From NCBI RefSeq assembly GCF_008386465.1, contig NZ_VUOD01000008.1, forward strand, positions 1 through 64,000: a stretch of 64,000 nucleotides of DNA, given 5' to 3'. The notes under the pieces are model-generated. The model was not told the origin of the DNA and did no database searches. It saw only the letters and a list, made by a program, of their open reading frames with translations. Positions 1 to 64,000 of the stretch are shown here, one piece after another. Both the position numbers and the translations under genes were made by a program. Numbering within the stretch: the first letter of the stretch is position 1; each line of letters starts with the position of its first letter. Source of the stretch: Arenimonas fontis (GTDB lineage Bacteria; Pseudomonadota; Gammaproteobacteria; Xanthomonadales; Xanthomonadaceae).

Positions 1-27
1 CAGGCGCCCGCACAAATTTCCTGCGCA

Positions 28-39
28 CACTGTCAAAGA
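28..39 (-). promoter_or_regulatory. boxA-like antitermination element of an rRNA leader
   Basis: On the minus strand this reads TCTTTGACAGTG, which resembles the boxA/nut element of rRNA leaders in Xanthomonadales. It lies about 50 bases downstream of the strong promoter at 96-123 and is followed by AT-richer leader sequence that runs off the left edge. The rRNA genes themselves are outside the window, so the assignment rests on the motif and its position. Confidence 0.6.
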
Positions 40-95
40 TCCAACCCGCCAGGCCTTCGCCCACGGCCCGGGCATTTCGCCCGAGGGAGCCGCAC

Positions 96-123
96 ATTAT
101 ACGGCGCTTTCCAGAACCGTCAA
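96..123 (-). promoter_or_regulatory. strong sigma-70 promoter, probably rRNA operon P1
   Basis: On the minus strand the -35 hexamer TTGACG (118-123) is followed by a 16-base spacer and a perfect TATAAT (96-101), then a GC-rich discriminator (GTGCGGCTCCC). That is the pattern of stringently controlled rRNA promoters. A perfect 8-bp inverted repeat (122-129 with 133-140, loop of three) abuts the -35 on the upstream side. Transcription heads left, past a boxA-like site, out of the window. Confidence 0.75.
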
Positions 124-245
124 CACCGGAAACCGGTGTTTTCCGAGCCGTCCGGCGTCCCTTCAGATAAGGGCACCGACAGCGGGGCGCGAATCCTAGT
201 CACGTCCCCCCGAGGGGCGCAAGCCCCCCGCGCCGTTGCGCGCTT

Positions 246-1460
246 TCAGCCGCCCCGGACCAGCCGAACCCGGGCAAAATTGCGCTTGCCGACCTGCAGC
301 ACGCCCTCGAAACCGGCCGTGAAGGCGCGCTGGCCGTCCTCCAGCACTTCGCCGTCGACGCGCACCGCCCGCTCCTTGAGCTTGCGGTTGCCCTCGGAAT
401 TGGAGCCGGCCAGGCCGGCCGCCACCAGCAGCGGAGCAATCCTCAACCCTTCGACCGGCACGGCGATCTCGCTCAGCGGCAATACCGAGGTGTCGCCCTC
501 GCCGCGCACCACCGCATGCCACCCCGCCACCGCCCGCTCGGCTTCGGCCGCACCGTGGAAGCGCGCGGCGAGCTCCCGGGCCAGCCGCAACTTGGCATCA
601 CGCGGATTGAGCCGGCCGGCCGCCACGTCGGCCTTCATGCGCTGCAGCTCGGCCAGCGAGACCTCGAAGCTCAGCAGCTCGTACCAGCGCCACATCAGCC
701 CGTCGCCGATCTTCATCGCCTTGGTGACGATGTCTATGGCCGGCTCGGCGATACCGATGTAGTTGCCCAGCGATTTGCTCATCTTGTTGACGCCGTCCAG
801 GCCTTCGAGCAGCGGCATGGTCAGCACGATCTGCGGCGGCTGCCCGAAATGCTCCTGCAAGCCGCGGCCCATGAGCAGGTTGAACTTCTGGTCGGTGCCG
901 CCGAGCTCGACATCGGCCTGCAGCGCCACCGAATCGTAGCCCTGCACCAGCGGATAGAGGAATTCGTGGATGGCGATGGATTGCTGCGCGGCGTAACGCT
1001 TGGCGAAATCGTCGCGTTCGAGCATGCGCGCCACGGTGTGCTGGGCCGCCAGCCGGATCATGTCGGCCGCGGACATCTTCCCGAACCACTCGCTGTTGAA
1101 CCGCACTTCGGTACGCTCGCGGTCCAGGACCTTGAATACCTGGGCCGCATACGTCCCGGCATTGGCCAGCACATCCTCGCGCGACAGCGGCTTGCGGGTC
1201 GCGTTCTTGCCGGTCGGGTCGCCGATCATTCCGGTGAAGTCGCCGATCAGGAAGATCACCTGGTGCCCCAGGTCCTGGAACTGGCGCATCTTGTTCAGCA
1301 GCACCGTGTGGCCAAGGTGCAGATCGGGCGCGGTCGGGTCGAAGCCGGCCTTCACCCGCAGCGGCCGGCCGAGTTTCAGCCGCTCGGCGAGCTCTTCGGG
1401 CTTGAGTATCTCCTCGGCGCCGCGGCCGATGAGTTCGAGGGCGTGCTGCAGATCAGACAT
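246..1460 (-). CDS. tyrS: tyrosyl-tRNA synthetase
   Basis: This cytoplasmic class I aminoacyl-tRNA synthetase attaches tyrosine to tRNA-Tyr. The 404-residue protein has the HIGH-type motif HLGH at residues 48-51 and KMSKS at 226-230. A C-terminal S4-like RNA-binding segment spans about 340-400. Length and motif spacing fit the TyrZ-like bacterial subclass rather than the E. coli TyrS subclass. The ATG at 1460 gives the expected N-terminus. The gene is divergent from the M23 peptidase gene, and its 3' end is followed on the same strand by an rRNA promoter, an order I recall from Xanthomonas relatives. Confidence 0.96.
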
Positions 1461-1495
1461 AGATGATGTGGAGGCGGCCGGGCGGGCGCGCCGGC

Positions 1496-1522
1496 GTTAA
1501 GTCGGGGTTAAAGGGACGTTAA
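1496..1522. repeat. three GTTAA direct repeats phased at 11 bp
   Basis: GTTAA occurs at 1496-1500, 1507-1511 and 1518-1522, with exactly 11 bases between starts. This places each copy on the same face of the helix. The array lies between divergent tyrS and the M23 peptidase gene, 36-62 bases upstream of the tyrS start. It could be a regulator binding site or part of the tyrS promoter. No known family is assigned. Confidence 0.5.
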
Positions 1523-1558
1523 ACCTGGCGAACGGAAAAATCCAGCCGCAACAAGGGT

Positions 1559-1588
1559 TTGACGCACGATTTTCGCTCTGGTTATCGT
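1559..1588 (+). promoter_or_regulatory. promoter of the M23 peptidase gene
   Basis: A -35 TTGACG at 1559-1564, an 18-base spacer and a -10-like TATCGT at 1583-1588 precede the TTG start at 1620. The placement relative to the gene and the AT-richness of the stretch support it. Confidence 0.5.
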
Positions 1589-1619
1589 ACCGCGACTCCA
1601 GCCCCCGGGGACGACTCCA

Positions 1620-2936
1620 TTGCACCAGCCCGTGCGCCAGCCCGCCCGCTCGCCCCTGTCCCGCTGGTCGCACCGGCACTGGCTGCTGGCCGGCCTGCTG
1701 GTCTTCCTGACTGCCCTGGTCGCCACCATCGTCCCCGGCCTGGCCAAGGCCACCCGCAAACCCCCGGCGCAGACCGGCCTGGCCACCGTCGAGCTGCCGT
1801 TGCCGGCCCCGGCGGCCCTCCCCGCCCCGGATGCCCGAGCGGCCGAGGAATGGCTGCCGGTGACCGTCGAGGCCGGGCAAACCCTGGGCGGCGTCTTCGA
1901 GGAGCTGGAACTGCCGGCCAGCCTGATGTACGAAGCCCTGGACGTGCCGGGCATGCGCGAGCCCCTGGTCCGGCTGCGGGCCGGCGCCGTACTGGAGTTC
2001 CAGCTCGGCGGCAAGGATGGCCTGCGTGCCTTGCGCTTCGAGCGCGACGAGGCCAGTCGGGTCGAGTTGCGCCGCCAGGAGGGCCGGTTCGTCGCCAGGG
2101 TGATCGAACGCCCGCTGGAAAGGCGGGTGATGACCGCCAGTGGCGAGATCACCAGCTCCCTGTATGCGGCCGGTCACCGCGCCGGGCTCGGCGACGCGGT
2201 CATCCACCAGATGGCCAATGCCTTCTCCTACGACATCGACTTCACCCAGGACTTGCGGGTCGGCGACAGCTTCAAGGTGATCTACGAAGAGATCTGGCGC
2301 GACGGCGAACGCCTGCGCAGTGGCGGCGTGGTCGCCGCCAGCTTCACCAACCGCGGCAAGGAGTTCACCGCGGTGCGCTGGGAACGCAACGGCAAGATGG
2401 AGTACTTCGACCTCGAGGGACGGCCGCTGAAGAAGAGCTTCATGCGCATGCCGATCGAGTTCGCCCGGATCAGCTCGCGCTTCAACCCGCGTCGCAAGCA
2501 TCCGGTGCTGGGCACGGTGCGGGCGCACAAGGGCGTGGACTATGCCGCCGCCACCGGCACGCCGATCATGGCCGCCGGTGACGGCCGGGTCAGCTTCGCC
2601 GGCTGGCAGAACGGCTACGGCCGCACGGTCATCATCGATCACGGCAAGGGCGTCACCACCCTGTATGCGCACATGTCGCGGCTGGGCAAGCACAAGGTCG
2701 GCCAGCGTGTGCAGCAGGGCTCCATCATCGGCTATGTAGGCGCCACCGGCCTGGCCAGCGGTCCGCACCTGCACTACGAGTTCCGGGTCAACGGCGTTCA
2801 TCGCGACCCGCTCACGGTCACCATGCCCAAGCCGGATCCGTTGACCGGCGCCGAGCTGGCAGCCTTCCGGGCCGCCACCGCGCCCGCCGTCGCCCAGCTC
2901 AAGCGTGTGGGCGGCGTGCAGCTCGCGTCGCGCTGA
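1620..2936 (+). CDS. M23 family murein DD-endopeptidase, membrane-anchored
   Basis: Likely cleaves peptide cross-links in peptidoglycan during wall growth (MepM/OapA-like). The 438-residue product has one N-terminal membrane segment at about 20-40. An OapA/LysM-like region (about 75-140) and a Csd3-type middle domain (about 160-290) follow. The M23 domain carries the zinc-ligand motif HKGVD (H303, D307) and HLH at 383-385. The start is a TTG at 1620; an ATG-initiated alternative would lose the membrane anchor. It is followed 4 bases later by anmK, linking wall cleavage to recycling of the released sugar. Confidence 0.9.
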
Positions 2937-2940
2937 ACCC

Positions 2941-4065
2941 ATGGCTGCCGCAGAGACGGAGGCGCCCGATGGCGGCTGCTTCCTGGGCCTGATCTCCGGC
3001 ACCAGCGTGGACGGCGTGGACGCCGCCCTGGTGCGCTTCTCGCCGGCGCCGCATGTCCTGTTCGCCCGCACCTACCCGCTGCCCGAGGATCTGGCGGCCG
3101 AGGTGCTGCGCCTGTCCCAGGCCGAGGCCCGGCTGAGCCTGGACGACGCCGGCCGGCTCGACACCCGCCTGGGCCAGGCCTTCGCGGCCGTCGCCAGGCA
3201 GGCTCTGGCCGAGGCTGGGGTGCCGCTGTCGGACGTGCGCGCGATCGGCTCGCACGGCCAGACCCTGCGCCACGACCCGCGCGGCGATGCCCCCTTTACC
3301 CTGCAGATGGGTGACCCGAACGTGATCGCCGAGGCCACCGGCCTGTGCACGGTGGCCGATTTCCGCCGTCGGGACGTGGCCGCGGGTGGCCAGGGCGCGC
3401 CGCTGATGACCGCCTTCCACGCCGCCGTCCTGCGCGCCGAAGACGAGGACCGGGCCGTACTCAACCTCGGTGGCATCGCCAATCTGACCCTGCTGCCGCG
3501 CCGGGGCGAGGTGGTCGGCTTCGACACCGGCCCGGCCAACGGACTGATGGATGCCTGGTGCCTGCGGCATCGGGGCCGGCGCTACGACCGCGATGCCGCC
3601 TTCGCCGCCGAAGGCCGGGTGGATGCCGCCTTGCTGGAACGCCTGCTGGCCGAGCCCTGGTTCGCCCTGCCCCCGCCCAAGAGCACCGGTCGCGACCAGT
3701 TCCAGCTCGACTGGGTGGGCGCCCGGCTGGCGGGAAACGAGGCACCTGCCGACGTGCAGGCGACGCTGTGCGAACTTTCCGCGGTCACCATCGCCGAGGC
3801 ACTGCGGCGCACCCAGCCCGGCACCCGCCGCCTGATCGCCTGCGGCGGCGGCGTGCACAACCCGTTGCTGATGCGGCGCCTGGCCTACCACCTGCCCGGC
3901 ATCGTGCTGGAAACCAGCGCCACGCATGGCCTGGACCCGGATTTCGTGGAGGCCGCCGGCTTCGCCTGGCTGGCCCGGCAAACCCTCGCCGGCCGCCCCG
4001 GCAACCTGCCTTCGGTGACCGGCGCGCGTGGCCCGCGCGTGCTGGGCGCGATCCATCTCGCCTGA
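2941..4065 (+). CDS. anmK: anhydro-N-acetylmuramic acid kinase
   Basis: AnmK phosphorylates and opens 1,6-anhydro-MurNAc to MurNAc-6-phosphate in cytoplasmic murein recycling. The 374-residue length is typical. The N-terminal phosphate-binding motif GTSVDGVD sits near residue 22, and [16 protein letters not shown] is the family signature around residue 140. I chose the ATG at 2941, just after the upstream stop. An in-frame start at 2905 would overlap the peptidase gene and adds a poorly conserved leader. Neighbouring ampG (4429-5730) imports the substrate. Confidence 0.94.
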
Positions 4066-4072
4066 ACCGGCC

Positions 4073-4354
4073 TCACTTCTTCTTCCGGTCCAGCATGTAG
4101 GACGGGGCATCGTCCGGCAGGCTGTTGAGCGCGGCCATGGCCTCGGCGAAGGCCCTGGTTTCGTCGTCGCTCCAGGCCCCTGTCAGGCGAGCGATGTCCC
4201 CGGGCTCCGGCGGCGGCTCGGGCTCGACCAGGCCCAGAGCCTGCTTGAGCAGCAGCAAGATGACATCGTTGAGCGGCCAGCCCTTCTGCCGGGCGATCTC
4301 CTTGATGCGCTCGGCTACCCGCTCATCAATGTCGCGCAACAGGAAGTCGGCCAT
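4073..4354 (-). CDS. small ribbon-helix-helix protein, FitA/VapB antitoxin-like, no toxin partner
   Basis: 93 residues. The first about 42 (starting MADFLLRDIDERV) have the strand-helix-helix pattern of FitA-type DNA-binding antitoxins. The remainder is acidic and ends in a basic DRKKK tail. No PIN-domain or other toxin gene lies on either side: ampG is upstream and anmK is convergent downstream. It is therefore an orphan regulator or antitoxin relic rather than a demonstrable toxin-antitoxin pair. A promoter (TTGCAG, 16 bases, TATGCT on the minus strand) lies 28-55 bases upstream, so it need not depend on ampG. Function is unproven. Confidence 0.75.
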   Translation of the reverse strand: MADFLLRDIDERVAERIKEIARQKGWPLNDVILLLLKQALGLVEPEPPPEPGDIARLTGAWSDDETRAFAEAMAALNSLPDDAPSYMLDRKKK

Positions 4355-4381
4355 TGCCTTGCTGAGTCCGGGGGGTAGGAC

Positions 4382-4409
4382 AGCATAAGCCAGAGGGGCG
4401 CTACTGCAA
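4382..4409 (-). promoter_or_regulatory. promoter of the small ribbon-helix-helix gene
   Basis: On the minus strand TTGCAG (4404-4409), a 16-base spacer and TATGCT (4382-4387) precede the ATG at 4354. The motif sits in the 74-base gap after the ampG stop. Confidence 0.5.
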
Positions 4410-4428
4410 GCCTTGGCCCCGCGCCGGT

Positions 4429-5730
4429 TCAGGCTTCCGGTACGCGGCCGGCATCGCCCAGCGACCGGTCCACCAGCCCCGCCCGCAACATGAACAGGTA
4501 CAGCAACACGCCCGGCATCGCCACCAGGGCGGTCAACAGATAGAACTGCACGTAGCCCATCGCCTCGATCAGGGCGCCGGCCGTGGTGCCGGTGACCAGC
4601 CGCCCGACCACGCTGGCCGCCGCGCTGAGCAGGGCGAACTGGGTGGCAGTGAAGGCAAGGTTGCACAGGGCCGACAGGTAGGCCACCACGACCACGCCGC
4701 CGATGCCGCTGGCCAGGTTCTCGAAGCCGATGGTGAAGGCCAGCAGCAGGTTGGAATGCCCCACCGACGCCAGCCAGGCGAAACTCAGGTTGGACACCGC
4801 CATCAGCACCAGGGCCACCAGCACGGAGCGCTTCATGCCGATGGCCGCATACATCATGCCGCCGAGGAAGATGCCGGCCAGCATGGCAAAGAAGCCGAAG
4901 CCGACGTCGTAGGTCGCGATCTCGTCGTTGCTGAAGCCCAGGTCGTTGAGCAACAGGCGCAAGGTCAGGTTGGCCAGGGTATCGCCGACCTTGTGCAGCA
5001 GCACGAACAGCAGCACCAGCAAGGCGCCACGTCGGCGAAAGAACTCCAGCAGTGGGCCGGCCACCGCGTCCCAGGCCTGGCGCAGCCCGCGCCGCGCCGA
5101 CACCACCACGTGCCTGGCTGGCTCGCCCAACAACAGCCCGGTCAGCATCGCCGGCAGCGCGAAGCCGGCACACAGTAGGTAGGCGAGGGTCCAGCCGTGC
5201 CGTGCCGCCACGTACAGGGCCAGGGAACCTGCCGCCACCGAGCCGATGCGCCACCCGTACTGCGACATCCCCGAACCGACACCCAGTTGCTCCGGCCGCA
5301 GGGTTTCGATGCGGTAGGCATCTATGACGATGTCGAAGGTGGCGCCGGTCACTCCCACTGCCACGGCTGCGGCAGCGAACACCAGCAGGTTGGCATTCGG
5401 GTCAAGCACCGCCAGCCAGGCCACCGCCAGCATCACCAGCAGCCCGGCCAGCAGCAGCCAGGACACGCGCTGGCCCAGCCGCCCCAGCACGGGGAGACGG
5501 GCGCCGTCCACCACCGGTGCCCAGAGGAACTTCAGGTTGTAGGCGAGGAAAGCCAGCGAAAACGCGGTGACTGCCTTCTTGTCTATGCCGTGCTGGGCCA
5601 GGCGGGTGGTCAGGGTGGCGCCGATCATGGCGTAGGGGAAGCCCGAGGAGACACCCAGCGCCAGCGCGGCCAGCGGCTCGCGCTGCAGATAGGGCCGCAG
5701 GCCGGCCTGCAAGCGCCTGGCCAGGCTCAC
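4429..5730 (-). CDS. ampG: AmpG-family muropeptide permease (MFS)
   Basis: Inner-membrane major facilitator protein of 433 residues and about 12 hydrophobic segments. AmpG brings GlcNAc-anhydroMurNAc-peptides into the cytoplasm for recycling and can influence beta-lactamase induction. Family hallmarks are the N-terminal SSGFPYAMIGATLT stretch and the DIVIDAYRIE motif near residue 120. The GTG start at 5730 overlaps the stop of the upstream exonuclease gene by 4 bases (GTGA), implying translational coupling. Together with the M23 peptidase and AnmK it makes this a murein-recycling neighbourhood. Confidence 0.88.
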   Translation of the reverse strand: MSLARRLQAGLRPYLQREPLAALALGVSSGFPYAMIGATLTTRLAQHGIDKKAVTAFSLAFLAYNLKFLWAPVVDGARLPVLGRLGQRVSWLLLAGLLVMLAVAWLAVLDPNANLLVFAAAAVAVGVTGATFDIVIDAYRIETLRPEQLGVGSGMSQYGWRIGSVAAGSLALYVAARHGWTLAYLLCAGFALPAMLTGLLLGEPARHVVVSARRGLRQAWDAVAGPLLEFFRRRGALLVLLFVLLHKVGDTLANLTLRLLLNDLGFSNDEIATYDVGFGFFAMLAGIFLGGMMYAAIGMKRSVLVALVLMAVSNLSFAWLASVGHSNLLLAFTIGFENLASGIGGVVVVAYLSALCNLAFTATQFALLSAAASVVGRLVTGTTAGALIEAMGYVQFYLLTALVAMPGVLLYLFMLRAGLVDRSLGDAGRVPEA

Positions 5731-6494
5731 GCGTAATCCACCACGTAGGGGGCGTGGTCGCTGAAGCGCGGTTCGGGGTGGATCGCGCAATCCTTGAGCC
5801 TGTCGCGCAGCGAAGGCGTCACCACCTGATAGTCGATGCGCCAGCCGACGTTCCTGGCGCGGGCGGCGCCGCGCTGGCTCCACCAGGTGTAGTCCTCGCC
5901 CTCCGGACGCAGGTGCCGGTAGCTGTCCACCCAGCCACGCTCGTTGAAAAGGAGATCCAGCCAGGCGCGCTCCTCGGGCAGGCAGCCCGAGTTCTTCTGG
6001 TTGGAGCTCCAGTTCCGGATGTCCTTGCGGGTATGCACGATGTTCCAGTCGCCGCAGATGACGTAGTCGCGGCCGCTGACCAACCACTGGTCGAAGATCG
6101 GCGTGATCCAGTCCATGCAGCGGAACTTGAACCGTTGGCGCTCCTGGCCGGAAGAGCCGGAGGGGAAATACAGCGAGACCACGCTGAGCTTGCCGTAGCG
6201 CGCCTCGATATAGCGGCCTTCTTCGTCGAAATCGCTCCAGCCCAGCCCGGTCAGCACCTGGTCGGGCTCACGCCGGCTGTAGATGGCGACGCCGCTGTAG
6301 CCTTTCCTGGTGCTCGCGTCGCGGAAGAAGGCATGGTAGCCGGCCGGGCGCAGATCGGGCGCGCCCAGCTGATGTTCCTGCGCCTTGGTTTCCTGGATGC
6401 AGACGATGTCGGCGTCCTGTCCGGGCAGCCAGTCGAAGAAGCCCTTGCCGGCGGCCGAGCGGATACCGTTGGCGTTGAAGCTGATGATCCTCAC
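5727..6494 (-). CDS. xthA: exodeoxyribonuclease III / AP endonuclease
   Basis: Base-excision repair enzyme of the exonuclease-endonuclease-phosphatase fold, acting at abasic sites and 3' blocked ends. Visible motifs are NANGIRSA at residues 8-15, the metal-binding Glu in QETK (E35), GDWNIVH and the C-terminal SDHAP containing the catalytic Asp-His. Length 255 is normal. GTG at 6494 is chosen because it opens directly with the first conserved strand (VRIISFN); no upstream ATG fits. Cotranscribed with ampG through a 4-base overlap. Confidence 0.93.
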   Translation of the reverse strand: MRIISFNANGIRSAAGKGFFDWLPGQDADIVCIQETKAQEHQLGAPDLRPAGYHAFFRDASTRKGYSGVAIYSRREPDQVLTGLGWSDFDEEGRYIEARYGKLSVVSLYFPSGSSGQERQRFKFRCMDWITPIFDQWLVSGRDYVICGDWNIVHTRKDIRNWSSNQKNSGCLPEERAWLDLLFNERGWVDSYRHLRPEGEDYTWWSQRGAARARNVGWRIDYQVVTPSLRDRLKDCAIHPEPRFSDHAPYVVDYA

Positions 6495-6604
6495 GTGCCG
6501 TCCATGTCCGTGGCCCGCCGGCAGCTTAGCCCAAACCCCCGCGCCCGGGTGCGGCCGCCGCCGCCACTGCGGCACAATGGCGCCGGTCCAGCACGGTGCC
6601 TTCC

Positions 6605-7252
6605 ATGCAGCCCCACCAGTCCCGCTTCCTCGACCTGGCCCTTTCGCGCCAGGTGCTGCGCTTCGGCCAGTTCACCCTCAAGTCCGGACGTGCCAGTCCC
6701 TACTTCTTCAACGCCGGCCTGTTCGATTCCGGTGCCGCCCTGGCTGCGCTGGGCGAGTGTTACGCCGACACCCTGCTGGCCTCCGGCCTCGGCTTCGACA
6801 TGCTGTTCGGACCGGCCTACAAGGGCATCCCGCTGGCCACCGCCCTGGCCGTGGCCCTGGCGGCACGTGGCCGGGACGTACCGGTAGCCTTCAACCGCAA
6901 GGAAGCCAAGGATCATGGCGAGGGCGGCCTGCTGATCGGGGCGCCGGTGCGCGGCAGGGTGTTGGTAGTGGACGACGTGATCACCGCCGGCACCGCCATC
7001 CGCGAATCCGTCGGCCTGATCCGCGCCGCTGGCGGCGAGCCCTGCGGCGTGCTGATCGCCCTGGACCGGCAGGAGCGCGGCCAGGCCGGCGAGCGCTCGG
7101 CCGCCCAGGAGGTGAGCGACGAGTTCGGCATCCCTGTCCTGGCCGTGGCCAGCCTGGACGACCTGCTGGCGCACGCCGACGAGCGGCCGGACCTGGCCGC
7201 GCACAAGCCAGCCCTGCTGGCGTATCGTGAACGGTATGGAGTGCGCCGCTGA
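6605..7252 (+). CDS. pyrE: orotate phosphoribosyltransferase
   Basis: Converts orotate and PRPP to orotidine monophosphate in pyrimidine synthesis; partner of pyrF at 39243-39968. The 215-residue protein has the PRPP-binding signature [13 protein letters not shown] near residues 118-130 and the orotate-loop segment [13 protein letters not shown] near 98. ATG at 6605 is preferred over a GTG three codons upstream. It is divergent from the exonuclease gene and ends 17 bases before the DUF4124 gene. Confidence 0.96.
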
Positions 7253-7268
7253 GCGCGGGAGGTTGCCC

Positions 7269-8006
7269 ATGATCCGCAAGCTGACCGGCCTGAGCCTGAT
7301 CACCGCCATCGCCGCCACCCTGCTGGCCGGCGCCGATGCCGGCGCCGAGGAGAAGAAGAAGCTCTATCGCTGGGTGGACAAGGACGGCAAGGTGCAGTTC
7401 TCCGACAGCCTGCCGCCGGAAGCGGTGGACCAGGCCCGCACCGAGATCAATGCCGAGAGCGGCCGCGCCACCGCCGTCGTCGACCGGGCCATGACGCCGG
7501 AGGAACGCGCCGCCTGGGAGAGGGAGCAGGCCGAGCTGGAACGGATCCGCAAGCAGGAGGAGCTGGCCCGGCAGACCGAGGAGGCGATGATCTCCTCGTT
7601 CCAGACCGAGGACGAACTGCGGGCCGCCTTCGCCGAGCGCATCGAGCTCAAGCGCCAGAACATCGAGGCCATCGAAGCCGGCATCGCCGGCCAGCGGGCC
7701 AGCCTGGCCCGCCTGCTGGTCGAGGCCTCCGAATCCGAACTCGCCGGTACCGCGGTGAACCCGCGCCATGCCCAGACCATCGCCGAGCTGCACCGCGAGA
7801 TGGGCCGGCAGCAGCAGATGCTGATCGTGCGCGAAGCGGAACTGGCGGGAATGGACGCCCAGTTGGCGCACCTGCTCGAGCGTTTCCGCGAGGCCAAGGG
7901 CCTGCCCCCGGCGCCGGACGACGCGGCCGATGCGCCGGCCGCCGCGGAGCCGGCCGCCGAGCCAGCACCCGACGCCGATGCCGGTCCCGCCGGCGGCGCC
8001 GGCTGA
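7269..8006 (+). CDS. DUF4124 domain protein, exported, with coiled coil
   Basis: 245 residues. A signal peptide (about 1-25, cleaving near AGAEE) is followed by a DUF4124 domain with the pattern LYRWVDKDGKVQFSDSLP. A long charged helical region (about 80-200) is likely coiled coil, and an Ala/Pro/Asp-rich tail ends it. DUF4124 proteins are envelope proteins of unknown role. A GTG 14 codons upstream at 7227 overlaps pyrE and is unlikely. It is probably cotranscribed with pyrE. Its end faces algC 10 bases away. Confidence 0.85.
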   Translation: MIRKLTGLSLITAIAATLLAGADAGAEEKKKLYRWVDKDGKVQFSDSLPPEAVDQARTEINAESGRATAVVDRAMTPEERAAWEREQAELERIRKQEELARQTEEAMISSFQTEDELRAAFAERIELKRQNIEAIEAGIAGQRASLARLLVEASESELAGTAVNPRHAQTIAELHREMGRQQQMLIVREAELAGMDAQLAHLLERFREAKGLPPAPDDAADAPAAAEPAAEPAPDADAGPAGGAG

Positions 8007-8016
8007 TCGCGCCGGC

Positions 8017-10353
8017 TCAGAAGGGAAGCTGCAGGCCCGGCTCCACCGCCAGCAGCTGCGCCCGGAACGTCTCCTTGATGCGTTCCAGCGCCTCGGCATC
8101 CTTGCCGTCGAAGCGCAGCACCAGCACCGGCGTGGTGTTCGAGGCCCGCACCAGGCCCCAGCCATCCGGCCAGTCGGCGCGCAAGCCGTCGATGGTGGCG
8201 ATGCGGGCGCCCTCGAACTTGGCCTGGGCCACGAACTTCTCGATGAAGGCGTACTGCTGGCCCTCCTCGACGTGGATCTTCAGCTCCGGCGTGGAAGTGC
8301 TGCGCGGCAGGGTCTCGAACACCTCCTCCGGCGTCTCGCCGCGGCTGGACAGGATTTCCAGCAGGCGGGCGGCGGCGTAAAGGCCGTCGTCGAAGCCGTA
8401 CCAGCGCTCGCGGAAGAAGAAGTGGCCGCTCATCTCGCCGGCCAGCTCGGCCTCGGTTTCGCGCATCTTGGCCTTGATCAGCGAGTGGCCGGTCTTCCAC
8501 ATCAGCGGACTGCCGCCGTGGCGCAGGATGTGCGTGGCCAGGTGGCCGGTGCACTTGACGTCGTAGATGACGCAGGCGCCCGGGTTGCGCTCCAGCACGT
8601 CGGCGGCGAACAGCATCAGCAGCCGATCGGGATAGACCATCTCGCCGCCGCGGGTGACCACGCCCAGGCGATCGCCATCGCCGTCGAAGGCCAGGCCCAG
8701 ATCGGCTTCGACCCGCTGGACCACGCTGATCAGGTCCTTGAGGTTGTTCGGATCGCTGGGATCGGGGTGGTGATAGGGGAAACTGCCGTCCACTTCGCAG
8801 TACAGCGGCTCGACCTCGGCACCGATCGCTTCGAGCAGGCGCGGCGCCACGACGCCGGCGACGCCGCTGCCGCAGTCCACCACCACCCGCAGCTTGCGCT
8901 CGATCTGGATGTCGCCGGCGACGCGCTGGATATAGTCTTCGGTGATGTCGCGGCGGCTGACCAGGCCGGGGGCCGGATCCTGGTGCAGGCGGTTCTCGGC
9001 GATGCGCGCGTACAGGCCCTGGATGGCCTCGCCCGACAGCGTTTCGCCCTCGATCACGATCTTGAAGCCATTGTAGTCCGGCGGGTTGTGGCTGCCGGTC
9101 ACCGACACGCAGGAACCGCTGCGCAGGTGAAAGGCGCCGAAGTACACCAGCGGCGTCGGCGCCAGGCCGATGTCGATGACCTCGCGGCCGGCATTGCGCA
9201 GACCCTCGATCAGGGCGTCGGCCATTTCCGGCGAGGACAGGCGGCCGTCGCGGCCGACCACGATGCTGCGCGCGCCCTGTTCGTGCATCACGGTGCCGAT
9301 GGCCTGGCCGATCAGCCGGGCGGTGCCGGCATCCAGGGTCTGGCCGACGATGCCGCGGATGTCGTAGGCGCGGAAGATGCTGCGGTCGAGCGTGGCGGCG
9401 CGTACCGGTGCGGAGGCGGCGACGTGCGCGGCGTGGGCCAGTTCCGCCTCGGCGACCGCCTTGGCCTCCGCTTCGGCCTGTGCCTGCGCTTCCAGTTGTC
9501 CGCTGGCCTGCAGCTCACCCAAGGTCGGGGTCGGTTCGAGCGAGGCTGCCGCCGCGCCCGCCTGGCGCCGCGCCTGCAGGCGCGGCAACAGCGCCAGACC
9601 GGCCGCCGTCGCCAGGCACAGCAGCGCAAGTCCGGCCAGGCTCATCGTCCCCAGCCCGGCGTCGCCGGCGGGCGCGGCCGCGACCACGCGCATGTTCGTG
9701 CCGGGCAGGGCGATGGCGCCCAGCTCGGCCATCGGCGCCAGCGCCGCGTCGCCCGCTTCGAACACGTTGTAGCGGCCCTGGCGCAGGGCCAGGTAGGTTC
9801 CCGGCAGGGCCGCCGCCTGCAGCGGCGAGGTGAGGGTCTCCAGACCCAGGCGCACGTAGGCCAGACCGAGCACCTGGCCCTCGTCCAGCACCGGCACCGC
9901 CAGGCCGAGCTTCACCCCGCCATCGCGCAGCACGGCGATCTGCACCGCGTTGGCCTGCAGGGCGGCTTCCAGCAGGCCGAGCTTGCCGTAACCGAAGGCC
10001 CGGGGATCGGCGAAGCCTTCGGCCAGGTCCGGCGCATGCCACTCGACCGCCTCGACGCCGCTCCAGCCCTCGCGCATCACGCTGGTGGCGGTGTCCTGGT
10101 CGCCGCGGCGCAAGGCCGACAGCAGTTCCGGCCGGCTGCGGCGCTTCTCCAGCTCCGCCACGGCGGCCTGCAGGGCCAGTCCGACCTGGCCGGCTGCCTG
10201 GCTGCGCATCTGCTCCGCCTGCCCGGCCAGGGCTTCCAGCCTATGCGCCTGCCACGCCGACCACGCGAACCACAGCCCCACCAGCACCATCAACCCGGCC
10301 AACAGCCAGGCAGGCTTGATCGCGCCCAGCGCATTGCCGCCCTTGACCTTCAT
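8017..10353 (-). CDS. algC: phosphomannomutase/phosphoglucomutase with membrane-anchored N-terminal sensor-like region
   Basis: The C-terminal about 455 residues (from about 325) form a complete alpha-D-phosphohexomutase. They include the phosphoserine loop TGSHNP (419-424) and the metal loop DGDGDR. This activity interconverts mannose or glucose 6- and 1-phosphates for LPS and exopolysaccharide precursors. Unusually, residues 1-324 add two membrane segments (about 12-34 and 235-257). These flank a roughly 200-residue Cache-like extracytoplasmic segment, then an Ala/Glu-rich linker. The ATG at 10353 has a good GGGGGAAGGA ribosome site. The coaBC-dut-algC order is conserved in pseudomonads and xanthomonads. 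Confidence 0.92.
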   Translation of the reverse strand: MKVKGGNALGAIKPAWLLAGLMVLVGLWFAWSAWQAHRLEALAGQAEQMRSQAAGQVGLALQAAVAELEKRRSRPELLSALRRGDQDTATSVMREGWSGVEAVEWHAPDLAEGFADPRAFGYGKLGLLEAALQANAVQIAVLRDGGVKLGLAVPVLDEGQVLGLAYVRLGLETLTSPLQAAALPGTYLALRQGRYNVFEAGDAALAPMAELGAIALPGTNMRVVAAAPAGDAGLGTMSLAGLALLCLATAAGLALLPRLQARRQAGAAAASLEPTPTLGELQASGQLEAQAQAEAEAKAVAEAELAHAAHVAASAPVRAATLDRSIFRAYDIRGIVGQTLDAGTARLIGQAIGTVMHEQGARSIVVGRDGRLSSPEMADALIEGLRNAGREVIDIGLAPTPLVYFGAFHLRSGSCVSVTGSHNPPDYNGFKIVIEGETLSGEAIQGLYARIAENRLHQDPAPGLVSRRDITEDYIQRVAGDIQIERKLRVVVDCGSGVAGVVAPRLLEAIGAEVEPLYCEVDGSFPYHHPDPSDPNNLKDLISVVQRVEADLGLAFDGDGDRLGVVTRGGEMVYPDRLLMLFAADVLERNPGACVIYDVKCTGHLATHILRHGGSPLMWKTGHSLIKAKMRETEAELAGEMSGHFFFRERWYGFDDGLYAAARLLEILSSRGETPEEVFETLPRSTSTPELKIHVEEGQQYAFIEKFVAQAKFEGARIATIDGLRADWPDGWGLVRASNTTPVLVLRFDGKDAEALERIKETFRAQLLAVEPGLQLPF

Positions 10354-10381
10354 GCCCGTTCCTTCCCCCTGGAATGCCCGT

Positions 10382-10840
10382 TCATCGTACGCCGGTGTGA
10401 CCGAAGCCGCCCTCGCCGCGAGCGCTTTGTTCGAACTCGTCCACCTGACGCAGCACCACCCTGGCCACCGGCAGGAACACCAGCTGGGCGACCCGGTCCC
10501 CGGGTGCGATCCGAATGGTAGCGCCACCGCGGTTCCACAGGCTCACCATCAGCGGCCCCTGGTAGTCGGCGTCGATCAGCCCGACCAGGTTGCCCAACAC
10601 CAGGCCCTGTTTGTGGCCCAGGCCGGAGCGCGGCAGGATCGTCGCGCACAGGCCCGGGTCGCCGATGTGGATGGCCAGGCCAGTCGGCACCAGCCGCGCC
10701 TCGCCCGGCGCCAGTTCGATCGGCTGCTCGACCATGGCGCGCAGGTCCATGCCGGCGGCCTGGGCGGTGGCATAGTCCGGCAGCGGAAAATCCCGGCCCA
10801 GGCGCGGGTCCAGGCATCTGAAATCCACGGTGCGGTTCAC
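10382..10840 (-). CDS. dut: dUTP diphosphatase
   Basis: Trimeric dUTPase hydrolysing dUTP to dUMP and pyrophosphate, keeping uracil out of DNA and feeding dTMP synthesis. The 152 residues include AAGMDLRA (motif 1), [11 protein letters not shown] (motif 2/3), [11 protein letters not shown] (motif 3) and the C-terminal [10 protein letters not shown] arm (motif 5). GTG at 10840 overlaps the coaBC stop by 4 bases, so translation is probably coupled. Confidence 0.96.
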
Positions 10841-12039
10841 TGCGCCTCCAGCCGGTCCGCGATCAGGTCGAGCAACTGCCGCGCGACCTCGCCCTTGGCG
10901 GCGCGCGGAATGTCGTGCCGGCCGCCGCGCCAGAACACCGCCAGCGCGTTGTCGTCGGTCTCGAAACCCTGGCCGGCACGGCCGACCTCGTTGGCGGCGA
11001 TCATGTCCAGGCCCTTGCGTTCCAGCTTGTCGCGCGCGTAGGCCTCCAGCTCCTCGGTCTCAGCGGCGAAACCGACCACCAGGCGCGGTCGCTGCGCGTG
11101 CGCCGCCACCTCGGCCAGTACGTCGGCCGTGCGCACCAACTCCAGCACCAGGGTCTCGCCGGTCTTCTTGATCTTGTGTTCGCGCACCTGGACCGGGGTG
11201 TAGTCGGCCACGGCGGCGGTGCCCAGATAAACGTCCTGGCCCGGCGCCGCAGCCAGTACCGCCTCGCGCATCTGGGCGGCGCCGCGCACGTCCAGCCGGC
11301 GCACGCCCGGCGGCGTGGCCAGCGCGACCGGCCCCGCCACCAGGGTCACCTCGGCGCCCATCGCGGCGGCGGCGGCGGCGAGGGCGAAGCCCATCTTCCC
11401 GGAGCTGCGGTTGCCGATGAACCGCACCGGATCGATGTCCTCGTAGGTGGGACCGGCGCTGACCAGCACCCGCCGCCCGGCCAGGCGCGGCGGCGCCAGC
11501 GAGCCTTCCAGCGCTTCGACCAGCTGCATGGGTTCGAGCATGCGCCCTTCGCCCACCTCGCCGCAGGCCTGGTCGCCGGCACCGGGGCCGAGCACGCTGA
11601 CGCCCCGGGCCTGAAGGGTGGCGACGTTGGCGCGGATGGCCGGATGCGCCCACATGAGCCGGTTCATGGCCGGCGCCACCAGCAGGGGCGCCTCCGTGGC
11701 CAGGCACAGGGTGCTGAGCAGGTCGTCGGCCTGGCCGTTGGCCAGGCGTGCCAGGGTATTGGCGCTGGCCGGCGCGATCAGCACCCGGGTCGCCCAACGG
11801 GCCAGCTCGATATGGCCCATGGCCGCCTCGGCGGCCTCGTCCCAAAGTGAGCTGCGCACCGGATTGCCGGACAGGGCCTGGAAGGTGGCGGCGCCGACGA
11901 AGCGCTGCGCCGCCCCGGTCATCACCACCCGGACCTCGGCCCCGCGCTCGCGCAGCCGGCGCACCAGCTCGGCCGCCTTGTAGGCGGCGATGCCGCCGCT
12001 GACGCCCAGCAGGATCCTTTGCCCTTGCAGTCCGGCCAC
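10837..12039 (-). CDS. coaBC: phosphopantothenoylcysteine synthetase/decarboxylase
   Basis: Bifunctional flavoprotein of coenzyme A synthesis. The N-terminal CoaC decarboxylase domain (about 1-185) carries the [10 protein letters not shown] motif and PAMN near 120. The C-terminal CoaB ligase domain carries [21 protein letters not shown] and the IKK segment. I prefer the GTG at 12039, which has AAGGA seven bases upstream, over a GTG at 12063 that would add eight residues. It is the first gene of coaBC-dut-algC and divergent from radC. Confidence 0.94.
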
Positions 12040-12133
12040 CTGGCAGTCCTTACCCGTGTGCACGCGCCTAGCTTACCCGATGCCCCGCCGGCCACCGACC
12101 CCGGATCCCGCTCCCGCGCGGCAGGCTGATGGC

Positions 12134-12808
12134 ATGCAGATCCGCGAATGGCCCCCGAGCGAACGCCCGCGCGAGCGCCTGCTGGCCGCCGGCGCCGGCG
12201 TGCTCACCGACGCCGAATTGCTGGCCCTGTTCCTCGGCTCCGGCCTCTCCGGAATGAACGCCGTGGACCTGGCCCGGCGGCTGCTGGACCAGGCCGGCGG
12301 CCTGCGCGGCCTGCTGGACCGGCCCCCGGCCCGGCTGGCCGAACTGTCCGGCCTGGGGCCGGCCCGGGCCGCCTTGCTGGCGGCGGCACTGGAGCTGGGC
12401 AATCGCCACCTGGCCCAGGGCCTGGCCCGGGGCGAGGCGCTCACCGATCCGGGTCGGGCCGGCCAATACTTGGCCCGACGCCTGCGTGCCCTGCCCTACG
12501 AGGTGTTCGCCTGCCTGTTCCTGGACACCCGGCACCGGGTGGTCGCCTTCGAGGAACTGTTCCGCGGCACGCTCGACGGCGCCGAGGTGCATCCGCGCGA
12601 AGTCGTACAGCGCTGTCTGGCCCACCATGCGGCAGCCGTGATCCTCGGCCACAACCATCCCAGCGGCAGCCCCGAGCCCAGCGCCGCCGACCGCGCCGTC
12701 ACCGCGCGCCTGCGCCAGGCGCTCGGGCTGGTGGACGTGCGTGTGCTCGACCACTTCATCATCGGCGACGGCGAGCCCTGTTCCATGGCCAGGCTGGGCC
12801 TGCTGTGA
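12134..12808 (+). CDS. radC: RadC/JAB-domain protein
   Basis: 224 residues: an N-terminal helix-hairpin-helix-like region (about 20-95) and a C-terminal JAB1/MPN-type metalloprotease fold. The zinc motif is H173-x-H175 followed by [11 protein letters not shown] with D186. The radiation-repair role once claimed for E. coli RadC is not supported; its true function is unknown. The ATG at 12134 begins the conserved MxIxxWPxxxRPRERL segment. It is divergent from coaBC, as in many gammaproteobacteria. Confidence 0.92.
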
Positions 12809-12874
12809 GCCTGGCTGGGCCGGCCCCGCCGCTGCGTATACTGCCCCGGTGGCATTCCGCCGCCGGGAGCGCCC

Positions 12875-13906
12875 GTGATCCTCGGCTACGCCAGCCTGTA
12901 TGCCGCCGATGCGGCCGAACGCATCCTGCCGGACCCGTCCTCGGCCCGGCGTTTGCTGATGGACCGGCGCCCCGACATCCCCGGGCGCATCGAAGCCGTG
13001 GTGGCCCGAGCCACCGCCGGCGAAGGCTCGCCCCAGCATGCCGACGCGGCCCTGCTGGGCCTGGCACGGCTGGGCCTGCGCCATGGCGGCTTCGGCGACG
13101 ACCCGCACGACTACCACAACGAAGAGCATGTGCTGGAACTGGCCGAGCGCCGCCTCGGCCGGGTCATGGACCACCTGGGCGAAACGGCGCTGCCGGCTGC
13201 GGACTGGCTGGCCCTGCTGCTGTTCGCCGCCTGCCACGACCTGCGCCAGCGCGAGCGCTTCGACGTGCCGGGCCCGGTCGGCGGCAACGAAGCCGCCAGC
13301 ATCGCCGAGACCTTCCGCATCCTCGACCGCTGCGGTTTCGCTCCGGACCGGGACCGCGACCTGTACGTGGCCCTGGAGCTGATGATCGCCGGCAGCACCT
13401 TCGACACCCGACCGGGAGCGCACGGCGACGGCGAGCAGGTGGTGGCCGCCGGCGGCGCCCTGGCCCGCAGCCTGGGCGTGTGGCTGGACGCCGAGCGCCC
13501 GGACTGGACCGGCGACCCGGCCGCCCGCCGCGGCGAGCGCCTGGCCCGCCTGGCCGCCGACCTTGACACCGCCAATGTCGGCGAGCCTTTCCCCTTGCTG
13601 GCCGGCAGCGCCTTGCGCCTGTGCCTGGAACGCGAGCGCCTGGCCGGCCGGCCGCTGGACAAGGCCGTCAGCGGCGGCCCCTGCCTGGATTTCCTCGGCC
13701 GCGGCCAGATGCATTATTTCTTCGAACTGCACCGCTTCTGCTCACGCGAGGGCCAGCAGGTGTTCGGCGCCGCCAAGGAGGCCAATGCGCCGGCGGTGCG
13801 CCGGGTCAGCGGGCAGTTGCTGGCCCGGTTCGAGGAGGTGCCGCCGGCCAGCGGACAGGCAGTGGTCGAGGCGTTCAGGGATCTGTGCGCCCGGGAGGCC
13901 GCCTGA
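12875..13906 (+). CDS. HD-like metal-dependent phosphohydrolase domain protein, function unknown
   Basis: 343 residues with no recognisable N-terminal signal. A helical core carries a pattern resembling HD-domain hydrolases: H81/H85 in DYHNEEHV, the HD doublet at H121-D122, and a later D229/D231 in LAADLDTAN. HD proteins cleave phosphoesters, often nucleotides. The residue spacing here suggests a distinct subfamily, and the substrate is unknown. The start is GTG at 12875 after GGGAG. It stands alone between radC and argS. The fold assignment is inferred from motif order only. Confidence 0.7.
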   Translation: MILGYASLYAADAAERILPDPSSARRLLMDRRPDIPGRIEAVVARATAGEGSPQHADAALLGLARLGLRHGGFGDDPHDYHNEEHVLELAERRLGRVMDHLGETALPAADWLALLLFAACHDLRQRERFDVPGPVGGNEAASIAETFRILDRCGFAPDRDRDLYVALELMIAGSTFDTRPGAHGDGEQVVAAGGALARSLGVWLDAERPDWTGDPAARRGERLARLAADLDTANVGEPFPLLAGSALRLCLERERLAGRPLDKAVSGGPCLDFLGRGQMHYFFELHRFCSREGQQVFGAAKEANAPAVRRVSGQLLARFEEVPPASGQAVVEAFRDLCAREAA

Positions 13907-13920
13907 GCCGCCCGGTCCGG

Positions 13921-13951
13921 AAAAAAAAGAAGACCGGCCCGGAGGCCGGTC
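13921..13951. terminator. hairpin with A-tract on its left side
   Basis: A perfect 8-bp stem (13932-13939 with 13944-13951, loop CGGA) is preceded by a run of eight A. Read on the minus strand it is hairpin plus T-run, the form of an intrinsic terminator; on the plus strand no T-run follows. The adjacent gene ends in the plus direction, so either it is bidirectional and weak for that gene or it stops antisense transcription. Confidence 0.5.
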
Positions 13952-14080
13952 CTGCCCCGATTCCGGCCTGGTGGCCGAACCGTCGAAACGCGTGGGAGAG
14001 ATACGGTGTCCCGCCGTACGCCGGCCAGTATCGTCTCCCCGGGTGACGGTCGCGTGACAGCAGCGGCCGGCCGGGCCGGC

Positions 14081-14086
14081 TAGAAT
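14081..14086 (+). promoter_or_regulatory. -10 element of argS (TAGAAT)
   Basis: CTAGAAT lies 36 bases before the argS start, the same context (CTAnnnT) and distance as at speE, glyQ, tatA and others here. No clear -35 is present. Confidence 0.5.
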
Positions 14087-14116
14087 ACGCGGCTCCCCTT
14101 TGCGGAAGCGGATCCA

Positions 14117-15879
<1,763 letters not shown>

Positions 15880-15880
<1 letters not shown>

Positions 15881-16467
15881 TGGCGCGCAAGGGCAAGCAC
15901 CAGGCGCGCCGCAACGGCAGCCGTGGCATTCCCGGCTGGGCCATGCTGCTGCTCGGCCTGTTGGCTGGCCTGCTGATCGCCGCCGTCTACCTGTTGCGCG
16001 ACGACTGGGGCGAAGACCACCCGTCGTTGCCGCGTCCCGATCCGGAGGCCCGGCCGCCGGCGGCGGCGGCCCGCGAGGAGGTGGCGCCGGAGCCGCGCCG
16101 CACCAAATACGATTTCTACGACGTGCTGCGCGAGCGCGAGGTGGTGATTCCCGACGCCGAGCTCGACGCCCAGGCCCGTGCCGAGACGGCCACACCGCCG
16201 CCGCCAGGCAGCGCCGAACCGCCGGCGGAAGCGCAGGTGCGTTACCTGCTGCAGGCCGGCGCATTCCGTTCCGCTGCCGACGCCGAGGCGCTGAAGGCGC
16301 GCATCGCCCTCACCGGCGAGGTGGCGCGGGTGGAATCGGCCCAGATCGAAGGCGGCATGATCCACCGCGTGCGCTTGGGGCCCTACCCGAACGCCGCCGC
16401 CCTGGCCCGCGCCAAACAGGCCCTGGCCGGGCACGGCATCGAGGCCATCGCCATCAAGGCACGGTAA
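15880..16467 (+). CDS. SPOR domain membrane protein, FtsN-like
   Basis: 195 residues: a basic cytoplasmic N-terminus, one membrane segment (about 21-38), a Pro/Ala-rich periplasmic linker, then a C-terminal SPOR domain of about 75 residues starting at QVRYLLQAGAF. SPOR domains bind denuded glycan strands at the division septum, so a divisome role is likely. It is short for FtsN but similarly built and often lies after argS in proteobacteria. It is translationally coupled to argS. Confidence 0.88.
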
Positions 16468-16538
16468 GCGGCGAACGCGGCCCGAAGCCGGCAATCGGCG
16501 CACATCCGCAGGCCTGCGGGCGACGGGGCCGCAGCGAG

Positions 16539-16562
16539 GAAGGCGGCCTCCGGGCCGCCTTC
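16539..16562. terminator. intergenic hairpin, convergent terminator
   Basis: A perfect 10-bp GC-rich stem (16539-16548 with 16553-16562) with tetraloop TCCG is followed on the plus strand by GTGTTT. It lies between the convergent SPOR gene and the dehydrogenase gene and could stop transcription from either side. Confidence 0.65.
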
Positions 16563-16566
16563 GTGT

Positions 16567-17421
16567 TTACGCCTCGCGTTTCAGCATGATCAGCGCCGAG
16601 GTGTCGGCCTCGGCCTGGCCGCGCTCGACCAGCGTCGCGTAATCGGCCTCGGCCAGTTCGACGGCCGGCAGGCGCAGGCCGACGCCGGCGGCGATGCCGC
16701 GGACGATGCGCAGGTCCTTGAGCAGGTGGCCGCACTTGAAGCCGGGCGTGAACCGGTTGGCCAGCATCGTCGCGCCGCGCTTGTCCAGGAACCAGTTGCC
16801 GGCGGCGCCCGCCATCAGGGTCGGCAGCAGCTTCTCCGGATCCAGGCCCAGCTTTTCGCCGAGGGCCAGGCCCTCGCAGACCGCCTCGTTGATGCCGGCC
16901 ACCAGCACCTGGTTGACCGCCTTGGTGGCCTGGCCGGTGCCGCTGTCGCCCATGTGGGTGATGCGGGCGGCGTAGGCCTCCAGCACCGGCCGCGCCTTCT
17001 CCAGGTGCTCGGCCGCGCCGCCGACCATCACCGACAGCCTGCCGTTGCGCGCACCCTCGACGCCGCCGGACACGGGCGCGTCCAGGAAGCCGATGCCGTG
17101 TCCGGCCAGCAGCGCCTGCGCGCGCCGGGCCGTGTCCACCGACACCGTCGAGTGGTCCACCACCACCGCACCCGGCGCCAGCACGCCGGCCATGGCCTCG
17201 ACCTGCTGCAGCACGTCGGCATCCATGGACACGCACAGCGCGACCACGTCGCAGCCGGCGAAACCGGCAGCCGACGTCGCCGCCTTCACGCCCAGCCGCG
17301 CCGCCAGCGCTTCCGCCTTGGTCTGGCTGCGATTGCCGACCACGGCCAGCAGGCCGCGAGCGGCCACGTGGCCCGCCATCGGCGCGCCCATGGCACCCAG
17401 TCCGATGAAGCCGGCCTTCAT
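16567..17421 (-). CDS. NAD-binding beta-hydroxyacid dehydrogenase (3-hydroxyisobutyrate dehydrogenase family)
   Basis: 284-residue cytoplasmic oxidoreductase. The Rossmann motif GLGAMG sits at residues 7-12. The family substrate motif DAPVSGG is near 114-120 and the catalytic lysine is K167 in GQATKAVNQ. The family acts on 3-hydroxyisobutyrate, tartronate semialdehyde, gamma-hydroxybutyrate or related substrates; the exact one cannot be read from sequence. Its ATG overlaps the speA stop by 4 bases, so it is coupled to arginine decarboxylase, an unexpected pairing. No valine-degradation gene is adjacent. Confidence 0.88.
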   Translation of the reverse strand: MKAGFIGLGAMGAPMAGHVAARGLLAVVGNRSQTKAEALAARLGVKAATSAAGFAGCDVVALCVSMDADVLQQVEAMAGVLAPGAVVVDHSTVSVDTARRAQALLAGHGIGFLDAPVSGGVEGARNGRLSVMVGGAAEHLEKARPVLEAYAARITHMGDSGTGQATKAVNQVLVAGINEAVCEGLALGEKLGLDPEKLLPTLMAGAAGNWFLDKRGATMLANRFTPGFKCGHLLKDLRIVRGIAAGVGLRLPAVELAEADYATLVERGQAEADTSALIMLKREA

Positions 17422-19307
17422 GCGTTCTCCTCGTGCAGGTAGGTGTAGCCGGTCAGGCCGGCTTCCAGGTCCACCAGCAGCCGGGCGGCCTCCACCGGCT
17501 CCAGGTTGGCGGCGTCCACCTTCTGTTTGTAGGCGGCGCGCAGCTCCTGCAGGTCGTAGCCGACGTAGTCGAGCATCACGTCGGTGGTGTCGCCCTTGCG
17601 CTGGCGGCTCAGGCTGTAGCTGCCGTCGGCATCGAGCACCACGTTGGCGGTGTCGGTGTCGCCGAACAGGTTGTGGATGTCGCCCAGGGTCTCCTGGTAG
17701 GCGCCGACCATGAAGATGCCCAGCCGGTAGCTCTCGCCCGGCCGCGGCGCGTGCAGCGGCAGCGAGGAATCCAGGGCCTCGGACTCGACATAGGTGTCCA
17801 CGCGGCCGTCGGAATCGCAGGTCAGGTCGGCGATCACGCCGCGCCGTTCCGGCTTCTCGTCCAGGCGGGCGATCGGCACGATCGGGAAGACCTGGTCGAT
17901 CGCCCACACGTCGGGGATGGACTCGAACACCGAGAAGTTGACGAAGTACTTGTCCACCAGCCGCTCGTTGAGCTCGTCCAGCACGTCGCGGTGGCTGCGT
18001 TCTTCGGCGGTGAGGCGGGCGCGCACGGCGTGGGCGACGGCGTAGAACAGGTCGTCGAGCATGGCCCGCTGCGGCAGCGTGAGCTGGCCGAGCGCGTACA
18101 GGGCCTGACCCTCGGCCAGGTGATGCTGCGCCTCGTGGTACAGCTCCAGCGGCGGCCGCTGGCCGAGCGCGGCATGGGTCTCGCGCAGGTGCCGCAGCAC
18201 CGGCGGCTCGTCCGGCTGTTCGGGCGGCACCGCGCCTTCCGGCGCCGGCTCGACTTCCGATACGTTCACCACCATCACCGCGTGGTGCGCGGTCATGGCG
18301 CGGCCGGCCTCGGTGACCAGGCGCGGCGGCGTCAGGCCGTGTTCGGCGCAGGCCTCGGCCAGCGGCTGCACCAGGGTGTGCGCATACTGGTCCAGGCCAT
18401 AGTTGATCGAGCAGAAGCCGCGCGAGCGGGTACCTTCGTAGTCCACACCCAGGCCGCCGCCGGAATCCATGTAGCGGATCCCGCAGCCCATCTTCGACAG
18501 CTCGACGAAATAGCGCACCGCCTCGCGCATGCCGTTGGCGATGTCGCGCACGTTGCTGATCTGGCTGCCCATGTGGAAATGCAGCAGGCGCAGGGCCGGC
18601 AGCATGCCGGCGGCGCGCAGGCGCTCGACCAGGTCCAGCACCTGGCGCGGCGAGAGGCCGAACTTGGCCTTGTCGCCGCCGCTGTTCTGCCACTTGCCGG
18701 CGCCGATCGAAGCCAGGCGCATGCGCACGCCCAGGCCGGGCTGCACGCCGAGGTCGCGGGCCTGCTCGATCACCAGGTCCAGCTCGCTGGGCTTCTCGAT
18801 GACGATGAAGGTCTCCAGGCCCAGCTTGCGGCCGATCAGGGCCAGGCGGATGAACTCGCGGTCCTTGTAGCCGTTGCAGACCACCAGGCTGCCGGGCCGG
18901 GCCAGGCCCAGCACCGCCATCAGCTCGGGCTTGGAACCGGCCTCCAGGCCGAAGCCCTCGCCGCCGGCCGCCGCCAGGGTACCGGCGACGCCGCGGTGCT
19001 GGTTGACCTTGATCGGATAGACGGCGGTGTAGCCGCCGGCGTAGTCCAGTTCCGCCATGGCGCGGGCGAAGGCGGCCCGCAGCTTGCCCAGGCGGTCGCC
19101 GAGGATGTCGGCGAAACGCAGCAGCAGCGGCAGCTTCAGGCCCTCGGCGGTGGCGCGTTCGACCACCTCCGGCAGCGCCAGCTCCGGGCCGCCCGGACCG
19201 CGCGGACGCACCACCATGCGACCGGCGGCGTCCACGTCGTAGTAGCCCTCGCTCCAGTAGGGAATGGAGTAGGTGTGTCGGGCTTGGTCGAGCGACCAGG
19301 CGGGCAT
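17418..19307 (-). CDS. speA: biosynthetic arginine decarboxylase
   Basis: PLP-dependent alanine-racemase-fold decarboxylase making agmatine from arginine, the entry to polyamine synthesis. The 629 residues include the PLP lysine in VYPIKVNQH near residue 100. The glycine-rich stretch DSGGGLGVDYEGT near 278 is also present. The C-terminal FGDTDTANV segment is typical of long SpeA enzymes. ATG at 19307 gives SYSIPYWSEGYYDV-like conservation at the N-terminus. It is divergent from speE with opposed -10 elements between them. Confidence 0.95.
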   Translation of the reverse strand: MPAWSLDQARHTYSIPYWSEGYYDVDAAGRMVVRPRGPGGPELALPEVVERATAEGLKLPLLLRFADILGDRLGKLRAAFARAMAELDYAGGYTAVYPIKVNQHRGVAGTLAAAGGEGFGLEAGSKPELMAVLGLARPGSLVVCNGYKDREFIRLALIGRKLGLETFIVIEKPSELDLVIEQARDLGVQPGLGVRMRLASIGAGKWQNSGGDKAKFGLSPRQVLDLVERLRAAGMLPALRLLHFHMGSQISNVRDIANGMREAVRYFVELSKMGCGIRYMDSGGGLGVDYEGTRSRGFCSINYGLDQYAHTLVQPLAEACAEHGLTPPRLVTEAGRAMTAHHAVMVVNVSEVEPAPEGAVPPEQPDEPPVLRHLRETHAALGQRPPLELYHEAQHHLAEGQALYALGQLTLPQRAMLDDLFYAVAHAVRARLTAEERSHRDVLDELNERLVDKYFVNFSVFESIPDVWAIDQVFPIVPIARLDEKPERRGVIADLTCDSDGRVDTYVESEALDSSLPLHAPRPGESYRLGIFMVGAYQETLGDIHNLFGDTDTANVVLDADGSYSLSRQRKGDTTDVMLDYVGYDLQELRAAYKQKVDAANLEPVEAARLLVDLEAGLTGYTYLHEENA

Positions 19308-19337
19308 GGGCGTGCTTCCGGGTGGCGAGGGGGCCGC

Positions 19338-19381
19338 ATTGTACCCCCGGGGCGGCGCCGACCGCGGGCCAAGGCTACAAT
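19338..19381. promoter_or_regulatory. divergent speA/speE -10 elements
   Basis: TACAAT appears on the minus strand (19338-19343) 31 bases before speA and on the plus strand (19376-19381) 33 bases before the speE start. The 106-base gap thus carries two back-to-back promoters for opposed polyamine genes. Confidence 0.55.
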
Positions 19382-19413
19382 GCGCCCCCTTTCAGGCCCC
19401 ACCGGATCCAGCG

Positions 19414-20268
19414 ATGAGCAAGCCCACCTGGCTACACGAGAACTTCGAGCACACCGGCTCGGCCTTCGGCCTGCGCGTGACCCGCAAGCTGGACGAGGTG
19501 CAGTCGCCCTTCCAGAAAATCGAGATCTGGGAGAGCACCGACTGGGGCAAGGTCATGCTCATCGACGGCGCGATGATGGTCACCACGCGCGACAACTTCT
19601 TCTATCACGAGATGATGGCGCACGCGCCGCTGTACACCCACGCCGATCCGAAGGACGTGGTGATCATCGGCGGCGGAGACTGCGGCACCCTGCGCGAGGT
19701 GCTGCGGCATCCGGGCGTGCAGCGCGCCGTCCAGTGCGACATCGACGAGCAGGTCACCCGCATGGCCGAGAAGTACTTCCCGGAACTGTGCGAGAGCAAC
19801 AACGACCCGCGCGCCACGGTGATGTTCGACGACGGCATCGCTTACATGGCCAATGCCGCGCCGGAATCGGTGGACGTGATCATCGTCGACTCGACCGACC
19901 CGGTCGGCCCCGCCGAGGGCCTGTTCAACCGCGCCTTCTACGCGAACTGCCTGAAGGCGCTGCGCCCGGGCGGCCTGCTGGTACAGCAGAGCGAGAGCCC
20001 GCTGGCACTGATGGACCTCATCCTGGACATGCGCCGGGCGATGCAGGACGCCGGCTTCGCCAGCTTCCGCACCCTGCCCTTCCCGCAGCCCTGCTACCCG
20101 ACCGGCTGGTGGAGCTGCACCATCGCCGCCAGGGAACCGCGCGACCTCACCCGCTTCCGCGAGGCCGACGCCGAAGCCAAACCCTTCGACACCCAGTACT
20201 ACACCGCCGCCATCCACCGCGGCGCCCTCGCCATGCCGCCGATCATGGCGAAGGCGCTTGGGGAGTGA
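19414..20268 (+). CDS. speE: spermidine synthase
   Basis: Transfers aminopropyl from decarboxylated S-adenosylmethionine to putrescine. 284 residues; the nucleotide motif IIGGGDCGTLREV is near residues 83-95 and the catalytic Asp lies in DSTDPVGPAEGLF near 159. ATG at 19414 begins the conserved WLHENFE region. With SpeA it supplies polyamines, although no agmatine-processing gene is in view. Confidence 0.95.
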   Translation: MSKPTWLHENFEHTGSAFGLRVTRKLDEVQSPFQKIEIWESTDWGKVMLIDGAMMVTTRDNFFYHEMMAHAPLYTHADPKDVVIIGGGDCGTLREVLRHPGVQRAVQCDIDEQVTRMAEKYFPELCESNNDPRATVMFDDGIAYMANAAPESVDVIIVDSTDPVGPAEGLFNRAFYANCLKALRPGGLLVQQSESPLALMDLILDMRRAMQDAGFASFRTLPFPQPCYPTGWWSCTIAAREPRDLTRFREADAEAKPFDTQYYTAAIHRGALAMPPIMAKALGE

Positions 20269-20272
20269 GTTC

Positions 20273-20296
20273 TTGGCCGCGGATATGCGCGGCCAA
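20273..20296. terminator. convergent hairpin between speE and glnB
   Basis: A perfect 9-bp stem, TTGGCCGCG (20273-20281) with CGCGGCCAA (20288-20296) and a six-base loop, sits between convergent genes. No long T-run follows on either strand. Confidence 0.5.
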
Positions 20297-20304
20297 TACC
20301 CCTC

Positions 20305-21079
<775 letters not shown>

Positions 21080-21096
21080 GCCTTCCCGGTTCCGCC

Positions 21097-22614
21097 ATGA
21101 ACCTGGCGCTGGCCTACAGCCGCGCCCGGGTGGGCGTGCACGCGCCGGAAGTCCGGGTCGAGGCGCATCTGGGCGGCGGCCTGCCCAATTTCACCCTGGT
21201 CGGCATGCCGGCAACCGCGGTGCGCGAAAGCCGCGAGCGCGTGCGCGCCGCCATCATCAACGCCCAGCTGGAATTCCCGCAGCGGCGCATCACGGTGAAC
21301 CTGGCGCCGGCCGACCTGCCCAAGGAAGGCGGCCGCTATGACCTGGCCATCGCCCTCGGCCTGCTCGCCGCCAGCGGCCAGTTGCCGCTGACGGCGCTGT
21401 CCGAAGTGGAGCTGCTGGGCGAGCTGGCCCTCACCGGCGAGCTCAAGCCGGTGGACGGTGTGCTGCCGGCGGTACTGGCCGCCGCGCGCGCCGGGCGCCT
21501 GCTGATCGTGCCCGCCGGCAACGGCGCCGAAGCGGCGCTGGCAGGTGAAGGGCGGGCGCTGGTGGCGCGCACCCTGCTCGAAGTCTGCGCACACCTGCAG
21601 GGCCGCAAGCCGTTGCTGCCGGCACGGGCACCGGAGGGCCCGGCCACGCCGTCCTACCCTGATCTCGCCGACGTGCGCGGCCAGGCCACGGCCCGGCGGG
21701 CGCTGGAAGTGGCGGCGGCCGGCGGCCACGCCCTGCTCTTCATAGGCCCGCCCGGCTGCGGCAAGACCCTGCTGGCCTCGCGCCTGCCCGGCCTGCTGCC
21801 CGAACCCACGGAGGAGGAAGCGCTGGAAACCGCTGCCGTCCACTCGGTCAGCGGCCAGGGGCTGGATCCGGCGCACTGGCGGCAGCGGCCCTTCCGCGCC
21901 CCGCATCACCTCGCCAGCGCGGTGGCGCTGACCGGCGGCGGTGGCAATCCACGGCCCGGGGAAATCTCCCTCGCCCACCACGGCGTGCTCTTCCTCGACG
22001 AGCTGGGCGAATGGAGCCGCTACGCCCTGGACAGCCTGCGGCAGCCGCTGGAAAGCGGTGTGGTGACGGTGTCGCGGGCGGCGCGGCAAGTGCAGTTCCC
22101 GGCCCGCTTCCAGCTGGTGGCGGCGATGAACCCCTGTCCCTGCGGCTGGGCCGGCGATCCTTCCGGCCGCTGCGGCTGCAGCGCCGAGGCGGTGGCGCGC
22201 TATCGCGCCGGCGTGTCCGGCCCGCTGCTGGACCGCATCGACATCCAGCTGGCGGTGCCGCGGCTGCTACCGGAACAACTCCGCCCCGAAGCGCCGCCCG
22301 GCGAACCCACCGCCACCGTGCGCGAACGCGTGCTGGCCGCCCGTGCCCGGCAGATGGCCCGGGCCGGCGTCGCCAATGCGCAGCTCGACCAGGCCGGCAC
22401 CGAACGCCACTGCGCCCTGGCCACGCCGGAACGCCGGCTGCTGGAACGGGCCATCGAACGCCTGCAGCTCTCCGCCCGCGCCGTGCACCGCATCCAGCGC
22501 GTCGCCCGCACCCTGGCCGACCTGGAAGGCGCCGAACACATAGGCCGCGCCCACGTCGCCGAGGCCATCGGCTACCGCCTGCTCGACCGCCGCCCCGTCC
22601 CGGGCCTGGGCTAG
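21097..22614 (+). CDS. comM: ComM/YifB-type AAA+ ATPase (Mg-chelatase subunit ChlI fold)
   Basis: 505 residues. An N-terminal Lon-protease-like domain (about 1-160) is followed by the AAA+ module with Walker A GPPGCGKT at 217-224 and Walker B VLFLDELGEW near 298. A zinc-ribbon-like Cys cluster (NPCPCGWAGDPSGRCGC) comes next, then a C-terminal helical lid. ComM is a hexameric branch-migration helicase that assists integration of transforming DNA. Presence fits, but does not prove, natural competence. Confidence 0.93.
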   Translation: MNLALAYSRARVGVHAPEVRVEAHLGGGLPNFTLVGMPATAVRESRERVRAAIINAQLEFPQRRITVNLAPADLPKEGGRYDLAIALGLLAASGQLPLTALSEVELLGELALTGELKPVDGVLPAVLAAARAGRLLIVPAGNGAEAALAGEGRALVARTLLEVCAHLQGRKPLLPARAPEGPATPSYPDLADVRGQATARRALEVAAAGGHALLFIGPPGCGKTLLASRLPGLLPEPTEEEALETAAVHSVSGQGLDPAHWRQRPFRAPHHLASAVALTGGGGNPRPGEISLAHHGVLFLDELGEWSRYALDSLRQPLESGVVTVSRAARQVQFPARFQLVAAMNPCPCGWAGDPSGRCGCSAEAVARYRAGVSGPLLDRIDIQLAVPRLLPEQLRPEAPPGEPTATVRERVLAARARQMARAGVANAQLDQAGTERHCALATPERRLLERAIERLQLSARAVHRIQRVARTLADLEGAEHIGRAHVAEAIGYRLLDRRPVPGLG

Positions 22615-22638
22615 GATTGGCGGCGGGAGGAACCTGCC

Positions 22639-23046
22639 ATGAGCACAGCCAGCGGAAGCTGCCTCTGCGGCGACCTGCGTTTCGCGGCGCAACTGCCCAG
22701 CAAGTGGGTGGCGCACTGCCATTGCACGATGTGCCGGCGCGCGCACGGCGCCGGCGTCGTCACCTGGGCCGGCTTCCAGCAGCAGCGGGTCAGCCTGCAC
22801 GACCCGCAGGGCCGCCTGCACTGGTACGCCTCCAGCCCCTGCGCCGAGCGCGGCTTCTGCAGCCGCTGCGGCAGCACCCTGTTCTTCCGCTCGCAGCGCT
22901 GGCCCGGCGAGCTGCACATCGTCGTTGCGAACTTCGACGACCCGCTCGACCGCGCCCCGCAGGTGCACGTCTTCTACGACAGCCACGTGCACTGGCTGCC
23001 CATGCCCGAGGACGGGCTGCCGCGCAAGGGCGCTCCGGGCGGCTAG
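22639..23046 (+). CDS. GFA/CENP-V fold zinc protein
   Basis: 135 residues with the zinc-binding cysteine pattern of the glutathione-dependent formaldehyde-activating enzyme family: C8/C10, C27/C29/C32 and C74/C77. The family includes S-hydroxymethylglutathione synthase-like proteins, but most members have unknown substrates. A likely -10 (CTAGGAT) overlaps the comM stop. Its 3' end faces the SagB-related gene across a shared hairpin; I see no functional link. Confidence 0.85.
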   Translation: MSTASGSCLCGDLRFAAQLPSKWVAHCHCTMCRRAHGAGVVTWAGFQQQRVSLHDPQGRLHWYASSPCAERGFCSRCGSTLFFRSQRWPGELHIVVANFDDPLDRAPQVHVFYDSHVHWLPMPEDGLPRKGAPGG

Positions 23047-23055
23047 GGCATACAG

Positions 23056-23078
23056 GCCGCCTCAGCGACCGAGGCGGC
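23056..23078. terminator. convergent hairpin overlapping the dehydrogenase stop
   Basis: GCCGCCTC (23056-23063) pairs with GAGGCGGC (23071-23078), loop of seven. It overlaps the last codons of the SagB-related gene and lies just after the GFA-protein stop. T-runs are absent, so its strength is uncertain. Confidence 0.5.
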
Positions 23079-24246
23079 GTGTTGCCGGGCTTGGCACCAC
23101 AGGCTCCAGCTCGATGTTGCGGGCCTCGCCTGTGGCCGGCCCGAAGCCGACGATCGCCAGCGTGCCTTGCCGCATGGGTGGAAGCCGCAGTTCCTCGTCA
23201 ATCTCGGCGTCGTTGATCGCCGCGGTGACGAAGGCACCCAATCCCAGCTCGGCCGCCGACAGGTACATGGTCTGGGACAGATGGCCCGCCTCCAGATGCA
23301 GCACCCGCCAAGCCTTGGCATGCCGGCGGTACTTCCAGAACAGCCGGTCGAAGCGCGCGACCATCACCACCAGCACCGGCGCGTCAAGGAACCAGTCCTG
23401 ACCGGCCAGGAAGCGGTACGCCATCGCGGCGGCTTCCTCGCCTGTCAGCTTGCGCAGCGGTTCGACTGCGTGGTGCATGGCCCGGTAGTGATAAAGACCG
23501 GGCGCCAGGCCCTGCACCCGGCGCACGAGAACGAATGCCTCCAGCGCGTGCAGGCCGCCGCCGGCCGGCGAGCTCTTCTTGACGGCGACAGCGCCCGGCG
23601 CCAGCTCGCGGGTCCCGATGACTCCCCATACCCGACGCAGCATCGCCGAGAACGCCGACATGGGCAGCTCGGCCCGGGTATCGAAGTTCCTGCAGGTGCG
23701 GCGACGCTGCAACAGGTCGTCCAGAGGACCGGCTGGTGGCGGCGGCAATTCGATCATGGAGCCGGCGCCGGGCACCGCGTAGTCGTGCGTGGGTGCCGGA
23801 CCGAACTCGGCCACGCGCTCGCTCGTGCTCGTGGTCTTGCCGTCGTCACGACGCCTGGCGATGTCCACCCCGCGCCAGGCACCGGCCAGATGCGCCAGCC
23901 GGGCGGGTGGCCACCAGTCCACCGCCCCGCCGTCGCCACCCGGTACAGGCGCGCCTTCCTTCGCCACCGCAGGCACCAGCAGCCCACGTTCGAGCAGCGC
24001 CATGATCGTGTCGGCGCCATGACGGCCGGCCAGAACCGCCTCGTCCACGGCCTCGCCCGCGGCCATGCCCGCCAGTGCCGCCAGCTGCGGCACCGACAGC
24101 TCGGCCGGCTCCGCCAGCGTGGCGGCATAGGCCAGAATGCGGGGGCGCGTGTCCAGGCCGTCGCCCCCCGCCAGCACGGAAGCCAGGTCGAACCGCGGTG
24201 AATCATCCAGCGCGAACTGGATGTCCGCACATCGCAACAGTTTCAT
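23062..24246 (-). CDS. SagB-related FMN dehydrogenase, putative peptide maturation dehydrogenase
   Basis: 394 residues. Residues 1-160 are a poorly conserved N-terminal region. Residues about 175-385 are a SagB-type nitroreductase fold: RRRTCRNFD (181-189), SSPAGGGLHALEAFVLV (225-241), LAPGLYHY (247-254) and the FMN-site helix LHLEAGHLSQTMYLSAAELGLGAF around 317-339. SagB enzymes oxidise azolines to azoles in RiPPs. No YcaO cyclodehydratase is encoded nearby, so the substrate chemistry is open. The divergent neighbour encodes a leader-type precursor peptide. From memory it matches TIGR04511. ATG at 24246 follows GGGGAAAG. Confidence 0.85.
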   Translation of the reverse strand: MKLLRCADIQFALDDSPRFDLASVLAGGDGLDTRPRILAYAATLAEPAELSVPQLAALAGMAAGEAVDEAVLAGRHGADTIMALLERGLLVPAVAKEGAPVPGGDGGAVDWWPPARLAHLAGAWRGVDIARRRDDGKTTSTSERVAEFGPAPTHDYAVPGAGSMIELPPPPAGPLDDLLQRRRTCRNFDTRAELPMSAFSAMLRRVWGVIGTRELAPGAVAVKKSSPAGGGLHALEAFVLVRRVQGLAPGLYHYRAMHHAVEPLRKLTGEEAAAMAYRFLAGQDWFLDAPVLVVMVARFDRLFWKYRRHAKAWRVLHLEAGHLSQTMYLSAAELGLGAFVTAAINDAEIDEELRLPPMRQGTLAIVGFGPATGEARNIELEPVVPSPATRRLGR

Positions 24247-24311
24247 TTCTTTCCCCGGAATGCCGGCCCGGATCCGGGCCCGCGAAGAAACATGCCGGGG
24301 CAGGGGGTGGC

Positions 24312-24340
24312 CTGACAAGCGACCTGGCCGCCGCTAGACT
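24312..24340 (+). promoter_or_regulatory. promoter of the RiPP-like precursor gene
   Basis: CTGACA (24312-24317), a 17-base spacer and TAGACT (24335-24340) form a credible sigma-70 promoter 41 bases upstream of the GTG at 24381. A 10-bp palindrome TTGGCGCCAA (24354-24363) lies in the predicted 5' leader and could be an operator. Confidence 0.6.
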
Positions 24341-24380
24341 GGGTACGCGCCGATTGGCGCCAAACCCAGGGGAATTCCAG

Positions 24381-24650
24381 GTGTCCAACAAGCTCGCTCC
24401 CGAAACCGTAGACGCGCTGATCGACAAGCTGGCCAATGACGACGCTTTCCGCGCCCAGTTCATGGCCAACCCTCGCGCCGCCACCCGTTCCCTCGGCACC
24501 GCCGACCCGGCGGTGGAATCCCTGCCGGAAGCACCGATCCGTCGACTGGCCGACAAGGAAGTATTCCAGCGCTCCGGCGCCACCATCCGCCAGTCGCTCA
24601 TCAGCTCGAAGTTCCCCTTCGAGCCGATCACCCTGGAAATCAACCGCTGA
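24381..24650 (+). CDS. RiPP-like precursor peptide with nitrile-hydratase-type leader (putative modified peptide)
   Basis: 89 residues. Residues 1-45 resemble NHLP-type leaders: an amphipathic helix (TVDALIDKLANDDAFRAQF) followed by the MANPRAA turn. The C-terminal 35-40 residues form the candidate core, with Ser/Thr (S65, T68, S72, S75, S76, T84) but no cysteine anywhere. A run of Phe-Pro-Phe-Glu-Pro lies near the end. GTG at 24381 has AGGGGA eight bases upstream. It is flanked by a divergent SagB-related dehydrogenase and a convergent cyclase-TPR gene. This three-family set is, from memory, TIGR04509-04511. The modification and role are unknown. Confidence 0.82.
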   Translation: MSNKLAPETVDALIDKLANDDAFRAQFMANPRAATRSLGTADPAVESLPEAPIRRLADKEVFQRSGATIRQSLISSKFPFEPITLEINR

Positions 24651-24674
24651 AGGCTGCCCCCGGGGTCCCGAGGA

Positions 24675-27317
24675 TCAGTCCAGGGCGGCGTCGCGGCGCT
24701 TGACGACCTCCAGCGCCTCGTCGCCCGGCCAGGCCTTGGCGAACGCGGCCTCATAGGTACGCACCATGTCCGGCAGCCCCTGCCGGCGCGCGATCTCGAC
24801 CGCGGCGCGGATCGCCAGCCCGTTCTCGACCACGTTCGCCGGCTGCCAGGCACTCAGCAGCGTAGGCTCGCCCAGGGCGCGGCCGCGGTTCTCGATCAGC
24901 CAGTCCGCCACCAGCGCCGCCTCGGCGTCCCGCCGCGTCGCCAGCAATGCCCGCAGCAGGACCGCGCGGGAGAAGTACAGGCCCGTGTTCCTGGCATGGT
25001 CCGGAAGCAGCAGTTCCACTGCCTTCCCGGGCTCGCCAGACGCCAACGCCAACTCTGCCCTGGCGATCCGGAGCATCGCCGCGTTCGCCGGGTACCGCTC
25101 GATCGAGAAGTGCGACTCCAGCTTGGAGACGAGGTGCTTCGCCAGGGGCTCGTTGCCGGTATGCGCCGCCACCCAGGCGCCACCCAGGAGATGGAAGGCC
25201 AGTTGGCGGGCCGGCCAGGGCTGGGCCTGATCGAACTCCGCCTCGACTTCCTTGACCCATCCCTCCAGATCCCTGCCCAGGGTCTCGTCCGGTGCGTAAG
25301 CGCGCAGCGAGAAGACGGAGAGCTGGTAAGCCCGCGCCAGAAGCTTCCGGTCCCTGGCCATGGCCTCTTCGGCCAGGCGCTGCATGGCGGCAAGCGCCTC
25401 GCGGTAACGCCCCTGATCCAGCGGCAGGGAGACTTCGACCAGCCGCGCCTCCAGGTCTGGGGCTACCACGTTGGAGCTCGTCTGCAGGCTTTGCAGCCGG
25501 GCCGCCTCCGCGTAGTCACGCTTGGCGATGTAGGCCTCGACGAAATCGCGAGCGTAGCCTCTGACACCGAGGGTCTCCGCCTTCTCGAACAGGGTGATGG
25601 CCCGATCGATCTGGTTGGCGCTCAGCGCGATGCTTCCGGACAGGTATGCCGCGCTTGCCTGGGCCGGATTCTGCGAGAAGATGGCTCCCTCCAGCTGCTC
25701 CAGCGCCCGATCGCCCTCCAGCAGGTCGAAATGGGCGAAATAGGCGTAGTTGTAGCGGCCGCGGTAATCATCCGGGTACAGCGCCACCAACGTGCCGAAC
25801 CGCTCCACCGCCTTGCGAGGGTCCGACAGGGTGGCTTCCGCCCCTTCCAGGAACAGACGTTCGCGATGCGTCAGGTGCTCGCTGTGCGCCAGGGCCTTGT
25901 CCAGATAGGCGCGCGTCCCCTCCGCATCCACTTCCACATAGCGCATGAACGCCAGGCGCAGCCACGCCATGGCGAACTCCGGATCAAGCCGCACCGCTTC
26001 CTCGAACAGCGCCTGCGCCTCGGCGGCCCGGCCCGTGTAGCGCATCCGCACGCCCATCGAGAACGCCTTGAGCGCCTCGAGGTTGCTGGTGGTCGCCTGC
26101 TCCAGCGGGATGCGGTTGGCCTCGATGCTGGACATCGTCTCGCCGAGACGGCCGCGCACCTTGGTCAACGCCGTATCCAGCGAAGGCAACACGCTTTCCA
26201 CGCCGACGCCGTCGGCGCTCTCGCTGTAGACCGTCACGCCGCTGTGGGGGTCGATCACCTCCAGGCTGACCCGCACCCGGCCGCCGACCTCGGCGACGGT
26301 CGGCAGGATCACCGCGCGGGCGCCTTCGCGCAGCGCCACTTCCGAGGCCACCTGGCGGTCCAGCGGCTGGCCCTGGCGCTGCATGCGCTCCAGGGTGCGA
26401 TCGACCTGCAACTCGGAAATGATGTTGACGTGCCGCGACTGCTCCAGGCCGACGCGCAGGGCCACGTCCAGGGCGTCGTCGAACAGCGGCTCGTCGGTGC
26501 GGTTCTGCAGATCGGCCACCACCACCCAGTCGCGCTCGGCGAAGGCGATGGCCGGCGGCGCCCGCAGCGCGGTCCAGAGGCCGGCCACGGCCAGGGCGCC
26601 CACCACCAGCATCTCCATGGCCAGCATCGGCGGTCGCCGCCACAGCGGCAGCTCGCGCCAGGCCTTGGCGCCGGACTCCGGCGGCCGCAGCGGCGCCAGG
26701 CCGACCTCGCCGACCTCGTGCACCAGCATCGGCGCCGGCACACCCTTGAAGCGGTAGCGGCCGTGCATCAGCCAGCGCAGGCGCGCGGCGGTGTCCTCCC
26801 CCAGTTCGCCGACGGCGCGCTGGGCCAGGTTCTGCGCCATGCCCGACATCAGGATCTGCCCGGGCAGGGCCAGGCCCATCAGCCGCGCCGCCACCGGCTT
26901 GGCCAGGCCTTCCACCTCGAAGGGCTTGGCGCCGGCGCGGACATCGGCCGGGGCGTTGGCCCACATCATCACGTCGCCGACGTGGATGCCGATGCGGGCG
27001 CGCAGGTCCACGCCTTCTTCCCGGCCCAGCTCGCGCAGGCCGCGCTGGTAGCGCAGGGCGAAGTCCAGGGCCTGGATCGGCCGTTCGAACAGGGCCAGCA
27101 CGCCGTCGGCGCGGTCTATCAGCTGCCCGTGGCACAGGCGCAGGGCGTCGCGGAGCATGCGGTCGTGCCGCTGCATCAGCGCCGACCAGCGCTGGTCGCC
27201 CAGGCGCTCGGTCGCCGCGGTGGAGTCGACGATGTCGCACAGCAGGACGGCGCGCAGCACCGGCGTCACCGGGACGCCGGCCGGCGGGGCTGTCGTGCTG
27301 GTCAGGGTCGCTTCCAT
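24675..27317 (-). CDS. class III nucleotidyl cyclase-like / TolB-like / TPR protein, putative peptide modification system cyclase
   Basis: 880 residues. Residues about 20-200 are an adenylate/guanylate cyclase homology domain with metal Asp D28 (CDIVDST) and D71 (ADG). A membrane segment lies at about 232-250. A TolB/FlgO-like domain follows at 260-390, then about 450 residues of TPR-like helical repeats. The substrate lysine four residues before D71 is I67, and the asparagine before the catalytic arginine R145 is P141, so normal cAMP synthesis is doubtful. ATG at 27317 matches the conserved start; an upstream start adds only low-complexity sequence. Its end faces the precursor gene 24 bases away, and it matches TIGR04510 from memory. 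Confidence 0.83.
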   Translation of the reverse strand: MEATLTSTTAPPAGVPVTPVLRAVLLCDIVDSTAATERLGDQRWSALMQRHDRMLRDALRLCHGQLIDRADGVLALFERPIQALDFALRYQRGLRELGREEGVDLRARIGIHVGDVMMWANAPADVRAGAKPFEVEGLAKPVAARLMGLALPGQILMSGMAQNLAQRAVGELGEDTAARLRWLMHGRYRFKGVPAPMLVHEVGEVGLAPLRPPESGAKAWRELPLWRRPPMLAMEMLVVGALAVAGLWTALRAPPAIAFAERDWVVVADLQNRTDEPLFDDALDVALRVGLEQSRHVNIISELQVDRTLERMQRQGQPLDRQVASEVALREGARAVILPTVAEVGGRVRVSLEVIDPHSGVTVYSESADGVGVESVLPSLDTALTKVRGRLGETMSSIEANRIPLEQATTSNLEALKAFSMGVRMRYTGRAAEAQALFEEAVRLDPEFAMAWLRLAFMRYVEVDAEGTRAYLDKALAHSEHLTHRERLFLEGAEATLSDPRKAVERFGTLVALYPDDYRGRYNYAYFAHFDLLEGDRALEQLEGAIFSQNPAQASAAYLSGSIALSANQIDRAITLFEKAETLGVRGYARDFVEAYIAKRDYAEAARLQSLQTSSNVVAPDLEARLVEVSLPLDQGRYREALAAMQRLAEEAMARDRKLLARAYQLSVFSLRAYAPDETLGRDLEGWVKEVEAEFDQAQPWPARQLAFHLLGGAWVAAHTGNEPLAKHLVSKLESHFSIERYPANAAMLRIARAELALASGEPGKAVELLLPDHARNTGLYFSRAVLLRALLATRRDAEAALVADWLIENRGRALGEPTLLSAWQPANVVENGLAIRAAVEIARRQGLPDMVRTYEAAFAKAWPGDEALEVVKRRDAALD

Positions 27318-27369
27318 CCGAATCCTCGGTTCGGCGGGGCTACCGGGGTGAACGCAGGCTCCCCGGGTC

Positions 27370-28398
27370 TCAGGCCACGCCCTGCAGGGGGGCCAGCCGC
27401 CAGTGATCACCGCCCCGGCGTTTGGCCTCATAGAGAGCGCCGTCGGCCTGGCTGTACCAGGCCGACCAGCCGCCCGGGTCGGCGCAGAAGGCGCCGCCCA
27501 CGGAGACCGACAGGCGGTGTTCCCGCAGGCTGGGCAGGCGCAGGCTGCGGATGGCCCCCATCAGACCCAGGGCGCGGTTGGCGAGTTCCCCGGCATCGGC
27601 CACCCGCAACACCAGGGCGAACTCGTCGCCACCCAGCCGGCAGGGCAGTTCCAGGGGACCGGCCAGGCGGCGCACCTCCTCGGCGACGGCGCGCAGGGCG
27701 GCATCGCCGGCCAGGTGGCCGCTGCGGTCGTTGATGGTCTTGAAGTGGTCGATGTCGACCAGCAGCAGGGCCAGCTTCATGCCGTCCAGGGGCTGGCGGC
27801 CCAACTCGTCCAGATAGCGGTACAGACCGCGGCGGTTGGCCAGGCCGGTCAGGTCGTCGGTGCGGACCAGCTGCTGGGCGACGGTCAGTTCGGTGCGGGT
27901 CTGGCGCAGGGTGTCCAGCGTCTGCAGCAGATCCTCGTTGCGGCGCTTGAGGTGCTGCACCAGCTGGTGCTCGCCGGCCACCAGGTAGGCGAAGCTGCGC
28001 TGCATGAAGCGGGCCACCACCGCCGGCTCCCGCTGCAGCAGGGCCTCGAAGGCGGCCTGGGTGATCTCGTAGAGCACGCCGGCGGTTTCCGCCACGGCCC
28101 TGGCGAAACGCTGGTGCTGGCCGATGAATACCGCCAGCTCGCCGAAATACTGGCCCGGCCCGAGCAACTTGTCGGCCAGGCCGTCGTCGAAGCTCAACCG
28201 CACCTCGCCGGTGTCGATGAGGAACATGCTGGCGGCGGCCTCGCCGCGCCGGAACAGTTCCTCGCCGGGCAGCACGGCCCGGCTCGTGCCGGCCGAGGCC
28301 AGCACCCGGAATTCCTCGGGGGCGAGTTGTGAGGGCAGGCGGGCGTCGGCCCCCTGCCCCGGACGGAGTTCCCCGTCCAGGGCTTCGGCTGGGTTCAC
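27370..28398 (-). CDS. cyclic-nucleotide-binding domain / GGDEF diguanylate cyclase
   Basis: 342 residues. A cNMP-binding domain (about 25-130) includes the phosphate-cassette-like FGELAVF...RFARAVA. A helical linker (135-175) leads to a GGDEF domain with DDLTGLANRRG at 181-191 and RLGGDEF at 254-260. The catalytic motif is intact; the RxxD inhibitory site is missing (PLEL at 248-251). The predicted output is c-di-GMP synthesis gated by a cyclic nucleotide. It lies 52 bases upstream of the cyclase-TPR gene on the same strand, so they are probably cotranscribed. GTG at 28398 is chosen because a TATAGT -10 (28427-28432) excludes longer starts. Confidence 0.87.
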   Translation of the reverse strand: MNPAEALDGELRPGQGADARLPSQLAPEEFRVLASAGTSRAVLPGEELFRRGEAAASMFLIDTGEVRLSFDDGLADKLLGPGQYFGELAVFIGQHQRFARAVAETAGVLYEITQAAFEALLQREPAVVARFMQRSFAYLVAGEHQLVQHLKRRNEDLLQTLDTLRQTRTELTVAQQLVRTDDLTGLANRRGLYRYLDELGRQPLDGMKLALLLVDIDHFKTINDRSGHLAGDAALRAVAEEVRRLAGPLELPCRLGGDEFALVLRVADAGELANRALGLMGAIRSLRLPSLREHRLSVSVGGAFCADPGGWSAWYSQADGALYEAKRRGGDHWRLAPLQGVA

Positions 28399-28426
28399 GG
28401 CTCGTTCAGGCCAGGAAGATCGGCCG

Positions 28427-28432
28427 ACTATA
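28427..28432 (-). promoter_or_regulatory. -10 element (TATAGT) of the GGDEF-cyclase operon
   Basis: TATAGT on the minus strand lies 29 bases before the GTG start. No good -35 is found at 16-18 bases. Confidence 0.45.
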
Positions 28433-28473
28433 CCCAAGCCGGGCCCCCGCCACACCTGCCGCGGCCGGCAAGG

Positions 28474-28493
28474 ACCGTGAACCCGCTCACGGT
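28474..28493 (-). terminator. hairpin after aceA
   Basis: ACCGTGA (28474-28480) pairs with TCACGGT (28487-28493), six-base loop, directly after the aceA stop in its direction of transcription. No T-run follows, so it may be only a 3' stabilising hairpin. Confidence 0.4.
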
Positions 28494-28494
28494 A

Positions 28495-29808
28495 TCAGGC
28501 CGCGGCGGCCGCCCGCCCCCGGGTCCGGTCCTGAAACTGTTCCTCCTCGGTCGAACCCTTCAGGGCCACGGTCGAGCTCTGCCCGCCCTGGATGGTCTGG
28601 GTGACGGCGTCGAAGTAGCCGGTGCCGACCTCGCGCTGGTGCTTGACCGCGGTGAAGCCCAGCTCGGCGGCGGCGAACTCCTTCTCCTGCAGCTCGACGA
28701 AGGCGCTCATCTGCCGGCGGGCATAGCCGTGCGCCAGGCTGAACATCGAGTAGTTCAGGGCGTGGAAGCCGGCCAGGGTGATGAACTGGAACTTGTAGCC
28801 CATGGCCGCCAGCTCCTTCTGGAAGCGGGCGATGGTGGCGTCGTCCAGGTTTTTCTTCCAGTTGAAGCTGGGCGAGCAGTTGTAGGCCAGCAGCTTGCCC
28901 GGGTACTTCGCGTGGATGGCCTCGGCGAACTTCCTGGCGAAGGCCAGGTCGGGCTTGCCGGTCTCGCACCACACCAGGTCGGCGTAGGGCGCGTAGGCCA
29001 GGCCGCGGCTGATCGCCTGGTCGGCGCCGGGGCGGGTGCGGAAGAAGCCTTCGACGGTGCGTTCGCCGGTCAGGAAGGGCCGGTCGTTGTCGTCGATGTC
29101 CGAGGTGATCAGGTCGGCCGCCTCGGCATCGGTGCGGGCAACGATCAGGGTCGGCACGTTCATCAGGTCGGCGGCCAGGCGCGCGGCCACCAGCTTCTCG
29201 ATCGCCTCGCGGGTCGGCACCAGCACCTTGCCGCCCATGTGGCCGCACTTCTTCACGCTGGCCAGCTGGTCCTCGAAGTGCACGCCGGCGGCGCCGGCCT
29301 CGATCATCGCCTTCATCAGCTCGAAGGCGTTGAGCACACCGCCGAAGCCGGCCTCGGCGTCGGCGACGATGGGCTGCAGGAAATCGATACCGCCGTCACC
29401 CTCGGCGTGCTGGAGCTGGTCGGCGCGCAGCAGGGTGTTGTTGATGCGCTTGACCACCTGTGGCACCGAGTTGGCCGGATACAGCGACTGGTCGGGATAC
29501 ATCTCGCCGGCCAGGTTGGCGTCGGCGGCGACCTGCCAGCCGCTGAGGTAGATGGCCTTGAGGCCGGCCTTCACCTGCTGCATGGCCTGGTTGCCGGTGA
29601 GCGCGCCCAGCGCGTTCACGAAGGGCAGCTCGTGCAGGTAGCGCCACAGCTTCTCAGCGCCCAGCCGGGCCAGGGTGTGCTCCACCGGCACGGTGCCGCG
29701 CAGGCGCACGACTTCCTCGGCGCTGTAGGGGCGGCGGATGCCGGCCCAGCGCGGATCCTGGGCCCATTGCTGGCGGAGCTGGTCGGCGGTCGGAAGGGTG
29801 CGGGTCAT
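28495..29808 (-). CDS. aceA: isocitrate lyase
   Basis: Splits isocitrate to glyoxylate and succinate, the first step of the glyoxylate bypass used on acetate and fatty acids. 437 residues; the catalytic motif KKCGHMGGK is near residue 190 with the active Cys, and WCETGKPD and NCSPSFNW are conserved. Two adjacent ATG codons exist; the second (29808) sits seven bases after GAGGA and is preferred over 29811. It lies downstream of aceB with a 120-base C-rich gap between the genes. Confidence 0.95.
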
Positions 29809-29928
29809 CATCGTGTCCTCGTGTGCTGGGGTGCGGGTGTGCATGTGCGGAGGGTGGTGCGGCGGGTGCCCGGTACCCGGCGTGGTCGGTGTCGTCCTGG
29901 TGCGGACGCGCGCCGACCGCATCGGCGC

Positions 29929-31542
29929 TCAGGGCAGGCGTTCGTAGGCGACCTCGGTGAAGAAGGGGGCCAGGGTGTCGGCCTGGGTGAATTCGTCCAG
30001 CAGGGCGATGGCCGCGTTCAGGCGGGAAGCACCCGGCAGCTTCATGCGGTCGGCGAGCCTGGACGGCAGCGCCAGCAAGGCGCGGTCGAACAGCGAGAAG
30101 TCCACCGGCGTGCCATCGTCCAGGTGCAGGTCGCCGTGGTGCAGCCACTGCCAGAGCTGGGCGCGGGCGATCTCGGCGGTGGCGGCATCCTCCATCAGCC
30201 AGTGGATGGGCACGCAGCCGTTGCCGTCCAGCCAGGCCGCCAGGTAGCGCACGCAGACCTCGACGTTGTTGTCGAAGCCGGCGCGGGTGATCGTGCCCTT
30301 GCTGGGTTCGATCAGCCGGTCGCGCCCGGCGACCACGTCCTCGCGCAGCACGTGCTGCTGGTGCGGGCCAGTCATCACCGCGTCGAACTCGGCCCTGGCC
30401 ACCGGGATCAGGGCCGGATGCGCCACCCAGGTGCCATCGTGGCCGGCACCGGCTTCGCGGCGCTTGTCGGCGCGCACGCGGGCCAGGGCTTCCTCGTTGG
30501 CGATCGGGTCGCCGGCGATCGGGATCTGCGCCGCCATGCCGCCCATGGCGTGGGCGCCGCGGCGGTGGCAGGTGCGGATCAGCAGTTCCGAGTACGCCTT
30601 GAGGAAGGGCTGGGTCATGCCGACCTGGCCGCGCTCGGGCAGCACCCGGTCACGGTGCCGGCGGAAGGTCTTGAGGTAGCTGAAGATGTAATCCCAGCGC
30701 CCGCAGTTCAGGCCGGCGATGCGGCCGCGCAGGGCGTGCAGGATCTCGTCCATCTCGAACACCGCCGGCAGCGTCTCGATCAGCACGGTGACCTTCATGC
30801 ACTGCTGCGGCAGGCCGAGATCGCCCTCGATGAAGGCCAGCACCCGCTCCCACAGCGCCGCCTCCTCCATGCATTCGAGCTTGGGCAGGTAGAAGTAGGG
30901 GCCGCGGTCGCGCGCCTGCAGGGCGCGGGCGTTGTGGAAGGCGAACAGCCCGAGGTCGAAGAGGGCGCCGCTCATGCGCCGGCCGTCCACCCAGACGTGC
31001 TTCTCGTCCAGGTGCCAGCCGCGCGGGCGGACGATCAGCACCGTGCGCGAGGACGGGTCCAGCACGTAGTGCTTGCTGCCGTCCGGCGCCATCCAGTCCA
31101 GGGTGCCGGCCACGGCCTTGCGCAGGGCGCGCTGGCCGGTCAGCAGGTTCTCCCAGGTCGGGCTGGTCGAATCCTCGAAGTCGGCCATGTAGCAGTTGGC
31201 GCCGGAGTTCAGCGCGTTGATCACCATCTTCGGCTCGACCGGCCCGGTGATCTCGACCCGGCGGTCCAGCAGGGCCTCGGGCAGGGGCGCCACGGTCCAG
31301 TCGGCCTCGCGCAGGGCGCGGGTGTCGGCGCGGAAGTCGGGCAGCTCGCCGGCGTCGAAGCGGGCCTGACGCTGGCGGCGGGCGGCCAGGCGGGCCTGGC
31401 GCTCCGGCTCGAAGGCCCGGTGCAGGCGGGCCAGGAAGGCCAGGGCGGCCGGGCTCAGCAGGTCTTCCTGCCCCGCCAGGGCGCCTGTCACCTGTACCGG
31501 GGTCTGCTCGGGGATCCGTGCCGCCATGCCTGCCATCGCCAT
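29929..31542 (-). CDS. aceB: malate synthase A
   Basis: Condenses glyoxylate with acetyl-CoA to malate. The 537 residues match the AceB isoform rather than GlcB. NCYMADFEDSTSPTW (near 125) and RGWHLDEKH (near 180) are signature stretches. The catalytic Asp lies in the C-terminal HWLMEDAATAEI region. ATG at 31542 is preceded by GGGAG; a second ATG two codons later is possible. It is the first gene of aceBA, divergent from a LysR regulator across an AT-rich operator region. Confidence 0.95.
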   Translation of the reverse strand: MAMAGMAARIPEQTPVQVTGALAGQEDLLSPAALAFLARLHRAFEPERQARLAARRQRQARFDAGELPDFRADTRALREADWTVAPLPEALLDRRVEITGPVEPKMVINALNSGANCYMADFEDSTSPTWENLLTGQRALRKAVAGTLDWMAPDGSKHYVLDPSSRTVLIVRPRGWHLDEKHVWVDGRRMSGALFDLGLFAFHNARALQARDRGPYFYLPKLECMEEAALWERVLAFIEGDLGLPQQCMKVTVLIETLPAVFEMDEILHALRGRIAGLNCGRWDYIFSYLKTFRRHRDRVLPERGQVGMTQPFLKAYSELLIRTCHRRGAHAMGGMAAQIPIAGDPIANEEALARVRADKRREAGAGHDGTWVAHPALIPVARAEFDAVMTGPHQQHVLREDVVAGRDRLIEPSKGTITRAGFDNNVEVCVRYLAAWLDGNGCVPIHWLMEDAATAEIARAQLWQWLHHGDLHLDDGTPVDFSLFDRALLALPSRLADRMKLPGASRLNAAIALLDEFTQADTLAPFFTEVAYERLP

Positions 31543-31603
31543 CTCGCTCCCGGGCCCTGGGCCCATCGGTGGGGGATGACCCGACCCTAGGCCCGGAAAA
31601 TTG

Positions 31604-31642
31604 GCTTTGACAAAGCAAATGTTTTGATAGCTAGTATTAGCT
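31604..31642. promoter_or_regulatory. LysR-type operator region between aceB and its regulator
   Basis: An AT-rich island in a 70% GC context holds two perfect inverted repeats. One is GCTTTG-A-CAAAGC (31604-31616); the other is AGCTA-GTAT-TAGCT (31629-31642). A -35-like TTGACA (31607-31612) overlaps the first. Both lie between divergent aceB and lysR, the usual place for a LysR-type autoregulated operator. The spacing of 25 bases between repeat starts is compatible with a tetramer binding neighbouring sites. Confidence 0.6.
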
Positions 31643-31672
31643 TTCAAAATACTGCGCTTCCGGCAAAGGCTT

Positions 31673-32632
31673 ATGGCGCGTTCCAGCCCCCGCTTCTATT
31701 ACAAGGGCGACCGGCTCAAGCCCCTTCGCGCCTTCTGCCAGGTGGCCCGCCTGGGCTCGATCTCGCGGGCGGCCGAGGCCCTGTTCCTCAGCCAGCCGGC
31801 CGTGACCCTGCAGGTCCAGGCCCTGGAGCGGGAGCTGGGCCAGCCCCTGTTCGAGCGCATCGGCCGCCGTTTCAGCCTGACCCGGGAAGGCCAGGTGCTC
31901 TACGAGCTGGCCCGCCCCCTGGTCGAAGGCCTGGACGGGCTGGACGCGGAATTCCGCAACAGGATCAAGGGCCTGCAGGCCGGCGAACTGCACGTGGCGG
32001 CCGGCACCTCGACCATCCTCTACCTGCTGCCGCCACTGGTGCAGGCCTTCCGCGAGCAGCACCCGGAGGTGCAGCTGGTGCTGCACAACGTCACCGGCCA
32101 GGACGGCCTGGGCCTGCTGCGCTCGGACGCCGTGGACCTGGCCGTGGGCTCGATGCTGGACGTGCCGGCCGACCTGGCCTACGAGCCGGTGCAGTCCTTC
32201 GACCCCATGCTCATCTGCCCGCCGGGGCATCCGCTGGCCGACAAGCCCGAGATCGCCCTGGAGGATCTCTCGCCCTACGGGCTGATCCTGCCGCCGCGGC
32301 GCCTGACCACCTACCGGCTGGTCGACCTGGTCTTCCAGCAGCGGCGCGTGCCCTACACGGTGGCCCTGGAGGTCGGCGGCTGGGAAGTGATCAAGCAGTA
32401 CGTCGCCATGGGCCTGGGTATCAGCATCGTCACCAGCATCTGCCTGACCGAGGCGGACAAGGGCCGGCTGGCGGCGCGCAACCTGCGCGCCTACTTCCCG
32501 CCGCGCAGCTACGGCGTGGTGATGCGCAAGGGCAAATACCTCAGCCCGCAGGCGCGCGCCTTCGTCGACCTGGTCAAGCCCGGCCTGTTCGAGCGCCGCG
32601 ACTACTTCGCGCCCGGCCACTCCGAACGCTGA
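31673..32632 (+). CDS. LysR-family regulator, CysB/AceR-like, divergent from aceBA
   Basis: 319 residues. The N-terminal winged helix-turn-helix (about 15-75, with SISRAAEALFLSQPAVTLQVQ) is followed by a LysR substrate-binding domain. Divergence from aceB suggests control of the glyoxylate shunt; the effector is unknown. The last 81 bases of its coding frame plus flanking DNA reappear 1197 bases downstream with one mismatch. ATG at 31673 is supported by the helix-turn-helix boundary and the operator just upstream. Confidence 0.9.
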   Translation: MARSSPRFYYKGDRLKPLRAFCQVARLGSISRAAEALFLSQPAVTLQVQALERELGQPLFERIGRRFSLTREGQVLYELARPLVEGLDGLDAEFRNRIKGLQAGELHVAAGTSTILYLLPPLVQAFREQHPEVQLVLHNVTGQDGLGLLRSDAVDLAVGSMLDVPADLAYEPVQSFDPMLICPPGHPLADKPEIALEDLSPYGLILPPRRLTTYRLVDLVFQQRRVPYTVALEVGGWEVIKQYVAMGLGISIVTSICLTEADKGRLAARNLRAYFPPRSYGVVMRKGKYLSPQARAFVDLVKPGLFERRDYFAPGHSER

Positions 32633-32647
32633 GCGGCCAGGGCCTGC
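32566..32647 (+). repeat. 82-bp direct repeat, copy 1 (lysR 3' end)
   Basis: Covers the final codons and stop of lysR plus 15 bases. It is identical to 33763-33844 except for one base (A at 32626 versus G at 33823). The offset is 1197 bases. Both copies end at the sequence GGCCTGC, after which they diverge completely. Confidence 0.95.
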
Positions 32648-32906
32648 TTGCGCGACACTCCCCCGCGGATCAGGTCTTCGTCCCGGCACGTGGCTGACGC
32701 AAACATCTTTTGTCCACGTGTGCTAACCGCCAAACACTGGAATCCAGTTATTGCACGGGGCTCCGGCACTCGGGGTTAGCAATGCTGAACCAGGATCTGC
32801 CGCCTGCGCGACACCCGATGTCTTGACGCTCAAGAACACTCATCCCACGCTCACACCTCCGCCGCACCTGCAGCACCCGGGCTTGTCCCAGCCCAGTAGG
32901 ATCGTC

Positions 32907-33713
32907 ATGAGCAAGAAACTTCTGCTTGTCGTTGTCGGCGTCGCCATGCTGGTTGCGTCTGCTTTCTACATAGGCAGGCGCTCGGAGCAGAACACGCCCA
33001 GCTGGCTGACATCAGCACCGGAGGCGACCCCGCCACTCCCGGCGACCGAAACGGGGGCCTATCGTGAAGATCGCTCGGCCGAGCAGAAACATCACCAGGC
33101 CGGCGAGCGGGATGAGATCACGCCAGCCGCCCTGGAGATGGTGCAGCGCTACGACATCTGGGGCGCGCGGAATGTTGAAGAGGCCCGCTGGCTTGCCGAG
33201 CAGGGATATCCCGATGGCGAAACCGCCGAACGCTATTCGCAACTGAGCGACCAGGCACTGGAAACCTTGGCCAACGAGGGCGACTCACTGGCCAGGCTGT
33301 TGCGCGCGGAACGAATGGCTGCGAATGGTGATTTCCGAAACGCAGTGGACGATATGTACGCCATCGCCTCCGATGGATCGGTGTACTCACTCGAGCGGCT
33401 GGCGCTGCTGCACGGAACGGGTCCACACCGCGATCCGCTGATGTCGGAGGCCTATCTGCAGGCGGCTCGCCTGCGTGGCAACTATCTTGCACCGCAGCGT
33501 CTGGATGTACCTGCGGATCCCATGGTCGCAAGCATGACCAGTGCCATGGCCCAGGCCATCATCGACCGCCTGAACCAGATGCGGCAGCAGCGAGGCTTGC
33601 CGCCGCTCCCCTACTCCCCCAGGCCCGGCGCGGCCCGCGCCTTTGAAGAGGCCTACATCGAATGGCATGCGCTGATGGGCACCGAACCGGCGTCAACCCC
33701 CGGGGGAAATTGA
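32907..33713 (+). CDS. hypothetical membrane-anchored protein, lower GC than neighbours
   Basis: 268 residues. An N-terminal signal anchor (about 3-21, KKLLLVVVGVAMLVASAF) is followed by a soluble, mostly helical region rich in Glu, Ala and Arg. Sel1/TPR-like pairs of helices (residues about 90-200, e.g. DSLARLLRAERMAANGDF) may be present. No family is recognised with confidence. Codon use is less GC-biased (TCG, CTT, AAA, GAA are frequent) than in flanking genes. The gene is bracketed by the 82-bp lysR-end repeat, suggesting it arrived by insertion. ATG at 32907 has an AGGA-like site; upstream starts lack a signal sequence. Confidence 0.7.
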   Translation: MSKKLLLVVVGVAMLVASAFYIGRRSEQNTPSWLTSAPEATPPLPATETGAYREDRSAEQKHHQAGERDEITPAALEMVQRYDIWGARNVEEARWLAEQGYPDGETAERYSQLSDQALETLANEGDSLARLLRAERMAANGDFRNAVDDMYAIASDGSVYSLERLALLHGTGPHRDPLMSEAYLQAARLRGNYLAPQRLDVPADPMVASMTSAMAQAIIDRLNQMRQQRGLPPLPYSPRPGAARAFEEAYIEWHALMGTEPASTPGGN

Positions 33714-33730
33714 TCGCTAGACGCGCGATA

Positions 33731-33829
33731 CCGCCACCAAGCCTGATCACCTGCCGGCTGGACGACCTGGTCAAGCCCGGCCTGTTCGAGCGCCGCGACT
33801 ACTTCGCGCCCGGCCACTCCGAGCGCTGA
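33731..33829 (+). pseudogene. remnant of a lysR gene 3' end with internal deletion
   Basis: This stretch matches two separate parts of the lysR gene at 31673-32632. The first part resembles 32291-32332 with several mismatches. The second matches 32566-32632 almost perfectly, including the stop. The junction falls at GACCTGGTC, which occurs twice in the intact gene 243 bases apart, so an in-frame deletion between short direct repeats explains it. It cannot encode a protein. Confidence 0.75.
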
Positions 33830-33844
33830 GCGGCCAGGGCCTGC
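33763..33844 (+). repeat. 82-bp direct repeat, copy 2
   Basis: Second copy of 32566-32647. It overlaps the 3' end of the minus-strand mscS-like gene, whose last codons are read from it. This indicates the lysR end and the channel gene end were originally adjacent and overlapping. Confidence 0.95.
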
Positions 33845-35067
33845 GCCGCCGCCGCGACGTCGCCGCCACCGGGCGCCTGGAAGGCGCGCAGGCCGAACTC
33901 CGGCAGAATGGCCAGCAGGTGGTCGAAGATGTCGGACATGATGTCCTCGTACTCGGCCCAGGCCGTGGTGGCGGTGAAGCAGTAGATCTCGATCGGCAGG
34001 CCCTGCGGGCCCGGCGGCAGCTGCCGCACCAGCAGGGTCATGTCCTGGCGCAGCTTGGGATGCGCCTTCAGGTAGGCCATGGCGTAGGCGCGAAAACTGC
34101 CGATGTTGGTCAGCCGACGCAGGTTCACCGGCGCCTCGCCTTCGTGCCGGGCGTTCCATTCGGCCAGCTCGGCGGCCTTGCGTTGCAGATAGGGACGCAG
34201 CAGCACGAAGCGGTGCAGGGCCTTGTGCTCATCCGGCTCCAGGTAGCGGATGCCACCCTGGTCGATGTGGATGGCGCGCTTGATGCGGCGGCCGCCGGAC
34301 TCGCTCATGCCGCGCCAGTTGCGGAAGCTCTCGCTGACCAGGCGGTAGGTGGGGATGGTGGTGATGGTCTTGTCCCAGTTCTGCACCTTCACCGTGTGCA
34401 GGGCGATGTCCACCACGTCGCCGTCGGCGCCCAGTTGCGGCATCTCGATCCAGTCGCCGACCCGCACCATGTCGTTGCTGCCGAGCTGCACGCTGGCCAC
34501 CAGCGAGAGGATGGTGTCCTTGAACACCAGCATCAGCACGGCCGCCATCGCGCCCAGGCCTGACAGCAGCAGCAGCGGCGAGCGCTCGATCAGCGCCGCC
34601 ACCATCAGCACGGCGGCGACCACGAAGACGACGATGCGCGCCACCTGCAGGTAGCCCTTGATCGGCCGGGTGCGGGCCCGCTCGGGGTCGGCGTCGTGGT
34701 ACAGGTCCCGCAGCACCGACAGGAAAGCGCTCAGGGCCCGGGCCACGCTCAGCACCACCCAGGCGGTGGCGACGTTGCGCAGCACGGCCGCGACGCCGCC
34801 GGACAGTTCCGGCACGAACTGCACACCCAGCACGATCACCAACGCCGGCACCGCCTGCGCCAGCTTGCGGACGACGCCGTGCGCCAGGATCGCGTCGTCC
34901 CACTTCACCGGCGAAGCCCGCACCAGCCGGTGCAGCACCCGCAGTAACACGCGCCGGGTCAGCCGGTCTGCCAGCCAGGCGGCGGCCAGCAGCAGCGCCA
35001 GGCTGGAGAACATCGGATACTGGGGGTGCGCCGAGAGCGCGGCGCCGACGTCACTGAGCCATTGCAT
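33799..35067 (-). CDS. MscS-family mechanosensitive channel (YbdG/MscM-like)
   Basis: 422 residues. About five hydrophobic segments lie within residues 18-185, then the MscS beta domain with SNDMVRVGDWIEMP near 202 and a long C-terminal cytoplasmic domain. The family opens under membrane tension to release solutes on osmotic downshift; the insertion-rich C-terminus resembles YbdG. The last about 15 residues (AQALAAQRSEWPGAK) are encoded within the lysR-end repeat copy 2, an unusual origin for a C-terminus. Confidence 0.88.
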   Translation of the reverse strand: MQWLSDVGAALSAHPQYPMFSSLALLLAAAWLADRLTRRVLLRVLHRLVRASPVKWDDAILAHGVVRKLAQAVPALVIVLGVQFVPELSGGVAAVLRNVATAWVVLSVARALSAFLSVLRDLYHDADPERARTRPIKGYLQVARIVVFVVAAVLMVAALIERSPLLLLSGLGAMAAVLMLVFKDTILSLVASVQLGSNDMVRVGDWIEMPQLGADGDVVDIALHTVKVQNWDKTITTIPTYRLVSESFRNWRGMSESGGRRIKRAIHIDQGGIRYLEPDEHKALHRFVLLRPYLQRKAAELAEWNARHEGEAPVNLRRLTNIGSFRAYAMAYLKAHPKLRQDMTLLVRQLPPGPQGLPIEIYCFTATTAWAEYEDIMSDIFDHLLAILPEFGLRAFQAPGGGDVAAAAQALAAQRSEWPGAK

Positions 35068-35141
35068 GCCTACAGGCTACCGGCGATGTCCGGCCCAGGC
35101 CACCCGCGAACCGGCGCGGCGAGGGTAGGCAGCGGGCTGCC

Positions 35142-35738
35142 TCAGGTGGTACCGCGGTTCTTGCCGACGAAGGGCCGGTAGATCCCGCGGATGGCGGCCA
35201 TGTCGGCCTCCAGGTCCTCGCCGGGCTGAAACACCGTCACCAGCTCGATGCTGCGCTCGGGATAGTGGAAGGCGGCACAGAGCACCGGCACGCCGGCGCC
35301 GCGGGCGATTTTCCAGAAGCCCGTTTTCCAGCGTTCCACCCGCTTGCGCGTGCCTTCCGGCGCCAGCAGGAACCACAGGCGCCCGGCCTCGCGCAGGCGG
35401 GCGATGCTCTGCTCGACGATGCCGCCCGGCGCCTGCCGGTCCACCGGGATGCCGCCGAGCCGGCGCAGCAGCCAGCCCAGCGGGCCGCGGAACAGTTCGG
35501 CCTTGGCCATGAAGCGGATGTCCAGGCCCAGGGCCAGCTTGGCCGCCAGGCCCCAGACCGCGTCCCAGCCCGAGGAATGCGGCGCGACGATGATGACCAT
35601 ACGCTCGAGGTCGGGAAATTCGCCGCGCACCCGCCAGCCGCCCAGGCGCAGCAGGCTGCGGCCGAACCAGCGGCCGAAGGCATTGCCGGTACGCGGGGCC
35701 CCCGGCGGCAGGCTCGGCAACATGCGCCCGTCGCTCAC
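35142..35738 (-). CDS. 1-acyl-glycerol-3-phosphate acyltransferase-like protein
   Basis: 198 residues of the PlsC/LPLAT superfamily. The catalytic motif is the variant HSSGWD (H54, D59) in place of HX4D with more usual neighbours, and the substrate motif is APEGTRKRVE near 126-135. Such short cytoplasmic-face enzymes acylate lysophospholipids or other lipids; the substrate is unassigned. GTG at 35738 overlaps the arfB stop by 4 bases. Confidence 0.85.
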   Translation of the reverse strand: MSDGRMLPSLPPGAPRTGNAFGRWFGRSLLRLGGWRVRGEFPDLERMVIIVAPHSSGWDAVWGLAAKLALGLDIRFMAKAELFRGPLGWLLRRLGGIPVDRQAPGGIVEQSIARLREAGRLWFLLAPEGTRKRVERWKTGFWKIARGAGVPVLCAAFHYPERSIELVTVFQPGEDLEADMAAIRGIYRPFVGKNRGTT

Positions 35739-36160
35739 TCGCGCTCCCAGGCCGCGGCGCTGCGCTGGCGCTTGATGCTGGCGCGCTGGCGCTTGCTGCC
35801 CAGCCGCCGTTCCTTCGACGCACGGGTCGGCTTGGTGGCCAGGCGCGCCTTCGGGGCCTTGGTCGCGGCCTCCAGCAGGGCGGCCAGGCGGGCGCGGGCG
35901 TCCTCGCGGTTGCGCTCCTGGGTGCGGTAGCGCTGGGCGCTGATCACCAGCACGCCTTCGGCAGTGAGCCGGCGGTCACGGCGGGCCAGCAGGCGTTCGC
36001 GCACGACCGGCGGCAGCGACGGCGAGCCGGCCACGTCGAAACGCAGCTCCACCGCGGTGGATGCCTTGTTGACGTTCTGCCCGCCGGGGCCGCCGGCGCG
36101 CACGAAGCGCTCGACGAGCTCCTGTTCGGGGATGGCCAGGCTTGGGGTCACTTGCAGCAT
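35735..36160 (-). CDS. arfB: alternative ribosome-rescue factor / peptidyl-tRNA hydrolase ArfB
   Basis: 141 residues. The catalytic GGQ at 26-28 lies in RAGGPGGQNVNK, followed by a release-factor-like domain. A basic tail (from about 105, KAPKARLATKPTRASKERR) enters the mRNA channel of stalled ribosomes. It rescues non-stop complexes independently of tmRNA. ATG at 36160. First gene of a two-gene operon, divergent from rep. Confidence 0.94.
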   Translation of the reverse strand: MLQVTPSLAIPEQELVERFVRAGGPGGQNVNKASTAVELRFDVAGSPSLPPVVRERLLARRDRRLTAEGVLVISAQRYRTQERNREDARARLAALLEAATKAPKARLATKPTRASKERRLGSKRQRASIKRQRSAAAWERE

Positions 36161-36179
36161 GGGCGGATTCTAATCCAGC

Positions 36180-36185
36180 TACAAT
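36180..36185 (+). promoter_or_regulatory. -10 element of rep (TACAAT)
   Basis: CTACAAT 49 bases before the rep ATG, matching the CTAnnnT pattern seen at other promoters in the window. No clear -35. Confidence 0.45.
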
Positions 36186-36228
36186 CGCGCCCCCTTGACC
36201 GCAGCTTTACGCGCCCGTCCCCGCGCCC

Positions 36229-38208
36229 ATGTCCGGCCTGAACCCGCAACAACGCGCCGCCGTCGAATACCTGGGCGGCCCCCTGCTGGTGCTGGCCGGC
36301 GCCGGCAGCGGCAAGACGCGCGTCATCACCGAGAAGATCGCCCACCTGATCGCCGGCCGGCATGTCGAGGCCCGGCACATCGCCGCCATCACCTTCACCA
36401 ACAAGGCGGCCCGGGAGATGCGCGAGCGCGTGGCCAAGCGCATCAAGGGCGATGCCGCCGAGGGACTGACCGTCACGACCTTCCATTCCCTGGGCCTGCG
36501 TTTCCTGCAGATCGAACATGCCCGGGTCGGCCTGCGCCGCGGCTTCTCCATCTTCGATGCCGACGACCAGATGGCCATCATCAAGGACCTGGCGCCGCCG
36601 GGCCTGAAGAACGATGCCCTCTACGCCCTGCAGAGCCTGGTCAGCGCCGCCAAGAACAACGGCCTGACGCCGGAGCAGGCGGCGGAGCTGGCGCGCAGCC
36701 CGCGCGAACGCGAGGCCGCTTCCGTCTACGCCCGCTACCAGGCGCGGCTGCAGGCCTTCAACGCGGTGGACTTCGACGACCTGATCCGGCTGCCGCTGCA
36801 GTTGCTGGAAGGCGATGCCGGACTCGCCGCCGGCTGGCGCGAGCGCATCCGCTACCTGCTGGTGGACGAGTGCCAGGACACCAACGGCGCCCAGTACCGC
36901 CTGCTCAAGCAGCTGGCCGGTCCCAGGGGCCGCATGACCTGCGTGGGCGACGACGACCAGAGCATCTACGCCTGGCGCGGCGCCCAGCCGGAGAACCTGG
37001 ACCTGCTGGCCGAGGACTACCCGGACCTCAAGGTCATCAAGCTCGAGCAGAACTACCGTTGCAGCGGCCGCATCCTGCGCTGCGCCAACACCCTGATCGC
37101 GAAGAACCCGCACAAGCACCTCAAGCAGCTCTGGAGCCAGCACGGCGAGGGCGAGCCGGTGCGGGTCTGGCAGTGCCGCAACAACGAGCACGAGGCCGAG
37201 CGCGTCGCCGCCGAGATCCACTACCTCAAGCAGGCCAGGGACATCCCCTGGGGCGAGTTCGCCATCCTGTTCCGCGGCAATCACCAGTCGCGGCCGCTGG
37301 AGAAGGCGCTGCAGCTGCTGCGCATTCCCTACCATCTCAGCGGCGGCACCGCCTTCCTCGATCGTGCCGAGGTCAAGGACCTGCTGGCCTGGCTGCGGGT
37401 GATCGCCAACCCCGACGACGACACCGCTTTCCTGCGCGCCATCGCCGCGCCCAGGCGTGAGGTCGGCGCCACCACCCTGGAGAAGCTGGCGGCCATGGCG
37501 CAGACCGCCGGCCTGCCGATGTCGGTGGCGGCCGGGCAGGTGGGCTTCCTCAAGCAGCTGAGCGCGCGCGCCGCCGCCGGCCTGGACGAGTTCTCCCGCA
37601 TCGTCGCCGGCCTGCGCGAGCAGGCGGAAACGCTGACGCCAGCCGAGCTGGTGCCGGTGCTGGCCGAACGCAGCGGCCTGCTGGCCATGATCCGCAGCCA
37701 GTGCAAGGACGAGGCCAGCTTCGCGCGGCGCAAGGCCAATCTCGAGGAGCTGGCCTCGTGGTTCGAGGGCGCCCGCGGCGGTGGCCCCGGCGAACTGGCG
37801 GCGCAGCTGGCCCTGCTGTCGAACGCCGACCGCGGCGAACCCGGCAACGCGGTGCGGCTGATGAGCCTGCATGCGGCCAAGGGCCTGGAGTTCCGGGTGG
37901 TGTTCGTGGTCGGCTGCGAGGACGGCAACCTGCCGCACGAGGCCAGCCTGGAGGAAGACCGGCTGGAGGAAGAGCGCCGGCTGATGTACGTCGGCATCAC
38001 CCGCGCCAGGGAACGGCTGTACCTGTCGCACAGCGCCGAGATCAAGCGCTGGGGCGAAGTGCAGCACCTGCTGCCCAGCCGCTTCCTCGACGAACTGCCG
38101 GCCGGCGACCTGCTGCGCGACGGCCTCGACCCCAAGCGCGAGGCCGAGGAGAAGAAGCAGCGCGGCCGCGCCCATCTGGACGCCATCGCCGCGCTGCTGG
38201 GCGACTGA
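36229..38208 (+). CDS. rep: ATP-dependent DNA helicase Rep (UvrD/PcrA superfamily 1A)
   Basis: 659-residue 3'-5' helicase that clears nucleoprotein blocks ahead of replication forks. Walker A GAGSGKT is at 24-30. Motif II is DECQDTN near 218-224, and motif III is VGDDDQSIYAWRGA. Motif V/VI regions are RLMSLHAAKGLEF and LMYVGITRARERL. Length fits Rep rather than the longer UvrD; the short C-terminus after motif VI supports this. Confidence 0.93.
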   Translation: MSGLNPQQRAAVEYLGGPLLVLAGAGSGKTRVITEKIAHLIAGRHVEARHIAAITFTNKAAREMRERVAKRIKGDAAEGLTVTTFHSLGLRFLQIEHARVGLRRGFSIFDADDQMAIIKDLAPPGLKNDALYALQSLVSAAKNNGLTPEQAAELARSPREREAASVYARYQARLQAFNAVDFDDLIRLPLQLLEGDAGLAAGWRERIRYLLVDECQDTNGAQYRLLKQLAGPRGRMTCVGDDDQSIYAWRGAQPENLDLLAEDYPDLKVIKLEQNYRCSGRILRCANTLIAKNPHKHLKQLWSQHGEGEPVRVWQCRNNEHEAERVAAEIHYLKQARDIPWGEFAILFRGNHQSRPLEKALQLLRIPYHLSGGTAFLDRAEVKDLLAWLRVIANPDDDTAFLRAIAAPRREVGATTLEKLAAMAQTAGLPMSVAAGQVGFLKQLSARAAAGLDEFSRIVAGLREQAETLTPAELVPVLAERSGLLAMIRSQCKDEASFARRKANLEELASWFEGARGGGPGELAAQLALLSNADRGEPGNAVRLMSLHAAKGLEFRVVFVVGCEDGNLPHEASLEEDRLEEERRLMYVGITRARERLYLSHSAEIKRWGEVQHLLPSRFLDELPAGDLLRDGLDPKREAEEKKQRGRAHLDAIAALLGD

Positions 38209-38301
38209 AACCGGCACGCGCGCGTCGCCAGGCCGACGCTCACGACGTTCGCGGCCCCGGGGTGGGTACGGCCGCGCCACGGGACGGAAACCCTGCTCGG
38301 C

Positions 38302-38307
38302 TACACT
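38302..38307 (+). promoter_or_regulatory. -10 element of the acid phosphatase gene (TACACT)
   Basis: CTACACT 33 bases before the ATG at 38335, in the recurring CTAnnnT context. Confidence 0.45.
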
Positions 38308-38334
38308 TTACGGCCCCCAATCGCGAGTCATCCC

Positions 38335-39246
38335 ATGAGCTTCCCGCGCACCCTGATGCTGTCGGCCGCGCTGGCCCTGGGCCTGGCGGCCTGCCAGAGC
38401 CTGCCGGATCGCAGCGGATCCGCCGCCGGGCCGCTGCCCGCTCCCGTTCCGGTAGCCGAGCCTGCCGGGCCACCGCCGAACGACAACCTCAACGCCACCG
38501 CCTGGATGCAGACCGCCATCGAGTACCGGCTGATCGCCGGCCAGACGTATCGGGCCGCCCTGGCACAGCTGGACCGCGCGCTCGAGACTCCCGGCTGGGA
38601 CGCCCTCACCGCCGAGGATCGCGACACGCCCGCCGAGGGCCTGCCGCCGGCGGTGATCGTGGACATCGACGAAACCGTGCTGGACAACTCGCCCTACCAG
38701 GCCCGGCTGGTGCGCGACGGCGCCAGCTATGACGAGGTCAGCTGGGACGCCTGGGTGCGCGAACAAAAGGCGAGGCCGGTGCCCGGGGCGCTGGAGTTTG
38801 CCCGGGCGGCGGCGGCCCGCGGCGTCACCGTGTTCTACCTGAGCAACCGCGCCGCCCACCTCGAGCAGCCGACCCTGGCCAACCTGCGCGCGCTCGGCTT
38901 CCCGATCGAGCGGCCGGAGCAGTTCCTGGGTCTGGGCTTCTTTCTCGAAGGCTGCGAACAGGAGGGTTCGGAGAAGGGCTGCCGGCGCCGGCACATCGGC
39001 CGCACGCACCGGGTCTTGATGCAGTTCGGCGACCAGATCGGCGACATGGTCACCATCACCGCCAACACCCTCGAGGGCCGGGAGCAGGCCGTGGCACCCT
39101 ACCTGGCCTGGGTGGGCGAGCGCTGGTGGGTGCTGCCCAACCCGAGCTACGGCAGCTGGGAGCCGGCCCTGTTCAACAATGCCTGGACACTGCCGGAAAC
39201 CGAACGCCGCCGGATGAAGCTGCAGGCCCTGGACTACGCCGAATGA
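38335..39246 (+). CDS. 5'-nucleotidase/acid phosphatase lipoprotein, e(P4) family
   Basis: 303 residues. A lipoprotein signal with lipobox LAAC (C20) predicts outer-membrane or periplasmic anchoring. The class B/C HAD-type phosphatase domain has the DxD nucleophile pair D110/D112 in [12 protein letters not shown] and a later SNR motif. The Haemophilus homologue dephosphorylates nicotinamide mononucleotide and nucleotides during scavenging. Its stop overlaps the pyrF start by 4 bases, coupling a nucleotidase to pyrimidine synthesis. Confidence 0.9.
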
Positions 39247-39968
39247 GCGCCGCGACGCCCCCTGCCCCGCGCGACCGCCTCATCTTCGCCCTGGACGTGC
39301 CCACCGCCGCCGAGGCCCTGACCTGGGCCGACCGGCTGGGCGCGGCGGTGGAGTTCTACAAGATCGGCATGGAGCTGCTGACCAGCGGCGACTACTTCCG
39401 GGTCCTCGAGGCCCTCGCCAGCCGGGGCAAGCAGGTCTTCGTGGACCTGAAGTTCCATGACGTGCCGGCCACGGTGGGGGCCACCCTGCGCGGACTGCGC
39501 CGCCATCCGGTCTCGTTCTGCACCATCCACGGACAACATGACGCCATGATGCGTGCAGCTTCGCAGGAGAAGGGCGATATTCGCCTGCTGGCGGTGACCG
39601 TGTTGACCTCGATGGACCGGGAGGATCTTCGCCGATTGGGCATCGATCGCGAGCCGTCCGAGGTGGTGGTCGAGCGGGCCCTGGCCGCCCGCGAGGCCGG
39701 CTGCGACGGCGTGATCGCGTCCGGCCGGGAGGCCGCCGCCCTGCGCAGGGCCTGCGGACCGGACTTCCTGATCGTCTGCCCGGGCATCCGCCCGGCCGGC
39801 CCGGCCGGCGACGACCAGAAGCGGGTGATGGACGTGCCCGGCGCCTTCGCCGCAGGCGCCAGCCATATCGTGGTCGGCCGGCCGATCCGCCAGGCTGCCG
39901 ATCCGCTGGCCGCAGCCGAGGCCATCCAGGCCCAGATCGCTGAACATTTTGGAAAATCAATGGCTTGA
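39243..39968 (+). CDS. pyrF: orotidine 5'-phosphate decarboxylase
   Basis: Final step of UMP synthesis. 241 residues; the catalytic cluster is [13 protein letters not shown] near 61-73 with the Asp-Lys-His-Asp arrangement, and the phosphate loop is VVGRPIRQA near 211-219. It follows the 5'-nucleotidase gene with an ATGA overlap. The stop codon is overlapped by a promoter-like TTGAGA that may drive a downstream small RNA. Confidence 0.95.
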
Positions 39969-40114
39969 GACAAGATTCTCAAGGTATTGCATAAATTCTG
40001 GGGCGTGGCTAATCTGCCGGCGTCGTCGGGCCCCGGCCCGTCCGGAACCCACAACGACGTCCCATCCTCCGGATCCGTCCGGTTCTTGCGGGAGGCCTCG
40101 GCCTCCCGTTTTTT
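39965..40114 (+). ncRNA. candidate orphan small RNA with own promoter and terminator
   Basis: A -35-like TTGAGA (39965-39970) and an AT-rich -10 region (GCATAAAT, 39989-39996) end a 70% GC gene. They are followed by about 115 bases without an open frame and by a strong intrinsic terminator at 40089-40114. The next gene has its own -10 further on (40174). A transcript starting near 40003 would be about 110 nt with several GC-rich hairpins. It could instead be only the 3' UTR and terminator of pyrF. No Rfam family is recognised. Confidence 0.45.
40089..40114 (+). terminator. intrinsic terminator
   Basis: CGGGAGGC (40089-40096) pairs with GCCTCCCG (40101-40108), loop CTCG, followed by six T (40109-40114). 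This is the best rho-independent terminator in the window. Confidence 0.9.
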
Positions 40115-40173
40115 CTGACCCGACCCGCCTGACGGCCAGGCCGCCCGGCACGGGGCCGGCGGACCCGATCTGC

Positions 40174-40179
40174 TAGATT
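40174..40179 (+). promoter_or_regulatory. -10 element of the lipoprotein-plsB operon (TAGATT)
   Basis: CTAGATT 34 bases before the ATG at 40208, after the terminator, in the recurring CTAnnnT context. Confidence 0.45.
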
Positions 40180-40207
40180 TCGCCCAGCCCCTATCGCCCA
40201 CCCTGCC

Positions 40208-41203
40208 ATGACCCGACGCCCGACCCGCTGGGCCCTGAGCGCCCTGTTCCTGCTGCTGATCGCCCTGGGCGCCTGCCGGCGCGAAGAGACCGGATCCGAA
40301 ACCGTCGGCGCCCCGGACGATCCGGTGGCCGCCGTCCAGGCCCAGGCCGCGGCCCTGCGCGACAACGACCTGGCCCGTTTCGCCCGGCTGAGCCTGCCGC
40401 CGGACCTGTACCGGCGCAGCGCCGAGCTGTGGGACCGGCGGGTCGCCCTGGCCGAGCCGGCGGACCCGGCCGACGCCGCCGAGTACGAGCAGCTGATGTC
40501 GCGCCTGCTGGCCGACGATGCCGAGGAAGCGCTGATGCGCGACCTGGAGCCGAAACTGGCCCAGCTGGAGGCCGAACTGGCCGGGCAGTGGCCGCTGATG
40601 CAGGCCACTGCCGGCATCTTCCTGGCAGCCGCCGTCCAGGCCAGCGAAGATCTCAGCCCCGAGCAGAAGGCGCACGCCAGCGAGCTGATCACCGCCCTGC
40701 TGGCCTGGCTCAGGCCCGAGCTGATCACCGACCGGCAGCGCGCCCGCCAGGCCATCGCCGCCGCTGCCCGCACCGCCCGCCAGCTGGACCTGCCCACCCT
40801 GGAGCAAAGCCGGGCCCTCGACCACGAGCAAGCCCTGGCCAAGGGCTCGGTGGCGCTGGCCGGCGCCAAGGAGATCGCCCGCGCCTACGGCCTGGATCTG
40901 GACCGGGCCCTGGACGGCATGCAGGCGGAACTGGTGTCGCAGGAAGGCGACCGGGCCACCGTCCGGGTCCGCTACCCGCTGCTGGGCACGACCCTCGCCT
41001 TCGAGCGGGCCATGGTCCGGCGCGAGGGCGGCTGGTACGCCGCCGAGGATATCGCCCAGGCCGAGGCCGAACTGGCCCAGGCCGAAACAGAGCTCGCCGA
41101 CCCGGCCGCGGCTGCCGGCCAGGACGCGGAGGGCGACTCCGCCGCTCCGGCGGCGAGCGATCCCCAGGCCTCCATGTCCGGCGCGGACACCGCCGCCGAC
41201 TGA
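40208..41203 (+). CDS. hypothetical lipoprotein
   Basis: 331 residues. A lipoprotein signal with lipobox near LIALGAC (Cys near 23) is followed by a long helical, Ala/Leu/Glu-rich body. A small beta-rich domain at about 240-285 (RATVRVRYPLLG...EGGWYAAED) follows, then an acidic, Ala-rich disordered tail. No family is recognised with certainty. It lies 5 bases upstream of plsB, so they are probably cotranscribed; envelope placement fits but does not define a role. Confidence 0.8.
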   Translation: MTRRPTRWALSALFLLLIALGACRREETGSETVGAPDDPVAAVQAQAAALRDNDLARFARLSLPPDLYRRSAELWDRRVALAEPADPADAAEYEQLMSRLLADDAEEALMRDLEPKLAQLEAELAGQWPLMQATAGIFLAAAVQASEDLSPEQKAHASELITALLAWLRPELITDRQRARQAIAAAARTARQLDLPTLEQSRALDHEQALAKGSVALAGAKEIARAYGLDLDRALDGMQAELVSQEGDRATVRVRYPLLGTTLAFERAMVRREGGWYAAEDIAQAEAELAQAETELADPAAAAGQDAEGDSAAPAASDPQASMSGADTAAD

Positions 41204-41208
41204 CCGGC

Positions 41209-43773
41209 ATGAACGAGCAACACCTTCCGCCGGTCGCCCCCCCGGGCAAACCCCTCCGCCGCCCGCGGCCGCCGCTGTGGGCGCGGCTGATGGAAAAACT
41301 GCTGTCGCTCTGGATCGAGATCAAGCGCGAGCCGGCGGTGCCGCCCTTCACCCTGGACCGGCCGGTCTGCTACGTGATCGAGAACTACGGCCTGTCCAAC
41401 GCCCTGATCCTGGACCGGGCCTGCCGCGAGGCCGGCCTGCCCTCGCCGCTGGCACCGCTGCCCGGCGATCCGCTGGGCCGCAAGCGCGCCTACGTGGCGC
41501 TTTCGCGCCGCCGCGCCGGGCTGTTCGGCCGGCCGCGCAACCGCAGCCATTCCGACGCGCTTTCGCGCCTGCTGATGGCGCACCGGCTGTATCCGGACCA
41601 GGACGTGCAGCTGGTGCCGGTGTCCATCTTCGTCGGCCGCGCGCCCTCGCGGCAGAGCGGCTGGTTCTCGGTGTTGTTCTCGGAGAACTGGGCCCTGGTC
41701 GGCCGCTTCCGCCGCCTGCTGGCCATCCTGCTCAACGGCCGCGACACCGTGGTGCAGTTCTCGCCGGCGGTGCGGGTCTGGGAGATCCTGGCCGATGACC
41801 TGCCGCACGAGCGCCAGGTGCGCAAGGTCAGCCGCCTGCTGCGCGCGCACTTCCGCCGTATCCGCACCGCGGTGATCGGCCCGGACCTCTCGACCCGGCG
41901 CCTGCTGGTGGACCGGGTGCTGAACGCCGAGCCGGTGCGCAAGGCGATCGCCGACCAGGCCCGGCGCGACGGCAGCGATTACCTGGACGCCTGGAAGAAG
42001 GCGCACCGTTTCGCCTGGGAGATCGCCGCCGACTATTCCAACCCGGTGGTGCGCTCGGCATCCTTCGCCCTGACCGGGTTCTGGAACCGCATCTACGACG
42101 GCGTCAACGTCAACCACCTGGACACGCTCAAGCAGGTCGCGCCCGGGCACGAGGTCATCTACGTGCCCTGCCATCGCAGCCACATGGACTATCTGCTGCT
42201 GAGCTACCTGCTCTACACCCGCGGCATCGTGCCGCCGCACATCGTCGCCGGCGTCAACCTGAACATGCCGGTGATCGGCTCGATCCTGCGCCGCGGCGGC
42301 GCCTTCTTCATCCGCCGCTCGATCAAGGGCAACGCCCTGTACGCGGCGGTGTTGGGCGAATACGTGGCGCAGCTGGTCGGCGAGGGCTTCTCGCTGGAGT
42401 ACTTCATCGAGGGCGGCCGCTCGCGCACAGGCCGCCTGCTGGCGCCCAAGGGCGGCATGATCGCCATGACCGTCAAGGCCTTCCTGCGCGCGCCGCGCCG
42501 GCCGGTGGTGTTCCAGCCGGTGTACATCGGTTACGAGAAGCTGATCGAGGGCAAGAGCTACCTGGACGAACTGACCGGCCAGCCCAAGCGCAAGGAGACC
42601 ATCGGCGCCCTGGTGCGGGCCGGCATGGAGGTCCTGCGCGAGCGCTACGGCAAGGTGGCGGTGAACTTCGGCGAACCGATCTTCCTGGACGAGGTGCTGG
42701 CCCGGCACGCGCCCGATTGGCGCGAGCGCAACCAGGCGGCGCCGGACGACAAGCCGGCCTGGCTGGGCGATGCCGTGGACGAGATCGCCCGGCGCATCCA
42801 GGTCAACATCAACCGCGCCGCCGACGTCAACCCGATCAACCTGCTGGCCGTGGCCCTGCTGTCCACCCCCAAGCACGCCATGTCCGAGGCCGACCTGCTG
42901 GCGCAGCTGGCCCTGCAAAAGAAGCTGCTGGCGGCCCTGCCGTACTCCGACCGGGTCACCGTCACCGAGCTGGGGCCGGCCGAGATCATCGCCTACGGGG
43001 AAAGGATGGGGGTGCTGACCCGCACCGAGCATCCGCTCGGCGACGTGCTCGGCATCGAGGGCGAAACGGCGGTGTTGCAGAGCTACTTCCGCAACAACGT
43101 GCTGCACCTGTTCACCGCCGCCAGCTGGGTGGCGCTGTGTTTCCAGAACAACCGCCGGATGAGCCGCAACGGCCTGCTGCGACTGGGCCGCACCATCTAT
43201 CCGTTCATCAAGGAAGAGCTGTTCCTGCCCTGGACCGGCGACGAGTTCGCCCAGCGCCTGGACGCCACCATTGACCTGTTCGTGACCGAAGGCCTGCTGA
43301 CCGTGGCCAGCGACGAGGAGGGCGGCATCATTTCCCGCGGACCCGGCCAGACCGACGAGGTGTTCCGGCTGCGGGCCATCTCGCACAGTCTGCAGCAGGC
43401 CTTCGAGCGCTACTTCATCGCCGTCACCACCCTGGTCAAGAATGGTCCGCGTGCCCTCAGCGCCGGCGAACTGGAGACTCTCTGCCAGCTCACCGCCCAG
43501 CGCCTGAGCCTGCTGTACGCGCCGGCGGCACCGGAGTTCTTCGACAAGTCGCTGTTCCGCGGCTTCATCCAGAAGCTGCGGGAAATGAAGCTGGTGTGGA
43601 CCTGCCCGGACGGCAAGCTCGACTACGACGAAACCCTGACAGCCTGGGAGAAGGACGCCAAGGTGGTGCTGGGCCGCGAACTGCGCCACACCATCGCCAA
43701 GCTGTCGCCGGAAGCGGTAAGCAGGATGACCGGCGCGCAGCCGGCGGTACAGGCGCGGCCGGAAGGCGAATGA
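41209..43773 (+). CDS. plsB: glycerol-3-phosphate 1-O-acyltransferase
   Basis: Inner-membrane enzyme making lysophosphatidic acid, the first step of phospholipid synthesis. 854 residues, close to the usual length. The catalytic HX4D box is H322-R-S-H-M-D327, followed by GGAFFIRR and the FIEGGRSRTGR substrate motif. ATG at 41209 starts six bases after the lipoprotein stop. The C-terminal third is the usual large alpha-helical region of PlsB. Confidence 0.96.
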   Translation: MNEQHLPPVAPPGKPLRRPRPPLWARLMEKLLSLWIEIKREPAVPPFTLDRPVCYVIENYGLSNALILDRACREAGLPSPLAPLPGDPLGRKRAYVALSRRRAGLFGRPRNRSHSDALSRLLMAHRLYPDQDVQLVPVSIFVGRAPSRQSGWFSVLFSENWALVGRFRRLLAILLNGRDTVVQFSPAVRVWEILADDLPHERQVRKVSRLLRAHFRRIRTAVIGPDLSTRRLLVDRVLNAEPVRKAIADQARRDGSDYLDAWKKAHRFAWEIAADYSNPVVRSASFALTGFWNRIYDGVNVNHLDTLKQVAPGHEVIYVPCHRSHMDYLLLSYLLYTRGIVPPHIVAGVNLNMPVIGSILRRGGAFFIRRSIKGNALYAAVLGEYVAQLVGEGFSLEYFIEGGRSRTGRLLAPKGGMIAMTVKAFLRAPRRPVVFQPVYIGYEKLIEGKSYLDELTGQPKRKETIGALVRAGMEVLRERYGKVAVNFGEPIFLDEVLARHAPDWRERNQAAPDDKPAWLGDAVDEIARRIQVNINRAADVNPINLLAVALLSTPKHAMSEADLLAQLALQKKLLAALPYSDRVTVTELGPAEIIAYGERMGVLTRTEHPLGDVLGIEGETAVLQSYFRNNVLHLFTAASWVALCFQNNRRMSRNGLLRLGRTIYPFIKEELFLPWTGDEFAQRLDATIDLFVTEGLLTVASDEEGGIISRGPGQTDEVFRLRAISHSLQQAFERYFIAVTTLVKNGPRALSAGELETLCQLTAQRLSLLYAPAAPEFFDKSLFRGFIQKLREMKLVWTCPDGKLDYDETLTAWEKDAKVVLGRELRHTIAKLSPEAVSRMTGAQPAVQARPEGE

Positions 43774-43847
43774 GCGGCGCGACGCTTCCCGGGCGAGGCA
43801 CCCCGGAAGTCGGCCCGGCGAGCTGCCACCTGACCGGCACCCCGAAG

Positions 43848-43875
43848 AAAACGGGCGGCGAAGATCGCCGCCCGT
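43848..43875 (-). terminator. terminator of the protease gene
   Basis: A perfect 10-bp stem (43851-43860 with 43866-43875, five-base loop) is followed on the minus strand by TTTTC. It lies between convergent plsB and the protease gene, placed to stop transcription of the latter and perhaps both. Confidence 0.75.
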
Positions 43876-43899
43876 CCGTTCATGCCAACTGGCGCCCGC

Positions 43900-45984
43900 T
43901 CAGTTGCGAAGGTGCCACTGGTTGATGTGCCCCGTATCGGCAGGCCCGTCGTCGCGAACGCGCAGGTACCAGGTGCCGTTGGCGGTTTCGCTGGAAGCGT
44001 CCACCCAGAACTTCTTGATGATGTGGGGGGTGGATCCACCCTGGTTCTGCTGCAGCGGGAACACCCGGCCGGAGGGGCCGATCAGGTCCAGCGTCAGGTC
44101 GCCGCTGTAGGAATGGGAGATTTCCACCCGCACCAGCGTGCGTGGCGAGGCCATGCCCGTGCGCCGCAGGACGAGGATCGGCGACTGCACGGAGCCGCCG
44201 CCCTGATCGGGAATGATGTAATCGTCGCGATTCAGGAAGACCCGGGCGTAATGGCTGACCAGCAGCCTGGCGCCGCTGTGCGCGGACGCTCCGTGGACGT
44301 ATACGTAGTAGTTGCCCTCCTGCATTTCCTCGAACTTGCAGGTTTCCGTGTTGGTCGGGCCGCTGGACTTGCAGTCGTAGTCCGTCAGGGTCGGCGGCGA
44401 GCCGAATTTGACGTAAAGGTCGGCATTGCCGGTGCCATACTGCAGCTTGAAGCTGATGTTCATGCCCCGCGAGATGTTCGGGATCGCGTAACGGATCCAC
44501 GAGCCCTGGCTGCCCGCCGGCACCTGCACCGGAATGCCGTTGCGCAGCGTTTCGATCGGCCGGGCGGGCAGAAATCCCTGCACGCCGCGCAGCGCGGCAT
44601 AGGCATTGATCTTGCCGGCGCCGCAACCACCCGGGCAGTCGAACGGCGGCACTGCCTTGGCCGTCTGCTTGAGGATGGATTCGACCTCGGCCGGCGACCT
44701 GGGTGACAAGGCCTGCATCATGGCCACCACGCCGGCGACATGCGGCGTCGCCATGGAGGTGCCCTGGTAGTAGTAATAGGCCGGAGCGCCGGGCGTGGTG
44801 GTGCCGTCGTTGGCGGTCGAGGCAATTCCCACCTGGGCCCCGCTGCCGGTGGTGCCGCCGCCGCCCGGTGCGGCGACGTCTATGGCTGCGCCGGCGTTGG
44901 AGAAGCTCGACCTCGTTCCGTCCAGGTCGGTGGATGCGACGGCGATCACGTTGCCGCAGTTCGCCGGCGAATGATTTTCGACGCTGGTGTTGTCGTTGCC
45001 CGCCGCGACGACCACGACGCTACCGCGCGACACGGCAAAGTTGATCGCGTTCTGGTAAGTCGCTCCGCAAGGTCCCTCGCCGCCCAGGCTCAGGTTGATC
45101 ACTTCGGCGGGGTTGGCATTGGCGGGTACGCCGGACACGCTGCCGCCCGCCGACCAGACGATCGCGTCGGCAATGTCGGAGGTCCAACCACCGCACTTGC
45201 CCAGTACGCGCACCGGCAGGATCTTTGCCAAGGGCGCCACGCCCGCAACGCCGATACCGTTGTTGGTATGAGCGGCCACCGTACCGGCGACATGGGTGCC
45301 ATGCCAGGACGAATCCTCGGCTTCCTCGCCGTCACCGCACTCGTTCTCTTCGACCCAGTCGCCGGGATCGGAAGGATCCGCATCGCGGCCGTTGCCGTCG
45401 TTGGCCGTGGCCAGGTCGGCGATGAAGTCGTAGCCGGGAACGAGCTTGGCTTCCAGGTCGGGGTGGCTGGTGATTCCGGTGTCGATGACGGCCACCACGA
45501 CCCCGTTGCCACGACCGATGTCCCAGGCTCGCGGCAGGTCTATGCCGCCGACGGGGTCGAAGTAGTGCCACTGGTTCTGGTAGCTGGGGTCGTTGGGCAC
45601 GAACGCCGGCCGCATGCGCCGATCCGGTTCCGCGTATTCGACCGCGGGATTGGCCCGCAAGCGCTGCAGGAAGGCCTCCGTCTCCATGTGTCCGAGCCGG
45701 CGGGTCAGTTTCACCACGTCCGCGCCCATGGCCGTCTCGCGCAAGCGCTGGACCTTGAAGCCGAAGCCGGCCGCCGCCTGATCCAGCGCACGCTGCCGGG
45801 CGGCAACCACCCGTGGATCCTGGCCGGAATCACGGAACTTGACGATGAAACGGTCCGACGCCGCGGCTTCCGGTCGGGCCAGCTGCTTCGGCGCAGGCTC
45901 CGGCGAGCGCTCGATGGCGAGCGTGGCGCCCGCGAGCATGGAGGTGATGGCAGCCGCTAGCAGGCTCCTGGCAACACTGTTCAC
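43900..45984 (-). CDS. secreted subtilisin-family serine protease with P/Homo B domain
   Basis: 694 residues. A signal peptide (about 1-24) precedes an inhibitor-I9-type propeptide (about 44-125) and an S8 catalytic domain with D168 (VAVIDTG), H228 (SSWHGTHVAGT) and S410 (GTSMATPHVAG). A pre-peptidase C-terminal region (about 480-570) and a C-terminal proprotein-convertase P domain (about 590-694) follow. Multiple cysteines suggest extracellular disulfides. Such exoproteases are typical of predatory and plant-associated xanthomonads; type II secretion is inferred. It stands as a single gene with its own terminator. Confidence 0.93.
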   Translation of the reverse strand: MNSVARSLLAAAITSMLAGATLAIERSPEPAPKQLARPEAAASDRFIVKFRDSGQDPRVVAARQRALDQAAAGFGFKVQRLRETAMGADVVKLTRRLGHMETEAFLQRLRANPAVEYAEPDRRMRPAFVPNDPSYQNQWHYFDPVGGIDLPRAWDIGRGNGVVVAVIDTGITSHPDLEAKLVPGYDFIADLATANDGNGRDADPSDPGDWVEENECGDGEEAEDSSWHGTHVAGTVAAHTNNGIGVAGVAPLAKILPVRVLGKCGGWTSDIADAIVWSAGGSVSGVPANANPAEVINLSLGGEGPCGATYQNAINFAVSRGSVVVVAAGNDNTSVENHSPANCGNVIAVASTDLDGTRSSFSNAGAAIDVAAPGGGGTTGSGAQVGIASTANDGTTTPGAPAYYYYQGTSMATPHVAGVVAMMQALSPRSPAEVESILKQTAKAVPPFDCPGGCGAGKINAYAALRGVQGFLPARPIETLRNGIPVQVPAGSQGSWIRYAIPNISRGMNISFKLQYGTGNADLYVKFGSPPTLTDYDCKSSGPTNTETCKFEEMQEGNYYVYVHGASAHSGARLLVSHYARVFLNRDDYIIPDQGGGSVQSPILVLRRTGMASPRTLVRVEISHSYSGDLTLDLIGPSGRVFPLQQNQGGSTPHIIKKFWVDASSETANGTWYLRVRDDGPADTGHINQWHLRN

Positions 45985-46079
45985 TTTCCTGACCCCCTGT
46001 TGACAAATCTGAACGGCCCGTCTCCGCAGACACGCGCCGCCAGGCCAAGTTTGCGCCAGTTGCCGCCGCGAGAAAACCC

Positions 46080-46289
46080 TCAGGCGTCCAGGTCCGGAAT
46101 CAGCCGGCTCTCCAGCGTCGCGATCATGTCCTTGAGCCGCAGCTTGCGCTTCTTCAGCCGCTTGAGAGTCAGCTCGTCCACGCCGCGGTCGGCCGAGAGA
46201 CGGGCGATGGCCTCGTCCAGATCGCGGTGCTCCAGCCTGAGCTCGGCAAGCCGGGCGGCGATCTCGGCCGGGTCTTGGCTGCTGGACAT
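46080..46289 (-). CDS. DUF465/YdcH-family small protein
   Basis: 69 residues, almost entirely a charged coiled coil ([30 protein letters not shown]), the DUF465 pattern. Function is unknown in the family. GGAGGA lies six bases before the ATG at 46289. It is divergent from ttcA. Confidence 0.88.
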
Positions 46290-46339
46290 GCGGGTCCTCC
46301 CTGGGCCGAGCTTACGCCGGCCCCGGCCGGCGGGGGTAG

Positions 46340-46345
46340 TAGAAT
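46340..46345 (+). promoter_or_regulatory. -10 element of ttcA (TAGAAT)
   Basis: TAGAAT 34 bases upstream of the ATG at 46374. Its position argues against an in-frame ATG at 46344, which overlaps it. Confidence 0.5.
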
Positions 46346-46373
46346 GCCGGCCCCGTCCAGCCGCCCGCCGCCG

Positions 46374-47240
46374 ATGAACCTGCCATTGCCCGATCCCGTC
46401 CCGCGCAAGGCCGCCCACGAGCGCAACAAGCTCGCCAAGCGTCTGCGCCGCCAGGTCGGCCAGGCCATCGCCGACTACGGCATGATCGAGGCCGGGGACC
46501 GGGTCATGGTCTGCCTGTCCGGCGGCAAGGACAGCTACACGATGCTGGACATCCTGCTGCAGCTGCAGAAGAAGGCACCGGTGCCCTTCGAGTTGCACGC
46601 GGTCAACCTCGACCAGAAGCAGCCTGACTTCCCCGAGCACGTGCTGCCGGACTACCTGCGTTCGATCGGCGTGCCCTACACCATTCTCGAGCAGGACACC
46701 TATTCGGTGGTCAAGCGGGTGGTGCCCGAAGGCAAGACCATGTGCTCGCTGTGCTCGCGCCTGCGCCGCGGCGCCCTGTACAGCTTCGCGAAGGAGCGGG
46801 GTTTCAGCAAGATCGCGCTCGGCCACCACCGCGACGACCTGGTCGCGACTTTCTTCCTGAACCTCTTCTTCCATGCCAGGCTGGCGGCGATGCCGCCCAA
46901 GCTGATGAGCGACGACGGCGAGCACGTGGTGATCCGCCCCCTGGCCTACAGCCGCGAGGCCGACATCGCCGAGTACGCGCAGTGGAAGCAGTTCCCGATC
47001 ATTCCCTGCAACCTGTGCGGCTCGCAGGAGAACCTGCAGCGCAAGCAGGTCGGGCGCATGCTGGCGGCCTGGGACAAGGAAACCCCCGGTCGCGTGGACA
47101 CCATCGCCCGCGCCCTGGCCGACGTGCGGCCCTCGCAGCTGGCCGACCCGAAGCTGTTCGACTTCCTGGCCCTGGGCCGGCGCGATCCGTCCGGCCTGGC
47201 CGATGCCCGCGCCTGGCTGGCCGGCGAGCCGGACGCCTGA
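46374..47240 (+). CDS. ttcA: tRNA 2-thiocytidine-32 synthetase
   Basis: Thiolates C32 of certain tRNAs using an Fe-S cluster. 288 residues; the PP-loop SGGKDS is at 49-54. Cysteine pairs C124-x-x-C127 and C212-x-x-C215 ligate the cluster. ATG at 46374 is chosen because a -10 element covers the upstream ATG. Confidence 0.94.
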
Positions 47241-47304
47241 TTCCCCCAATGCCCGACCCCGGCGCCGCCGGCCGCGGCGCCGCCACCACCGGAATGGATT
47301 CTTG

Positions 47305-48216
47305 ATGTTTTTTCGCAACCTGAGCTTCTTCCGCTTCCCCGCCAGCCTCGCCAAGACCCTCGACGACCTCGACGCCCGCCTGGAGGATTGCCGACTCAGG
47401 CCGGTCGGCCCCTCCGAGCCGATGTCGCGCGGTTTCGTCTCGCCCTTCGGCCGCGACGAGCCGGCCATGAGCCACCGCGTCGGCGACGCCATCTGGATCA
47501 CCCTGGGCGGCGAGGACCGGCTGCTGCCGGCGGCCGTGGTCAACGACGCCCTCGCCCGCAGGGTCGCCGAGATCGAGGAAAAGGAAGGCCGGCGCTTGGG
47601 CGGACGCGCCCGCAAGCGCCTGAAGGAAGACCTGGTGATGGAGCTGCTGCCGCGCGCCTTCGTGCGGCCGACCCGGCTCAACGCCAGCCTGGACCTCGGG
47701 CACGGCTTCATCGCCGTGGACAGCGGCTCGCGCAAGGCCGCCGAGGCCCTGGTCTCGGAACTGCGGCATGCCCTGGGCAGCTTCCCGGCCCTGCCGCTGA
47801 ACGCCGAGGTGGCGGTGCGGGCGGTGATGACCGGCTGGCTGGCCGGCGAACCGCTGCCGGCCGGGCTGGCCCTGGGCGACGAATGCGAACTCAAGGACCC
47901 GGTGGACGGCGGCGCCGTGGTCCGCTGCAGCCGGCACGAATTGCAGGCAGACGAGATCCGTGGCCATCTGGAGGCCGGCAAGCAGGCCACCCGCCTGGCC
48001 CTGGTGCTGGACGATCACGTCTCCTTCGTCCTCGGCGAGGACCTGGTGCTGCGCAAGCTGAAGTTCCTCGACGGCGCGGTCGAGCAGCTGGAGAACACCG
48101 AGCGCGACTCCCTGCACGCCGAACTGGATGCCCGCTACGCGCTGATGGCCGGCGAGCTCAAGCGCCTGTTCGCGGTGCTGGAGCAGGCGCTGAAGTTCAG
48201 CCGCGCCGAGGCTTGA
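47305..48216 (+). CDS. rdgC: recombination-associated protein RdgC
   Basis: 303-residue ring-shaped DNA-binding protein that modulates RecA filament assembly and is linked to replication restart. MFFRNLSFFRF at the N-terminus and the GFVSPFGR motif are conserved. It encodes in the same direction as ttcA after 64 bases, probably with its own weak promoter. Confidence 0.93.
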   Translation: MFFRNLSFFRFPASLAKTLDDLDARLEDCRLRPVGPSEPMSRGFVSPFGRDEPAMSHRVGDAIWITLGGEDRLLPAAVVNDALARRVAEIEEKEGRRLGGRARKRLKEDLVMELLPRAFVRPTRLNASLDLGHGFIAVDSGSRKAAEALVSELRHALGSFPALPLNAEVAVRAVMTGWLAGEPLPAGLALGDECELKDPVDGGAVVRCSRHELQADEIRGHLEAGKQATRLALVLDDHVSFVLGEDLVLRKLKFLDGAVEQLENTERDSLHAELDARYALMAGELKRLFAVLEQALKFSRAEA

Positions 48217-48247
48217 GTCCCGGCCGATACCGCGCCAGCATCCGCGC

Positions 48248-49015
48248 ATGCCACTGCTGCGCACGCCGCGCCCCGTTCCGCCGGCCGAGGAGATCCGGCC
48301 GCTGCGGCTCGCCGACGGCCGTGAAGTCCCGGTGCGCTGGGTCCGGCACCCGCGCGCCCGCCGACTGCGTCTGTTGGTGGGCGAACGCGGCGCCCGGCTT
48401 ACCCTGCCGCCGCGCGCCTCCATCGGCGCCGCCGAGGCCTTCCTGCACGAACACCGCGACTGGCTGGCGGCTCAGCTGGCCGCGCACGCGGCGAACACGC
48501 CCGCGCCGCTGGCCCTGTGGCGGGAAGCGCGACTGCCGCTGCGCGGCGCCCAACTGCCGTTGCGCTGGCAGCCCGGCCGCTACGCCCGGGCCGTGCTGGA
48601 CGAACACGGCGTGTTGCTGCAGTTGCCCGAACGCGCCGGCGAAGGCCAGGCCCGGGCGGCGCTGCGCGAGTTCTACGGCCAGCAGGCCCGGGCCGACCTC
48701 GGCGCCTGGCTGCCCAAATACCTGCCGGCCCTGCCGCGGTCGCCGCTGTCGTTCCGGCTGCGGCCGCTGTCCTCGCTCTGGGGCTCGCTCAGCCCCGGCG
48801 ATGCGCTGAGCCTGGACCTGGCCCTGGTGCTGGGCCGGCCCTCGGCCTTCGAGCACGTGCTGGTGCACGAGCTCTGCCACCTGATCCACGCCAACCACTC
48901 GCGCGCCTTCTGGCGCGAGGTGGAAAAGCGCTGGCCGGACTGGCGCGACGAGCGCGACTACCTGCGCGCCGAGGGCCCGGGCCTGAAGGCGGCGCTGGCG
49001 CGACTGGCGGGCTGA
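48248..49015 (+). CDS. M48/YgjP-type zinc metallopeptidase
   Basis: 255 residues. A beta-rich N-terminal region typical of DUF45/YgjP proteins precedes the zinc motif H207-E208-L-C-H211 in HELCHLIHANHS, with a downstream helix FWREVEKRWPDW. YgjP-like proteins are cytoplasmic and of unclear substrate. It lies 31 bases after rdgC, so cotranscription is possible. Confidence 0.86.
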   Translation: MPLLRTPRPVPPAEEIRPLRLADGREVPVRWVRHPRARRLRLLVGERGARLTLPPRASIGAAEAFLHEHRDWLAAQLAAHAANTPAPLALWREARLPLRGAQLPLRWQPGRYARAVLDEHGVLLQLPERAGEGQARAALREFYGQQARADLGAWLPKYLPALPRSPLSFRLRPLSSLWGSLSPGDALSLDLALVLGRPSAFEHVLVHELCHLIHANHSRAFWREVEKRWPDWRDERDYLRAEGPGLKAALARLAG

Positions 49016-49103
49016 ATCCGCGGGCGCGGGCGCGCCGCAAGCCGAGCCCGCCCAGTCCGACCGCTCCCGTTCCGAACGCGCCCCAGGCCGCTCGCGCCCC
49101 GCA

Positions 49104-49952
49104 TCAGCCGGCAGCGAGGAAGTCGCGCAGCCTCGGTCCGACCTGCCCGGGCTGTTCCATGTGCAGGTGATGGCCGCCCGGCACCCGCTCCAGGCGGACG
49201 TCGGCCATGCAGGCGGCGCGCTCGCGCAGGACGTCCCAGGAGAACCACGGCGGCGAGGGTTCGGCGGCGATCACCAGGGTCGGGGCCTCGATCAGCCGCA
49301 ACATGGAGCGGATCGCCGGTTCCGGCAGGCGGCTCGAAGCCGGCAGGGTCAGGCGCGGATCGCTGCGCCAGGCAAAACCGCCCTCGACCGGGCGCAGGTT
49401 GCGTTCGACGATCAGCCGGGCGGCGGCCGGCGCCATCTCGGTGGCGGCCAGGCGGGCGGCTACCGCCGCGTCGAGGTCGGGGATGAGCCGCGACGACCGC
49501 CCGCGCACGGCCCGGCGCGCGAGCACGGCTTCACGCAGTCGCGAGCCGGCGCCGTCCGGATCGCCCGCCACCGGGCCCAGGGCCTCGACCAGGGCCAGGC
49601 GCCGCACCCGCGCCGGTACTGCCGCCGCCAGCAGGCAGGCGATCGCCCCGCCCATGGAATGGCCGAGCAGGTCGGCCCGCGCCCAGCCCAGCGCATCCAG
49701 GGCGTCCAGCACGTCGTGGATCCAGTCCACGAAGACATAGTCATACCCTGGCGCCCGATGCTCCGAGGCGCCGTGCCCGGGCAGGTCGAGCGCGACCCAG
49801 CGGAAGTCCGCCAGCCAGGGCGCCAGCGGCAGGAAACTGGCGGCATTGTCCAGCCAGCCGTGCAGGCAGAGCAGGGGCCGGCCGTCCTCGCGGCCGCCGC
49901 TCAGGGCCGCCAGCCTGCCGCGGGCGGCCGGAAGGCTCAGCTCGCGGATCAT
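49104..49952 (-). CDS. alpha/beta hydrolase
   Basis: 282 residues of the alpha/beta hydrolase fold. The oxyanion segment LHGWLDNAASF is near 30-40, the nucleophile elbow is GHSMGG with S99, and a C-terminal His lies in GGHHLHM near 262. The substrate cannot be inferred. It overlaps hemH by 4 bases (ATGA), a neighbour pair seen in xanthomonads. Confidence 0.88.
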   Translation of the reverse strand: MIRELSLPAARGRLAALSGGREDGRPLLCLHGWLDNAASFLPLAPWLADFRWVALDLPGHGASEHRAPGYDYVFVDWIHDVLDALDALGWARADLLGHSMGGAIACLLAAAVPARVRRLALVEALGPVAGDPDGAGSRLREAVLARRAVRGRSSRLIPDLDAAVAARLAATEMAPAAARLIVERNLRPVEGGFAWRSDPRLTLPASSRLPEPAIRSMLRLIEAPTLVIAAEPSPPWFSWDVLRERAACMADVRLERVPGGHHLHMEQPGQVGPRLRDFLAAG

Positions 49953-50959
49953 GCGTGCCGCCAGCCCTGCAGGTGCCGGCGCGCCAGGGCAGCCAGGGCG
50001 GCGACGTGGCCGGGGCCGTCGTTGAGCGCGGCGATATAACGCAGTTCACCGCCGCCGGCCGCGCGGAACAGCGCGGCGTTCTGCGCCGCGATCTCCTCCA
50101 GCGTCTCCAGGCAGTCGGCGGCGAATCCCGGGCAGACCACGTCGAGGGTCTTCACGCCCTCGCCGGCCAGGCACCGCAGGGTTTCGTCGGTGGCCGGCCC
50201 GAGCCAGGGCTCGCGGCCGAAGCGCGACTGGTAGCCAAGCAGCCATTCGCCCTCGGCCAGACCCAGGCGCGCGGCCAGGGCACGGGCGCCGGCCTCGCAC
50301 TGGCGCGGGTAGGGGTCGCCCGCGGTTTCGAAACGCTTGGGCAGGCCGTGGAAGGACATCAGCAGGCGCTCGCCGCGACCATGCAGGTCCCAGTGTTCGC
50401 GGATGCGCGATTCCAGGGCGTCCAGCCAGCCGCTATCCAGGTGGTAATCGGCGACGAAGCGCAGCTCGGGCAGCCGTCGCCAGCTGCCGATCTCCCGGAC
50501 CACGGCATCGAACACCGAAGCCGAGGTGCTGGCCGAGTACTGCGGATACAGCGGCAGCACCAGCAGCCGGGTCATGCCTTCGGCCTCCAGGGCCCGCAGG
50601 GTGTCCGCGATCGCCGGCCGGCCGTAACGCATCGCCAGCCTTACCGTCACCTCCGGCAGGGCATGCTGCAGTTGCTCGGCCAGCCGGCGGCTGTACACCA
50701 GCAGCGGCGAGCCTTCGTCCATCCAGATCGAGGCATAGTTGCGCGCCACCTTGCCCGAGCGCAGCGGCAGGATCGCGAAATGAAGGATCGGGCACCACAA
50801 CCAGCGGCTGAGTTCGACCACCCGGTAGTCATGCAGGAATTCGCCCAGGTAACGCCGCACCGCGCCGCGGGTGGGCGCTTCCGGCGTACCCAGGTTGACC
50901 AGCAGCAGGGCCGTGCGGCCGGGGCCGGTCTGGCGCGGGGAGTCTCGGAAAGCGGTCAT
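49949..50959 (-). CDS. hemH: ferrochelatase
   Basis: Inserts Fe2+ into protoporphyrin IX in the last step of protoheme synthesis. 336 residues; LLLVNLGTPEAPT opens the protein, MSFHGLPKRF carries the metal-site His near 203, and YQSRFGREPWLGPATDET contains the conserved Glu. A GATAAT -10 (50989-50994) lies 30 bases before the ATG at 50959. The downstream alpha/beta hydrolase is cotranscribed. Confidence 0.95.
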   Translation of the reverse strand: MTAFRDSPRQTGPGRTALLLVNLGTPEAPTRGAVRRYLGEFLHDYRVVELSRWLWCPILHFAILPLRSGKVARNYASIWMDEGSPLLVYSRRLAEQLQHALPEVTVRLAMRYGRPAIADTLRALEAEGMTRLLVLPLYPQYSASTSASVFDAVVREIGSWRRLPELRFVADYHLDSGWLDALESRIREHWDLHGRGERLLMSFHGLPKRFETAGDPYPRQCEAGARALAARLGLAEGEWLLGYQSRFGREPWLGPATDETLRCLAGEGVKTLDVVCPGFAADCLETLEEIAAQNAALFRAAGGGELRYIAALNDGPGHVAALAALARRHLQGWRHA

Positions 50960-50988
50960 CGGGGGTTTCCTGGCCGGGCAGCCGGCAA

Positions 50989-50994
50989 ATTATC
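50989..50994 (-). promoter_or_regulatory. -10 element of hemH (GATAAT)
   Basis: GATAAT on the minus strand, 30 bases before the hemH start, in an AT-richer patch of the hemH/SYLF divergent gap. Confidence 0.45.
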
Positions 50995-51096
50995 ATCGCC
51001 GCCACGGAAGACGGCGTGCCTGCCGGCTCACCGCCGGTTCATGCCGCCCGCACATACTCGACCCGACGCCACCCGCCGAAAGGCCCGGAGAATGCG

Positions 51097-51777
51097 ATGA
51101 AGCTCGTCCGCCTCGCCCTGCTGTCCCTGCTGCTGGCCGCCCTGCCCGCCGTCGCCGGCGAGAAGGAGGAAGCGCGCGCCGCCGATGCCGCCCGCGTGCT
51201 CGGCGAGATCATGCGCATCCCGGAAACGGCCGTGCCCGAGAAGCTGTTCTCCGAGGCCCATGCCATCGCCGTGATCCCGGACGTGGTCAAGGCCGGCCTG
51301 TTCGTCGGCGGCCGCGGCGGCAAGGGCCTGATCGCGGTGCGCGGCCCGGACGGCACCTGGTCCAATCCCAGCTTCATCAAGCTCGGCGGCGGCAGCTTCG
51401 GCTTCCAGGCCGGGGTGCAGTCGGCCGACGTGATCCTGGTCTTCCGCAGTCCGCGCGGCGTGGACGGCATCGTCAACGGCAAGTTCACCCTCGGCGCCGA
51501 TGCCAGCGTGGCTGCCGGCCCGGTCGGCCGCAGCGCCCAGGCCAGCACCGACGAGCAGCTCAAGGCGGAGATCTACAGCTACTCCCGGGCCCGCGGCCTG
51601 TTCGCCGGCGTCGCCCTGGATGGCACCTGGCTGCGCATCGACCACCGCGCCAACGAGGCCGTCTACGGCCGCGGCACCACGCCGCGGATGATCTTCGAGG
51701 GCCGGGTGGACCCGCCGCCGACCCCGGTGGTGGATTTCCGCGACCGGCTCGAAGAGAACACCGTCCCGCAGGAGTGA
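51097..51777 (+). CDS. SYLF/Ysc84-domain exported protein
   Basis: 226 residues. A signal peptide (about 1-21, ending AVAGEKEE) is followed by a single SYLF domain (about 40-215) rich in GGRGGKG and GGGSFGFQAGVQS. SYLF domains bind lipids or phosphoinositides in eukaryotes; bacterial copies are periplasmic with unknown function. ATG at 51097 follows CCGGAG. Not obviously tied to tat, although tatA starts 60 bases later. Confidence 0.87.
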   Translation: MKLVRLALLSLLLAALPAVAGEKEEARAADAARVLGEIMRIPETAVPEKLFSEAHAIAVIPDVVKAGLFVGGRGGKGLIAVRGPDGTWSNPSFIKLGGGSFGFQAGVQSADVILVFRSPRGVDGIVNGKFTLGADASVAAGPVGRSAQASTDEQLKAEIYSYSRARGLFAGVALDGTWLRIDHRANEAVYGRGTTPRMIFEGRVDPPPTPVVDFRDRLEENTVPQE

Positions 51778-51797
51778 TGGCAGGGGGCCGGCTGCGC

Positions 51798-51803
51798 TAG
51801 ACT
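51798..51803 (+). promoter_or_regulatory. -10 element of tatABC (TAGACT)
   Basis: CTAGACT 40 bases before the tatA ATG, identical in core to the -10 of the RiPP-like precursor gene. Confidence 0.45.
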
Positions 51804-51837
51804 GCCCGGCATTACCTTGACCGCGGGAAGCACGGAC

Positions 51838-52077
51838 ATGGGCAGCTTCAGCATCTGGCACTGGATCATCGTCCTGGTGGTGGTCGTGCTGATCTTCGGC
51901 ACCAGGAAGCTCGGCAGCATCGGCAAGGACCTCGGCGAAGGCATCCGCGGCTTCAAGAAGGGCCTGAAGGACGGCGACGAGTCCGAGGCCGGTCCGCCAG
52001 CCCAGCTGGGCAACGAGCGCAAGGACGCCGGCGCCGAGAACTCCCGCCAGGAGTCGGGTTCCGGCAAGGGCGGCTGA
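51838..52077 (+). CDS. tatA: Tat translocase subunit TatA
   Basis: 79 residues. One N-terminal membrane helix ([17 protein letters not shown]) is followed by the amphipathic helix with [19 protein letters not shown] and an acidic tail. TatA oligomers form the pore for folded twin-arginine proteins. The ATG at 51838 is chosen over an upstream in-frame GTG because MGSFSIWHW is the conserved start and the -10 limits the leader. Confidence 0.94.
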
Positions 52078-52113
52078 TCCCGGCCGCTCCGCGGCCCGGA
52101 TCCGCCTGGCGCC

Positions 52114-52623
52114 ATGTTCGATATCGGGTTTTTCGAACTGCTGGTCATCGGCGTGGTGGCCCTGGTGGTGCTCGGCCCCGAGCGCCTGCCCCGGGCCGCG
52201 CGCATGGCCGGGCTGTGGGTGCGCAAGGCGCGGGCGCAGTGGTACTCGGTCAAGGCCGAGTTCGAGCGCGAACTGGCGGCCGAGGACATGCGCCGCAGCA
52301 TCGGCGACCCGGGCCGGGCCTTGCGTGACGAGCTCGGCGAGACCGGCCGCGCGCTGAAGCAATCGCTGGACGAGGCCGCCCGCGCTGCTGGTCCGGACCG
52401 GTCCGGGAGCCCGGTTCCCGCCGGGACGGGCTCCGCCGCTCCAGCGCCCGTCGAGCATGGCACTGTCGGGCCGGGCGAGCCGGACCGCGCCGACCGCGAT
52501 GCCGGCGCCGTGAACAGGGACGCGGCGAGCGGCCCGGACGCGACCGGCCCGGACGCTGCCGGCCAGGCCGCAGCCGAGCACGGCGACGGCCCTGGGCCGC
52601 GGCGGGAGCCGCCCGCGCCATGA
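52114..52623 (+). CDS. tatB: Tat translocase subunit TatB
   Basis: 169 residues. The membrane helix begins MFDIGFFELLVIGVVALVV and the GPERLP hinge is followed by a long amphipathic helix. TatB forms the receptor complex with TatC. The C-terminal third (about 88-169) is a low-complexity Ala/Gly/Pro/Asp tail, probably disordered. Its stop overlaps tatC by 4 bases. Confidence 0.94.
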   Translation: MFDIGFFELLVIGVVALVVLGPERLPRAARMAGLWVRKARAQWYSVKAEFERELAAEDMRRSIGDPGRALRDELGETGRALKQSLDEAARAAGPDRSGSPVPAGTGSAAPAPVEHGTVGPGEPDRADRDAGAVNRDAASGPDATGPDAAGQAAAEHGDGPGPRREPPAP

Positions 52624-53360
52624 ACCGCACCGGCGAACTGCCCGAAGACAGCCTGATGGGCCACCTGCTGGAGCTGCGTGCGCGCCTGCTCAAGGGCGTG
52701 CTGGCGGTGCTGCTGGTGTTCGTGGCCCTGCTGCCCCTTGCCGAGCCGCTTTACGCGCGTTTCGCCGCGCCGCTGCTGGCCAAGCTGCCGGCCGGCGGCC
52801 AGCTGGTGGCCATCGACGTGGCCTCGCCCTTCTTCACGCCGATCAAGCTGGCCTTCTTCGTCGCCCTGCTGCTGGCCATGCCCTGGCTGATCTACCAGGC
52901 CTGGGCCTTCGTCGCGCCCGGCCTGTACCGGCACGAGCAGCGGCTGGCCCGGCCGCTGCTGGGCTCGGCCCTGCTGTTGTTCTACGTGGGCTGCGCCTTT
53001 GCCTGGTTCCTGGTGTTGCCGGCGGTGTTCGGCTTCCTCACCGCGGTCACGCCCGAGGGCGTGGCCATGATGACCGACATCAGCCGCTACCTGGACTTCG
53101 TGCTGGTGATCCTGCTGGCCTTCGGCCTGGGCTTCGAGCTGCCGGTGGCGGTGGTGGTGCTGGTGCTGCTGGGCGCGGTGACCCCGGCGCAGCTGCGCGA
53201 AGCGCGCGCTTACGTCATCGTCGGCATCTTCATCCTGGCCGCCATCGTCACGCCACCGGACGTGATCTCGCAGCTGTTGCTGGCCATCCCGATGTGCCTG
53301 CTGTACGAGGCCGGCATCGTCGCCGGCGTGCTGCTGAAGCGCCGCCGGGAGGGCGGCTGA
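52620..53360 (+). CDS. tatC: Tat translocase subunit TatC
   Basis: 246-residue inner-membrane protein with about six helices. It has the MGHLLELRARLL N-terminal signature, FFTPIKLAFFVALL and LGFELPVAVVVL. It recognises the twin-arginine signal peptide. ATG overlaps the tatB stop. Confidence 0.96.
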   Translation: MNRTGELPEDSLMGHLLELRARLLKGVLAVLLVFVALLPLAEPLYARFAAPLLAKLPAGGQLVAIDVASPFFTPIKLAFFVALLLAMPWLIYQAWAFVAPGLYRHEQRLARPLLGSALLLFYVGCAFAWFLVLPAVFGFLTAVTPEGVAMMTDISRYLDFVLVILLAFGLGFELPVAVVVLVLLGAVTPAQLREARAYVIVGIFILAAIVTPPDVISQLLLAIPMCLLYEAGIVAGVLLKRRREGG

Positions 53361-53364
53361 GGCC

Positions 53365-54054
53365 ATGGCCACACCCGCGGGGTTCTGGCGCCGCTACGCC
53401 GCCTACAGCCTGGATGCCGTCGCCATTGCCCTGCTCGCCCTGCCCCTGGCCTGGCCCCGGCTGAAGGCGGCGAAGCTTGCCTACGACGCCGGCCTGACCG
53501 CCCTGCAGATGCGCCTGTGGGAGCTGCTGGACGCCGCCTTCCGCGCCGGCCTAGATCCCGGCACGCAGTTGCTGGACTGGTCCCGTGACCCGGTGCTGCG
53601 CGCCGGCCTGCTCGACCTGGCAGGCGTGCTGGCCGGCGCCGCGCTGGCGACGGCCGCCTGCCTGATGGCGGTGGCGGCGCTGTGGTTCGTCGCCGGCGAG
53701 GCCTCGCCCTGGCAAGCCAGCCCGGGCAAGCGCGCGCTCGGCCTGAAGGTCACCACCCTGGCGGGCGAACGCCCCGGCCTGTTGCGGGTGATCGGCCGCT
53801 TCCTTGCCGGCCTGCCCTCCTGGCTGCTGCTCAACCTCGGCCATGCCCTGGCGGGCTGGCGCAAAGACAAGCGCGCCCTGCACGACCTGATCGCCGGCAC
53901 CCGGGTGATGCTTGCCGACGGCGCGCCAGTGCGCATGCCGCGCTGGGCGCGGGTCTGGCTGGGCGCGCAGGCGGTGCTGTTTTTCGCCGGGGTCGGCTGG
54001 GTGCTGCTGAATTACCTGCGGCTGGCCTGGGAGGTACTGCGCGACGCGCTTTAG
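53365..54054 (+). CDS. RDD-family membrane protein
   Basis: 229 residues with three to four hydrophobic segments. The N-terminal RYAAYSLDAVAIALL segment and the conserved SPGKRALGLKV loop are those of RDD proteins. The family is of unknown role, possibly ion transport in some members. Starts 4 bases after tatC, so it belongs to the tat operon by position. Confidence 0.86.
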   Translation: MATPAGFWRRYAAYSLDAVAIALLALPLAWPRLKAAKLAYDAGLTALQMRLWELLDAAFRAGLDPGTQLLDWSRDPVLRAGLLDLAGVLAGAALATAACLMAVAALWFVAGEASPWQASPGKRALGLKVTTLAGERPGLLRVIGRFLAGLPSWLLLNLGHALAGWRKDKRALHDLIAGTRVMLADGAPVRMPRWARVWLGAQAVLFFAGVGWVLLNYLRLAWEVLRDAL

Positions 54055-54145
54055 CAGGCTCCGGAAAACGGCCTGCCGGCGCCGCCGGAACAGCAGCGCC
54101 AGCGGAGCCCGCGCACGGGCGACCGGCTCGTCGGGAGCGGAATCC

Positions 54146-54163
54146 GGCCGGGTTTCCCCGGCC
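54146..54163. terminator. hairpin between convergent RDD and BPSS1780-type genes
   Basis: GGCCGGG (54146-54152) pairs with CCCGGCC (54157-54163), loop TTTC. It is GC-rich without a T-run; it may be a convergent terminator or a weak one. Confidence 0.4.
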
Positions 54164-54168
54164 CCCGC

Positions 54169-55116
54169 TCACACTTCCAGCTGCGCCGGCGCCGCCGGCG
54201 GAGCCCTGCCCGGGGCACCGAACTGGTCGCGCCAGGCGTAATAGCCGATGCCGTGGTAGATCACGAACAGCACCACCATCAGCGCGAAGGCCAGCACCAG
54301 CATCAACGGCACGCCCAGCACCGGCACCAGGCCGGCCAGCAGGGCCAGGATCATCAGGCCGATGGCCAGCACGATCGCCAGCACCAGGGCCGCCGCCAGG
54401 CCCAGGGCCAGTGCCGTCAACACCGCGCCGGGATTGCGCGCCATCATCCGGAAGCCGTCGGCGATCGCCCCCAGGGTGCCGCGCCCGGACAGCTGCACCA
54501 GCGGCACGGTGATCAGCTGCAGTACCGTCTGCACGGCGTTGATCGCCATGCCGACCAGGAACAGCAGCGCCGGCGAACGCACCTCCGGCGGCACCGGCTG
54601 GCCGCCACGGGTCATCTCCTCGAGCATGGCCACGTACTGGGCGAAGTACTCCGGGCCGCCGAACACGTGATAGTTGGCCAGGGTCAGGGCCAGGCCGGCC
54701 AGCGGCAGGATGGCCAGGCCGGCCAGCGAGCCGAACCGGCCGCCGACGAAGCCGGCGAAGATGTCGCCGGCGCCGACCGGGCGACCGGCCTCGGCCTGGT
54801 GCAGCACCTGCTGCATGCCGCCGCCAAACACCGGCATCAGCAGCGAAAACAGCAGGATGATCGGCAGCGCCACCAGCATGCTGCGGCCGATGTCCGGCTT
54901 CTCGCCGGGCGACAGGCCGGCCGCCACCAGCACGGCCAGCAGCAGGGCGGCAACCATGGCGGCCGCGCCCATCGCCAACACGCCCAGGGCGGCGGCGGCG
55001 AACAGGCCGCGGGCCTGGCGCCCGCCCACGTCCACCGCCCGCGTGAACCAGGACAGCGCGCTGCCCGCCTCGATCTTGCGGATCCCGTCCATCCCGCCTT
55101 CCGTTTCGCTGCTCAT
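54169..55116 (-). CDS. BPSS1780-family membrane protein
   Basis: 315 residues with about six hydrophobic segments. The pattern of a central [31 protein letters not shown] loop followed by paired helices is that of the BPSS1780/DUF7847-like group of proteobacterial membrane proteins. Its function is unknown. ATG at 55116 overlaps the stop of the upstream amidotransferase gene by 4 bases. Confidence 0.75.
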
Positions 55117-55856
55117 GCCTTTTTCCTGTCTCCCTGGCCATGCAGGCGACGCTGCGCCACCTGGACGAAGCGCCGCAGGACGCGGCGCGAATGCGGTGCC
55201 GGCCGCACCTGGGCCAGCAAGCGGCGGTGGCAACTGCCTTCCTGCGCCAGCGCCTCGGCACGGCCGCGGATGTAGCCGCGCATCATGCCGGTGCTGAACT
55301 CCGGGTGGAACTGCAGGCCCCAGGCCGCCTCGCCCCAGCGGAAGGCCTGGCAGCCGTCGCGGTCGGATTCGGCCAGCACGGTCGCGCCCGGCGGCGGCGA
55401 CAGTACCGTCTGCAGGTGGGTAGCCTGGGCCGGGATGGCCGCCGGCAGGCCGGCGAACAGCGGGTCGTGCGCCGCGTCCGGCCTCAGCCGCACTTCCACC
55501 GTGCCCATTTCGCGGCCGCGCGGGTTGTAGTCCACCCGGCCGCCCAGGGCATGGGCGATCAGCTGATGGCCGTAGCAGATGCCCAGCATCGGCAGGCCGG
55601 CCTCGGCGCCGACGCGCAGCCAGTCGGCGCTGCGTTCGCTCCAGTCCAGACGCTCGGTGACCATGGCGCCGGAGCCGGTGACCAGTACACCGGCCCAGTC
55701 GTGATGGCCGGGCAGGGCTTCGCCGTCGAGCACGTGCACATGCCGCACCTGGCGGGCATGCAGGCCGGCGGCGACGCGGATCCAGTGGCCGAAGCCGCCG
55801 TGGCGGCGCAGCGATTCGATCGGCCGGCCGGTCTCGAGGATGAGAAAGGGTTTCAT
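55113..55856 (-). CDS. class I glutamine amidotransferase-like protein
   Basis: 247 residues of the GATase1 fold. Nucleophile C94 lies in [10 protein letters not shown], and the His/Glu of the triad are H184 and E186 in LQFHPEFS. The domain stands alone without a synthase partner, as in GuaA-like or gamma-glutamyl hydrolase relatives. It might hydrolyse gamma-glutamyl compounds or serve an unlinked partner. ATG at 55856 is divergent from glyQ. Confidence 0.86.
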
Positions 55857-55898
55857 GGCGCTGTCGGGTCCGGGCCCGGGGCTGTCGCGGGCGGCGGC

Positions 55899-55904
55899 TA
55901 TACT
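55899..55904 (+). promoter_or_regulatory. -10 element of glyQS (TATACT)
   Basis: CTATACT 36 bases before the glyQ ATG, in the recurring CTAnnnT context. Confidence 0.5.
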
Positions 55905-55934
55905 AGCGCCCTTTGCACCGGGTACCGCCTGCCG

Positions 55935-56849
55935 ATGAGCGCACCGACCTTCCAGGAACTGATCCTCCGGCTCAACCAGTACTGGGCCGGCCAGGGCTGC
56001 GTGCTGATCCAGCCGCTGGACATGGAGGTCGGCGCCGGCACCTTCCATCCGGCCACCTTCCTGCGCGCGCTCGGGCCCGAACCCTGGAACGCCGCCTACG
56101 TGCAGCCCTGCCGCCGGCCGACCGACGGCCGCTACGGCGAGAACCCCAACCGCCTGCAGCGCTACTACCAGTACCAGGTGGTGATGAAACCCAGCCCCGA
56201 CGACATCGTCGAGCGCTATTTCGGCTCGCTGCGTGCCCTCGGCATCGATCCCGAAGTGCACGACCTGCGCCTGGTCGAGGACAACTGGGAATCGCCGACC
56301 CTCGGCGCCTGGGGCCTGGGCTGGGAGGTCTGGCTCAACGGCATGGAGATCACCCAGTTCACCTATTTCCAGCAGGCGGGCGGCCTGGAGTGCCGGCCGG
56401 TGACCGGCGAGATCACCTACGGCCTCGAGCGCCTGTGCATGTACCTGCAGAACGTGGACGACGTCTTCGACCTGGTCTGGACCCTCGGTCCGGACGGACG
56501 GCCGGTGACCTACCGCGAGGTTTACCACCAGAACGAAGTCGAACAGAGCGCCTACAACTTCGAGCACGCCGACGTCGCCGAACTGTTGCACCGCTTCGAC
56601 GCCTGCGAGAAGGAAGCCCTGAAGCTGGTCGAGTTGGGTCTGCCGCTGCCGGCCTACGACCAGGTCTGCAAGGCCAGCCACAGCTTCAATCTGCTGGACG
56701 CCCGCCGCGCCATCGGCGTCACCGAGCGTCAGCGCTATATCCTGCGCGTGCGCAACCTGGCGCGCGCGGTCGCCGGGGCCTACCACGCCCAGCGCGAGAA
56801 GCTGGGCTTCCCGGGCCTGAAGCCTGCCGAGGAGGACGCCCATGGCTGA
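55935..56849 (+). CDS. glyQ: glycyl-tRNA synthetase alpha subunit
   Basis: 304-residue catalytic-core subunit of the bacterial alpha2beta2 enzyme. Class II motifs are visible: [29 protein letters not shown] near 22-50, [15 protein letters not shown] near 61-75 and [19 protein letters not shown] near 148-166. Its stop lies inside the start of glyS (8-base overlap). Confidence 0.97.
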
Positions 56850-59031
56850 CATGCTGCCCCTGCTGGTCGAACTCGGCACCGAAGAACTGCCGCCCAAGGC
56901 GCTGCCGGAACTGGCCGAGGCCTTTCACGCCGGCATCCTCCAGGCCTTGGCCGCCCGCCGCATCGAAGTGGCGGAATCGCATGGCGGCGAGCGCGGCCGC
57001 GCCCTGTACAGCCCACGCCGGCTGGCGTCATGGCTGCCGGGCGTGGCGGTGCAGCAGCCGCAGCAGTTCAACGAAGTGATGGGCCCCTACCTCAACGTCG
57101 CCCTGGACGCGAACGGTCAGCCGACCCAGGCCCTGCTCGGTTTCGCCCAGAAGCAGGGCGTGGACTGGAGCAAGCTCGAACGGATCACCGACGCCAAGGG
57201 CATGCGCTTCGCCTACCGCAGCAGCAGGCCTGGCGCGCGCACCCTCGACCTGCTGGCCGAGGTCGTAGCCGAGGCCGTGCGCGGCCTGCCGATTCCCAGA
57301 CCGATGCGCTGGGGCGAACGCGATACAGCCTTCGTGCGGCCGGCGCACTGGCTGGTGATCCTGCTCGGCCGCGAGGTCGCGCCCGGCGAAGTGCTCGGCC
57401 TGCGCGCCGACCGCATGAGTCGCGGCCACCGCTTCCACCACGACAAGGGCGTGTGGCTGAACGAGGCCGGCGAATACCTGCAGGCCCTGCGTGAAGCGCG
57501 CGTGCTGGCCGACCCGCGCGAGCGCCGCGAGCGCATCCGCGCCGAGATCGCCGCCGCCGCCCGCCAGGCCGGCGGCAACCCCCGCGTGCGCGACGAGCTG
57601 CTGGAGGAAGTGAACTGCCTGGTCGAGTGGCCGAAGGCGGTGCTGTGCAGCTTCGATCCGGAATTCCTGCGCGTGCCGCAGGAAGCGCTGGTGTCCACTA
57701 TGGAAGGCAACCAGAAGTTCTTCCCGGTGCTGAATGCGGCCGGCAAGCTGTCCGAGAAGTTCATCGGCATCGCCAACATCGACAGCAAGGACCCGGACGA
57801 GGTCCGCAAGGGCTACGAGCGGGTGATCCGTCCGCGCTTCGCCGATGCCCGCTTCTTCTTCGACGAGGACCTCAGGCAGGGCCTGGCGGCCATGGCCGAG
57901 GGCCTGAAGACGGTGACCTACCAGGCCAAGCTGGGCAGCGTCGCCGACAAGTGCGCGCGGGTGGCCGAACTGGCCGAGGTGGTGGCGCTGATGACCGGCG
58001 CCGATGCCGCCCTGGCCCGGCGCGCCGCCGAACTGGGCAAGGCCGACCTGCAGTCGCGCCTGGTCGGCGAGTTCCCGGAACTGCAGGGCATCGCCGGCCG
58101 CCACTACGCCCTGGCGGCCAAGGAGCCGGAAGCCGTGGCCCTGGCCATCGACGAGGCCTACATGCCGCGTTTCGCCGGCGACGCCATCGCCCCGTCGGCG
58201 CTGGGCAAGGTGCTGGCGGTGGCCGAGCGCCTGGATACCCTGGCCGGCGGTTTCGCCGCCGGGCTGAAACCGACCGGCAACAAGGATCCTTTCGCCCTGC
58301 GCCGCAATGCCCTGGGCCTGGCCCGCACGATCATCGAGGGCCGGATGGACATTGATTTGCGCGCCCTCATTGACAAGGCCGTCGATCAAGTCGGCTTTGC
58401 CCTGGTTGACCAGAGGAGAGCAGAACAGGCCAAAGCCGCGGAGCATGCCATGGCAGCGGGTGTCGCCGTAGAGAATCCGCGCATGGTGGTGGGAGATCCC
58501 GTGAGTTCAGGCATGGCCACCGAACTCTATGAGTTCATTCTCGAGCGCCTGCGCGCCTACTACGTCGAGCAGGGCGTGCCGGCGCTGCAGTTCGATGCGG
58601 TGGCGGGCGTGCGACCGGCCTCGCTGCTGGATTTCGACCGCCGCCTCAAGGCCATCGCCGAGTTCGCCCGCCTGCGCGAGGCCGCTTCGCTGGCCGCCGC
58701 CAACAAGCGCATCCGCAACATCCTGAAGAAGGTGGACGGGCAGATCCCGCCGCAGGTCGATCCGCAGCGCCTAGTCGAACCTGCCGAACACTCCCTGCAC
58801 AAGGCCCTGGCCGCCGCCCTGGCCGACACCGAGCCGATGCTGGCCAAGCGCGACTACGTGGGCACGCTCAAGCGCCTGGCGCAGCTGCAGGGGCCGGTGG
58901 ACAACTTCTTCGAGCGCACCCTGGTGATGGCCGAAGACCCGGCCCTGCGCGACAACCGCCTGGCCCTGCTGCGACAGGTGGCCGACCGTTTCGCCGCGGT
59001 GGCGGCGGTGGAGCAGTTGTCGGCCGGCTGA
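56842..59031 (+). CDS. glyS: glycyl-tRNA synthetase beta subunit
   Basis: 729 residues, longer than the about 690 of E. coli Gly[12 protein letters not shown] opens the protein; the HD-like domain and C-terminal anticodon-binding DALR region ([10 protein letters not shown], residues about 572-700) are present. Between about residues 502 and 565 (bases 58345-58535) codon use changes sharply, with ATT, AGG, AGA, GCA, GTA and AAA. This patch also carries extra residues relative to E. coli; the reading frame stays open. It could be an inserted or converted segment. Confidence 0.95.
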
Positions 59032-59078
59032 GCCGCATTGACGCGGCGGTGGCGCCCGGCGGGTATCCTTGGCCGGGC

Positions 59079-60860
59079 ATGCGCCCCCCTCGCCTGCCAG
59101 CCGTCCGACCGACTGCCCTGCTGCTGTGGCTGCTGGCGGCGCCGGCGGCCGCGCTGGAACTGCGCCAGATCGAGATCCAGGGTCTGGAGGACCCGGCCTT
59201 GCGCGACAACGTCGCCGCCTCGCTGTCGCTGCGGCGCCTGGACGCCGAACGGCGCGCGCGGCTCAGCGAGGGCCGCCTGGCCTACCTGCTGCGGCGCACG
59301 CCGCGGGAAGCGCGCCAGGCGCTGGAGCCCTTCGGCTACTACGCCGCCGAGGTCGAGCTCGAGCAACGCCGCGAAGGCGGGCAGGTGGACGTGATCGTCC
59401 GCATCCGTCCCGGCGAACCGGTCCGGGTCGGCGAGCGCCGGCTGGAGATGACGGGAGAAGGCCACGGCGACGAGGTACTGCAGCGTCGCCTGCAACGATT
59501 CCGTCCGCGCGAGGCGCAGGTGTTCGACCATGCCGTCTATGAGCGCTCCAAGGCTGACATGGACCGCGTGCTGGCCGAGCGCGGCTACTTCGACGCCCGC
59601 CTGGAGCGGGCCCGGGTCAGCGTGAACCGCGCCCGCCTGCGCGCCGACCTGGATCTGGCCTGGGACAGCGGCGCACGTTACGCCCTGGGCGAGGCGCGCT
59701 TCGGCGAACATCCGTTCCGGCCCGGCCTGCTGGAAAAGCTGGTGCCCTGGCAAGCCGGGCAACCCTACGACCAGGCCGAGCTGCTGGCGCTGCGCGGCTC
59801 ACTGGTGGAACTGGACTACTTCGCCGCGATCGACCTGCAGCCGCGGCCCGAGGAGGCCGAGGACGGCCGGGTACCGGTTCAGGTGGATCTGGCGCCGGCC
59901 AAGCGCTCGGTCTACGACTTCGGCTTGCGCTACGGCAGCGACACCGGCCTCGGCCTGAGCGCCGGCCTGGAGCGGCGCTGGGTCAACGACCGCGGCCACA
60001 AGCTGCGCTCGCGCCTACACCTGGCGCAGCGCCGCAACGACCTGAGCGTGCAATACCGCATTCCCGCCTTCGCCTGGCTGGACGGCTGGTACAGCGTCGG
60101 CGCCAGCGCCCGTCAGGAGAAGCTGGAGTTCGTCAACAGCGACCTGATCGAACTGGTCGCCAGCCGCAGCGGCCGCCTGGGCGACTGGAACCTGCTGGCG
60201 GCGCTGAACGTCCGTCGCGAGCGTTTCGAGGATCCGCTCACCGGCGACCAGCTGTCCTACTCCACCCTGGTCTACCCCTCGCTCTGGGGCCAGTGGGGCG
60301 AAAGCGACGATCCGCTGTACCCGCGCCGCGCCCACGGTCTGACGCTGGAACTGCGCGGCGGCCATTCCAGTCTCGGCTCCGACGTGGATTTCCTGCAGGC
60401 GCGGGCCGAGGCGCGCTGGATCCGTGGCATCGGCCGGCGCGACCGTCTGCTGCTGCGGGCCGAGGCCGGCGCCACCTGGACCGACCAGTTCCCGCAGTTT
60501 CCGCCCTCGCTGCGCTTCTACGCCGGCGGCGACCGCAGCGTACGCGGTTACGGCTACAAGGAGATCGGCCCCTTCCTGAGCGACGACGACGGCAACCGCT
60601 TCGTGTTCGGCGGCAAACACCTGCTGGTGGCCAGCGCCGAATACGAGCGCATGTTCACCCGGCAGTGGGGCCTGGCTGCCTTCGTGGATGCCGGCGACGC
60701 CTTCGACGCCGGCAACGCCCTGGACCTGCAGGTCGGCGCCGGCCTGGGCCTGCGCTGGCGTTCGCCGGTCGGGCCGGTGCGGGTGGATCTCGCCCATGGT
60801 TTCGGCGACAAGGCGCAGCAATCGGTGCGTCTGCATCTGGTCATAGGGCCGGACTTGTGA
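59079..60860 (+). CDS. tamA: translocation and assembly module protein TamA
   Basis: 593-residue BamA/TamA-type outer-membrane protein. A signal peptide (about 1-26) precedes POTRA domains (about 27-255) and a C-terminal 16-strand barrel ending ...VIGPDL, the TamA-type C-terminus. Barrel loop motif VRGYGYKEIGP (VRGY/F) is conserved. TamA with TamB helps insert autotransporters and is linked to phospholipid transport to the outer membrane. ATG at 59079. Confidence 0.92.
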   Translation: MRPPRLPAVRPTALLLWLLAAPAAALELRQIEIQGLEDPALRDNVAASLSLRRLDAERRARLSEGRLAYLLRRTPREARQALEPFGYYAAEVELEQRREGGQVDVIVRIRPGEPVRVGERRLEMTGEGHGDEVLQRRLQRFRPREAQVFDHAVYERSKADMDRVLAERGYFDARLERARVSVNRARLRADLDLAWDSGARYALGEARFGEHPFRPGLLEKLVPWQAGQPYDQAELLALRGSLVELDYFAAIDLQPRPEEAEDGRVPVQVDLAPAKRSVYDFGLRYGSDTGLGLSAGLERRWVNDRGHKLRSRLHLAQRRNDLSVQYRIPAFAWLDGWYSVGASARQEKLEFVNSDLIELVASRSGRLGDWNLLAALNVRRERFEDPLTGDQLSYSTLVYPSLWGQWGESDDPLYPRRAHGLTLELRGGHSSLGSDVDFLQARAEARWIRGIGRRDRLLLRAEAGATWTDQFPQFPPSLRFYAGGDRSVRGYGYKEIGPFLSDDDGNRFVFGGKHLLVASAEYERMFTRQWGLAAFVDAGDAFDAGNALDLQVGAGLGLRWRSPVGPVRVDLAHGFGDKAQQSVRLHLVIGPDL

Positions 60861-63800
60861 GCACGCCTCCGCGCCGCCGGCTTCGCCTTCTGTCCAGGAT
60901 CCTGGTGGCGACGCTGCTGCCGGCGGCCCTGCTCCTGGCCTGGCTGCTGCTCACCGGCGGCGGTCGCGACCTCGTGCTGGCGCGACTGGCGGCGGCGCTG
61001 CCGGCCGACGCGCTGTCCTGGCAGCAGGCCGAGGGCCGCCTGGCCGGCCCGCTGATCCTGCACGGCGTCCGCTATCGCCAGGCCGACGGTCTGGAAGTGC
61101 GGGCGACGCGCCTGGAACTGGAGCCGGCGCTGTGGCCGGCCTTGGGCGGCAGGCTGCGGCTGGACCGCCTGGCCGTGCGGGACCTGCGTCTGCGCCTGCC
61201 ACCTGCCGACGACGAACCCTTCCAGCCGCCGCGCTGGCCCGAGTCGCTGCCGCGCATCCCGCTGCCCTTCGTGCTGGCGGTGGGCGAGCTGTCGGTGGAC
61301 CGCCTCGCCATCGAAGACGATGCCGCCGAGGGCGAGGACGACGCGCGTTTCGAGGCCAGCGACATCGAGGCCCGCGAGGTCGTCCTGCGCGACGACGGCC
61401 TGTCGCTGGCCAGCCTGCGCGCCTTCCTGCCGCAGGCCGAACTGGAACTGGCCGGCGACTACCTGCCCGCCCGGCATTTCCGCACCGACCTGCGCGGCCG
61501 CCTGCGCTCGCCGACGGCCGAGGATGGCGCCGGCCCCGATCTGCAACTGATCGCCAAGGGCGATCTCGACGCCCTGCAACTCGACCTCACCGGCACGACC
61601 CCGGAGCGCCTGCAGGCGCATCTCGACCTGCGCGAAGGCGGCGGCACCCCGGCCTGGACACTGTCGCTGCACAGCGATGGCCTGCCGCCCGCCTGGCTGG
61701 GCGGCGAGCCCGATGCATCCGCCTGGCGCGGCCGGCTGCAGGCCGAGGGCCTGGGCGGCGAAGCCCGCGTGGAAGGCGCGCTCGCCAACGATGAACTGCG
61801 CGTCGTGATCGCGCCCTCGCAGCTGGCCCTGGTGGACGACCGCCTGATGCTGCGGCCGCTGAACCTGGAACTGCCACAGGGCGCGTTGCGCCTCACCGGC
61901 CAAGTGCAGTACGGCGATGACACGCCGGCCTTCGACCTGCAACTGGCCAGCGACGCGCTGACGCTGGCGCCGCAGTCGGCCGACGAAGGCGGCGTGCCGG
62001 TGCTGGCCAGTGGCCAGGTACGTGTGCAGGGCGTGCCGCAGGCCTGGCGACTGCGGGGCGAAGCGAGCTTCGAGCGTGGCAGCGAAAGTGCCCGCCTGCG
62101 CCTCGCCGGCGAAGGCGATGGCGAAGCCCTGCAGCTGCGCGAACTCGCTGCCAGCATGCCGACCGGCGAACTCGCCGGCAGCGGCCGCGTGGCCTGGTCG
62201 CCGCGGCCGGCCTTCGCGGCGGACCTGCGGCTGGATGGTTTCGATCCCGGCTACTTCCTGCCCGACTATCCCGGCGCCCTCACCGGCCAGCTGCAGGCCT
62301 CGGCCAAACAGGACGAGGCCGGCAGCTGGCGCGGCGAGGGCCGGCTGGAACGGCTGGGCGGCCGCCTGCGCGGCCTGGCCGTGGCCGGACAGGCGCAGCT
62401 GGACTGGCGGGACGACCGCGGCCGGCTCGCCGCCGACCTGCGCCTGGGCAGCAGCCATGTGCAGGTCGCCGGCCAGATCGGCGCGCGCTACGACCTGCGC
62501 ATCGAGGCGGAGCCGCTGACCCTGGCCGACGCACTGCCGCCGGGCAGCGGCCGCATCGAAGGCTGGCTGCGCCTGCTCGGTCCGGCCGAGGCGCTCGACA
62601 TCGAGGCCGACCTGGTCGGCCACGACCTGCGCCTGGACGACCAGCAGATCGGCGCCCTGCGCCTGCATGGCCGGCTACCCGCCACCGGCGACGGCGAACT
62701 GGTGCTGGCCGGGGAGGAACTGCGGCTCGGCGGCCTCGGCTTCGAGGCCCTGGCCGTGCGCGCCCTGGGCAGCCGCGCCCGCGCCGAGCTTCAGGGCAAC
62801 CTGGCCTGGCCGCAGGGCCACCTCGAGGTCGGCGGCGAACTGGGCCAGGCGCATGGGCTCTGGCAGGGCCAGCTCGCCACGCTGCGCCTGGTCGCGCAGG
62901 ACAGCCCCGAACTGCAGCTGCAGGCAGCGGCGGCTTTCCGCTTCGGCGCGGACATCACCGAATTCGACCGGGCCTGCCTGGTCTCGACCCGGGTCGAAGG
63001 CCGTCTCTGTGCCGAAGCCGGCGGCGGCGAAGCGCGACTGCAAGCCGAGGCCCTGCCGCTGTCGCTGCTGCAGCCCTGGCTGCCGCAGGACGAGGGCGTG
63101 CCCATGCACCTGGCCGGCAGCGTGGACGGCGAGGCCCTGCTGCGCCAGGGCCGCGACGGGTTCTGGCGCGGCCAGGGTCAACTGCGCTCCGGCGAGGGCG
63201 CACTGCGCCTTGACGAGCAGTCCGATCGCGTCGTGTTCGGCTACAGCGCCCTGTCCCTGGACTGGACGCTGGACGGCGACGCACTGCAGGCAACGCTGTC
63301 GGCTGGCCTCGCCGACGAAGGCAAGGTAACCGCACGCCTGGCCGCCGGCCTGGCCGACACCGCCGCGCTGGACGGCGACCTCGCCCTGGACGTGCGCAAC
63401 CTGACCTGGCTGGAACTCTTCTCCGAAGACCTGGCCAGCCCCCGCGGCCGCCTGCATGGTCGGATGCAGCTGACCGGCACCCGCGGCGAGCCGCAGCTTT
63501 CCGGCCAGGCCCGGCTCGGCGCCTTCGAAGCGGAACTGCCGGCACTCGGCCTGCAGCTGCGCGAAGGCGAGTTCACCCTCGACGGCCAGGCCGACGGCAG
63601 CACCCGCCTGAGCGGCCAGCTTCGTTCCGGCGAAGGCCTGCTGCAGGTAGAGGGCAGCCTGAACCTGCGCGACGACACGGCGCCCCTGCGGGTGGCCCTG
63701 GTCGGCAGCGGCGTGAGCCTGGCCAATACGGCGGAGTTCCAGGCCGTGGCCGACCCCGATCTGCAGTTGCAACTGGCCGGCGGCGTGCTCGAAGTGCGCG

Positions 63801-64000
63801 GACGGGTAAACGTGGAGCAGGCGCGTTTCGATCTGGAGGCACTGGACACCGGCGTGTCCGCTTCCGAGGACGTGGTGGTGCTGGACCCGCTCGACCCGCC
63901 GAAGCCGCGGCAGTTGCCGCTGGATCTCGACGTGTCCGTCGCCCTGGGCGAAGACGTGCGCCTGCAGGGTTTCGGCCTGGACGGCAAGGTCGGCGGCAAG
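60857..64000 (+). CDS. tamB: translocation and assembly module protein TamB (5' part)
   Basis: At least 1048 codons, open to the right edge and still in frame. The GTG at 60857 overlaps the tamA stop by 4 bases. An N-terminal membrane anchor (about 14-33) is followed by long beta-rich AsmA/TamB-type repeats with alternating hydrophobic residues (e.g. GELSVDRLAIEDD, LTGQVQYGD). TamB bridges the inner and outer membranes as a lipid-conducting groove. The C-terminal DUF490 domain is only partly inside the window. Confidence 0.92.
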   Translation, partial: MSTPPRRRLRLLSRILVATLLPAALLLAWLLLTGGGRDLVLARLAAALPADALSWQQAEGRLAGPLILHGVRYRQADGLEVRATRLELEPALWPALGGRLRLDRLAVRDLRLRLPPADDEPFQPPRWPESLPRIPLPFVLAVGELSVDRLAIEDDAAEGEDDARFEASDIEAREVVLRDDGLSLASLRAFLPQAELELAGDYLPARHFRTDLRGRLRSPTAEDGAGPDLQLIAKGDLDALQLDLTGTTPERLQAHLDLREGGGTPAWTLSLHSDGLPPAWLGGEPDASAWRGRLQAEGLGGEARVEGALANDELRVVIAPSQLALVDDRLMLRPLNLELPQGALRLTGQVQYGDDTPAFDLQLASDALTLAPQSADEGGVPVLASGQVRVQGVPQAWRLRGEASFERGSESARLRLAGEGDGEALQLRELAASMPTGELAGSGRVAWSPRPAFAADLRLDGFDPGYFLPDYPGALTGQLQASAKQDEAGSWRGEGRLERLGGRLRGLAVAGQAQLDWRDDRGRLAADLRLGSSHVQVAGQIGARYDLRIEAEPLTLADALPPGSGRIEGWLRLLGPAEALDIEADLVGHDLRLDDQQIGALRLHGRLPATGDGELVLAGEELRLGGLGFEALAVRALGSRARAELQGNLAWPQGHLEVGGELGQAHGLWQGQLATLRLVAQDSPELQLQAAAAFRFGADITEFDRACLVSTRVEGRLCAEAGGGEARLQAEALPLSLLQPWLPQDEGVPMHLAGSVDGEALLRQGRDGFWRGQGQLRSGEGALRLDEQSDRVVFGYSALSLDWTLDGDALQATLSAGLADEGKVTARLAAGLADTAALDGDLALDVRNLTWLELFSEDLASPRGRLHGRMQLTGTRGEPQLSGQARLGAFEAELPALGLQLREGEFTLDGQADGSTRLSGQLRSGEGLLQVEGSLNLRDDTAPLRVALVGSGVSLANTAEFQAVADPDLQLQLAGGVLEVRGRVNVEQARFDLEALDTGVSASEDVVVLDPLDPPKPRQLPLDLDVSVALGEDVRLQGFGLDGKVGGK

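Follow-up and report, generated by a model that had tools for sequence, protein, structure and literature searches.

A RiPP-like peptide and its probable maturase are encoded beside homologues of the Xanthomonas cGMP to c-di-GMP signalling pair in Arenimonas fontis

In a stretch of 64,000 nucleotides from Arenimonas fontis (assembly GCF_008386465.1, contig NZ_VUOD01000008.1, positions 1 to 64,000; hereafter the window), homologues of a published cGMP to c-di-GMP relay share one cassette with a RiPP-like peptide and the dehydrogenase that probably matures it. One half of the cassette is a described signalling pair, while the other half, peptide and dehydrogenase, appears unstudied within the literature that we searched. 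We propose a four-gene signalling cassette of the Xanthomonadales in which the dehydrogenase modifies the peptide and the peptide tunes the cyclase, hence cGMP and c-di-GMP; to us the chances that this is right or wrong look about even. A more specific version is tentative and rather doubtful: the peptide, matured independently of YcaO, would be the dedicated ligand of the cyclase and would gate the passage from cGMP to c-di-GMP, the input of XC_0250/XC_0249 being encoded next door. The peptide is nevertheless a concrete candidate input for the Xanthomonas cGMP pathway, an unstudied molecule that may control this signalling chain; if so, a peptide-controlled second-messenger relay would be conserved in the Xanthomonadales.

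The locus (23062-28398) had been singled out by a reading made without database searches, and the four genes it placed there are all present. They are separate genes, not "fused" as the title of that reading had it, with the peptide gene in antisense orientation between those of the cyclase and the dehydrogenase. On the reverse strand are encoded the SagB-related FMN dehydrogenase (23062..24246, 394 aa), the membrane class III nucleotidyl cyclase with its TolB-like/TPR region (24675..27317, 880 aa) and a protein combining cNMP-binding (residues 41-123) and GGDEF (180-331) domains, as defined by Pfam (27370..28398, GTG start). The forward strand carries the NHLP-related RiPP-like precursor peptide (24381..24650, 89 aa, GTG start), whose gene ends 24 bases from the 3' end of the cyclase gene. 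Pfam recognized nitroreductase, GGDEF, cNMP_binding and TPR domains among the four proteins, and had no match for the peptide. Three NCBIfam families that the sequence-only reading had named were recovered by profile search, each above its cut-off: TIGR04511, peptide maturation dehydrogenase, for the dehydrogenase (403.5 bits, cut-off 240); TIGR04509, NHLP-related RiPP peptide, for the peptide (63.2 bits, cut-off 34); and TIGR04510, peptide modification system cyclase, for the cyclase (841.3 bits, cut-off 400). However, these family names make no tie to cGMP or to a GGDEF gene. A literature search with the three numbers and family names found no paper on the system, and none was found on a peptide or dehydrogenase beside genes of the XC_0250/XC_0249 type; the tags presumed for the neighbours (XC_0251, XC_0252, XC_0248) gave no mention either, most subscription papers being outside the reach of this search.

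According to the portion of An et al. 2013 (PMC3770947) that we could draw on, Xanthomonas campestris encodes a guanylate cyclase, XC_0250, and a linked protein, XC_0249, whose c-di-GMP synthesis rises once it has bound cGMP; when either gene is mutated, biofilm and virulence are reduced. The same portion places this pathway among the few bacterial cGMP systems described, calls the TPR region of XC_0250 uncharacterised, names no input signal, and mentions neither a peptide nor a dehydrogenase; the pathway is also covered, as seen in the accessible part, by a review (PMC8042644). Judged by sequence, the window cyclase is a homologue of XC_0250 and the cNMP-GGDEF protein a homologue of XC_0249: the two genes are adjacent in the same way, the domain order is the same, and most catalytic positions and cGMP-contact residues are shared. 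The link to nucleotide signalling made by the sequence-only reading is thereby upheld, and its view that no function was described fails for two of the four genes; overall, that interpretation is partly supported. By homology, a cGMP to c-di-GMP relay would also operate in Arenimonas.

The catalytic residues listed for XC_0250 in the accessible text of PMC3770947 are D41, D71, L73, A150, L157 and A161. The window cyclase keeps D41, D71, A150 and A161 but differs from the X. campestris protein by V73 and M157. Its catalytic domain (residues 18-175; 26793..27266, reverse strand) matches the solved cyclases Ma1120 and LipJ. Hydropathy predicts a single membrane helix at residues 231-249 (26571..26627, reverse strand), and 42 of 44 homologues have a predicted helix in the equivalent stretch. 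Since arginines precede this helix, the catalytic part would lie inside and the TolB/TPR part outside. Of the whole locus, only the cyclase, by its TolB/TPR part, could therefore be "in the envelope" as had been suggested. The label "TolB-like" for this region is the name that the sequence-only reading gave it.

The CNB domain of the window has its best PDB match in 5h5o (E 1.2e-21), on which the seven published nucleotide contacts of XC_0249 align at a constant offset of 22 (counted by eye); 5h5o is thus probably the cNMP-binding domain of XC_0249, for which the paper uses its own code, 4KG1. The GGDEF motif and five of the seven cGMP-contact positions are identical in the window protein. Over 34 cNMP-GGDEF proteins, F73, E90, L91, H98, E146 and GGDEF are invariant, and position 145 is occupied by N (24 proteins), G (5, the window included, where XC_0249 has N145) or S (5). 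An anti-phage system was also considered and rejected: the only PADLOC matches were weak, linking the CNB domain with components of Pycsar.

In one genome (G017), the cyclase carries D41, D71, L73, A150, L157 and A161 at the published numbers, and the cNMP-binding protein of the same locus (L118) is 93% identical to 5h5o; for these two reasons we take its genus to be Xanthomonas. Six of 16 further cyclases of this genus show the full pattern, and in the other ten the sole difference is an I or V at 157. Of the 35 genomes of this presumed Xanthomonas, 30 have the peptide and 29 the 5h5o domain (best identity 97%). Genomes of this genus carry the same cassette as the window: 15 of 18 regions, picked among peptide-bearing genomes, have the canonical four genes. 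Of the other three, one has its dehydrogenase turned and one runs into a contig end. In the last, the cyclase is short and the peptide split, the GGDEF gene is intact, and no dehydrogenase lies within the 9 kb fetched. The canonical order is also that of Xanthomonas sp. NCPPB 1128, whose CNB domain is 65% identical to 5h5o.

How closely the four genes are associated was followed in 119 genomes of the Xanthomonadaceae, the family of the window. The cyclase model at E 0.001 also matches 8 of 14 control genomes, none above the cut-off, so that cyclase counts were limited to matches above it. On this basis the cyclase and the peptide are each found in 76 of the 119 genomes; the dehydrogenase count is 74, or 75 at E 1e-30. 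The three genes occur jointly in 74 genomes, 42 have none of them, and three are partial: G054 has the cyclase and the GGDEF gene without peptide or dehydrogenase, G007 (72% complete) has cyclase and peptide, and G011 has peptide and dehydrogenase with the cyclase in fragments. The peptide accompanies the cyclase in 75 of the 76 cyclase-bearing genomes, and the dehydrogenase is there too in 74. The co-occurrence of peptide and dehydrogenase, on which the sequence-only reading had staked itself, holds: 75 of the 119 genomes have both, one has the peptide without the dehydrogenase, and none the reverse. Nine genera show both states, and in our reading the three genes are present or absent jointly except in G054; we find this joint state more telling than the Fisher tests of co-occurrence, which are extreme and treat related genomes as independent. 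The cNMP-GGDEF profile matches 77 of the 119 genomes at E 1e-60. Where GGDEF gene and cyclase are both present (71 genomes), the former lies directly upstream of the latter on the same strand in 69, and elsewhere in two; five genomes have the cyclase but lack a GGDEF homologue at this threshold, and five have the GGDEF gene without cyclase, peptide and dehydrogenase. More widely, the cyclase is above its cut-off in 26 of 121 genomes sampled across the order of the window, and the dehydrogenase in 8 of 398 sampled phylum-wide, all of them in that order.

Gene order was compared in 40 regions, fetched from 39 genomes with a cyclase match, to which the window was added. The canonical order (cNMP-GGDEF, cyclase and dehydrogenase on one strand, the peptide facing the cyclase from the other) is found in 31 of these 41 cyclase-chosen regions, extra peptides on the same strand as the first being allowed. 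Among the exceptions, no GGDEF gene was found beside the cyclase in L108-L114, some of which are rearranged or multi-peptide: the cyclase of L109 (genome G040) has lost its catalytic motif and is accompanied by five peptides and a dehydrogenase, L112 has two cyclases for one peptide, and in L111 and L114, with the starts that were chosen, the genes of peptide and dehydrogenase share 4 bases. The dehydrogenase is turned in L115, L120 has neither peptide nor dehydrogenase, and in L134 the opposite strand bears a further peptide. A public-genome scan chosen for the cyclase gave comparable material: the best 80 of 326 matching stretches correspond to 78 loci, 61 of them in the canonical order, with between one and three peptides, the 17 others including some short contigs. 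In this best 80 of 326, four loci contain two successive pairs of cyclase and opposed peptide followed by one dehydrogenase, and four contain two cyclase-peptide-dehydrogenase units; cyclase and peptide duplicate together. Mirror-tree correlations are not counted as evidence, because the flanking malate synthase tracks the peptide (0.61, 66 loci) no less closely than do the cyclase parts (0.37 to 0.60); over 85 loci, with the GGDEF gene as control, the TPR part gave r 0.34 with the peptide and 0.52 with the dehydrogenase.

The following scheme might then be drawn. The dehydrogenase would bind the helical leader of the peptide, probably via its N-terminal domain, and would oxidise the variable C-terminal tail; the peptide, matured or not, may be the cognate regulator of the adjoining membrane guanylate cyclase. 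The cyclase would make cGMP, as reported for XC_0250, and cGMP would bind the neighbouring GGDEF protein at its CNB domain, leading to more c-di-GMP as for XC_0249. Raised c-di-GMP might finally change biofilm and related behaviour, following the accessible portion of a single Xanthomonas study (PMC3770947). It is from gene order, pairing and joint presence or absence, and from nothing else, that we draw the link between peptide and cyclase.

Several points stand against a control of the cyclase by the peptide. The catalytic part of XC_0250 by itself restored biofilm in an XC_0250 mutant, again in the portion of PMC3770947 used here, and the peptide is therefore not needed for basal activity. 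G054, L109 and L112, described above, fit poorly with such a control, and so do the cyclase-bearing genomes without the GGDEF gene or with it elsewhere, and those with the GGDEF gene only. A hydrophobic segment was sought in the peptide and none was found, which would make it cytosolic, while the TPR part is predicted outside. Finally, V73, M157 and the G at position 145 set the window proteins apart from those of X. campestris. These contrary points leave room for readings in which the peptide is a product or an adaptor.

In the first of these, the peptide is the output: the cassette would yield a small product for secretion, an antibiotic or a signal between cells, and the cyclase and the GGDEF protein would only regulate or sense it. 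An NHLP-related peptide with a variable tail fits such a role, and so do the many copies present in some lineages (nine peptide matches in genome G022) and the finding, in the available part of PMC7726476, that loss of the related gene Os1348 of Pseudomonas lowers antibiotic activity. We nevertheless regard this reading as unlikely in view of the neighbourhood. The seven neighbours identified in the window (a GFA-domain protein, isocitrate lyase, malate synthase, a LysR regulator, a YifB/Mg-chelatase, P-II and spermidine synthase) include no transporter, protease or peptidase, or immunity gene, in agreement with what had been noticed from the sequence. Homologues of isocitrate lyase, malate synthase and LysR recur in 29-30 of the 40 fetched regions, those of comM in 22 and those of glnK in 20. 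Outside the window, transporter, protease or immunity genes may still occur in the flanks, since single-linkage clustering of flank ORFs was too noisy there, with antisense ORFs in GC-rich DNA. The cassette thus lies mostly in a conserved core-genome setting, not in a toxin island, and these recurrent housekeeping neighbours make a mobile bacteriocin island unlikely. The selection on the peptide also speaks against a secreted product: in ten copies of equal length from the presumed Xanthomonas, dN/dS is 0.14 over the entire peptide and 0.12 over its last 26 residues, so that purifying selection is strong even in the tail. From these values the gene is translated and constrained; the peptide gene is real. 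A promoter-like site just 5' of it (CTGACA-17-TAGACT, 24312..24340, forward strand, consensus match only) is the one sigma-70-like site in 22900-28600, where 0.3 was expected. CRP/Clp palindromes, looked for in 118 peptide-dehydrogenase spacers, are not convincing (9% vs 4% in shuffles).

To return to the proposed signalling cassette, the structure model of the peptide has six helices between residues 7 and 75 (pLDDT 82.9) and no secondary structure further on, with a mean pLDDT of 46 in 81-89. Over 63 peptides, taken from 146 unique ones, entropy rises from 1.56 bits in residues 8-39 to 3.26 in 77-89, and no tail residue is strongly conserved. A conserved leader followed by a variable tail is the typical anatomy of RiPP precursors, as the sequence-only reading had recognized, and residues 76-89 (24606..24647, forward strand) are a candidate core on the grounds of model and entropy. 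All 63 peptides match TIGR04509 at E 0.001 and 60 match the Os1348 family NF038399, but the window peptide stays below the cut-off of the latter (32.4 vs 40 bits) and of the classical NHLP leader family TIGR03793 (21 vs 50.9 bits). The profile of the 63 peptides matched nitrile hydratase alpha weakly in the PDB (E 0.0054).

The AlphaFold model of the dehydrogenase (pLDDT 91.7) resembles peptide and NRPS azoline oxidases: its PDB matches are ThcOx, BmdC and McbC, with which it shares the FMN-domain fold. The catalytic domain covers about residues 170-370, and W304, K305 and Y306 are invariant in 43 aligned dehydrogenases (46 found); the K-Y pair is catalytic in McbC-type oxidases. Residues 2-92 form a strand/helix pattern in the model, and whole-model alignments with ThcOx (rmsd 11.7) and BmdC (rmsd 4.6-5.0) start at residue 1, so that the N-terminal domain (about 1-95) may have an RRE-like topology. 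AlbA-type cyclodipeptide oxidases (8uc3, 9exv) differ in their substrates and are absent from the sequence matches. ThcOx, BmdC and McbC act on azolines, but no YcaO was found in the Arenimonas genome. YcaO is above cut-off in only 6 of the 119 family genomes, an E. coli control being matched, and 69 of the 75 dehydrogenase-bearing genomes, Arenimonas included, are without it. Azole chemistry by this dehydrogenase, that is the ordinary SagB chemistry, is therefore unlikely, and a SagB-type enzyme working without a YcaO partner in most genomes possibly points to a new peptide chemistry.

The missing YcaO would equally suit a reading without any RiPP chemistry, in which the peptide is an unmodified adaptor that docks both on the cyclase and on the dehydrogenase, the latter being a sensor of redox state or of flavin; we give it a low probability. 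The six-helix model and the lack of a strongly conserved tail residue are compatible with it, and a fold search with this model, without match at E 0.001, had Os1348 (6lk7) as its best, weak hit (E 0.41). Os1348 belongs to the Os1348-Os1351 cluster of Pseudomonas sp. Os17. In the accessible part of PMC7726476, this protein of the NHLP clan is small, with six helices and a flexible C-terminus; it adjoins a SagB-type dehydrogenase, the authors having found no SagC/SagD homologue, and it forms a stable dimer without mobility shift on disruption of that partner. However, the authors grant there that a 2 Da change may have escaped their method. The genes described alongside differ from ours, with an acetyltransferase, an HEXXH protein and nearby transporter genes instead of a cyclase or GGDEF gene. 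The invariant K-Y pair and the RiPP-typical contrast between leader and tail also argue against an unmodified adaptor. As to a conventional thiazole/oxazole (TOMM) RiPP with its cyclodehydratase elsewhere in the genome, the dehydrogenase passes the SagB domain model TIGR03605 (103.9 bits against a cut-off of 78.4) and C, S or T occurs within the last 20 residues in 144 of 146 unique peptides, but 104 of the 146 have no Cys there and, YcaO being missing, we reject this very improbable reading.

A last group deserves comparison with the proposed signalling cassette, the Branch 6 ATP-grasp RiPP loci. As described in the part of PMC8939145 at hand, they are centred on an ATP-grasp enzyme, of which no gene is seen in the window cassette, and some include a YcaO; they share with it a SagB-like nitroreductase and predicted precursors, and some contain adenylate cyclases.

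In the cyclase of the window, the aspartates D28 and D41 are encoded within positions 27190-27240. The published account of the XC_0250-type cyclase gives D41 as the metal aspartate (PMC3770947). The aspartate lying 13 residues ahead of it, D28, is kept in 42 of the 43 cyclase sequences and D41 in 41 of them, so that the two residues are equally conserved. The position of D28 is the one at which class III cyclases carry their first metal aspartate.

At one locus (L109 in genome G040, 11518-14130) the catalytic motif, anchored by SDG, is gone from the cyclase homologue, which is adjoined by a dehydrogenase and five near-identical peptides; the GGDEF gene is absent beside it. From this arrangement it seems that the TolB/TPR part is able to serve the peptides even where no nucleotide is made. 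Two further cyclase-family matches, G624:C1:419530-421332 and G603:C175:2555-4351, are by their alignment devoid of the catalytic domain, since they start only at profile position 206-213.

Peptides and dehydrogenases are multiplied at two other loci (L108 in G022 and L110 in G067), the former genome giving nine peptide and five dehydrogenase matches. The tails of the multiplied peptides are diverse, and the GGDEF homologue of both genomes lies elsewhere, away from the expansion.

The GFA-domain gene adjoining the dehydrogenase (window 22639-23046) probably does not belong to the cassette, because a homologue was found in only 3 of the 40 other regions.

Decayed or cut copies occur in two genomes (G534 and G536) of a genus we take to be Xanthomonas: L244 has a short cyclase, a split peptide and an intact GGDEF gene, with no dehydrogenase found within the 9 kb fetched, and the cassette region of L245 runs into the contig edge. 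Finally, an Arenimonas-like cassette (L147, cyclase identity 54%) is carried by a contig titled Rhizobium sp. (MAG), perhaps through a binning error.
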